From: Actinomycetota bacterium
GTDB lineage: Bacteria > Actinomycetota > Actinomycetes > Nanopelagicales > Nanopelagicaceae
NCBI GenBank assembly: GCA_947451045.1
Contig: CANFXM010000005.1
Coordinates: 1-41,591 of the forward strand
Reading direction: 5' to 3'
Length of the DNA stretch: 41,591 bases
Below, piece after piece: positions 1 to 41,591 of the stretch (positions are counted from its first letter, which is position 1; each line of letters begins with the position of its first letter). The notes under the pieces are model-generated. The model worked only from the letters and a program-made list of their open reading frames with translations. It searched no databases and had not been told where the DNA came from. The translations under genes were made by a program, and so were the position numbers.

Positions 1-1817
1 AAATAAAGGACTCGGTAGGTAGCTACGCCACGTTTTGATTCAGTAAATGGAAGAACAAATTTTCCATCATCAGCAGTTGCTAGTACCACTGCTATATCTT
101 GCCACTTTCCTAGAACCAATTTTTGAAGTTGTGCGGTAGAGCCTGGACTCTGCGGAAAAATCGTTCCTGTAATTTGGGTTGCTTTACCGAGCGAGACAGT
201 GGTTGGGGCGACGACAGAGATACGAGGAGCAACGTCAATGATGGCTTCATCACTCATCGAATTTGCCCTATCCCACGTTCCTTCAGTGCGTAATTGAAGA
301 TATGTCCGTGTTCCAAAAGTAAGTGGGAGCGAAATGCTGCCATCGCTTCCTGTCACAAGGTCGGCAAGGTGGCGCCACGGTGACTGTTCTGATTTTCTAT
401 ATTCAACAATCACCGCTAACCCACTCTTACCGGATTTATCTTCTCCAGTTACATTGCCTGTAAGGAGAAAGGAGTCTCCATATCTGATTGTATTTTTATC
501 GAGAGATAGAACTGTTGTAATTTTTTCAGGAGCAAACGATGTTGCAGCCTTTCGAATTTCTTGAGTTGCAGTGTCATCTTCAATGCCCAAGGTCCATAGT
601 GCTACACCGCCTAGTTTGTATTGTGAAACCAGGGCTGCGCGCTGTGCATACGAGTCACTATTTTGATACCAGACAGTTCGCGTGACGGTGCAGGATGTCG
701 CTAAATTATTTTTACCTTGGCCATTGAATACTTTTGTGTAGGAATAGGTTGCCTCTGCCGTTTTGGTATCAAAGGTTGGTGTTGCTTGATCTACTAATGC
801 TTTAGCTTGTGCGTAATTCGTTTTAAAAGTTGCGGCCTTTGCGCTCAACGATGTTCCTGGTGGAGCAGAGGTCGGACAAATACCAACTATGCCCGTAATC
901 CAGTCGCGTCCATAACCAGGTAACCCCACATAAACTTTTGAAGAGGGCATAACAGTTATCGCGTAGTTCAATGTTCGTTGCACCCAGGTTATTGGGCCAA
1001 TTGGTCCCGGTTGATCCACAGAATAGTCATATGTCATTATGCGTAATCGATCAATATCATTAGCAATAGCGGCCCACGCATAAACGGTGTACCCCTTACT
1101 CTTCTGCGTTGGATCGAAAAGTACAGGTGTAGTTACAGATAATAGTTTTTGATTTGCATGGAGCTTGATGCTCAATTCTTTTATAAAAGTAATCCAATTT
1201 GGCATCGTCTTGGGCCATGTCGCACTTCCATCGACAAATGCAAATCCTTCAAAATCTAAATCAATTCCGTCGAATCCATTATTCATGACAAGATTAGAAA
1301 TACTCTCAATGATCTGGGTGCGTGTTGTGACATTTGCAAGTGAAGTTGAAAGTTCTAGTTTTGCAGTTCCATCAGTTATCGTAGGAATAACACTGATGCC
1401 CGCTCTCTTTATGAGGCATGTAGTGGTTGCCATTGGCCACGAAGGGTTTCCTGACACGTAATCATTTCGAATCACTGCTTTACTCTTGAGAGTGAACCAA
1501 AATGGCATTACCTCTTTTATAAGATCGCTATTTCTAAATAAATATGAAGCGGTCAAACTATCGTTTTCAGCGCTCCCATATTGGCTGGCGTCACATATTC
1601 CAGCGGTTGCAGTCTCATCACGGGTGATTGATGGAATTTTCTTTACAAAAGGCAGCACTGTTTTTACTGAATAATATGGAATCCATCCCGAAAGGATCTC
1701 TCGGGGTGCGCGCAGAGAATCATCTGCCCCATGGGCCACTACTGGAATCGAAGCAACCAGAAATACTGCACTAGCAAAAATAGCTAAGCGCGATAGGTAT
1801 CTCATTATCTGCTTCAT
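1..1817 (-). CDS. Secreted glycoside hydrolase family 18-like protein (chitinase/YaaH-like) with C-terminal Ig-like repeats; C-terminus truncated by window edge
   Basis: My reverse-strand translation from ATG at 1817 is open to position 1 (missed by the ORF track because no stop lies in the window): MKQIMRYLSRLAIFASAVFLVASIPVVAHG... signal peptide, then NGFDGIDLDFEGF matching the GH18 DxxDxDxE catalytic signature, later GVALWTLGIEDD. Confidence 0.85.
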   Translation of the reverse strand, partial: MKQIMRYLSRLAIFASAVFLVASIPVVAHGADDSLRAPREILSGWIPYYSVKTVLPFVKKIPSITRDETATAGICDASQYGSAENDSLTASYLFRNSDLIKEVMPFWFTLKSKAVIRNDYVSGNPSWPMATTTCLIKRAGISVIPTITDGTAKLELSTSLANVTTRTQIIESISNLVMNNGFDGIDLDFEGFAFVDGSATWPKTMPNWITFIKELSIKLHANQKLLSVTTPVLFDPTQKSKGYTVYAWAAIANDIDRLRIMTYDYSVDQPGPIGPITWVQRTLNYAITVMPSSKVYVGLPGYGRDWITGIVGICPTSAPPGTSLSAKAATFKTNYAQAKALVDQATPTFDTKTAEATYSYTKVFNGQGKNNLATSCTVTRTVWYQNSDSYAQRAALVSQYKLGGVALWTLGIEDDTATQEIRKAATSFAPEKITTVLSLDKNTIRYGDSFLLTGNVTGEDKSGKSGLAVIVEYRKSEQSPWRHLADLVTGSDGSISLPLTFGTRTYLQLRTEGTWDRANSMSDEAIIDVAPRISVVAPTTVSLGKATQITGTIFPQSPGSTAQLQKLVLGKWQDIAVVLATADDGKFVLPFTESKRGVATYRVLY

Positions 1818-1907
1818 AAGGTTTTTTAGGGTATCGGGTAGGCTTGAGAAAATCCTTTGACCACGCCCCAATTTCAATTTTGCATATCAACAGAAGAGGC
1901 CTGACTC

Positions 1908-2597
1908 ATGAATACAGAAGTACCTACGTTAGCTCGCAAAGCTATTGCAGAATTACTCGGGACTTTTGTTCTTGTCTGCTTTGCAACTGGCGTCATCATC
2001 AGTGGAGTTGTCCCATTTATGGGACTTGCGCTTTCTCCAGCGCTAGCCGTATTCATTTTGATTTTGACTCTTGGTTATATTTCAGGCGCACATTTCAATC
2101 CCGCAGTATCTCTAGCTTTTCTTTTGCTCAAACAAATGAATCTAAAAGAATTCATTACCTACGTCTTGGCGCAATTGGCCGGCAGCGCTATCGCAGCTTT
2201 ATCCATGTTTGTTATTTTTTCTAAAGCTAAATCAAATGTCGTTCATAGTGGAGTAAACCAACTTGCGCACGGTACATCGTTTCTCACTGGCTTTTTTCTT
2301 GAACTTGGAATGACTACAGTCTTCATACTTGTTGTCTTGCTTGCTTCCCAAGTCCGCGCAAATGAACCAAAGCAATGGGCACCTTTTAGTATTTCAATTG
2401 CAGTCTTTGGTCTACTACTAACTTTTGGACCACTCACCGGTGCTTGTTTTAATCCAGCACGCTGGTTTGGACCAGCACTTGCGAGTGGATATTGGAACAA
2501 TGGCGCACTCTATATTTTTGCACCCATGATTGGTTCGGTTCTAGGAGTATTTACTTTTCGTTATTTATCTTCAGGGGCAGGACGCAATCCTGCGTGA
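1908..2597 (+). CDS. MIP family aquaporin/glycerol facilitator
   Basis: Two NPA motifs (HFNPAVS and CFNPARWFGPAL), six hydrophobic segments, RBS-like AGAAGAGG upstream. Confidence 0.9.
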   Translation: MNTEVPTLARKAIAELLGTFVLVCFATGVIISGVVPFMGLALSPALAVFILILTLGYISGAHFNPAVSLAFLLLKQMNLKEFITYVLAQLAGSAIAALSMFVIFSKAKSNVVHSGVNQLAHGTSFLTGFFLELGMTTVFILVVLLASQVRANEPKQWAPFSISIAVFGLLLTFGPLTGACFNPARWFGPALASGYWNNGALYIFAPMIGSVLGVFTFRYLSSGAGRNPA

Positions 2598-2830
2598 ATC
2601 TCTTTACATGTTGGACAGATTGGATATTTTTCTGGGTCGCGTGATGGGATCCATTTCTTCCCACACAAGGCTTTGACAGATTTTCCAGTTACGGCAGATT
2701 CAACAATCTTTTCTTTCTTGACGTAGTGTGAAAATCGATCATGTCCGCCATCATCTTCAACAAGTTCAGGGCGCGTTAATAAATCGGTGTCGCTCTCTTC
2801 TTGAGTACCGAGTTTCCTGAAGATTCCCAT
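2561..2830 (-). CDS. DUF3039 family zinc-ribbon-like protein
   Basis: Protein MGIFRKLGTQEESDTDLLTRPELVEDDGGHDRFSHYV...CGKKW...YPICPTCKEIH resembles the actinobacterial DUF3039 family. Confidence 0.8.
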   Translation of the reverse strand: MGIFRKLGTQEESDTDLLTRPELVEDDGGHDRFSHYVKKEKIVESAVTGKSVKALCGKKWIPSRDPEKYPICPTCKEIHAGLRPAPEDK

Positions 2831-2896
2831 AATGAAGGTAAGGATACTCGTCAGATCTCGCTTTGAGCATCCGCTTCATGCGGGTAGAATTGGGAA

Positions 2897-3838
2897 ATGA
2901 AGGATCTTCTACACACCGCTGATTTGTCGCGTGAGGATATTGAACTCCTCCTTGCCACAGCGAGTGACTTTGCGGCAAAACCACTTTCTGCAAGTACTGC
3001 ACTTGCAAATAAGAGCGTCGCAATTTATATGACAAAGCCTTCAACACGTACCCGTCTTTCGTCAGAAACCGCTGTTGCACATCTTGGTGGGACACCAATA
3101 TTTATCCGAGGTGACGAGCTTCAATTAGGTCGTGGTGAAACTATTGCTGATACAGCAAAAATAATTAGCGGCTATTGCGATGCACTGATCATAAGGACAT
3201 TTGCCCAAAGTGATGTCGATGAACTTGGTGCACATGCCAGCATTCCGGTAATCAATGCACTTACCGATGACGACCACCCAACGCAATTACTCGCTGATTG
3301 GCTAACAATCCGAGAAACTTTTGGTAAAGATATTTCTGGCAGAAAATTTGTTTATCTCGGTGATGGAAACAATATGGCCAATGCCTGGTTGGTTATGGGC
3401 GCCATAATGGGTGCACACGTTGTTGCTGCTACACCTGAAGGAAAATGGGCGCCCGATACAAAATATATTGAATTAGCTCAGGGCATTGCAAAGAAGAGTG
3501 GTGCCACCATCGAGGTTATTCACGATGCTCATGAAGCCGCGCGCGATGCCAGTGTTCTCTATACAGATGTGTGGATGTCCATGGGTGATTCAGAGGCAGA
3601 TCGACAAGAGAAATTTTCAGCATTATCTCCCTTCTCAGTTACAGAGTCACTGATGCAGGTAACACGTAAGGATTCAATCTTTATGCATTGTTTACCTGCC
3701 CACCGTGGTGAGGAAGTTTCTGGCGCTGTTATTGACGGTCCACAATCTGTAATTTGGCGTGAGGCCTACCATCGCCGCACAACTATCCAAGCGCTCCTGT
3801 ACCACTTATCACGCGGCGAGTTACAGGGTTCGAATTAG
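2897..3838 (+). CDS. argF: Ornithine carbamoyltransferase
   Basis: Carbamoyl-phosphate motif KPSTRTR, DDDHPTQLLAD, ornithine-binding HCLPAHRGEEV. Confidence 0.95.
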   Translation: MKDLLHTADLSREDIELLLATASDFAAKPLSASTALANKSVAIYMTKPSTRTRLSSETAVAHLGGTPIFIRGDELQLGRGETIADTAKIISGYCDALIIRTFAQSDVDELGAHASIPVINALTDDDHPTQLLADWLTIRETFGKDISGRKFVYLGDGNNMANAWLVMGAIMGAHVVAATPEGKWAPDTKYIELAQGIAKKSGATIEVIHDAHEAARDASVLYTDVWMSMGDSEADRQEKFSALSPFSVTESLMQVTRKDSIFMHCLPAHRGEEVSGAVIDGPQSVIWREAYHRRTTIQALLYHLSRGELQGSN

Positions 3839-3870
3839 CCTGACGTGCGAGTAACCGCTACCTTATGGGA

Positions 3871-5001
3871 ATGCGCGTAGCCGTCCCCTTAGAAATTCGT
3901 GATGGAGAGAAGCGCGTAGCGCTTGTCCCAGACATTATTAATAAACTCACCCGACTTGGACTCGACGTAGTTATCGAATCCGGTGCTGGTATCCATGCTC
4001 AAGCAACTGATGCAGATTATGTAAGTGCCGGTGCATCCGTTGCTAAGGGTGAAGTTCTCAGCGATGCTGATGTTGTTTTATCAGTACAGCCGCTAACACC
4101 ACAACAAATGTCGAAGTTGAAAAAAGGCGCAATAACAATTTCTTTCCTTTCACCTGTAACTGCGGTGGATTCAATCGAGGCAGCCACAAGCGCAGGCGTT
4201 ACAGCTTTTTCACTTGAACTAGTTCCACGTATCTCACGTGCGCAATCTATGGATGCTCTGACATCTCAAGCGCTCTGTGCCGGATATCGCGCTGTGCTTG
4301 TTGGTGCAGAAATGTCACCTCGCTTTTTCCCATTACTTATGACTGCTGCAGGAACTGTTACTCCTGCTCAAGTTTTAGTTTTAGGCGCAGGCGTTGCAGG
4401 ACTTCAAGCTATTGCAACAGCTCGCAGACTTGGTGCAGTTGTATCTGCATATGATGTTCGACCATCATCGGCTGATGAAGTGAAATCAATGGGTGCCACA
4501 TTCATTGAACTCGAACTTGAATCACTCGAAGGCGCTGGTGGTTACGCCCGTGAGATGACAGAAGAACGCGCTGCAAAACAACGCGAGCTTCTCACTCCAT
4601 ACATTGCAAAATCACATTTAGTCATTACTACTGCAGCTGTACCTGGTCGCGCTGCACCACGTCTGATGACGCAAGCCATGGTTGATTCAATGGCACCTGG
4701 AACAATCATCGTTGACCTTGCTGCAGAAACTGGCGGCAATGTTGAAGGATCAAAGCCTGGTGAAGTAGTAACAACTGCGGGTGGCGTAAAGATATGGGGC
4801 GGAAAAGATGTTCCTAGCCAATTATCTTTTCACGCATCAAGTTTGTATTCACGCAACGTGGTCAATCTTCTAACGCTATTTACTAAGGCTGGCGCTGATG
4901 GCGCCCCTGTTTCATTTGACCTCAATTTTGAGGACGAAATCATTAATGGTTCAGCGGTGACACACGCAGGATCTCGCAGAAATTCAGGAGGGGCTAAGTA
5001 A
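3871..5001 (+). CDS. pntAA: NAD(P) transhydrogenase alpha subunit, part 1 (PntAA)
   Basis: N-terminal MRVAVPLEIRDGEKRVALVPD and Rossmann VLVLGAGVAGLQAIATARRLGAVVSAYDVRP. The ORF track starts at 3865; I prefer the second Met at 3871 because TACCTT lies 6 nt upstream (leaderless promoter). Confidence 0.93.
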   Translation: MRVAVPLEIRDGEKRVALVPDIINKLTRLGLDVVIESGAGIHAQATDADYVSAGASVAKGEVLSDADVVLSVQPLTPQQMSKLKKGAITISFLSPVTAVDSIEAATSAGVTAFSLELVPRISRAQSMDALTSQALCAGYRAVLVGAEMSPRFFPLLMTAAGTVTPAQVLVLGAGVAGLQAIATARRLGAVVSAYDVRPSSADEVKSMGATFIELELESLEGAGGYAREMTEERAAKQRELLTPYIAKSHLVITTAAVPGRAAPRLMTQAMVDSMAPGTIIVDLAAETGGNVEGSKPGEVVTTAGGVKIWGGKDVPSQLSFHASSLYSRNVVNLLTLFTKAGADGAPVSFDLNFEDEIINGSAVTHAGSRRNSGGAK

Positions 5002-5279
5002 TGAGTGCAGTAGCAATCATCTCCATCTTCACACTGGCGGTATTCGTCGGTTTTGAAGTTGTATCGAAAGTTTCCTCAACATTGCACACACCTCTTATGA
5101 GTGGTGCAAATGCTATTCACGGCGTAATTTTGGTGGGAGCAATTATTGTTGCCGACCATAGCTCTACAAATCTTGAACTCGGACTCGCAGTTGCAGCAAT
5201 CATTTTGGCCACTATAAATATGGTCGGTGGTTTCGTTGTAACGGATCGAATGCTTGAAATGTTCAAGGGTAAGAAATAA
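5001..5279 (+). CDS. pntAB: NAD(P) transhydrogenase alpha subunit, part 2 (PntAB, membrane)
   Basis: Small membrane protein with TPLMSGANAIHGVILVGAI between pntAA and pntB; overlapping stop/start junctions. Confidence 0.93.
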   Translation: MSAVAIISIFTLAVFVGFEVVSKVSSTLHTPLMSGANAIHGVILVGAIIVADHSSTNLELGLAVAAIILATINMVGGFVVTDRMLEMFKGKK

Positions 5280-6670
5280 TGAGCCGCACTCTTTATGACC
5301 TCATCGGTCTCTTTGCAGGCGTCTGCTTCATTCTTGCTCTCAAAGGTTTATCTCATCCAAAAACTGCTCGTCGTGGAAATAGAATCGGCGCAGTTGGCGC
5401 AACAATCGCAACTCTGGTTGTTTTCTTTTATACAAACCCTGGCTCATCACTTCCGCTCAATAACTTGGGATGGATTCTTGGTGCCATCGCAGTAGGTGGG
5501 GTTATTGGCGTTCCAGCAGCGCGTAAAGTTCAAATGACTCAGATGCCACAACTTGTAGCACTATTCAATGGTGTGGGTGGTGGTGCAGCAGCACTCGTAG
5601 CCATCGTTGAATATCTTCACCTAGGTACAAATGCAACTACTGCCGATGTAATTTTTACAGTATTTACTGTCATCGTAGGTTGTGTTTCATTTAGTGGATC
5701 CATCATTACATTCCTAAAATTGCAAGAATTAATGACTACTCGCCCAGTTGTATTTCCTGGCGGACGTTTTGTTATTGCCGCAACACTTGTTGCAGTACTA
5801 GGTGTTGGCGCATGGGTCGTTTCAGCACTCGGAACTGCACCACTGCTAATACTTGCAGCACTTTCACTCCTATTCGGAATTCTCTTTGTACTTCCAGTTG
5901 GCGGCGCAGATGTACCAATCGTTATCTCGCTTCTCAATGCATTTACTGGCCTTACCGTTGCTGCAAGTGGATATGTTCTCAACTCAGTACTTTTGATTAT
6001 TGCTGGAACACTCGTTGGTGCTTCTGGAACAATCTTGACTCGCTTGATGGCAGAAGCCATGGGACGTTCACTCTTTGGCACACTCTTTGGTGCATTTACT
6101 GCAAAGCCACAAGCATCTTCAGGAGTTGCCGAGGAACGTCCAGTTCGTTCAGGTTCACCTGACGATGTTGCAATCTTGCTCAACTATGCACGCCGCGTAG
6201 TAATCGTTCCTGGTTTCGGTCTTGCTGTTGCGCAAGCACAACACACTGTTCGTGAATTAGCAGACCTTATGATTTCAAAAGGAATTGATGTTGCTTATGG
6301 CATTCACCCAGTAGCTGGTCGTATGCCTGGACATATGAACGTACTGCTTGCTGAAGCAAATGTTCCTTACGACCAATTGCTTGAAATGGATGAAGTGAAT
6401 CCAACTTTTGGGCAAACAGATGTTGCAATCGTTATTGGTGCAAATGACGTGGTGAACCCTGCAGCACAGAACACACCTGGCTGCCCAATCTATGGAATGC
6501 CAATCCTGGAAGTTTCTAATGCAGCAAACGTTGTCTTCTTGAAGCGTTCTATGCGTCCTGGATTTGCGGGCATTGAGAATGAACTTCTCTATGATCCAAA
6601 GACCATGCTTCTCTTCGGTGATGCAAAAGCTTCGCTCACAAAGGTAGTGAGCGCGCTCAAGGCTTTATAA
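5279..6670 (+). CDS. pntB: NAD(P) transhydrogenase beta subunit (PntB)
   Basis: Membrane N-terminus plus C-terminal NADP-binding domain VIVPGFGLAVAQAQHTVRELAD...GIHPVAGRMPGHMNVLLAEANVPYD. Confidence 0.95.
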   Translation: MSRTLYDLIGLFAGVCFILALKGLSHPKTARRGNRIGAVGATIATLVVFFYTNPGSSLPLNNLGWILGAIAVGGVIGVPAARKVQMTQMPQLVALFNGVGGGAAALVAIVEYLHLGTNATTADVIFTVFTVIVGCVSFSGSIITFLKLQELMTTRPVVFPGGRFVIAATLVAVLGVGAWVVSALGTAPLLILAALSLLFGILFVLPVGGADVPIVISLLNAFTGLTVAASGYVLNSVLLIIAGTLVGASGTILTRLMAEAMGRSLFGTLFGAFTAKPQASSGVAEERPVRSGSPDDVAILLNYARRVVIVPGFGLAVAQAQHTVRELADLMISKGIDVAYGIHPVAGRMPGHMNVLLAEANVPYDQLLEMDEVNPTFGQTDVAIVIGANDVVNPAAQNTPGCPIYGMPILEVSNAANVVFLKRSMRPGFAGIENELLYDPKTMLLFGDAKASLTKVVSALKAL

Positions 6671-6679
6671 GCTCCATCT

Positions 6680-6749
6680 AAAGCAAAACAATCGACTACG
6701 GCGACTAAAAAGTTAAGAACACAGTCGCCTCTAGTCGATTTTTTGCTTT
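6680..6749. terminator. Long bidirectional hairpin terminator downstream of pntB
   Basis: AAAGCAAAACAATCGACTACGGCGACT pairs with AGTCGCCTCTAGTCGATTTTTTGCTTT (near-perfect about 27-nt arms) with a T-run in the right arm. Confidence 0.75.
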
Positions 6750-6815
6750 GCACCTTTTCGAATTGCAAGTAGTTGAAAGTTCAATTATTCTTGGAGGAGT
6801 CGAAGGAGAACCGAA

Positions 6816-7898
6816 ATGCCAGCAGTAACCGTTAGCGACATAACTATTTTGCCTAGAATCAGTAACACTCCTGATAGTCGTGCGCGCCGTGTAAAAAGTA
6901 TTACAACTGCGCCACAAGGTTTTGAGGGTGAAGGTTTTCCCGTTCGTCGCGCATTCGCTGGTGTCGATATGGCAGAGCTCGATCCCTTTATTCATTTAGA
7001 TCAAATGGGCGAAGTTGAATATGCACCGGGTGAACCAAAGGGAACTCCTTGGCATCCACATCGCGGATTCGAAACTGTTACATACATTATTGATGGAATC
7101 TTCGACCACTATGACAACAATGGTGGTGGCGGAACAATTTCAAATGGCGATACACAATGGATGACTGCTGGAGCTGGCATTTTGCACATTGAAACTCCCC
7201 CAGAACATTTAGTGATGAGTGGTGGTTTATTTCACGGTTTTCAGTTGTGGGTAAATTTACCTGCAGCAAAGAAGTGGTCACCACCTGCATATCAAGATGT
7301 GCGCGCAAAAGATGTTGCACTTATTTCTTCTGCAGATGGCGGCTCACTCATAAGAATTATTGCGGGAGAAGTTGATGGGCATCGTGGACCAGGCACAACA
7401 CAAACTCCTATTACGTTGGTGCATGCAACTGTTGCACCTGGTGCAGAACTAAGACTGCCTTGGCGCCGTGATTACAATGCACTTGTTTATACATTAGCTG
7501 GCCACGGTTTTGTCGGTGAAGAATCTCGCCCAGTACAAATGGGTCAGCTCACTGTCTTTGGTGAAGGCGACACCATCGTTGTGCGCGCCGCCAACGTTCA
7601 AGAATCGCGTTCACCTGATTTGGAATTATTTATTCTCGGTGGAGAGCCAATCAAGGAACCTGTCGCCTGGATGGGGCCATTTGTTATGAACACAAAGCGT
7701 GAGGTTCTACAGGCATTCGAAGATTTCCAAAAAGGATTGCTGGGCACAATTCCTGTAATCCAGCGCGATGATGCAGGCATTCAGAAACCGTTGAATCGCA
7801 GTGGTGAAGGATCAAAACTAGGTGGAGATTCAAAGCCAGCTACGGCAGATGAAATTCTCAACGTGCATGGGGCGCCAACAACTATTCAAGAAAAGTAG
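6816..7898 (+). CDS. Pirin family protein
   Basis: Cupin signature HPHRGFETVTYIIDG, AGAGILHIE, typical pirin layout. Confidence 0.93.
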   Translation: MPAVTVSDITILPRISNTPDSRARRVKSITTAPQGFEGEGFPVRRAFAGVDMAELDPFIHLDQMGEVEYAPGEPKGTPWHPHRGFETVTYIIDGIFDHYDNNGGGGTISNGDTQWMTAGAGILHIETPPEHLVMSGGLFHGFQLWVNLPAAKKWSPPAYQDVRAKDVALISSADGGSLIRIIAGEVDGHRGPGTTQTPITLVHATVAPGAELRLPWRRDYNALVYTLAGHGFVGEESRPVQMGQLTVFGEGDTIVVRAANVQESRSPDLELFILGGEPIKEPVAWMGPFVMNTKREVLQAFEDFQKGLLGTIPVIQRDDAGIQKPLNRSGEGSKLGGDSKPATADEILNVHGAPTTIQEK

Positions 7899-7948
7899 TT
7901 GTGCATAAGTTTTTTTAGATGTCGGTGCACTCCTGAAGCATTCACTGC

Positions 7949-9259
7949 ATGAAGATTTCAAACGAACGAGTTTCTTCACTCTTACGCGCTATCCCAGGAA
8001 TTGAAACGCTCTCCTCTCTCATCGCAATAGATCCTTTACATCTAGAGATGAGCGCACGAATCGATTACCTCAGTGCGCTCGAGCGTCAAAGTGCGTGGCT
8101 TCAAGCTGCCTTGCAAAGGGCGATTGTGGCAGTTGCTGGCGAGGAACCATCAGTTGGCCAGGGAATATTCTTTGGTGTTGATGACTCCGAACGCGAAGAT
8201 ATTTCGACCGCGCTGCGAATGTCTTCGAGTAGTGCACAAATACGAATTGATGTAGCAAGAACATTGGTCAATCATCTTCCTCATACTTGTTCCGCCCTTG
8301 CTTCAGGTGAAATCTCCCCTGCTCATGCAACAGTGATTGCACGTGAGACTGCATCGGCGATTCGTGATGGCTTACCACCATTTGCAATATATGAAATTGA
8401 GACCAAAGCACTAGCGCATGCTGAGTTTCATACTCCTGCTCAGGTTGCCAATAAAGTCCGCACAGTCTTGGCAACTATTGCTCCTGCAACCTTTGAAAAT
8501 GTTGTAAGTAAAGCTCGAGATGCGCGTCGAGTAAGTTGCTATAGAGAAAATGACGGAATGTCCACAGTTGTTGCAATTCTTCCAGCGCAAGATGCCCAGA
8601 TTGTAATGAAGGCGATTGAGGCATTTATTTTACGAAGTGAGCGCAGTGAAGAGAAGGTTTCTTTGGTGGTCGCGGATCAAAAAGATTCACGAAATGCCGA
8701 CATGAAACGTGCGGATGCACTCACTGAGATGGCCGCCCAATCTCTGGCCGCAATGAGTGAAGACTTACTTCTTCATCGTCGTCCTATTACTGTCAATGTC
8801 ACCATTGATCTTCCAACACTTTTAGGATTAGCAGAAAATCCAGGACAGTTAGCTGGTTATGGCGCGATTCCAGCATCAGTTGCGCGCACTCTCGCCTCCG
8901 ATGGTAAGTGGCGACGATTTATTACAGATCCACAGAGTGGCGCACTTTTAGATTACGGACGTGAAACATATACACCGCCACAGGAATTGGTTGATTTTCT
9001 CATCGCACGAGATCGAACATGCAGATTTCCCGGATGCCGACAACCGGCACATCGCGGCGATCTCGATCATGCCCAAAGTTGGGAAAGTGGTGGTGAAACG
9101 AATGCACAAAACTTAGGCGCCTTATGTCGGCGCCATCATCGAATGAAAACTCACGGTGGTTGGAGCGTTATTAGTAATGGTGATGGCTCATGCGATTGGA
9201 AGTCACCTGCTGGAAAAGAGTTTCATGTTCCTGCTCGTCCGATTCTCGAAGCGGTCTAA
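7949..9259 (+). CDS. DUF222 domain-containing HNH endonuclease
   Basis: C-terminal HNH module RDRTCRFPGCRQPAHRGDLDHAQSWESGGETNAQNLGALCRRHHRMKT; N-terminal DUF222/13E12-like helical region. Confidence 0.9.
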   Translation: MKISNERVSSLLRAIPGIETLSSLIAIDPLHLEMSARIDYLSALERQSAWLQAALQRAIVAVAGEEPSVGQGIFFGVDDSEREDISTALRMSSSSAQIRIDVARTLVNHLPHTCSALASGEISPAHATVIARETASAIRDGLPPFAIYEIETKALAHAEFHTPAQVANKVRTVLATIAPATFENVVSKARDARRVSCYRENDGMSTVVAILPAQDAQIVMKAIEAFILRSERSEEKVSLVVADQKDSRNADMKRADALTEMAAQSLAAMSEDLLLHRRPITVNVTIDLPTLLGLAENPGQLAGYGAIPASVARTLASDGKWRRFITDPQSGALLDYGRETYTPPQELVDFLIARDRTCRFPGCRQPAHRGDLDHAQSWESGGETNAQNLGALCRRHHRMKTHGGWSVISNGDGSCDWKSPAGKEFHVPARPILEAV

Positions 9260-9278
9260 TCTAAGTAATACTTAGCCA

Positions 9279-9851
9279 ATGATTTGGTGGCCAACTGAAG
9301 TTCCAACGCTCACGCACGGGCTCATCACGCTTCGTCCACCTCAAGAAAGTGATATTCAATTAATTTACGAAGCTTGCCAAGACCCACTAATTCCTAAATT
9401 CACCACTGTACCGGCCAATTACACGATGGCTCATGCCGAATTTTATATTCGAGAAAAAACTCCTCAATCCCTGATCAATCAAAGCGAACTTCTCTTCGTT
9501 ATTGAGAAAGGTATTGGTGATGATGCTCAATTTGTGGGACCAATTTCTTTTCATTCATTCGATATCGCCAATGAATCTGCAGAGATTGGTTACTGGATTA
9601 CCAAGGAAATGCGTGGTTTAGGAATTGGAAAAATCGCTTGCCAAATACTCACGGAGTATGGCTTTACAACAATGGGATATAAACGAATCCAAGCTCATGT
9701 CAATGTTGAAAATATGATTTCTCGTAAACTATTACTCTCAGCGGGATATACACTCGAAGGCATAATCAGATCAAAGGTTCGACAAGACGATGGAAGCTTC
9801 ACCGATATGGCACTTTTTTCAGTATTGCGCGATGAATGGGAAGGACTCTAA
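9279..9851 (+). CDS. GNAT family N-acetyltransferase (RimJ/RimL-like)
   Basis: ITLRPPQESDIQLIYEACQDP, EIGYWITKEMRGLGIGKIACQILTEYGF, HVNVENMISRKLLLSAGYTLEGIIR. Confidence 0.88.
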   Translation: MIWWPTEVPTLTHGLITLRPPQESDIQLIYEACQDPLIPKFTTVPANYTMAHAEFYIREKTPQSLINQSELLFVIEKGIGDDAQFVGPISFHSFDIANESAEIGYWITKEMRGLGIGKIACQILTEYGFTTMGYKRIQAHVNVENMISRKLLLSAGYTLEGIIRSKVRQDDGSFTDMALFSVLRDEWEGL

Positions 9852-9853
9852 GT

Positions 9854-10207
9854 ATGTATTCACTTGCTGTTTTGGTAGCAATAATTTTTCTCATTGCAGT
9901 TTTTGCAGGTCCGATTTCATTTGCGCTCACTTTTATTCCCGGAGATGGTACAAAGAGAAAAATGATTCGTCGAGTACCAATTCTGGTGCTGACCTTTATG
10001 GGCCTTGTTGTTTGTACTCAGCTGATCATCGTCTCAGTTCCACTTCTTGGAAAAATTGTTGCTCTATTCGGACTGGCAACTACATATCTCGCACTGCGCC
10101 GTGAGTTCTTCCGTGATTTCACAATTCGAAATGCACTTCGCCGTCGCGGTATTGGTGGAGGTAGCAGTCGAGGAAATGACGGACATGGGCCAGCAGGTCA
10201 GCATTAA
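9854..10207 (+). CDS. Small membrane protein of unknown function
   Basis: In-frame ATG at 9854 just after the GNAT stop: MYSLAVLVAIIFLIAVFAGPISFALTFIPGDG; three hydrophobic segments, basic tail. Confidence 0.6.
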   Translation: MYSLAVLVAIIFLIAVFAGPISFALTFIPGDGTKRKMIRRVPILVLTFMGLVVCTQLIIVSVPLLGKIVALFGLATTYLALRREFFRDFTIRNALRRRGIGGGSSRGNDGHGPAGQH

Positions 10208-10216
10208 ATAAAATTG

Positions 10217-10586
10217 TGGAGGTGCCGGGAATCGAACCCGGGTCCTTCGGTACCAAAACAAGACTTCTACGGGCGTAGTGTGCTTATCGTTTTCTCAGTT
10301 CCGGATCTCTTACACACAAGTATCCGACAAACTCATTTGCGAAATGTTTCTCCGGCGATGTTCGCAAAGCCATCGCCAAGAAAAGCCCTCTAGCGGCGTT
10401 AGATTCCAGAACGAAGGCGCATCTGGGCTAACGGATTACAGAGCTCGCTTAGGCAGCGAGGGTGTAATCAGCGGCAGTTGTACTGGCGCTTGATTTTTTG
10501 CACAGGTTATTGGTTAACGAGATCATCCTGGCTTCCTCGGCCCGCTTCCCTTGTCTCAACATCCAAAGTCGAGACCGTTCACCCCC
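10217..10586 (-). ncRNA. ssrA: Transfer-messenger RNA (one-piece tmRNA)
   Basis: 5' end GGGGGTGAACGGTCTCGACTTTGGATG and 3' T-arm/acceptor GGTTCGATTCCCGGCACCTCCA pair to form the acceptor stem; resume frame GCC AGT ACA ACT GCC GCT GAT TAC ACC CTC GCT GCC TAA encodes ASTTAADYTLAA; adjacent to smpB. Confidence 0.96.
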
Positions 10587-10606
10587 AAGCTTCGTTATGT
10601 AGCACG

Positions 10607-10658
10607 CAATGCTTATAAGCAATGTTTACAAACAATGTTTACAAACAAAATTTGTAAG
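10607..10658. repeat. Four 13-bp tandem repeats upstream of ssrA
   Basis: CAATGCTTATAAG / CAATGTTTACAAA / CAATGTTTACAAA / CAAAATTTGTAAG read directly, with a partial fifth unit CAATG at 10659. Confidence 0.9.
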
Positions 10659-10679
10659 CAATGCACGCGCTATATCACG

Positions 10680-10716
10680 AAAAATCTTGGGAACTAGAAG
10701 CATTACTTCTATCCCC
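10680..10716 (-). terminator. Putative terminator downstream of smpB
   Basis: Minus strand GGGGATAGAAGTAATGCTTCTAGTTCCC hairpin (TAGAAG/CTTCTA core) followed by AAGATTTTT. Confidence 0.5.
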
Positions 10717-10797
10717 TATGTAATTGTTTTCTAATTGTAAGTCAGAACTCCGTAAAGGCGTAATCAGAGCGCAAAAGGAGAAATAACTAGATCGGAG

Positions 10798-11298
10798 TTA
10801 GTCGTCGAACTTCGTGCGCTTTGAGCTCTTTCCAGATTGGCGACGAGAAATTTCCCGCTCTGCCTCACGACCTGCTTCCCGCTCCATTAATGCAGCGCGC
10901 TTATCGTGGGCTTTCTTTCCACGAGCAAGTGCTAACTCAATCTTCGCTTTTCCATCCTTGAAATAAAGAGAAAGTGGAATAAGTGTTGTGCCACCTTCTT
11001 TGAGTTTCCCAATCAATCTATGAAGTTCCTGCTTGTGAACTAATAATTTACGATCACGACGAGGTGTGTGATTAGTCCATGTACCTTCCGTATATTCAGG
11101 AATATGAACACCACTTAGCCAAAGTTCACCATCTTGCACCATTGCAAAACCATCTATGAGCGATGCTCTACCAAGGCGAAGTGATTTCACTTCAGTGCCA
11201 GTGAGGACGAGACCGCATTCAAAAACATCTTCAATTGAGTAATCGTGACGAGCCTTCTTATTTTGCGCAATGAGTTTGCGACCAACTTCTTTTACCAT
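10798..11298 (-). CDS. smpB: SsrA-binding protein
   Basis: [36 protein letters not shown]...[39 protein letters not shown]. Confidence 0.97.
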
Positions 11299-11374
11299 CG
11301 TCGCTCACCCACCTTTCCTAAGTAATAATGCTGACCTTGGACGCAATAGCTGCCTTTAGTCGCAGTAAATTATG

Positions 11375-11447
11375 AAACCAAATTACTAAACCACATTATT
11401 AAACCCATATTCTTAAACCCATATTCTTAAACCCATATTCTTAAACC
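11375..11447. repeat. Short-period (13/14 bp) tandem repeat between ftsX and smpB
   Basis: AAACCAAATTACT, AAACCACATTATT, then three identical AAACCCATATTCTT units and partial AAACC. Confidence 0.92.
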
Positions 11448-12343
11448 TTGAGGTAGCGTCGAAGTGTAATTACTGATGCAACAGTGGAGACAACAAGTCC
11501 AGTTGCAAGCAAGTACGCAGAAGAGACCCAGACTTCACCCCAGCCAAAAAACTTTGTAAAGGAGAGAAGCGGGGCAACTTTAGAGTCGACAACGCTTTTG
11601 AGTGCAGCTAATAGTCCTGTTGCAAGCACCCAGCCGATAATGGCAGAGATAACGCCTTCGAGTAAGAATGGAAGTTGAATTGACCAGGAGGATGCTCCCA
11701 CCAATTTCATCACACCAGTTTCTCGACGACGATTGAATGCTGCGATTCGAAGTGTGTTACTAATGAGCAGCGCTGCTGTGAGTACCGATGCCAATCCAAC
11801 TAGAAGTGCACCATTTCGCAGTACAGCTAGAAGTCTAAAAAACTTTTCAAGAATGCTTCGTTGATCTTGAACTACATCAATACCTGGTCGACCCGAGAAA
11901 GCACTAACAATGACTGGATATTGTGTTGGATCTTTTAGTTTGACGCGAAATGATTCAGGTAATTGATCTGCCGTTACATTCTGTGCAATTGCAGAATCTT
12001 TGAAACGCTCGTGGAAGCGAATAAATGCTTGCGCTTGAGATTCGTAATAAACGCTTTGAACTACTGGCAAATTCTGTAAGTCATCTTGAATTTGTAGTCG
12101 TTGGCCAGCAGTAATTACTCCACCCGAACATGAAGGTGATTCTGAAAGTGGGCCACAGAGGAAAATGGAGACTTCAATCTTGTCATACCAATAATCTTTC
12201 ATGGCGCCAACTTGAGCATTAGAGAGTAAGCCAACACCTAGTAGTGATAACGAAATTGCAGTAGTTACAACAACGGCAAAAGTCATTGTGAGGTTACGGC
12301 GAAGGCCAATTCGTACCTCGCTGAGCAAAAATCTAGCGCGCAT
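11441..12343 (-). CDS. ftsX: Permease-like cell division protein FtsX
   Basis: N-terminal cytoplasmic/TM segment RIGLRRNLTMTFAVVVTTAISLSLLG, extracellular loop, FNRRRETGVMKLVGASSWSIQLPFLLEG; downstream of ftsE. Confidence 0.95.
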   Translation of the reverse strand: MRARFLLSEVRIGLRRNLTMTFAVVVTTAISLSLLGVGLLSNAQVGAMKDYWYDKIEVSIFLCGPLSESPSCSGGVITAGQRLQIQDDLQNLPVVQSVYYESQAQAFIRFHERFKDSAIAQNVTADQLPESFRVKLKDPTQYPVIVSAFSGRPGIDVVQDQRSILEKFFRLLAVLRNGALLVGLASVLTAALLISNTLRIAAFNRRRETGVMKLVGASSWSIQLPFLLEGVISAIIGWVLATGLLAALKSVVDSKVAPLLSFTKFFGWGEVWVSSAYLLATGLVVSTVASVITLRRYLKV

Positions 12344-12354
12344 CTTTTTTCTCC

Positions 12355-13044
12355 TTAGCCTGTATATCCATAAACGCCACGAACCTGATCGCGAATTACG
12401 TGCCCACCATCGAGTTCAATGACGCGCTTGCGCATCTGATCCACAATTCCAGAATCATGCGTTGCCATAAGCACGGTTGTTCCTTCACGATTAATGCGAT
12501 CTAAAAGTTTCATAATTCCAACACTTGTTGATGGATCCAAGTTTCCAGTTGGTTCATCGGCAATGAGAATCAGTGGACGGCTTACATAGGCACGAGCAAT
12601 TGCCACGCGCTGTTGTTCTCCTCCAGAAATTTCATTCGGAAGGCGGTCGGCTTTATCTTCAAGACCAACTAGTTCTAGGACTTCAGGAACTTCTCTGTTA
12701 ATCTCTTTCTGAGAATATCCAAGAACATGCAATGTGAATGCCACATTCTCACTAATTGTTTTGTTTGGGAGCAATCGGAAATCTTGAAATACAGTTCCAA
12801 CTTGGCGGCGCAATTCTGGAACCTTATGGTTTGCAAGAGTTCCTAAATCTTTACCCGCTACATGGATAGTTCCAGTGGTAGGTCGCTCTTCCCGCAGAAT
12901 CAAACGCAAAAAAGTAGATTTTCCAGAACCCGAAAGTCCGACAAGAAATACAAATTCGCCTTTTACAATCTCTAAATTTACTCCATCGAGTGCGGCACGT
13001 TCTTGACCGGGGTAGACCTTCGTAACATTTTCTAGTCGAATCAC
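12355..13044 (-). CDS. ftsE: Cell division ATP-binding protein FtsE
   Basis: Walker [10 protein letters not shown], signature [13 protein letters not shown], Walker [17 protein letters not shown] start with RBS AGAGGAG. Confidence 0.96.
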
Positions 13045-13264
13045 ATCTACTCCTCTTCACGTTCTCTATGCCGTGCAACAACCGGCACAGTGCGCGATCG
13101 ATATTTCAACATTCTTACTTAGATCTGGTGCGCGCCGCATGGCTTGGGCGAGTTTGGGATCTGACTCCGCTTAGTTTATTGAGAATGAGGATGAATACGC
13201 TCTTCTAACGCGCTTTTACGCCTGAGAAATATGTGATTTTTCTCCGATTTACGCAGAATTTTCT

Positions 13265-14368
13265 TTAATGTGAACTACGACGCCAGCGAATTCCTGCTTC
13301 GATAAATTCATCAATCTCGCCATCGAGGACAGCGCTGGTATTGCCAGTTTCATAATCAGTACGAAGATCTTTCACCATTTGATACGGTGCTAAAACATAG
13401 GAACGCATTTGATTTCCCCAAGAACCAGAGTTATCACCTTTAAGTGCATTTATCTTGGCTTGTTCTTCTTGGCGACGTCGCTCTAATAGTTTTGATTGAA
13501 GCACCGCCATTGCTGTAGCTTTATTTTGAATTTGTGAACGCTCGTTTTGGCAAGAAACAACAATGCCTGTTGCCATGTGAGTTATACGTACTGCGGAGTC
13601 AGTTGTATTTACACCTTGCCCACCTGGACCAGAAGAACGATAAACATCAACCCTAATTTCCTTTTCATCAATATCAATGTGATCACTTTGTGCGACAACA
13701 GGAACAACTTCAACGCCACAAAAAGATGTATGACGACGGCTCTGGCTATCAAATGGTGAAATGCGAACCAACCGATGAGTGCCTTGTTCCACTGAAAGTG
13801 TTCCGTAGGCATACGGCGCACTTACTTTGAAGGTTGTTGATTTGATACCCGCCTCTTCGGCATAAGAAGTTTCCAGTACATCAACATTGAAATTATGTCG
13901 CTCGCAGTAGCGCAGATACATGCGCATCACCATTTCAGCCCAGTCGGCTGCTTCAACTCCGCCTGCTTCTGATCGAATAGTGATGAGGGCGTCGCGATCG
14001 TCATATTCGCCATTGAGAAGTGTCTGAACTTCTAATTCGCCAATGACTTTTATTACTGAATCTAATTCTGCAAAAGCATCATTCATTCCAGAACCATCTG
14101 GTTCACTTGCCGCCAATTCAAAGAGAATCGGAAGATCCTCAACCCGCCTGCGCAAAGTTTCTAACTTGGTAATCTCAGATTGAACGCGTGACAGGCGGCT
14201 CGTAATTTTTTGGGCATTTTCTGGATCATCCCAAAGATTAGGAATACCAGCCTGTTCTTCTAATTCGACAGATTGCTTGTGTAATTTTGGCAAATCCAAA
14301 ACTTTTTCGATTGAAACAAGAGTTGCATCGATTGCTGCAATCTCTAGATCAAACTCTCTGGCGGCCAT
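13265..14368 (-). CDS. prfB: Peptide chain release factor 2
   Basis: GGQ motif [20 protein letters not shown]; domain order of RF2; no programmed frameshift needed; TAGTCT 6 nt upstream of the ATG. Confidence 0.97.
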
Positions 14369-14396
14369 AGGAGAAGACTACCCGAGTACGTGATAA

Positions 14397-14936
14397 CTAA
14401 AGAATTCGATGCCCGAAGAGATATAAACCTTTGCCTCTTTGATTTTCTGTCGCAACTCCGGCATGTAATTCAACGCGTGATAAATGCGCAAAAGGAATGG
14501 CAAATGGCAAAGTGGCTTCTACTTGAGTATTGATTGATATTACGTAACCATCGCAATCAAATCCAGAGAGCACTAATTCTCCCAATTCAATTCGCTTTTG
14601 CGAAGTAGAGCTCGCATTCCAATCGCGTAACTCTTGGACCACTTCTGAATATCCACGAGAGCAATCCAATGGAATTCTTTTCATTTCCTTTGCAGAATTA
14701 CGGTTTTGTAAAAATGGAGTAAATATTGTTCCTTTGCCTTGGTAATAGGCATCTAGATCCAAGACATGCGATCCTTGCTGACTCGCAGCCTCTGTCGCCT
14801 GAATCAATGAACGTTGAGCAACTGCAATACTTGCAATATCTGTCATAGCCATAATTGCAAAGAGAGTAACAACGAAGAGACCGATAATGAGAAGTGAGAT
14901 TGATCCCTCTTCATCTTTGAGCGATTTTATGACCAT
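14397..14936 (-). CDS. TadE/TadG-like (Rv3654c-type) pseudopilin/secretion neighbourhood protein
   Basis: DEEGSISLLIIGLFVVTLFAIMAMTDIASIAVAQRSLIQATEAASQQG; N-terminal hydrophobic pilin-like segment; next to TadE. Confidence 0.7.
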   Translation of the reverse strand: MVIKSLKDEEGSISLLIIGLFVVTLFAIMAMTDIASIAVAQRSLIQATEAASQQGSHVLDLDAYYQGKGTIFTPFLQNRNSAKEMKRIPLDCSRGYSEVVQELRDWNASSTSQKRIELGELVLSGFDCDGYVISINTQVEATLPFAIPFAHLSRVELHAGVATENQRGKGLYLFGHRIL

Positions 14937-15361
14937 GGTGAGAGGTGTTCTTGGGCAATGGCTTCTACTGTTCGTCCATCATCTAATTTCATGCTGACTT
15001 TAATTTTAACAACTGAACTTGGTGACAAGCATGGTTGCTTACTGCAGCTAAAGCTCAATGAAATTGAATCATTCTCACGTTGTGAAAGTCCCCTTGCCAA
15101 TCCAATAATGTGAACTGCCTGCGATGCAACATACTGTCCATCTCCATCATCAGAACTTGAAATATATGCTCGAAGAGTCTCCCGAGCTATAACACGGGTC
15201 GTCTCCTCTGCCCAACTCAGTGATGAGAATTGATTGAGGTACATAAGCACGGGCAAGAAGAGCGGAATACCCAGCATGACAAATTCGACTGAAGCGCTTC
15301 CTTTTTCATTCTTTATCCGATCGAAAAACCTTTGCATCATCTTGGCTCTATTTCTTTGCAC
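14927..15361 (-). CDS. TadE-like pseudopilin
   Basis: NEKGSASVEFVMLGIPLFLPVLMYLNQF: G followed by E at +5 and a hydrophobic helix, as in TadE. Confidence 0.8.
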   Translation of the reverse strand: MQRNRAKMMQRFFDRIKNEKGSASVEFVMLGIPLFLPVLMYLNQFSSLSWAEETTRVIARETLRAYISSSDDGDGQYVASQAVHIIGLARGLSQRENDSISLSFSCSKQPCLSPSSVVKIKVSMKLDDGRTVEAIAQEHLSPWS

Positions 15362-15364
15362 GAG

Positions 15365-15745
15365 TTAGGAAATATTCTCCATAACGGCAATTCCTGATAC
15401 ATCTATTTGAGAATGTCCACTTATCATCGCTATAAAATTTGGAAGCAGTTGAGGGATGGCTCGCCGCTTATGTGTGACTAAAACCTTGATTTTGGTAAAA
15501 GTATCATGTGAGTTGAGATCAATAACTTCATCAGTGGCATACAAGACACCGGATATTGCGCGTGCTGATGCAGCACTCTGAGTTGTTGCCATATCAACAG
15601 TTCGCAGATTGATTGCGATAACAAGTTGCGCAGCAATTAAAAACAGAATTATCAAAGGAATTATCACCATCGCACTTTCAACACTTCCATGTTCACTGCC
15701 CAAATACTTCTTAAGCGAGCGGATTTGCGATTTACTAACAATCAT
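15365..15745 (-). CDS. TadE-like/pilus assembly protein
   Basis: EHGSVESAMVIIPLIILFLIAAQLVIAINLRTVDMATTQSAAS; ATGA overlap with the upstream gene. Confidence 0.65.
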   Translation of the reverse strand: MIVSKSQIRSLKKYLGSEHGSVESAMVIIPLIILFLIAAQLVIAINLRTVDMATTQSAASARAISGVLYATDEVIDLNSHDTFTKIKVLVTHKRRAIPQLLPNFIAMISGHSQIDVSGIAVMENIS

Positions 15746-16005
15746 CGAATTCCATTCATTGCATCGAGTGAATTACGAAGAATTGCAGTCAATCGTGGGG
15801 CGGCTATTGTCCAAATTGCAGTTACTAATCCAGTAGTCATAAGAACAACAAGTACCCAACCTGGTACGTCTCCACGTTCATTACTGAGATGCTTCTTTGT
15901 TACATGGGAATAATGTTCAATTCGTGATGCTATTCCTAAAAAAAATTTGACTGATTTTGTAATTAGCTGATTTTTTCTTCCTCGGATTTTACTTTCAAAT
16001 ATCAT
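15742..16005 (-). CDS. Small single-TM protein, candidate Flp-like pilin of the Tad cluster
   Basis: Start chosen at ATG 16005 (MIFESKIRG) with GGAGGA RBS; C-terminal ERGDVPGWVLVVLMTTGLVTAIWTIAAPRLTAILRNSL. Confidence 0.55.
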   Translation of the reverse strand: MIFESKIRGRKNQLITKSVKFFLGIASRIEHYSHVTKKHLSNERGDVPGWVLVVLMTTGLVTAIWTIAAPRLTAILRNSLDAMNGIR

Positions 16006-16104
16006 CTGTTCCTCCAATAAATAACGTGGATGGAACTATCTAATGTTTATGTGCTAGTGCTGAAAAGAAATATTAATAGTGTGCATATTGGCGATTGTGG
16101 AGAA

Positions 16105-17448
16105 CTAAATATGCGATGGAGCAATCTCGGGAAACCAGGAAAGGGCTTCATCGCGGAAATTACCTTCTGCTTCTAATTGGCAGAAAATTCCAGTTGTTCC
16201 AAGGGTTACTCGGTGTATCAGTACATATTCGGCTGGGAGATTGAGTTGGAAACCAATCTTGGCCGTTGGGTTGCGAGGATCTCCCACGCGCGCACTCTGA
16301 TCGCGCAACCATTCGCGAGAATATTTGAACTTCTCTGTCCGAAGTGGCTCAACTAGCGGTACTAAATATTCCAACACTAAAGCTGGATCAACATTGACAT
16401 CACCAACAATAAAACCATCAGCTTTGAAACCTTCATACAAAGCCAGAGCGTCATCATCGAGAGCATGTTTGAGAAGATTCTTCATCGGTTCGGGGAAGCC
16501 GCCAGGTAATCGATTACAGGCACCAAAATCTAGAACGCCTAAGCGTCCATCATCGAGTAAACGAAAGTTTCCTGGATGCGGATCCGCATGCAATAAACCG
16601 GCACGATCTGGTGACGTGAAATGAAAACGTGCCAATTTCATCCCCGCATTATTTCTTTGTTCGGTAGTTCCACTAGCAATAATGTGAGCGAGCGGAGTTC
16701 CATCGAGCCATTCAGAGACTAAGACTCGATCTGAGACCATTACAACTTTAGGAATTGCAATATCTGGATCACCATCGTAGACACGTGCATACGTTTCTTG
16801 CGCTTGTGCTTCGTAACGATAATCAACTTCTTCAATGATGCGAGCACGCAACTCTTCAAGAAGTGGTTTCATTTCAAGACCAGGCATAACTAATTGAAAG
16901 ATTTTTGCAAATCGTTGAATTTGATTGAGATCAGACATAAGGGCTTCTGCTGCACCTGGATATTGAATCTTTACGGCAACGTGACGTCCATCTTTCCATT
17001 GTGCGCGGTGTACTTGACCAATAGATGCTGAAGCAGTTGGCGAATCTTCAAAACTTGCAAAATTATCACGCCAGTCTTCACCTATTTCTTTTGCTAAAAC
17101 TTTATGTACAACCCGTGTTGGGAGCGGAGGAGCTGACTCTTGTAATTTGGTTAACGTTGCTCGGTATGGCTTTGCAATCTCTTCTGGAAGTGCAGCTTCA
17201 AAGACTGAAAGTGCCTGGCCAAACTTCATTGCTCCACCCTTGAGCTCACCAAGAACTTTGAAAAGTTGCTCGGCAGTTTTCTCTTGAATTTCTGCAAAAA
17301 CCACATTGCTCGATTGCCCCACTAATTGGCGACCAAGTCCGAGTGCACCGCGTCCAGCAAGTCCCATCGGAATTGAAACCATTCGGGCAGATCGCACAAA
17401 TGTAGATTGTGGGATCTCGCTTCCTTGGTTGTTGGCCTCAATTGACAT
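16105..17448 (-). CDS. ABC1/AarF/UbiB family kinase-like protein
   Basis: KxGQ-like LGELKGGAMKFGQALS, ASIGQVHRAQWKDGRHVAVKIQYPG, LLHADPHPGNFRLLDDGRLGVLDFGACNRLP. Start shortened to MSIEANNQ. Confidence 0.92.
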   Translation of the reverse strand: MSIEANNQGSEIPQSTFVRSARMVSIPMGLAGRGALGLGRQLVGQSSNVVFAEIQEKTAEQLFKVLGELKGGAMKFGQALSVFEAALPEEIAKPYRATLTKLQESAPPLPTRVVHKVLAKEIGEDWRDNFASFEDSPTASASIGQVHRAQWKDGRHVAVKIQYPGAAEALMSDLNQIQRFAKIFQLVMPGLEMKPLLEELRARIIEEVDYRYEAQAQETYARVYDGDPDIAIPKVVMVSDRVLVSEWLDGTPLAHIIASGTTEQRNNAGMKLARFHFTSPDRAGLLHADPHPGNFRLLDDGRLGVLDFGACNRLPGGFPEPMKNLLKHALDDDALALYEGFKADGFIVGDVNVDPALVLEYLVPLVEPLRTEKFKYSREWLRDQSARVGDPRNPTAKIGFQLNLPAEYVLIHRVTLGTTGIFCQLEAEGNFRDEALSWFPEIAPSHI

Positions 17449-17492
17449 AGGCGCAATTGTGAAGGAAATTATGAATCTACGCCACGTGAAAT

Positions 17493-18689
17493 CTATTTCC
17501 AGGAGCACCCACAACGTGGGTGAAGGGAATAAGTAATGTGTTCTTGATTACAGGATTCACCATATGCGAATTTCGTACGAGATCCAATCAGTGAATCATC
17601 TCGGCCATCAATGTAACCCAGTAATGCATGCGCGATACGTCCTGAAATTTCATGGGCCGATGCGACCGAACTTTCATGTGCTGGCGCTTTGAGGCCAACA
17701 GCTGAGCTTACTGATGCAATTTCGTGATGCGTAGAAACATCATCTAAATATTCACTTACATCTCCTTGTTCTTCACGTGAAATCGAAATGCACCGCAGGC
17801 ATGGAGTTTTTCCAGGAATTACTAATGGGCCCCAACTAATTCCACCTCCTTGAGGAGTTGAAATGAGAAAGAAATCAATTTCATCACGCATCCACTTTGA
17901 AATAGTTCCAGTTGTCAATTCATCTTTACTGGGATCTCCAACAAATATTTTTAGAGTTCTCTCTTTTGCATATCTTTTCTTTTCATCTGAACTTAGAGGG
18001 AAGAGTGCAAATTCCTTGGCAAGTTCATGCAACCGAACTCGGAAATTAGCTCCCACATCGCTCACTCGTAGAAAAGTGGCTCCGATATCTCTATGACTTA
18101 TTGCGAGATTGTCTCTAATGCCTTGTTGACCAAGATGGGTATTTGTAACACCACTACCCAACAAAATCCCATAAAGGAGTACCGCAATTCGACTACTTCC
18201 ATATATTTCGACTTCAAATTCCTGTCGTGCAGAAATCATTTCTACTCCACCATCTTCAACCCCATCACACCATGTGATTTCAGATAATTCTGGAGTTAGG
18301 CGGTTATGTAATAACTGAAGCGCTGGATCTCTACTTTCAACATTTTTGCGTTTTGCTTTTTCAGCAATGGATGGAACGCTTGAGTGAAAGCGATTGGTCA
18401 ATATAATTTTTCCACTTCTTGTATCCAAAAAATTATTGGAATGAAGAATGGAAATAACCGAATCAACTTCTGAGCGAGAAATTCCAGAAAGTGCAGTTAT
18501 CTCTTCTACGCTCTTACTTCCATCGAGGTAAGAAATAACCTTGCGAGCGCCCGTTCTCTGTAACTCGATATTCTTATCAAAATTACCGATGATGACTCTT
18601 TCATATCCATTGCTTTCTTGGATGGAGACCCGAAGCCCCACTTTCAGGCGTAGGTGATTATCACTGTGCTTTTCTTGTGTATATGTCAT
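17493..18689 (-). CDS. RRE/ThiF-like protein (TOMM cyclodehydratase-like, leader-peptide-binding E1 superfamily member)
   Basis: N-terminal winged-helix/PqqD-like region (ARKVISYLDGSKSVEEITALSGISRSEVDSVISILHSNNFLD), Rossmann-like EVEIYGSSRIAVLLYGILLGSGV, zinc ligands PCLRCISISREEQ and HPRCGCSW. Confidence 0.7.
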   Translation of the reverse strand: MTYTQEKHSDNHLRLKVGLRVSIQESNGYERVIIGNFDKNIELQRTGARKVISYLDGSKSVEEITALSGISRSEVDSVISILHSNNFLDTRSGKIILTNRFHSSVPSIAEKAKRKNVESRDPALQLLHNRLTPELSEITWCDGVEDGGVEMISARQEFEVEIYGSSRIAVLLYGILLGSGVTNTHLGQQGIRDNLAISHRDIGATFLRVSDVGANFRVRLHELAKEFALFPLSSDEKKRYAKERTLKIFVGDPSKDELTTGTISKWMRDEIDFFLISTPQGGGISWGPLVIPGKTPCLRCISISREEQGDVSEYLDDVSTHHEIASVSSAVGLKAPAHESSVASAHEISGRIAHALLGYIDGRDDSLIGSRTKFAYGESCNQEHITYSLHPRCGCSWK

Positions 18690-18814
18690 GGAAGCGAGAA
18701 TGACGCAGTGCAGACGATTGAGAGTGTGGAGTTCGCCTACCTGTGGCCAAATCGAATTTTTGAAACCCTGAGTTAGAACTCAGTTACTCGTTGTACTTAT
18801 TTCATAATCATCTG

Positions 18815-18856
18815 CAAAAAAAGAACAAGCCCCCAATCGCATGAGCGATCGAGGGC
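18815..18856 (-). terminator. Rho-independent terminator downstream of the DUF5679 gene
   Basis: Minus strand GCCCTCGATCGC-TCAT-GCGATTGGGGGC followed by TTGTTCTTTTTTT. Confidence 0.75.
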
Positions 18857-18896
18857 CTGCCTACGTCTTGACGTTAGATATTTATATATCTAAAAA

Positions 18897-19058
18897 TTAC
18901 TGTGCTTTGCCAAGGATGCGATTTACCTTGGTGCCACATACAGGACAGATTCCCTGTGCCATGCGACGACCAGATTCAGAGACCTTTACAGTTCCCTCGA
19001 AATCACGCTTCTCTTTGCACTTAACGCAGTAAGCGTCACCTTTGTATGTCTCAGCCAT
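18897..19058 (-). CDS. DUF5679-like small zinc-ribbon protein (53 aa)
   Basis: MAETYKGDAYCVKCKEKRDFEGTVKVSESGRRMAQGICPVCGTKVNRILGKAQ, two CxxC pairs, RBS GGAGGAAG. Confidence 0.85.
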   Translation of the reverse strand: MAETYKGDAYCVKCKEKRDFEGTVKVSESGRRMAQGICPVCGTKVNRILGKAQ

Positions 19059-19189
19059 AATCTTCCTCCAATCGACGCTTACAACCGATGAGACTTTCGC
19101 ACTTTCGTGCGCTAGGCCCTTCATTGCTCCCCGTGTAGGGTAGGCGTGCAGGTATGACGATACAGCCGGACACGCTCAATAAGGGAGAA

Positions 19190-19780
19190 CTAGGCCTCAG
19201 GGTTGAGGACTTTCTTAAGAATTTCTGGAGCGGCAAGGAGCGTTTCTGCCGCCTCGAAGCCATCTAAATAGGCAGCTGCCCGTTGTGCCTCGGGGAAGCG
19301 GGCCAAAATCGCGTAGAACTCCTCGCCATGGTCGAAATGACGCAGGTGAATGGCCTCATGGAAGAGAACTGAATCCAGAACGTAGTCAGGGGCGCCTTTG
19401 AGGCGGTCTGAGATACGTATTGTGCGGTCGATACCGGTGCAAGAACCCCAGCGCTCGCGCATGGAGCGCCAGTTCACCGATGCTGGACGCTCGGTGATTT
19501 CGGGGGCGAGATTGTTTAACAGCTCATCGATTCTTGTAATCATCAGTTCTTCACTTGGGACTTTTGATGCCTCCATGGCTCGGATTTTGGCAATCATTTG
19601 AGGCACCATCTCGCGCTCATCAGCCTTGGACATGCGGGCAGGGATGGAGATGACTATTCGCCCGCCTTGGCGATAAGCGGAAATATTTTTCTTTCGCCGA
19701 GTTGAGCGGATAACAATGATCTCACCCTCTGTAATGCCAGGGAGGACATCACCTTGAGGATCTTGTGGCAGAAAGTCCAT
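19190..19780 (-). CDS. YgjP-like/M48-type zinc metallopeptidase
   Basis: VLFHEAIHLRHFDHGEEFYAIL (HExxH), WGSCTG motif typical of YgjP/DUF45 proteins. Confidence 0.88.
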   Translation of the reverse strand: MDFLPQDPQGDVLPGITEGEIIVIRSTRRKKNISAYRQGGRIVISIPARMSKADEREMVPQMIAKIRAMEASKVPSEELMITRIDELLNNLAPEITERPASVNWRSMRERWGSCTGIDRTIRISDRLKGAPDYVLDSVLFHEAIHLRHFDHGEEFYAILARFPEAQRAAAYLDGFEAAETLLAAPEILKKVLNPEA

Positions 19781-19923
19781 AGGAAACGGTATCGCTTTTA
19801 GACAAATCTCAACTTCTCATTGAGAGATTTCGTCATAAATAAATCGCTTTATCGTAATAAAAAAGCATTTGTCAATGCGATTGATATTTGATTGTTATAC
19901 CCATTTCGCTTAGGTTTTCCTTA

Positions 19924-19995
19924 CGAAGTCCTCGGATAACCGTTCTATATCTGCAAGGGGAAGGCAGATATGTGAATGTGCGCCCGGGGACTTCG
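19924..19995. other. Long imperfect inverted repeat / candidate structured RNA
   Basis: CGAAGTCCTCGG (19924-19935) pairs with CCGGGGACTTCG (19984-19995); inner ATATCTGC (19947-19954) pairs with GCAGATAT (19964-19971), 9-nt loop. Confidence 0.7.
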
Positions 19996-19998
19996 CTT

Positions 19999-21366
19999 TT
20001 AAAGATTGCTAAGGTCATCCGGAATTGTTGTGCTGGCAATAAATAATTCTGGAGTTGCAAGATCCTCTGCCGTTGGCAGAAAACCTCCCCATATGCGATC
20101 ACGAGTTTGGATATCGCTGAGTTCTAGAATCTTGGCCCAAAATGTTTTTGCTTCTCGAGCAAGCCGCGGTGAAACTTCTAATCCAAAAAGCGATGAAAAT
20201 AATTGTTGAGCTGGCGCCGATGTTGCACGTCGACGTCGAAGCGTCTCACTCAGAGCCCCACTATGTGGGAGTCGCTCCCCCGCGGCAATTTGCGATACTT
20301 CATCTGCCCATCCATCAATGAGGGCTAATACTGTCTCTAATTTTGTCAGTGCACTTTTTTGTGCAGGTGTTTCTTCTGGGGTGAAGATTCCATTGTTGAG
20401 TGCAATCTTAAAGCTTTCTGGGTTTGATGGATCGAATTCACCACTTGCTTGGGCTGATTCAAATGCATCCTGTGCCTGGCGTTGAATTGCATCGATATCG
20501 ATACGAATTCCTTTTCCATATTCAGTGATGGCGCTTTGAATATATGAGACCAACCATGGATTGTGTGAGAAAAGTCGAGCAATGGCTGCTTCGCGAAGTG
20601 CGTGAAAAATACGAACTTCATCCATTGGAATTTCTAAATCTTTAGCCCATTCATTAATATTTTGTGGAACTAAAGCAGGATATGCAGGGTCTAGTAGTGG
20701 AAGCCCTACATCGTGCGCCCCCGTCATTCCAGCTGAGAGTGAACCAATCGATTGTCCTAGCTGAGTTGCAATGAGGGAACCAATAAATGAACGAAGTAAG
20801 CCCGCAAGTGCGCCAACTGGAATATTTAGCGGACTCTCTTCACTTTCCCCCGCTTGTGCTTCCATTGCGCTATCTAGAAGTGTCCCAATAGCGGCGGCAA
20901 GTCCTGCGGCAAGTGGCTCCACCAAAACCTGCCACCCCGTCAATGTCGTATTGACCCAATCCATTCGGCTAAGTGAATTCCCTGATGCCGGTGGAATGGA
21001 ATGTGATGATGGAAAGTAGGTAGCTTGATCTAGCCACAGTTCTGCAAGTGCGAGCGCTTCTTCTATTTGCGCAACATCATTTGCTCCAATTGGAGCAGAT
21101 CCATGTGCTTGCACAAATTTCTTGGCAGTATCTCTCACAATATTTCGCGGGAGCGCTTCGGCAGATTTTCCTGATGAATCTAAACCTTGAGTGAATTGAT
21201 TAATAAAACCAACGGGATTGAAATCTGCACTTACTCCCAAATTTTTGAATTGTTCACGGATTTTTTCTTGCATCTCTTCCATCATTGCTGCAAATTCTTG
21301 AGAGTTCTCAGGTTCATTTGCCTTATTATCTTCTGAGTCGTCAGGTGTGAATCCAATTGGTGACAT
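19999..21366 (-). CDS. DUF2342/zincin_2-like protein (annotated in relatives as zinc-dependent metalloprotease)
   Basis: MSPIGFTPDDSED..., GWVLVEPLAAG-like segment, HALREAAIARLFSHNPWLVSYIQSAITEYGKGIRID, LALIDGWADEVSQIA; start chosen at 21366. Confidence 0.7.
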   Translation of the reverse strand: MSPIGFTPDDSEDNKANEPENSQEFAAMMEEMQEKIREQFKNLGVSADFNPVGFINQFTQGLDSSGKSAEALPRNIVRDTAKKFVQAHGSAPIGANDVAQIEEALALAELWLDQATYFPSSHSIPPASGNSLSRMDWVNTTLTGWQVLVEPLAAGLAAAIGTLLDSAMEAQAGESEESPLNIPVGALAGLLRSFIGSLIATQLGQSIGSLSAGMTGAHDVGLPLLDPAYPALVPQNINEWAKDLEIPMDEVRIFHALREAAIARLFSHNPWLVSYIQSAITEYGKGIRIDIDAIQRQAQDAFESAQASGEFDPSNPESFKIALNNGIFTPEETPAQKSALTKLETVLALIDGWADEVSQIAAGERLPHSGALSETLRRRRATSAPAQQLFSSLFGLEVSPRLAREAKTFWAKILELSDIQTRDRIWGGFLPTAEDLATPELFIASTTIPDDLSNL

Positions 21367-21459
21367 GGCTACCATCCTCTCATCTTCGCCCAAGTGTTGC
21401 TTATCTAGTCCAACAAACTCAATGCGAGTTTTCTTCCCAGTGCTAGTACGATGTGCCTC

Positions 21460-21711
21460 ATGTCGAGTGCGTTCTTAGCCCTAATCTGGTGGGTAGTCCC
21501 AGCAGCGGCACTCATTGGAGCACTTGGTTACGTCCTGTGGGTTACAAAATTTCAAGGGCGTTTTGAGCAAGAGACTTCACGATCAGTCGGGCAGTTTCAA
21601 CGATTCCAAGAATCTCTCGCCGAGCAACAGAGAATTGGTTCATTGCCAAACGCAACTTTAGCTCATGAAATTACTGGCGAAAAAATAGATGAAGCTGACA
21701 CTAAGAACTAA
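21460..21711 (+). CDS. Small membrane-anchored hypothetical protein
   Basis: MSSAFLALIWWVVPAAALIGALGYVLWVTKFQGRFEQETSRSVGQFQRFQESL; start ambiguous between 21451 and 21460. Confidence 0.6.
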   Translation: MSSAFLALIWWVVPAAALIGALGYVLWVTKFQGRFEQETSRSVGQFQRFQESLAEQQRIGSLPNATLAHEITGEKIDEADTKN

Positions 21712-21717
21712 AAGTAG

Positions 21718-22527
21718 ATGCGCTTCTCCCCGCTGCCATTATTAGCAAAAATTACTTTATTAGTTTTTGGAATCTGCACAATCCTTGTTCCGCTTCCCTA
21801 CGTTGTAATGATTCCAGGCGATGCTGTAAATGTATTCAATTCAACTATCACAATAAAAAATCACACGGTTTATCCCGCTGAAGGACGCTTAGATTTACTT
21901 TCAATTCGTATATCAAATCCTGATTCTCTAGTTTTTGGCCCAGAGGTTTTCTACACCTGGTTCAAAGGTGATCGAGTTGTCTATCCTCGATCCGCCGTGT
22001 ATCGAAATGGGACCACGACTAAGAGTGAAGAGGCGAGCGCCAAGAAAGATATGCAAGGTTCGCAAAATACTTCTATTTCGGCAGCGCTCACCTATCTCAA
22101 CAAAAATTCACTTGCAATATCTGGAACGCCTTTCAAGCCATCAGATATAAAATTTGATATCAAAGCAACGGGTGGTCCCAGTGGTGGACTTGTTTTTGCT
22201 TTAGGAATAATTGAATTACTTACGCAAGAAAGTATTTTGGGTAAAAACCATATTGCCGGCACTGGAACAATATCGGCCACAGGGGCGGTTGGCCCGATTG
22301 GTGGGATAACTGAAAAAATTATCGCTGCCAAAAGAGCTGGAGCGACTATTTTTCTGGCACCAATTGAAAACTGTTTAGAACTCACCAAAGTCCCGAAGGG
22401 TATGAGCGTCATTGCCGTCACAAATTTGAGCGATGCAATCCAACAATTACAGCCCTTTGCACGCGGCATGAGGGCCAATTTTTCGTCTATGAAGACGAGC
22501 AATGGGTGCGCTAACGTAGGCGCATGA
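21718..22527 (+). CDS. Membrane-anchored Lon-like (S16)/YlbL-type protease
   Basis: GGPSGGLVFALGIIELLTQ (catalytic Ser), GTISATGAVGPIGGITEKIIAAKRAGATIFLAP (catalytic Lys); N-terminal TM. Confidence 0.88.
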   Translation: MRFSPLPLLAKITLLVFGICTILVPLPYVVMIPGDAVNVFNSTITIKNHTVYPAEGRLDLLSIRISNPDSLVFGPEVFYTWFKGDRVVYPRSAVYRNGTTTKSEEASAKKDMQGSQNTSISAALTYLNKNSLAISGTPFKPSDIKFDIKATGGPSGGLVFALGIIELLTQESILGKNHIAGTGTISATGAVGPIGGITEKIIAAKRAGATIFLAPIENCLELTKVPKGMSVIAVTNLSDAIQQLQPFARGMRANFSSMKTSNGCANVGA

Positions 22528-25370
22528 TGAGTAGAGCAAACCCACAAGTAAATTTCCCTCGCAAGCGCGGTCCACTTTCAATCACAATTGGAATTTTGGC
22601 TGTCTTAGTAATCGCGCTTATCTCACTCAGCGGTTTTTACGCAGATTGGCTCTGGTTCAAGTCAGTCAACTTCACAAGCGTGTGGAGCACTGTCCTATTT
22701 ACAAAAATTGAACTCTTTTTCCTGATCGGTATTGCGACCTCCTTTATAATTTCGCTCAACATTTACTTAGCTTTTCGCCGCCGACCTTTTTATGTTCCAT
22801 TAGCTGTAGAAGCCGATAATCTCGAAAGATACCGCGCGCAAATAGAACCCATCAGACGCTGGGTCTTTGCAGCACTTGCAGTCGCACTCATTTATTTTGC
22901 TGGTACTTCTGGTTCTCAACTCTGGAATACCTGGTTGCTCTTTAAGAATTCAACAAGCTTCGGAGTCAAGGATCCACAATTTGGAATGGATATTTCTTTC
23001 TTTGCATTCAGATTACCGATGTGGCAAAGCATCATTGGTTGGGCAATTTCCACACTTGTACTTTCACTTATTGCAACTGCCATAGTCCACTACCTCTATG
23101 GCGGTATCAGACTTCAAGTTCGCGAAGATCGCACAACTGTTGCTGCTCGTGTTCAACTTTCTGTACTTCTTGGACTTCTTGTTTTGATGAAGGCAGTTGC
23201 ATATTGGTTTGATCGTTACGCACTCGTACTCAAGCAGAGTAAATTGATTACAGGTCTTACCTACACCGATGTCAATGCTGTTCTTCCTGCAAAGGCAATT
23301 CTTGCCGCCATTGCAGTGGTGTGTGCTCTTCTATTTTTTGCAAATATTGTGCGACGCTCATGGGTACTTCCAGCTGCGGGAACTGCACTTCTCGTCATCT
23401 CATCAGTTTTGATTGCAGGCATTTATCCTGGTGCGATTCAACAGTTTCAAGTAAAGCCAAGCGAATCCTCTAAAGAAGCTCCCTATATTCAACGAAATAT
23501 CGATGCAACTCGCGCAGCATACGGTTTAGATAATGTAAACGTAACTGACTACCAAGCAACAATTTCTACCTCTGCCGGGCAGCTGACAAAGGATGCTGCG
23601 ACTATTTCAAATATTCGCTTAATGGATCCAAATGTTCTTTCTGCAACATTTCGTCAATTACAACAGATAAAGCCTTATTACACATTCCCGGAATCACTCG
23701 ATGTTGACCGATATAAAGTAAATGGAGTTCAACGCGATGTGATTGTGGCAGTACGTGAACTCAACATTGAAGGTAATCCAAGTCGCAACTGGATCAACGA
23801 TCACCTTGTTTACACACATGGTTTTGGTTTAGTTGCCGCATACGGCAATGCCCGCGATGCGGACGGAAAACCATCTTTCGCTGTCGGAGACCTTCCACCT
23901 ACAAAGGGCTTAGGAACTTTCCAGCCTCGTATTTATTTTGGCGAAAATGTTCCTGACTATTCAATTATTGGCGGTGTAAAAACTAATTCTCCCGTTGAGT
24001 TTGATTATCCAGATGATGCATCATCTAATGGTCAGAAAAACTTTACCTATACAGGAACTGGTGGAGTACCAGTAGGTTCGCTTTTCAATAAATTCGTCTT
24101 CGCTCTAAAGTACCAAGAGCAAAAACTTCTGCTTTCAAACCTCATCAATAAAGATTCTAAAATCCTGTTCAACCGTAATCCACGTGATCGAGTTGCAAAA
24201 GTTGCTCCATGGCTCACTCTTGATGGAAATCCATACCCAGCAATTGTGGATGGAAAAGTTACATGGATTATTGACGGCTACACGACAAGTTCCGGGTATC
24301 CATATTCAAAAGAGACAGTACTTTCAAGTGCAACAAGTGATGCATTGACAGCTAATTCCACATCTATAACCGCGCAAAGTAATAAGACTGTTAATTACAT
24401 CCGTAACTCAGTCAAGGCGACAGTAGATGCCTACGATGGAACAGTTACTTTGTATCAGTGGGATGCAAAAGATCCTGTACTTGCAACGTGGAGTAAGGCT
24501 TTTCCAGGCAGCGTAAAACCTAAGAGCGCTATATCTGCAGAACTAATGCAACATATTCGATATCCAGAAGATATCTTCCGCGTACAGCGTGAAATTCTCA
24601 GTGCCTACCATGTAAAGACTGCAGGAGCTTTTTATGGTGGTCAAGATTTCTGGCGCGTGCCTCGTGATCCATCCACATTTGGTGGAAATGCAGGAGCGCA
24701 ACCTCCTTACTATCTCACTCTCCAATTACCTGGCGCTGCTAAACCTGCATTCTCATTGACAACACCATTTGTCCCTCGAGGTGGTCGAGAAAACTTATCT
24801 GCATTTGCAGTAGTGAATTCAGATTCTGGTCCTGATTACGGAAAAATTTCTGTATTGCAATTACCACGAAGTACTAACGTGGCCGGTCCTTCTCAAGTGG
24901 CTTCAAACTTTGAAGCAAAACCAGAAGTTGCTAACTCACTCTCACTGCTGCGCCAGGGTGGTTCTGACGTAGTACTTGGTAATCTCTTGACACTTCCAGT
25001 TGGTGGCGGATTACTTTATGTACAACCTGTCTATGTGCGTGCAACAGCAAATAGTGCTGCATATCCATTACTTCAAAAAGTATTAGTTTCATTCGGAGAT
25101 CAAATTGGTTATGACGACACACTTAAGGGTGCACTCGATCAAGTCTTTGGTGGAAATTCAGGAACAACTGCATCTACCGGAATTGGAAATACAACTACAA
25201 CAACTGGAACAACAAATAATGCATTAGCGAGTGCATTAGCGAGTGCCAAGCAAGCACTTACTGATGGACAAGCTGCACTTGCAAAAGGTGATTTCACTGC
25301 ATACGGACGTGCACAAGATCGCTTGAAGTCTGCAATTGCTTCAGCAATCGCTGCGCAATCTCGTAAGTAA
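22524..25370 (+). CDS. UPF0182 family large membrane protein
   Basis: Seven N-terminal TM segments, FYADWLWFKSVNF, long conserved extracellular domain; ATGA overlap with the upstream gene. Confidence 0.92.
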   Translation: MMSRANPQVNFPRKRGPLSITIGILAVLVIALISLSGFYADWLWFKSVNFTSVWSTVLFTKIELFFLIGIATSFIISLNIYLAFRRRPFYVPLAVEADNLERYRAQIEPIRRWVFAALAVALIYFAGTSGSQLWNTWLLFKNSTSFGVKDPQFGMDISFFAFRLPMWQSIIGWAISTLVLSLIATAIVHYLYGGIRLQVREDRTTVAARVQLSVLLGLLVLMKAVAYWFDRYALVLKQSKLITGLTYTDVNAVLPAKAILAAIAVVCALLFFANIVRRSWVLPAAGTALLVISSVLIAGIYPGAIQQFQVKPSESSKEAPYIQRNIDATRAAYGLDNVNVTDYQATISTSAGQLTKDAATISNIRLMDPNVLSATFRQLQQIKPYYTFPESLDVDRYKVNGVQRDVIVAVRELNIEGNPSRNWINDHLVYTHGFGLVAAYGNARDADGKPSFAVGDLPPTKGLGTFQPRIYFGENVPDYSIIGGVKTNSPVEFDYPDDASSNGQKNFTYTGTGGVPVGSLFNKFVFALKYQEQKLLLSNLINKDSKILFNRNPRDRVAKVAPWLTLDGNPYPAIVDGKVTWIIDGYTTSSGYPYSKETVLSSATSDALTANSTSITAQSNKTVNYIRNSVKATVDAYDGTVTLYQWDAKDPVLATWSKAFPGSVKPKSAISAELMQHIRYPEDIFRVQREILSAYHVKTAGAFYGGQDFWRVPRDPSTFGGNAGAQPPYYLTLQLPGAAKPAFSLTTPFVPRGGRENLSAFAVVNSDSGPDYGKISVLQLPRSTNVAGPSQVASNFEAKPEVANSLSLLRQGGSDVVLGNLLTLPVGGGLLYVQPVYVRATANSAAYPLLQKVLVSFGDQIGYDDTLKGALDQVFGGNSGTTASTGIGNTTTTTGTTNNALASALASAKQALTDGQAALAKGDFTAYGRAQDRLKSAIASAIAAQSRK

Positions 25371-25442
25371 TTCGAGATTAACTGCAGCAGTTTTTGACGA
25401 TTTGGTCTTTACGGTCACTAACACCTACGATTGCGCTACCGA

Positions 25443-25519
<77 letters not shown>

Positions 25520-25524
25520 ATTGA

Positions 25525-25552
25525 AATAAGAGCCTACGGGCTCTTATTTTAT
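25525..25552. terminator. Rho-independent terminator after tRNA-fMet
   Basis: AATAAGAGCC-TACG-GGCTCTTATT perfect 10-bp stem followed by TTTATTT. Confidence 0.85.
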
Positions 25553-25567
25553 TTAACGAGATGTGTT

Positions 25568-27811
25568 TTATTTAATGCGCAAAGAATTTGTTACAACGAA
25601 AAGTGAGCTCATAGCCATTGCCGCTGCTGCATAAAGGGGGGTGAGTAATCCAAGTGCTGCGATGGGTAGACCAATCACGTTATAGAGAAAAGCCCACCCA
25701 AGATTTGTTCGAATAATACGTACTGTTTTTTTCGACAACTCAAGTGCGTCAATCACACTTGAAAAAGTAGTCCGCATCAATGTGATGTCAGCGCTAGAGA
25801 TCGCTGTATCCGTTCCAGTTCCCATCGCCATACTCAAATCCGCAGCAGATAGTGCAGCCGCATCGTTAATTCCATCCCCAATCATGAGAACGCGATGGCC
25901 TTCCTGTTTGAGTTTTTCGACAATCGCTAATTTATCTTCCGGCATTGCGCTGGCAACAACATGGTCTGGGTCTATAGATACACGTGATGCAACAGAGGAA
26001 GCCACCTCAGCGCTATCACCTGTTACTAACCACGGAGTTATACCCATCGCTCTAAGTGCAATCACGGTCTCTGATGCATCACTTTTTATTTCATCACCTA
26101 CGGCGAAAACAGCAAGTGCCACGCCATCCCAAGCTAAAACCGAAATTGTTAGGCCAGAAGATTGAGCAACACTAATTGCACGCGAAATCTTTGGATGAAA
26201 TGAAGTCGATGAATGCGCAACGGCTTGTGGTGAACCAATGAGAACAACGGGAGATTGAATTCCAAGGTTGACTCGGCCCGCTGCTCCAGCGCCAGGTGTA
26301 ATAGAAAAATCTGAGACCGTTGTCGTATTTATCGATTGTGCAGAAACATAAGCACTAATTGCGTGGGCAATCGGATGATTATTTTGATTCTCAATAGATA
26401 AGGCCGTAGAAAGAATTGTTGCTTCCTTCAATAATTCTGTAAAGCCATTTCCTAATATTGCGCCAGCTTCTAAAACAACGGTGGCTTCCTGCACCTTCAT
26501 CACTCCCGCAGTAAGGGTTCCTGTCTTATCTAGGACGACAGTGTCTATTGTGCGAGCAACTTCAAGCACGCGAGGTTCGCGAATAACTATGCCCCGTTGA
26601 GCACCTCTTCCCGAGGCAACCAACAAAGCAACTGGCGTGGCCAGGCCAAGGGCACATGGGCATGCAATCACCAAAACTGTAATTGCAACGGAAATTGATT
26701 GAATTAATGAATCTCCGTTATATCGCCACACAAAATAGGTAGCAATTGCACCAAGAGTTACAACTGGTACAAAAACAGCACTTATTCGATCAGCAAGGCG
26801 TTGAATAGGTGCCTTAGTGCTTTGCGCATTTACAACCATTGCGGTAATTCTTGCTAATTCGGTGTCACTACCAATTCGAGTTGCACGCACCACAAGGCGA
26901 CCATTGTGATTGAGGGATGCACCGATAACAGTTGATCCGATAGTGACATCAATGAGTGCTGATTCACCTGTGAGCATTGAGTTATCTACCGCGCTACTTC
27001 CTGAAACAACTATTCCATCTGTCGCAATTCGATCTCCCGGGCGGACTTCAAACTCGTCACCTATTTGTAAATTTTCAATCGATGAAATTAGCGGTAATCC
27101 CCCACGAATAATGGTGACCTCTTTCGCGCCAAGGGATAGAAGAGCTGAAAGCGCGCTGCTTGCACGACGCTTTGCACGAGTTTCCAGATAGCGGCCAAGT
27201 ACTACTAAAAGAATTACTCCACCTGCGACCTCTGTATAAACATCGCCCGCACCTGTTGAATTTGCATAAATCGACCATCCGAATGCACTGAGTGATCCTA
27301 ACGAAACCAAATTATCCATCGTTGGATGAAAAAGATTTCGAAGTGCGGCGCGATGAATTGGCCACGCAACGAAAAGTACAACTGGGGTGGTGAGTCCTAT
27401 AACAAGCCAAGAAGTTGGCGAATATATTGGGTGTAGGACACCCAATAAATCTAACTTATCTAAGATCCATACATCTATTGCATGGTGCCAACTCATTATC
27501 ATAGAAATAGTTATTGCCGGAATTGCAAATAGAGCCGCAAAGAATAAGGCAATTGAAGATTTTTTATTATGCATGGAAACATGCGATGAATCACCCAGTG
27601 GTGAAGCCGAGTATCCAGCTTCCTTGATCTTCTGAATGAAAATTTTTGGGTTTATTTCAGCTGGAGCTAAAATATGGACGGTTTCAGAGCCAAAATTCAC
27701 ACTAGCTTTGACACCTTCCATTGAATTTAAAGTTCTTTCAATTGAATTCACACATGCCGAACAGGTCATACCTTGGACAGCTAAAGTCGTTGTCTCTAAT
27801 GAAGTTGTCAT
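25568..27811 (-). CDS. copA: Copper-type heavy-metal translocating P-type ATPase
   Basis: HMA domain MTCSACVNSIE, CPC motif VIACPCALGLATPVA, DKTGTLT, MIGDGINDAAAL. Confidence 0.93.
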   Translation of the reverse strand: MTTSLETTTLAVQGMTCSACVNSIERTLNSMEGVKASVNFGSETVHILAPAEINPKIFIQKIKEAGYSASPLGDSSHVSMHNKKSSIALFFAALFAIPAITISMIMSWHHAIDVWILDKLDLLGVLHPIYSPTSWLVIGLTTPVVLFVAWPIHRAALRNLFHPTMDNLVSLGSLSAFGWSIYANSTGAGDVYTEVAGGVILLVVLGRYLETRAKRRASSALSALLSLGAKEVTIIRGGLPLISSIENLQIGDEFEVRPGDRIATDGIVVSGSSAVDNSMLTGESALIDVTIGSTVIGASLNHNGRLVVRATRIGSDTELARITAMVVNAQSTKAPIQRLADRISAVFVPVVTLGAIATYFVWRYNGDSLIQSISVAITVLVIACPCALGLATPVALLVASGRGAQRGIVIREPRVLEVARTIDTVVLDKTGTLTAGVMKVQEATVVLEAGAILGNGFTELLKEATILSTALSIENQNNHPIAHAISAYVSAQSINTTTVSDFSITPGAGAAGRVNLGIQSPVVLIGSPQAVAHSSTSFHPKISRAISVAQSSGLTISVLAWDGVALAVFAVGDEIKSDASETVIALRAMGITPWLVTGDSAEVASSVASRVSIDPDHVVASAMPEDKLAIVEKLKQEGHRVLMIGDGINDAAALSAADLSMAMGTGTDTAISSADITLMRTTFSSVIDALELSKKTVRIIRTNLGWAFLYNVIGLPIAALGLLTPLYAAAAMAMSSLFVVTNSLRIK

Positions 27812-28605
27812 GAGAGTGCTTCTACAATCTTTGTGTGTAACTTTCCATTTGTTGATAATCCACTCTTTTGGAATGGTCCATTAACGCCATTCGTTCCCGA
27901 AAATTGACCACCTGCCTCACGAACTATGACATCGAGAGCTGCCATATCCCACAAGGCAAGAGCCGGTTCGATTGCAACGTCTACCGCGCCTTCTGCAACC
28001 AACATGTGCGACCAAAAATCACCTAGACCACGGGTGCGCCATGAATCATCTAATAGTTTTCGAAATGACGATAATTTTTCATTCCATCCAACAAAGTCAG
28101 AATAAGTGATTGATGCATCAGATATTGATTCCACTTTTGAGACAGAAATCTTTTTTGGTGCACCCTTTGCGAAAATGACATATGAGCCAGAACCTTCAGA
28201 TGCATACCAACGACGTGAAAGTGCCGGAGCGCTTACAACTCCAACCACAACTTTTTCACTGCCATCTTCACTTCGTTCTACTAAACCAATCAGTGTTGCC
28301 CAGGTTGGAACTCCGCGCATGAAGTTCTTCGTGCCATCAATCGGATCTATGACCCAATATCTTTTTGCCTTTTCATGCGTACTTCCGAACTCTTCTCCCA
28401 GCACTCCATCGTGTGGACGATCCTTAGCGATTGCTGTAGTGATTGCTTGTTCTGTTGCTCGATCAGCATCAGTTACTGGAGTGTTATCTGGTTTGGTACT
28501 TATAACTAAATCTTGCGCCTGATAGCGATCTAACGTAATTGCATCTGCAATATCTGCAAGTTTGTGTGCAAGAGCTAAATCCTCTTTGTAGTCAAATGCG
28601 CTCAT
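27808..28605 (-). CDS. hisN: Histidinol-phosphatase, inositol monophosphatase family
   Basis: GEEFG, WVIDPIDGTKNFMRGVPTWATLIGL, LALWDMAALDVIVREAGG. Confidence 0.85.
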   Translation of the reverse strand: MSAFDYKEDLALAHKLADIADAITLDRYQAQDLVISTKPDNTPVTDADRATEQAITTAIAKDRPHDGVLGEEFGSTHEKAKRYWVIDPIDGTKNFMRGVPTWATLIGLVERSEDGSEKVVVGVVSAPALSRRWYASEGSGSYVIFAKGAPKKISVSKVESISDASITYSDFVGWNEKLSSFRKLLDDSWRTRGLGDFWSHMLVAEGAVDVAIEPALALWDMAALDVIVREAGGQFSGTNGVNGPFQKSGLSTNGKLHTKIVEALS

Positions 28606-28610
28606 GCGCT

Positions 28611-29657
28611 TTAGTCTAGCGAAGCAAGATTTTCTGCGGGTATTTCACCCTTTATTGCGAGTAAGGAGCGAAGGCTTTCCAAGCGCGCAGTACGTGCGGA
28701 ATTGGTCACACCATCTGGTGCGGCCCATGCATCTAATTTGCAATCTTTTTCATTATGCGAGCAATTATTCATACACGATGCGGCAACCTCAGATAGGTCG
28801 CTAAAGGCTGCGACAATTTTATTGGCATCAAAGTGCGATAATCCGAATGCTCTAATTCCTGGAGTATCAATAATCCATCCGTCTTGAAGTTCTAAGGTTG
28901 CAGCAAGTGGAAGAGCGATAGCACTTGAAGATGTATGGCGCCCACGTCCTGTTACGTCATTGACGTCACCCGTTAGGCGCATCGCGTTTGGAACTAATGC
29001 ATTGATCAGTGTTGACTTTCCTACGCCTGAATGGCCAACGAGCACCGAAGTTTTTCCAAGTAAGACTCTACGGAGCATCGCAATATCTTCTTCTCGTGAA
29101 TCAGTTTTGATTGAAGTATGAAGAATTTGAATTCCTAAATGCTCGTAATCTGCCAAAAAAGATGGCGCTTCACCTAAGTCATTCTTAGTAATAAGAAGTA
29201 TCGGAGTAATTCCTTCATTAAAAGCACAAACAAGAAATCGATCAATGAGTCCTCGACGTGGCTCTGGGTTTGAAGCAGCGACGACAATAACAAGTTGGTC
29301 AATATTTGCAACGATGGTTCGTTCTACTTTAGCAACATCATCAACAGTTCTACTCAGCGAATTTCGTCGCTCTTTTACTGCAACGATTCGTGCCAGTGAC
29401 CCATCGCTGCCACTAATGTCACCGACAACCGAAACAAGATCTCCTACAACAACTGATTTTGGTCCCAACTCACGAGCACGCATCGCGGTAATAATTTTTC
29501 CTTCATCAGTAATACATGTTGTCCGACCGCGATCGACTGTTGTTACTAATACTTGCTTGGCGCCAGAATAATCTGGACGATCTTTGCTTCTTGGTCGAGT
29601 GCTTCGCGCAGGACGGATGTGTGCATCCGATTCGTCGTATTCGCGTGGCGCCATCAT
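28611..29657 (-). CDS. rsgA: Ribosome small subunit-dependent GTPase A
   Basis: Circularly permuted GTPase: TKNDL, GHSGVGKSTLINAL, DTPGIRAFGL, C-terminal zinc-binding region CMNNCSHNEKDCKL; ATGA overlap with aroA. Confidence 0.93.
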   Translation of the reverse strand: MMAPREYDESDAHIRPARSTRPRSKDRPDYSGAKQVLVTTVDRGRTTCITDEGKIITAMRARELGPKSVVVGDLVSVVGDISGSDGSLARIVAVKERRNSLSRTVDDVAKVERTIVANIDQLVIVVAASNPEPRRGLIDRFLVCAFNEGITPILLITKNDLGEAPSFLADYEHLGIQILHTSIKTDSREEDIAMLRRVLLGKTSVLVGHSGVGKSTLINALVPNAMRLTGDVNDVTGRGRHTSSSAIALPLAATLELQDGWIIDTPGIRAFGLSHFDANKIVAAFSDLSEVAASCMNNCSHNEKDCKLDAWAAPDGVTNSARTARLESLRSLLAIKGEIPAENLASLD

Positions 29658-30952
29658 TGAAGAATTGAGCTCCACAAGCCAGGAAAATCTGGCAAAGTTT
29701 TTCTCGTTGTAGCAATATTTTCTACTTCTATACCCTGTGTAACAAGGCCAATCACAGCTCCTGCTGTTGCAAGTCGATGATCATCATAGGTATGAAATAT
29801 TCCAGCATGTAATGGTGCAGGAGTTATATGCAGCGAACTCTCTTCTTCCCGAACATTTCCACCGAGTGAATTTATTTCACGTGTCAGTGCTGCAAGGCGA
29901 TCAGTCTCATGCAAGCGAAGGTGACCAATGCCTCGAAGGTGTGAAGGTGAATTAGCAAGGGCAGCCATTGCAGCAATTGATGGCGTTAGTTCTCCAACAT
30001 CATGGAGATCGATATCTATGCCTGAAATTTGGCCATTTCCATTTACTGTGAGTCCATTGTCATTGAGCTCAACTTTGGCGCCCATTCGCGTAAGAATTTC
30101 GCGAAGTTGATCACCTGGTTGCGTTGTTTTGGTAGGCCAATCAGCAATCGTGATCCTTCCTCCGCACACCATTGCCATAGACAAAAAGGGTGCAGCATTA
30201 GAAAGGTCTGGCTCGATAACTAAATTTTTTCCAATCAAATTTCCAGCGTTCACGCTCCACGTGTGTGACGCAGTATCAACAATAACTTCGGCGCCAAAGT
30301 CGCGAAGCATTTCGACTGTCATTTCAATATGAGGCATTGATGGGAGTGTTGAACCAACATGTCGAGCAACTAATCCATTTTTCATACTTGGAGCAACTAG
30401 TAAGAGGGCAGAAAGAAACTGACTTGAGGCACTTGCATCGATATGTAATTCGCCTCCTGGAATTTCACCTTTTCCATGAAGAATCATTGGCAAGCTATAT
30501 CGACCCTCATGACTAATGGAAATACCTAAATCCTCAAGTGCTTTGATTACGGGGCCAAGTGGACGCTCGTGGGAACGAGGATCTCCATCAAAGGAGATAT
30601 CACCTTTAGCTAACGCAGCAAATGGTGGTAAAAAACGCATTACAGTTCCGGCATTTCCAACATCAACTGCAACATTTCCGTGCAATGGTGCTGGAGTTAT
30701 TTTCCAATAAAATTCATTTTCGCCTTGAATTTCATCAATGCTTATTCCCAGGGCGCGAAGGCCATCAACCATGAGTTCGGAATCTCGTGAAACTAATGGC
30801 CGGCGTAAAATCGATGGGCTTTTACTTTGCGAAGCAAGAATGAGCGCTCTATTAGTAACTGATTTTGAACCGGGAATTACTACACGCGAAATTACATTGC
30901 GTGCACCTCGATATGGCGCAGGCCAATGAGGTTGAACTTTCGCTTCCGGCAT
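29654..30952 (-). CDS. aroA: 3-phosphoshikimate 1-carboxyvinyltransferase (EPSP synthase)
   Basis: PGSKSVTNRALILA, GNAGTVMRFLPPFAAL, DIDLHDVGELTPSIAAMAAL, HETDRLAAL. Confidence 0.95.
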   Translation of the reverse strand: MPEAKVQPHWPAPYRGARNVISRVVIPGSKSVTNRALILASQSKSPSILRRPLVSRDSELMVDGLRALGISIDEIQGENEFYWKITPAPLHGNVAVDVGNAGTVMRFLPPFAALAKGDISFDGDPRSHERPLGPVIKALEDLGISISHEGRYSLPMILHGKGEIPGGELHIDASASSQFLSALLLVAPSMKNGLVARHVGSTLPSMPHIEMTVEMLRDFGAEVIVDTASHTWSVNAGNLIGKNLVIEPDLSNAAPFLSMAMVCGGRITIADWPTKTTQPGDQLREILTRMGAKVELNDNGLTVNGNGQISGIDIDLHDVGELTPSIAAMAALANSPSHLRGIGHLRLHETDRLAALTREINSLGGNVREEESSLHITPAPLHAGIFHTYDDHRLATAGAVIGLVTQGIEVENIATTRKTLPDFPGLWSSILQ

Positions 30953-30974
30953 GTGCTCAGTCTATCCTTGTCAC
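30953..30974. promoter_or_regulatory. Divergent promoter pair with overlapping -10 boxes (aroA on minus, SRAP gene on plus)
   Basis: Minus TAGACT (30964-30959) then 6 nt then aroA ATG; plus TATCCT (30963-30968) then 6 nt then SRAP ATG; the boxes share TA at 30963-30964. Confidence 0.65.
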
Positions 30975-31715
30975 ATGTGTGGTCGTTATGCGCAAAGCGC
31001 GCAAATTAGAGATCTGATGGAACAATTTGAGGTCACTGGTGTCACGCCTCGAGAGGCTCTGCCTCAAAATTGGAATATCGCACCTACAAATGAGATTTAT
31101 ATTATTCGTTCTTCAGGATTCAATGGTGGTGATGCATTTTCTCGAGATCTAACGACGCTTTCGTGGGGATTGATTGCGCCATGGCTCAAGGAAATGAGTG
31201 AAGCAAGAATTTCTCAATCCCGCGCTATAAATGCGCGAAGTGAATCCATACATGAGAAACCAACTTTTCGTGATGCATTCCGCCGAACACGATGTTTGAT
31301 TCCTGCAGAAGGTTATTACGAATGGGCAACCGCTCTCGGTGCATATTCTCCAAAACAACCATTTTTCATTACCTCGGATAATTCTCGGCAACTTTCCATC
31401 GCTGGAATTTGGAGTGCGTGGCAATCACCCGAAGGAAATATTATTGAGAGTGCATCAGTAATAACTCGTGAAGCAGTGGGCGAACTTGCGACTATTCATA
31501 GTCGAATGCCCGTGATGATGCCTCGCGAGCGATGGGATGCATGGCTCAATCCTTCGGAACGAGATATCCCGACGCTTCAAAATCTGATGCAATTAGATCA
31601 ACCAGCCGCTCATTTGGTGGCGCACCCTGTTTCTGGCGCGGTAAATTCAGTTTCCAACAACGGTAAAGATTTGACGCGTGCAATAACTCTCGGAGAGCCA
31701 GAAACTCTCTTTTAG
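30975..31715 (+). CDS. SRAP domain protein (HMCES/YedK, SOS response-associated peptidase)
   Basis: MCGRYAQ with Cys2, [28 protein letters not shown]; start set at 30975 to expose Cys2. Confidence 0.93.
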
Positions 31716-31731
31716 CGATAATCTATCTACG

Positions 31732-32355
31732 ATGACATCGACAGACTTAGTCAAAGAGAGCTCAGCGGAACGCACTGTCCGCTTTGAGCGCGATGCCCTT
31801 GCATACACAAATCAACTTTATGCTGCTGCACTTCGTTATACAAAGAATCCAGATGATGCAAAAGATTTAGTTCAAGATACATATTTGAAAGCATTTGCAT
31901 CATTTCATCAATTTGAACCTGGAACGAACTTGAAAGCTTGGCTTTACCGAGTTCTTACAACAACATTTATAAATACATACCGTAAAGATCAAAGGCGTCC
32001 ACAACTGACATCGAGTGAAGTAGATGATTCAGATCTTTTCAAATCTGCATCACACACCAGCGATCAAGGAAAATCTGCAGAAGTAGAAGCTCTCGAGAAC
32101 CTGCCTGATAGCGATATTAAACGTGCTCTTCTAGATATTCCTGAAGAGTTTCGTATCGCGGTTTATTTAGCAGATGTTGAAGGATTTTCTTATAAAGAAA
32201 TTGCCGAAATCGTAGGTGCACCATCTGGAACCATCATGTCGCGCCTACATAGAGGAAGAAAACAGCTTCGCGAGCGGTTAACCGAGTACGCGAAGGATCT
32301 TGGATATAACACAGATTCCAAGAAGATCGCTCCTGCCGAAGGGAGTACACAATGA
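31732..32355 (+). CDS. sigR: SigR/SigH-type ECF RNA polymerase sigma factor
   Basis: [44 protein letters not shown] and [41 protein letters not shown]; paired with an RsrA-like gene. Confidence 0.92.
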
Positions 32356-32747
32356 TATTTCAAGAGATACCTTGCGCTGAAGTATTAGGTTCATTGATTA
32401 TTTATATCGATGGCGATATTAATTTGGAACCACGTGGCGAGGAAATTCAAACTCACATGACGCAATGCTCAAATTGCCAGGCAGAATTAGCTCACGAACA
32501 GGCAATGCGAATCTTGCTGCAAGATGTCCTGCGCCGCACATGTAGTGAAAGCGCGCCACAAGATTTACACGACCAAATTCACCTGCAAATACAAGCCCAA
32601 ATGATGAGTCAATTTGCATCAGAAGTTGTAACAGAATTCAAAATGACTGAAATATCGATTGAAATTGATGAATTCGGAAATATCGAACATCGCGAGACAA
32701 TAATTGAGCACACTCAAGAAATCCGCTTTGATGACGGACAAAATTAG
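32352..32747 (+). CDS. RsrA-like zinc/redox anti-sigma factor with a C-terminal extension
   Basis: [16 protein letters not shown] and HMTQCSNC (HxxxCxxC ZAS motif), ATGA overlap with sigR. Confidence 0.85.
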
Positions 32748-32753
32748 AACGTC

Positions 32754-33158
32754 ATGCAGCCAGCAGAAGATGTAATTGGTGCGGTTGGCTTTACAGTAAT
32801 GACCGTTCGTCCAGGTGATACATCTGTGGCAATGGGAATTGGTGATTTACCAGTTGTTGCACAATCACATTTATCCAACATCATGGAACATGCAGCAATT
32901 ATAGCTATTGGTGATTACTTAGAGCCTGGCGAGTCAACGGTCTTTGTAAGTATGCAGTTGAACTCAATCAATCCAGCATCTATTGGCGCCGAACTTCGAG
33001 GAAATGCCCGATGCGTTGAAGTCGATGGGCGAAATCTTACTTTCGAATGTGATGTCTTTGAAGGTGAACGTCAGATTGCAAGCGCCATTTTAAAAAGAAC
33101 GACAGTGGAGCGAGTATCTTTCCTCGCTCGCACTGCCGCGCAAAACCTTATTTCTTAG
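32754..33158 (+). CDS. Hotdog-fold thioesterase (FlK-like)
   Basis: VMTVRPGDTSVAMGIGDLPVVAQSHLSNIMEHAAIIAI...; size and layout of hotdog thioesterases. Confidence 0.7.
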   Translation: MQPAEDVIGAVGFTVMTVRPGDTSVAMGIGDLPVVAQSHLSNIMEHAAIIAIGDYLEPGESTVFVSMQLNSINPASIGAELRGNARCVEVDGRNLTFECDVFEGERQIASAILKRTTVERVSFLARTAAQNLIS

Positions 33159-33534
33159 TTGCCCAGAAAATTTCTGCAATCTCATCAATCTTTGAAATCA
33201 ACTTATCTGCAACCGCAACATCTTGGGTACCTTTTGTTCCAGCAGCCCCAGCAAGTTTCGTTGCCTCATTGAAGAGAGTGTGAAGCTGTGGGTAAGCCTC
33301 AAAATGATTTGGCTTGAAATAATCTGTCCAAAGTACCCAAAGGTGCTCTTTTACTTGATGTGAACGCTCTTCCTTAATTGCGACAGAACGTGAACGAAAA
33401 TCTGCATCAGTATTAGCTGCATACTTTTCCATACATGCTTTGACCGATAGCGCTTCAATACGCGCTTGTGCTGGGTCATAAACGCCACATGGAAGATCGC
33501 AATGTGCGTGAACTGTTATCTTGGGTGAAAACAT
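33148..33534 (-). CDS. sodN: Nickel superoxide dismutase
   Basis: Nickel hook HCDLPCGVYDPAQARIEA after leader MFSPKITVHA; LWTDYFKPNHFEAYP; RBS AAGGAGAGG. Confidence 0.97.
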   Translation of the reverse strand: MFSPKITVHAHCDLPCGVYDPAQARIEALSVKACMEKYAANTDADFRSRSVAIKEERSHQVKEHLWVLWTDYFKPNHFEAYPQLHTLFNEATKLAGAAGTKGTQDVAVADKLISKIDEIAEIFWATKK

Positions 33535-33556
33535 GGCTTGAACCTCTCCTTATTCG

Positions 33557-33573
33557 TTGTATTTTCAATACAA
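33557..33573. promoter_or_regulatory. Perfect palindrome in the sodN/sodX intergenic region, candidate operator
   Basis: TTGTATT-TTC-AATACAA, 7-bp arms with 3-nt spacer. Confidence 0.5.
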
Positions 33574-33604
33574 AATTTTACCTGTAGATGCGAGACTACC
33601 GCCT

Positions 33605-33913
33605 ATGAGCAGATTTGGCACAGTCAGCGTAAGTGGGAACTCAATGCAACCCACTTATAACGATGGTGACTGGCTCTTTGTGCGTTGGATTGACGCCAAC
33701 ATCAGTGGGCTTGAACGAAAATCTATTATTGTTATCGAACGCGATGAACAGCCTGGCATATTTCTGGTGAAACGAATACAGAAATTCCATAGTGGTCGTT
33801 ACTGGGTTGAAGGCGACTCCCAAGAAAGTACCGATTCACGGCAGTGGGGCTGGATATCTCCGCACGAAATTCGCGCGAAAGTTCTCTTTCGTTATTGGAA
33901 ATCAAAGCATTAA
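33605..33913 (+). CDS. sodX: Ni-SOD maturation protease (S26 signal-peptidase-like)
   Basis: VSGNSMQPTYNDGDWLFVRW (SM catalytic motif) and LVKRIQKFHSGRYWVEGDSQESTDSRQWGWI; divergent from sodN. Confidence 0.9.
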   Translation: MSRFGTVSVSGNSMQPTYNDGDWLFVRWIDANISGLERKSIIVIERDEQPGIFLVKRIQKFHSGRYWVEGDSQESTDSRQWGWISPHEIRAKVLFRYWKSKH

Positions 33914-33914
33914 A

Positions 33915-36900
33915 TTAGCGAGTAAAAGCTTCCATCAATAAAGATTTCTGTTCTTCTTCATGCAAATGATGATCACCAGTTGCAGGTGCAGCTGTTGCGC
34001 GACGAGAAACACGACGTAGGTTGCGTCCTCCAAAACCTTCGCCACCAAATTGTTCAGCGGTGCGAAGTGCAATAAATGGCCATGGACCCTGATTTGCTGG
34101 TTCATCTTGAACCCACAAAAGATTTGCATTTGGATGTTTTGCAGCTTCCGCCGCCATCTCTGCTGCTGGAAGTGGATACAAAAGTTCTACTCGGACTATT
34201 GCAGTTGTGTTCTCTCCCAATTTTTCGCGTTCTGCTACTAAATCATGATAAATCTTTCCAGAACAGAAAATAAGTCTTGTTGCATTTGTAACTTTTGGAT
34301 CTGAAATAAGAGGCTGGAAATAGCCACTAGTGAAATCAGAAATTGACGAAGCTGCTGCACGAAGACGCAACATCGACTTTGGTGTAAAGACAATCATTGG
34401 TCGACGAGTTGGGTTCTTTATATGCCAGCGCAATAAATGGAAATATGAAGCTGGATTTGATGGTTGAGCAACCGTCATATTCTGTTCGGCGCACATTGCT
34501 AAGTAGCGTTCTATTCGTGCCGACGAATGATCTGGTCCTTGCCCTTCATAGCCATGTGGCAGCAGAAGAACGAGTGAAGAACGCTCGCCCCATTTTTGCA
34601 AAGCGGATGAGATAAATTCATCAATAACTGTCTGCGCACCATTGGCGAAATCGCCAAACTGACCTTCCCATAGAACTAATGCTTCGTCTCGCACAACACT
34701 GTAGCCATACTCAAAACCCATCGCGGCATATTCGCTTAGAAGTGAATCAATAACAAAGAATTGATTCTCATCACTTATTAGTCCGCGAAGAGGTGTCCAT
34801 TCATTACCATTCTCTTTATCAATAACAACTGCATGACGACTACTAAATGTGCCACGTCGCGAATCTTGACCAGCCAAACGAATCGGATGCCCATCGAGCA
34901 AGATTGAACCGAAAGCGAGAGTTTCACCCATTGACCAATCAATAGTTGCATCATTTAGTGACTCAACCCGCTTGGCTAATTGCGGAAGAAGTTTTGGATG
35001 AACATTGAATCCTTCAGGAATTGCTAACTGAGTAGCAGCAATTGCTCGCGCTGTTGCCTCGGGAATGCTTGTTTCAATGCGATCCGCATTTGGCGCAACT
35101 GGGACTTTGAAGTTAGGGTCAGTATCTGGAACGTGATTATGAACTGCTTCAAAGACAGCTTCGAGTTTTGATTGATAATCGCGCAAAACTTCTTCAGCCT
35201 CTTCAACAGAAATATCACCACGGCCAATAAGTGCTTCTGTGTAAAGCTTTCGAGTTGATCGCTTTGCATCAATCAACTTATACATTAGTGGTTGCGTGAA
35301 ACTTGGCTCGTCACCTTCATTGTGTCCACGACGACGGTAGCAAACCATGTCAATAACAACATCTTTATTGAATGCTTGACGATATTCAAAAGCTAAGCGA
35401 GCAACACGTACGCACGCTTCTGGATCATCACCGTTGACATGGAAAACAGGTGCTTGAATCAACTTTGCAATATCAGTTGAGTAAGTTGCAGTACGTGATG
35501 CATGTGGTGAAGTAGTAAATCCAACTTGGTTATTGATAACAATATGAACAGTTCCACCTGTGCGATATCCCGCTAATTGTGAAAGTTGAAGAGTTTCTGC
35601 AACCACACCTTGACCTGCAAATGCAGCATCACCGTGTAGCAAAATAGGCATCACAGAAAACGCGTTCTTAATATTGAGTTTGTCTTGCTTCGCGCGAACG
35701 ATGCCTTCAAGTACTGGATTTGCAGCCTCTAAGTGGGAAGGATTTGCAGCCAAATAAATCTTTGTTGTTGCTCCCGATTCAGCCGTAAATACACCTTCAG
35801 TGCCTAAGTGATACTTCACGTCACCACTGCCCTGAACTTGGTTCTCTGTGTAATGTCCTTCAAACTCTTGGAAGATTTGTCCGTGTGACTTTCCAGCAAT
35901 ATTTGCTAGAACATTGAGGCGTCCACGGTGTGGCATACCAATACATACTTCATCGAGTCCACGATCAGCCGCACTTGAAATGACTGCATCCAAAATTGCA
36001 ATAACAGATTCGCCACCTTCAAGTGAGAAGCGTTTTTGGCCTACAAATTTTGTTTGTAAGAAGGATTCGAATGCTTCTGCGCTATTGAGCTCGTACAAAA
36101 TACGTAATTGCTCTTCACGTGGGAACTTAGGTGCGCCGACTTCTACATGCTCTTGAATCCATTCGCGCTCTTGTGGACTTTCGATATACATATATTCAAC
36201 GCCGATTGTGCGGCAATACGAGTTACGCAAAATTCCTAAGATGTCACGAAGTTTCATGAACTTCTTTCCGCCAAAGCCTCCCGTCGCAAATTCGCGATCG
36301 AGATCCCACAATGTAAGGCCATGCGTTACAACATCGAGATCTGGGTGGATGCGTTGGTGGTATTCCAATGGATCTATATCTGCCATCAAGTGGCCATGTT
36401 TGCGATACGCAGCAATGAGCTGTTGAACGCGAGCTGTCTTACTAATTTCGTCATCTTTAGAAAAATCAAAGTCTTGCGCCCAACGAATTGGAACATATGG
36501 AATTCGAAGCGCGGCAAAGATTTCATCGTAGAAGTTTTCTCCACCGAGAAGAATTTCATGCACACGACGCAAATAATCACCAGATTGTGCGCCTTGAATT
36601 ACGCGGTGATCATAAGTACTTGTAAGAGTTACAACTTTGCTGATTGCTAAACGAGTAAGTGTTTCTTCACTCGCTCCTTGAAATTCTGCTGGGTAATCCA
36701 AGGCTCCGACACCAATAATGAGACCTTGTCCTTGCACAAGACGTGGAACTGAGTGAACAGTTCCGATTGTGCCTGGGTTTGTGAGTGAAACAGTTGTTCC
36801 TGCAAAATCTTCAACAGCGAGGTTTCCATTGCGGGCTTTACGCACAACATCTTCATATGCGCTCCAGAATTGAGCAAAATCTAATTCTTCACAACCTTTG

Positions 36901-37685
36901 ATTGAAGGCACTAATAGTTGGCGTGATCCATCGGCTTTAGCTAAATCAATCGCGATTCCAAGATTAATATGTTCTGGATGGCCAACTGCTGGCTTTCCAT
37001 CTAGTTCGCCAAAGTATGCATTCATCTCTGGCATCAAACGAAGCGCTTTGATCATTGCATAACCAATAATGTGAGTGAAAGAAACTTTTCCACCACGTGC
37101 GCGCTTCAAGTGATTATTGATAACAATTCGGTTATCAATCATTAGTTTTGCAGGAATTGCACGAACACTTGTTGCAGTTGGAACGCTCAGTGATGCTTCC
37201 ATGCTCTGAACAACACGAGCAGCTACTCCACGAATTGGTTCAAGAGTTGAAGCACTCGGTGTAACCAAAACTGGAACTGGTTTTACAACAGGATCTGCTG
37301 GCGTTGGTTGTACTTGTTTTACTTCACGAACAACTGGTTGTGATGCGGCAACAGGTGCAGGAGTTGTAATAGGTGCCGGAGTTACAACTGGCGCAGGAGT
37401 TACAACAGGGATTACTGGTGCAGCCTTTTGCACAGACTTGGGAACAGGAGGAGTTCCTGCACGTGGCGCATTTATTTTTGGAGTTAATCCTGAACCTCCA
37501 GGAGCTGGAGTGAAGTCAGAGAAAAAATCCCACCACGCTTTATCAACTGATTGCGGATCTAAAAGATAGCGCTCGTACATCTCATCAACGAGCCATTCAT
37601 TGGCACCAAACTCTTTAGCTGCGTCAGTACCAACCACGTTGCCAACAATGGAATTCACGTGTGGGTTGGAATCTTGTGCCGACAC
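33915..37685 (-). CDS. kgd: Multifunctional 2-oxoglutarate decarboxylase/dehydrogenase E1 fused to E2-type succinyltransferase domain
   Basis: 1256 aa; N-terminal NEWLVDEMYERYLLDPQSVDKAWWDFF, E2-like domain with TYDHRVIQGAQSGDYL, E1 MPHRGRLNVLANI, HGDAAFAGQGVVAE. Confidence 0.96.
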   Translation of the reverse strand: MSAQDSNPHVNSIVGNVVGTDAAKEFGANEWLVDEMYERYLLDPQSVDKAWWDFFSDFTPAPGGSGLTPKINAPRAGTPPVPKSVQKAAPVIPVVTPAPVVTPAPITTPAPVAASQPVVREVKQVQPTPADPVVKPVPVLVTPSASTLEPIRGVAARVVQSMEASLSVPTATSVRAIPAKLMIDNRIVINNHLKRARGGKVSFTHIIGYAMIKALRLMPEMNAYFGELDGKPAVGHPEHINLGIAIDLAKADGSRQLLVPSIKGCEELDFAQFWSAYEDVVRKARNGNLAVEDFAGTTVSLTNPGTIGTVHSVPRLVQGQGLIIGVGALDYPAEFQGASEETLTRLAISKVVTLTSTYDHRVIQGAQSGDYLRRVHEILLGGENFYDEIFAALRIPYVPIRWAQDFDFSKDDEISKTARVQQLIAAYRKHGHLMADIDPLEYHQRIHPDLDVVTHGLTLWDLDREFATGGFGGKKFMKLRDILGILRNSYCRTIGVEYMYIESPQEREWIQEHVEVGAPKFPREEQLRILYELNSAEAFESFLQTKFVGQKRFSLEGGESVIAILDAVISSAADRGLDEVCIGMPHRGRLNVLANIAGKSHGQIFQEFEGHYTENQVQGSGDVKYHLGTEGVFTAESGATTKIYLAANPSHLEAANPVLEGIVRAKQDKLNIKNAFSVMPILLHGDAAFAGQGVVAETLQLSQLAGYRTGGTVHIVINNQVGFTTSPHASRTATYSTDIAKLIQAPVFHVNGDDPEACVRVARLAFEYRQAFNKDVVIDMVCYRRRGHNEGDEPSFTQPLMYKLIDAKRSTRKLYTEALIGRGDISVEEAEEVLRDYQSKLEAVFEAVHNHVPDTDPNFKVPVAPNADRIETSIPEATARAIAATQLAIPEGFNVHPKLLPQLAKRVESLNDATIDWSMGETLAFGSILLDGHPIRLAGQDSRRGTFSSRHAVVIDKENGNEWTPLRGLISDENQFFVIDSLLSEYAAMGFEYGYSVVRDEALVLWEGQFGDFANGAQTVIDEFISSALQKWGERSSLVLLLPHGYEGQGPDHSSARIERYLAMCAEQNMTVAQPSNPASYFHLLRWHIKNPTRRPMIVFTPKSMLRLRAAASSISDFTSGYFQPLISDPKVTNATRLIFCSGKIYHDLVAEREKLGENTTAIVRVELLYPLPAAEMAAEAAKHPNANLLWVQDEPANQGPWPFIALRTAEQFGGEGFGGRNLRRVSRRATAAPATGDHHLHEEEQKSLLMEAFTR

Positions 37686-37836
37686 TGGCTCTCCTTCAGC
37701 TCTAACTCAATACCTTGTACAACACATAGCCTATCTGGGGTGGCGCCTACTAGATAAATTCCATTGAGCCGCGAAACGAGCGAGATAGGGCACATATGGG
37801 AAGCGTCTCACCTAATGGGAGCGCGGAGGCCACAAT

Positions 37837-38208
37837 TTATTCTGGGATTGTCGTCAATGCGAAATAGAGGGTTGCTATGGCAAGAATAATTAATGGAACT
37901 GCGACAAACCATAAGCCAGCATCTACCTGATATTTGGCAACTCCAATCGCAATCAAATTTGCAAGTACCGTCGGAGCCCTTCCAAAGTTTTTCCCTTTTT
38001 TATATCCGCGAGCACATACCGCTAAACCACTTGCAGCCAAAATTCCAAATAGCACAACTCCTACAAGTGAGAGCGGCTCATGTATTCCAGAATTTATAGA
38101 GAGAGTAATTAGCCATAAAAGTAATGCGACTATGACTACGACTTCCACATAAAGTAGGGCTGACACCATAGCCCGGCCACGTGCTTGCTTGGCAGGATCT
38201 CTTGTCAT
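37837..38208 (-). CDS. Small integral membrane protein of unknown function
   Basis: MTRDPAKQARGRAMVSALLYVEVVVIVALLLWLITLS...; four hydrophobic segments; start set at 38208 by TAATCT-N7-ATG. Confidence 0.65.
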   Translation of the reverse strand: MTRDPAKQARGRAMVSALLYVEVVVIVALLLWLITLSINSGIHEPLSLVGVVLFGILAASGLAVCARGYKKGKNFGRAPTVLANLIAIGVAKYQVDAGLWFVAVPLIILAIATLYFALTTIPE

Positions 38209-38232
38209 GAGGCGAAGATTATCAGTGGCCTT
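38209..38232. promoter_or_regulatory. Divergent promoter pair with overlapping -10 boxes
   Basis: Minus TAATCT (38221-38216)-N7-ATG(38208) and plus TATCAG (38220-38225)-N7-ATG(38233); the boxes share TA at 38220-38221. Confidence 0.55.
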
Positions 38233-38664
38233 ATGACATTTTCGCACGATGGAATTCATGACTCACTGACCCAACTATTTTCTGCCACGTACTTCTACGA
38301 GGAACTGGCTCGACAAATCGCTCTTAGCCAAAGAAATGGTGCCGAGTTCTCAATAATTCGATGTGTGCTCCGTGTGCAAGATAGTAAAGAGCAAGATTTC
38401 GAAGCCATAAATTTCGCTCACTTACTCACTTCAATAACGCGCAAGAATGAATGCGTTGCAAGAATGGCAGAGGATGAATATGTGATTCTCATACCTGAGC
38501 CAGAATTGCATGCCTCCGTTGTACTTTCTAGAATTGCCAGAGCACATAATTCAAGCGAGAGCACGATGGCAACTCTTTCTACCTCAATCATTGAGCATCA
38601 GGTAAAAGAAGGTGCTCTTGAATTCCTCAATCGTTTAGATGAGACAGGTTTATCCACCTCTTAG
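38233..38664 (+). CDS. Degenerate GGDEF-domain protein
   Basis: HDSLTQLFSATYFYEELARQIALSQRNGAEFSIIRC... resembles the GGDEF N-terminal helix region; VARMAEDEYVILIP occupies the GGDEF signature position (AEDEY). Confidence 0.7.
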   Translation: MTFSHDGIHDSLTQLFSATYFYEELARQIALSQRNGAEFSIIRCVLRVQDSKEQDFEAINFAHLLTSITRKNECVARMAEDEYVILIPEPELHASVVLSRIARAHNSSESTMATLSTSIIEHQVKEGALEFLNRLDETGLSTS

Positions 38665-38709
38665 TTCAATCCCTGCTCACAATGTCAGCCCTGGCTTTAC
38701 CGTCCAAAC

Positions 38710-39750
38710 ATGAATTTAGACCTCGACATCACATTCGGCCCCCTTGCACCATTTATGACAGATCCAACAGTTGAAGAAATATGGATCAATTCGCCAGAGC
38801 GAATATTTATCGCACGTAACGGAAAGAGTGAGCTCACAAATTTACTACTCACATTCGATGAGGTTCGAAATATCGTTGAACGCGCATTGATGTGGAGCGG
38901 TCGACGCCTTGATCTATCTCATCCATTTGTTGACGCTCGCTTGCCTGATGGAAGCCGATTGCACGTAGCAATTCCAGAAATCACGGCAACACATTGGGCG
39001 GTCAATATCCGTAAACATTTATTGAGCCATCTATCAATTGATGAACTAGCACAACGAGATGTCATGACGCCTCAGATTTCAACTACTTTGAAATATTGCG
39101 TACAAGCGGGTCTGAATATTCTCGTTAGTGGTGGAACACAGTCAGGTAAAACCACAATGCTCAATGCACTCACTGGTGCCATTCCACTTACTGAACGTCT
39201 TGTAACGATCGAAGAAGTATTCGAACTCAATCCACAGTTGCCCGATGTCATCCAGATGCAAACACGTAGTGCCAACTTACAAGGAGAAGGTGAAATTGCA
39301 CTTCGTCGCCTTATCAAAGAAGCACTCCGTATGCGTCCATCTCGAATTGTTGTTGGTGAGGTTCGAGAAGCAGAGGCACTGGACCTACTCATAGCACTAA
39401 ATTCTGGATTACCTGGAATGGGAACTCTGCATGCGAATTCACCTCGAGATGCAATTACAAAGCTTCAAACTCTTCCATTGTTGGCTGGAGAAAATATTTC
39501 ACACAAATTTATTGCGCCAACTGTTGCTTCTGCCATCGATCTGATTGTGCACGTTGGTCTTGAATCATCAGGAAAACGTCGTATTCACGAAATATGTGCT
39601 GTTACGGGTCGCTATGAAAATGATCGCGCAGAGATTGAAAGCTTATGGAAATGGGATGGCATCGCGTACATACAAGGCCTTGGTTCACTTCCCCATCCTG
39701 AAAAGTTTGTACAAATTGGTGCTCCGATTGCAAGCTGGTGGAACAAATGA
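38710..39750 (+). CDS. CpaF/TadA family Tad secretion ATPase
   Basis: Walker A GGTQSGKTTMLNAL, LVTIEEVFELN, LRMRPSRIVVGEVREAEALDLL, GLPGMGTLHANSPRDAI. Confidence 0.94.
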   Translation: MNLDLDITFGPLAPFMTDPTVEEIWINSPERIFIARNGKSELTNLLLTFDEVRNIVERALMWSGRRLDLSHPFVDARLPDGSRLHVAIPEITATHWAVNIRKHLLSHLSIDELAQRDVMTPQISTTLKYCVQAGLNILVSGGTQSGKTTMLNALTGAIPLTERLVTIEEVFELNPQLPDVIQMQTRSANLQGEGEIALRRLIKEALRMRPSRIVVGEVREAEALDLLIALNSGLPGMGTLHANSPRDAITKLQTLPLLAGENISHKFIAPTVASAIDLIVHVGLESSGKRRIHEICAVTGRYENDRAEIESLWKWDGIAYIQGLGSLPHPEKFVQIGAPIASWWNK

Positions 39751-40463
39751 AAAATTCTCAAAGGCTTCTACTCACTACTGCAACAGCTTCGACAACGCTA
39801 TTCTCTTTCGTATTCCTACTGACTCATTCAATAATTATTGGAATTGCATTTGCAATCTTGAGCGGAGCAATTGCATGGACTTTGCTCCATAAGAAATCCG
39901 TCAAAAATGAGTCTGAACTTGTTGAGGCATGGCCCGAAGTTATCGATCATCTGATGTCAGGTATCTCTTCGGGGCTTTCACTTTCTGAGTCACTTTCGGG
40001 TCTTGCTGCACGTGGTCCAGAAATACTCAGGCCAATATTTACAACTTTTCGCAATGAACTCTATAAAAGTGGAGACTTCACAATCGCTCTCACAAAACTC
40101 AAGACAGAATTTTCACATCATTCGAGCGACCAAATCTTTGAAGCACTTCTTATAGCCAAAGAACTAGGTGGAAGTGAACTTCTTCAAATACTTCGCACAC
40201 TTGGTGATTTCTTAAGGCAAGATTTAGTTCTGCGTCGTGAAATTGAAGTCAAGCATGGTTGGATCAAGAACTCCGCACATCTATCTGCTGCTGCGCCTTG
40301 GCTTTTGTTATTACTTCTTTCGACTCAACCAACAACTGCAGCCGCTTATGCCACACCAACAGGAATATTGATTCTTGCAAGTGGACTTGTTATGACAGCC
40401 ATTGCATACCTTTGGATGAATCGATTAGGACAGCTCCCCCAAACCCCACGAGTATTCAAATGA
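39747..40463 (+). CDS. TadB-like type II secretion F-domain membrane protein
   Basis: WPEVIDHLMSGISSGLSLSESLSGLAARGP; ATGA overlap with cpaF. Confidence 0.85.
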   Translation: MKNSQRLLLTTATASTTLFSFVFLLTHSIIIGIAFAILSGAIAWTLLHKKSVKNESELVEAWPEVIDHLMSGISSGLSLSESLSGLAARGPEILRPIFTTFRNELYKSGDFTIALTKLKTEFSHHSSDQIFEALLIAKELGGSELLQILRTLGDFLRQDLVLRREIEVKHGWIKNSAHLSAAAPWLLLLLLSTQPTTAAAYATPTGILILASGLVMTAIAYLWMNRLGQLPQTPRVFK

Positions 40464-41278
40464 CTCTATCCATCATCTGTGCAGCCCTTATCTTCTCCAT
40501 TCCTGGTGCATACCTCATCGCTCGTGGCAACAATGGAACTCATAGCGCGACTGAACTTCATAACAGTGCAGCAATATTTGCTCGTAAAACACGCGATAGA
40601 AGTGGTGTGCGCTCGAGGCTTGAGGAATTAGGACTTATTAATGAGAGTGATTACGAAAACTTTCGAATTCGGCAAGTGCTCTATTGCTTGGCTTCCTCTG
40701 TTATTACTATTTTCGTACTCCTTTTTCTAGGTAAACCATTCATGTCCTCAATAATTCTTTCTATAGTGATTGCAATAATTCTCTACTTCTACATGGATCG
40801 TGAGCTTTCAATGAAAGTCAAGAAATTTCGAGTCCAACTTGAATCAGAATTTCCTGCGATTATTGAAATGCTTACACTCGCGATTTCTGCTGGTGAAACA
40901 CCACTAACAGCAATTATGCGTATTTCTCAAAGTGCTTCTGGTCAACTCCCACAAGAATTTGCTCGCGTTGTCTCCGAAGTCAAAGCAGGTTCATCACTCA
41001 ATATTGCTCTGGATTCCATGGGCCGGCGCATCAAGTCAGTACTCATTCGTCGTTTTGTAGATGCACTCGTAACAGCAACGCTGCGTGGTGCTCCATTAGT
41101 TGAAGTTCTCACTCGGCATGCAAGTGAAGCACGATCGGTTCAACGCAACAGAGTATTGAGTGCGGCAGGAAAAGCAGAGATATCAATGATGATCCCAGTG
41201 GTCTTCCTTATCCTCCCAATCTCAATTCTCTTTGCGTTATGGCCTTCTCTTGCAAACTTGAATTTATTTGCAGGTTAA
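40460..41278 (+). CDS. TadC-like type II secretion F-domain membrane protein
   Basis: ESEFPAIIEMLTLAISAGETPLTAIMRISQSASGQLPQEFARVVSEVKAG; ATGA overlap with tadB; start set at 40460. Confidence 0.88.
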   Translation: MTLSIICAALIFSIPGAYLIARGNNGTHSATELHNSAAIFARKTRDRSGVRSRLEELGLINESDYENFRIRQVLYCLASSVITIFVLLFLGKPFMSSIILSIVIAIILYFYMDRELSMKVKKFRVQLESEFPAIIEMLTLAISAGETPLTAIMRISQSASGQLPQEFARVVSEVKAGSSLNIALDSMGRRIKSVLIRRFVDALVTATLRGAPLVEVLTRHASEARSVQRNRVLSAAGKAEISMMIPVVFLILPISILFALWPSLANLNLFAG

Positions 41279-41591
41279 GCAGCACTCTCTTCGCGTTCGC
41301 TCTCTAATTCAATAGAGGAAACACTTTCGAGTACTACAGCAGTTGCAACTTGATCCATGCGAGGACGGCCAGCTTTGCGCTTGCGGGCAATGACTTTGCC
41401 ATCTTCGAATAGTTCCCCGCCCCATACGCCAACTGGTTCTTGACGTGAGAGAGCGCCTTCAAGACATTGCTTGCGTACTGGGCATCCACCGCAGAGAGAC
41501 TTTGCTTCTGCAACTTTAATTTCATCTTCGGAGAAGAAGAGTTCAGGATCTGCACTGTGGCATGGCAAGGTAAAGGCAATGGCGCTGTCAT
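41275..41591 (-). CDS. WhiB family iron-sulfur transcriptional regulator (N-terminus beyond the window edge)
   Basis: PCHSADPELFFSEDEIKVAEAKSLCGGCPVRKQCLEGALSRQEPVGVWGGELF; frame stays open to the window edge (DSAIAFTLPCHSA). Confidence 0.92.
   Translation of the reverse strand, partial: DSAIAFTLPCHSADPELFFSEDEIKVAEAKSLCGGCPVRKQCLEGALSRQEPVGVWGGELFEDGKVIARKRKAGRPRMDQVATAVVLESVSSIELESEREESAA

Follow-up and report, generated by a model that had tools for sequence, protein, structure and literature searches.

In the stretch of DNA analysed here, a contig region of 41,591 nucleotides from a member of the Nanopelagicaceae (Actinomycetota) that we call the window, we characterized a protein which couples a predicted RRE, a domain of the peptide-binding type, to a putatively zinc-binding E1/ThiF-like domain that appears to have lost adenylation. 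With moderate confidence, we propose that this RRE-pseudo-E1 protein is a non-adenylating scaffold, ancestral in Actinomycetes, which presents a peptide or protein unrelated to RiPPs. A cellular peptide, or the tail of a protein, would be held jointly by the RRE and the E1-like groove for the action of another enzyme, in analogy with the 'C' domain of azoline cyclodehydratases but without RiPP or YcaO.

The open reading frame is where the original prediction had placed it, on the minus strand, and encodes 398 residues. In close relatives, the pairwise dN/dS of the gene is 0.03-0.17, so that the gene is functional, and purifying selection together with class-wide conservation excludes a chance open reading frame at 17493-18689. 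The features of the gene are the following:

17493-18689, minus strand: RRE-pseudo-E1 (ThiF-like) gene, 398 residues (open reading frame, AlphaFold2 model, fold matches, class-wide orthologues)
18432-18650, minus strand: RRE-like beta3-winged-helix domain, residues 14-86 (DSSP on the AlphaFold2 model)
18183-18203, minus strand: degenerate nucleotide loop YGSSRIA, residues 163-169 (alignment statistics; GAGRVGA in most class orthologues)
17790-17801, minus strand: CxxC, residues 297-300 (GPLVIPGKTPCLRC motif); each of the 115 aligned sequences has Cys at both columns
17505-17522, minus strand: HPxCxC, residues 390-395, other half of the presumed zinc site (alignment)

Fold and catalytic residues

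Scanned with the HMMs of Pfam and NCBIfam, the window protein stays under every curated cut-off: PF00899 is not reported and the score against TIGR03882 is 22.4 bits, below the cut-off of 36.9. The scan of genomes with the single sequence returned no relatives, and a phmmer search of the PDB with the window protein alone returned no match. Because all curated cut-offs were missed, the RRE/E1 fold of this protein is seen only by profiles and structure. Indeed, a profile of 18 relatives searched against the PDB matched MccB at an E-value of 4e-12, with TruD, LynD and MusD as weaker matches.

We also modelled the protein with AlphaFold2, using small alignments for these structures (37 homologues for the window protein; mean pLDDT 85.4, pTM 0.85). 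In the N-terminal part of the model, DSSP assigned strands to residues 20-26, 29-35 and 40-43 and helices to residues 48-54, 61-68 and 72-84; in this model, the order of the elements is that of the beta3-winged-helix topology of RREs, domains in which the leader peptide lies between helix 3 and strand 3. An E1 Rossmann fold lies C-terminal to the RRE-like domain. The model of a distant orthologue with an intact GAGRVG loop, from a genome labelled Acidothermus, gave an identical order of elements (pLDDT 82.3), so that an N-terminal three-stranded sheet with winged-helix helices is predicted for two orthologues. When the structure was compared with the PDB by Foldseek, MccB was ranked first (E 7e-14), followed by TruD, LynD, PaaA and McbB, which led us again to RRE-E1 proteins, and then by ThiF and MoeB.

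The original prediction had described an RRE-like winged helix joined to an E1-like Rossmann domain with CxxC...CxC zinc ligands, and had suggested structure prediction as a check. Both folds are seen in the AlphaFold2 models and are supported by Foldseek and by the profile search. The cysteines are present at residues 297-300 and 393-395 (the CxC), which adds a putative zinc site to the E1/ThiF-type Rossmann fold, and the four zinc-type Cys are all kept in 111 of the 115 aligned homologues.

The protein resembles MccB, the microcin C7 synthase, in that RRE and E1 domains have the same order and fold, MccB being its best match by both profile and structure, and the zinc region GPLxVPGxxxCxxC is common to MccB and to the family. 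Unlike MccB, the family has no catalytic Arg/Lys pair and its NL.RQ motif is degenerate, reading D..P/G; its gene is moreover chromosomal, class-wide and adjoins no known RiPP genes. The canonical E1 enzymes MoeB and ThiF share the E1 Rossmann core but, unlike the family, have no RRE and retain the catalytic residues. The third likeness is with the TIGR03882 proteins, the C domain of cyclodehydratases (TruD, LynD, McbB), which also associate an RRE with an E1-like domain and zinc cysteines, and whose role is that of a substrate-presenting scaffold. Unlike these systems, the window's genome has no YcaO, and no precursor was recognised among the conserved neighbours of the gene.

The E1-like RiPP enzymes PaaA (R174, K187) and EnfB (R167, K180) depend on an Arg and a Lys spaced by 13 residues (PMC12250964); in the aligned chain of MccB, the counterpart pair is R160/K173 (own numbering of that chain). 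None of the 114 family members has the catalytic Arg. It is found in a single aligned row (1/115), L090, a canonical ThiF (PF00899, 143.8 bits), and this positive control indicates that the alignment is able to show the residue. The position of the catalytic Lys is occupied by Arg in 39 of the 55 class sequences from outside the order/family group and by Phe in 41 of the 60 inside it; the borders of this group, which pools by locus number the window's family and near relatives, are approximate. Because the Arg is missing throughout and the Lys is substituted, the whole family appears, on alignment evidence, to be non-adenylating. In the window protein, the ribose Asp is replaced as well.

The loop YGSSRIA is present as the original prediction had read it, but it does not define the family, since most other class members have GAGRVGA. 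With L090 left out, 34 of the 54 sequences from elsewhere in the class (about 60%) have an intact GxGxxG signature, against 0 of 60 in the order/family group, so that YGSSRIA is a late and lineage-specific erosion. The proposal of a binding and not an adenylating protein is probably right, given the catalytic Arg count and the additional loss of the P-loop in this lineage. GxGRxG and the ribose Asp after beta2 are retained by most class members, which could bind a nucleotide or dinucleotide, and it is possible that some with an intact loop are active enzymes or nucleotide sensors.

Distribution and the conserved gene block

The gene had been regarded as an orphan among housekeeping genes. On the contrary, we found a homologue in 137 of 148 sampled Actinomycetes genomes, and the gene has a fixed place in a syntenic block found across the class, next to ABC1/MABP-1 and WhiB/UvrD. 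The idea that its retention in a streamlined genome indicates a core role agrees with its presence in 72 of the 81 genomes of the family sample, but not with its loss in a sister genus (g19), where the gene and ABC1 are both absent in 7 of 8 genomes sampled; at two g19 loci lacking both, WhiB and UvrD come straight after DUF5679 and no trace of the lost genes is left. Beyond the class, almost every match is partial and limited to the Rossmann region, as expected of canonical E1 enzymes, and one match (G187) reaches further.

We found no YcaO in the window's own genome, which is 96% complete. This extends to the whole genome the absence first noticed in the window, and the non-RiPP role put forward in the original prediction is supported by it. 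In the class sample, YcaO was found in 42 genomes, and 98 of the 137 carriers of the RRE-pseudo-E1 gene are without it.

Across many families (61 loci), the recurrent order is UPF0182, Lon/PDZ protease, Zincin_2, YgjP, DUF5679, RRE-pseudo-E1, ABC1, WhiB and UvrD. DUF5679 is immediately upstream of the RRE-pseudo-E1 gene in 46 of these loci and ABC1 immediately downstream in 35, and in 21 WhiB or UvrD directly follows it. The window holds the block up to ABC1; WhiB and UvrD come next in most relatives, but not here. The members in the window are:

16105-17448, minus strand: ABC1 atypical kinase-like protein, relative of MABP-1 (Rv3197) (PF03109, 204.9 bits; PDB 5yjz/7cy2; synteny)
18824-18861, minus strand: strong intrinsic-terminator-like hairpin of 17 pairs with a T-run, between DUF5679 and the RRE-pseudo-E1 gene
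18897-19058, minus strand: DUF5679 small zinc-ribbon protein, conserved upstream neighbour (PF18930, 57.8 bits)
19190-19780, minus strand: YgjP-like metallopeptidase, block member (HMM scan, synteny)
19999-21393, minus strand: Zincin_2 (TIGR03624 putative hydrolase), block member (HMM scan, synteny)
21718-22527, plus strand: Lon-type S16 protease-like protein, block member (HMM scan, synteny)
22524-25370, plus strand: UPF0182 membrane protein, block member (HMM scan, synteny)

DUF5679, a zinc ribbon behind the terminator, is the only small conserved neighbour of the RRE-pseudo-E1 gene. The likely ATG of ABC1 is at 17448, 44 nt past the stop of the RRE-pseudo-E1 gene. In several families, ABC1 starts a few bases before or after this stop (overlap or close coupling), and the two genes are therefore probably co-translated in those families. 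Against NF050082, the ABC1 of the window scores 466 bits, below the cut-off of 800.

Compared with a genus mate, the RRE-pseudo-E1 protein is 31% identical and is the fastest-evolving of the block, whose other members are 42-93% identical. Since the neighbours show these values in the same genomes, the RRE-pseudo-E1 protein is simply fast. We considered a horizontal acquisition of ABC1, which is 86% identical against the 31%, and rejected it on the same grounds. The fast evolution counts against a scaffold, as it is unusual for a protein with a universal ligand.

In a search for a defence role, an orthologue gave only weak generic E1-E2 matches, and the window protein a weak match to a winged helix. 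Two long frames (L044, L054), searched for a fusion with a neighbour by the family profile only, gave nothing beyond the single family domain.

Alternative functions

We found no support for giving the window protein the NCBI name of TIGR03882, "TOMM precursor leader peptide-binding protein". We defined a TOMM cyclodehydratase C protein as a match to TIGR03882 above 36.9 bits accompanied by YcaO and a nearby precursor. That the gene encodes such a protein, working or as a relic, with YcaO and precursor elsewhere in the genome, is very improbable, and this reading is already largely refuted. Its fold is that of the TruD and LynD C domains, and TIGR03882 touches all 35 orthologues scanned; out of four scanned singly, one was not reported, two scored 32.4 and 36.6 bits and only the mycobacterial one passes (38.9 against 36.9 bits). 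Nevertheless, the YcaO partner is missing from both the cluster and the genome here, as from most carriers, and fixed chromosomal synteny with strong purifying selection is at odds with a relic cluster. Furthermore, two genomes have, besides the main orthologue, a separate match close to YcaO, as expected of distinct TOMM C paralogues. An active E1-like enzyme with substituted catalytic residues, which would modify the C-terminus of a peptide or small protein in the manner of MccB, is rather unlikely. MccB, an adenylating enzyme, is the nearest fold, class members retain GAGRVG and the beta2 Asp, and an Arg stands at the position of the MccB catalytic Lys; but the other catalytic Arg is absent throughout, the NL.RQ motif is altered as described, and the order/family sequences are also without the P-loop glycines and the Asp while selection remains strong.

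A zinc-dependent regulator, for instance of the neighbouring whiB, whose winged helix would contact DNA or RNA is in our view improbable. The N-terminus is weakly similar to the winged helices of MarR, AdcR and ZitR, whiB is a neighbour, and RREs and the winged helices of regulators are alike in structure (PMC7470986), which speaks for such a regulator. However, the net charge of helices 2 and 3 has a mean of -3.7 in the order/family group and of -1.2 in the class, and recognition helices with such neutral to acidic sequences disfavour DNA binding. A three-strand front with a fused E1 domain fits RRE-E1 enzymes and not regulators, and the gene is kept in the window although whiB does not follow ABC1 there. 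Equally doubtful to us is a Rossmann domain acting as a dinucleotide (NAD/FAD) or redox sensor, in which zinc would be structural and peptide binding secondary. The G-A-G-R-V-G loop that most class members have, with an Asp following beta2, and scattered weak matches to NAD-dehydrogenase families point in this direction; yet loop and Asp are gone in the whole order/family sample with the protein still under selection, and the fold search ranks E1 enzymes, not dehydrogenases, first.

The second matches close to YcaO are weak and lie about 1 kb from it (G102:C1:2251327-2251701 and G157:C2:1337666-1338025); they probably encode genuine TOMM C proteins, separate from the RRE-pseudo-E1 gene. The mycobacterial orthologue that passes TIGR03882 is at L053:6781-7650, and the TOMM leader-binding name can thus be given without any nearby YcaO. 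The NCBI family name (RiPP leader-binding) can misdirect genome mining for members of the family.

ABC1 and the mycobacterial whiB7 region

For the scaffold that we favour, we infer peptide binding and ABC1 as one partner. The ABC1/MABP-1 kinase-like ATPase would be the best candidate for the second enzyme where it is present, but it cannot be the sole one, given the many genomes in which the scaffold persists and ABC1 is absent. Of the class genomes sampled, 114 have both genes, 23 the RRE-pseudo-E1 gene only, 2 ABC1 only and 9 neither (Fisher p = 1.5e-5, ignoring relatedness). A strong ABC1 orthologue is present in 32 of the 81 genomes of the family sample, all 32 of which have the RRE-pseudo-E1 gene. 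Conversely, 23 of the 137 carriers of this gene in the class and 40 of the 72 in the family have no ABC1, which rules out a strict dependence on ABC1; in one genus (g18) the counts are 10/10 for the RRE-pseudo-E1 gene and 3/10 for ABC1. As ABC1-only genomes are rare and RRE-pseudo-E1-only genomes common, ABC1 seems to need the RRE-pseudo-E1 gene more than the reverse, and ABC1 is a plausible though dispensable partner. In lineages that keep the RRE-pseudo-E1 gene (L101; G365 contig C3), ABC1 appears in two pieces, which may reflect gene decay or faulty assembly.

A mycobacterial-type locus (L053) has the order Zincin_2, RRE-pseudo-E1, ABC1 (811 bits to PDB 5yjz), WhiB and UvrD. Rv3197 is MABP-1 (PMC6208485), whiB7 is Rv3197A and adjoins uvrD2 (PMC10272870), and in Streptomyces the genes of an ABC1 kinase and an M48 metallopeptidase are syntenic with whiB7 (PMC13118837). 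Gene order suggests that the block corresponds to the mycobacterial Rv3193c-Rv3198c (whiB7) region and that the orthologue is Rv3196. By synteny and profile, the window protein is orthologous to this Rv3196-type protein; the mycobacterial form, unlike it, is shorter (289 residues) with a reduced Rossmann middle. We rejected MSMEG_1953 as the mycobacterial orthologue, since papers show that it is whiB7; the orthologue would then flank MSMEG_1954 on its opposite side. In the open-licence literature we found no papers on MSMEG_1955 and none studying the RRE-pseudo-E1 family.

WhiB7 is a regulator of intrinsic resistance and antibiotic stress. The family is kept, across most Actinomycetes including mycobacteria, beside WhiB7 and the macrolide-binding MABP-1. 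If the protein does bind peptides, RREs would enter core actinobacterial physiology, and a testable route would open to the real substrate of MABP-1/ABC1. A more speculative and in our opinion unlikely possibility is a two-part analogue of a TOMM synthetase, in which the scaffold would capture a peptide or protein tail on which ABC1 (UbiB-family, MABP-1) would act with ATP, in a translation-stress response of the whiB7 locus; lineages lacking ABC1 would re-use the scaffold with another enzyme. Such a system would place an RRE outside natural-product biosynthesis, in the core physiology of Actinomycetes.

Other parts of the block differ in the window. The Lon-type protease (21718-22527) has 269 residues and the Lon_C domain only, compared with about 300-490 residues in g19 and other families; in one locus (L186) a long extra stretch, probably PDZ, lies ahead of Lon_C, and the window's genus seems to have lost it. 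A match to the WhiB family, with 65% identity across 72 residues, is found at 41359-41574, at the window edge and far from ABC1, unlike in relatives, which indicates that the block is rearranged in the window.
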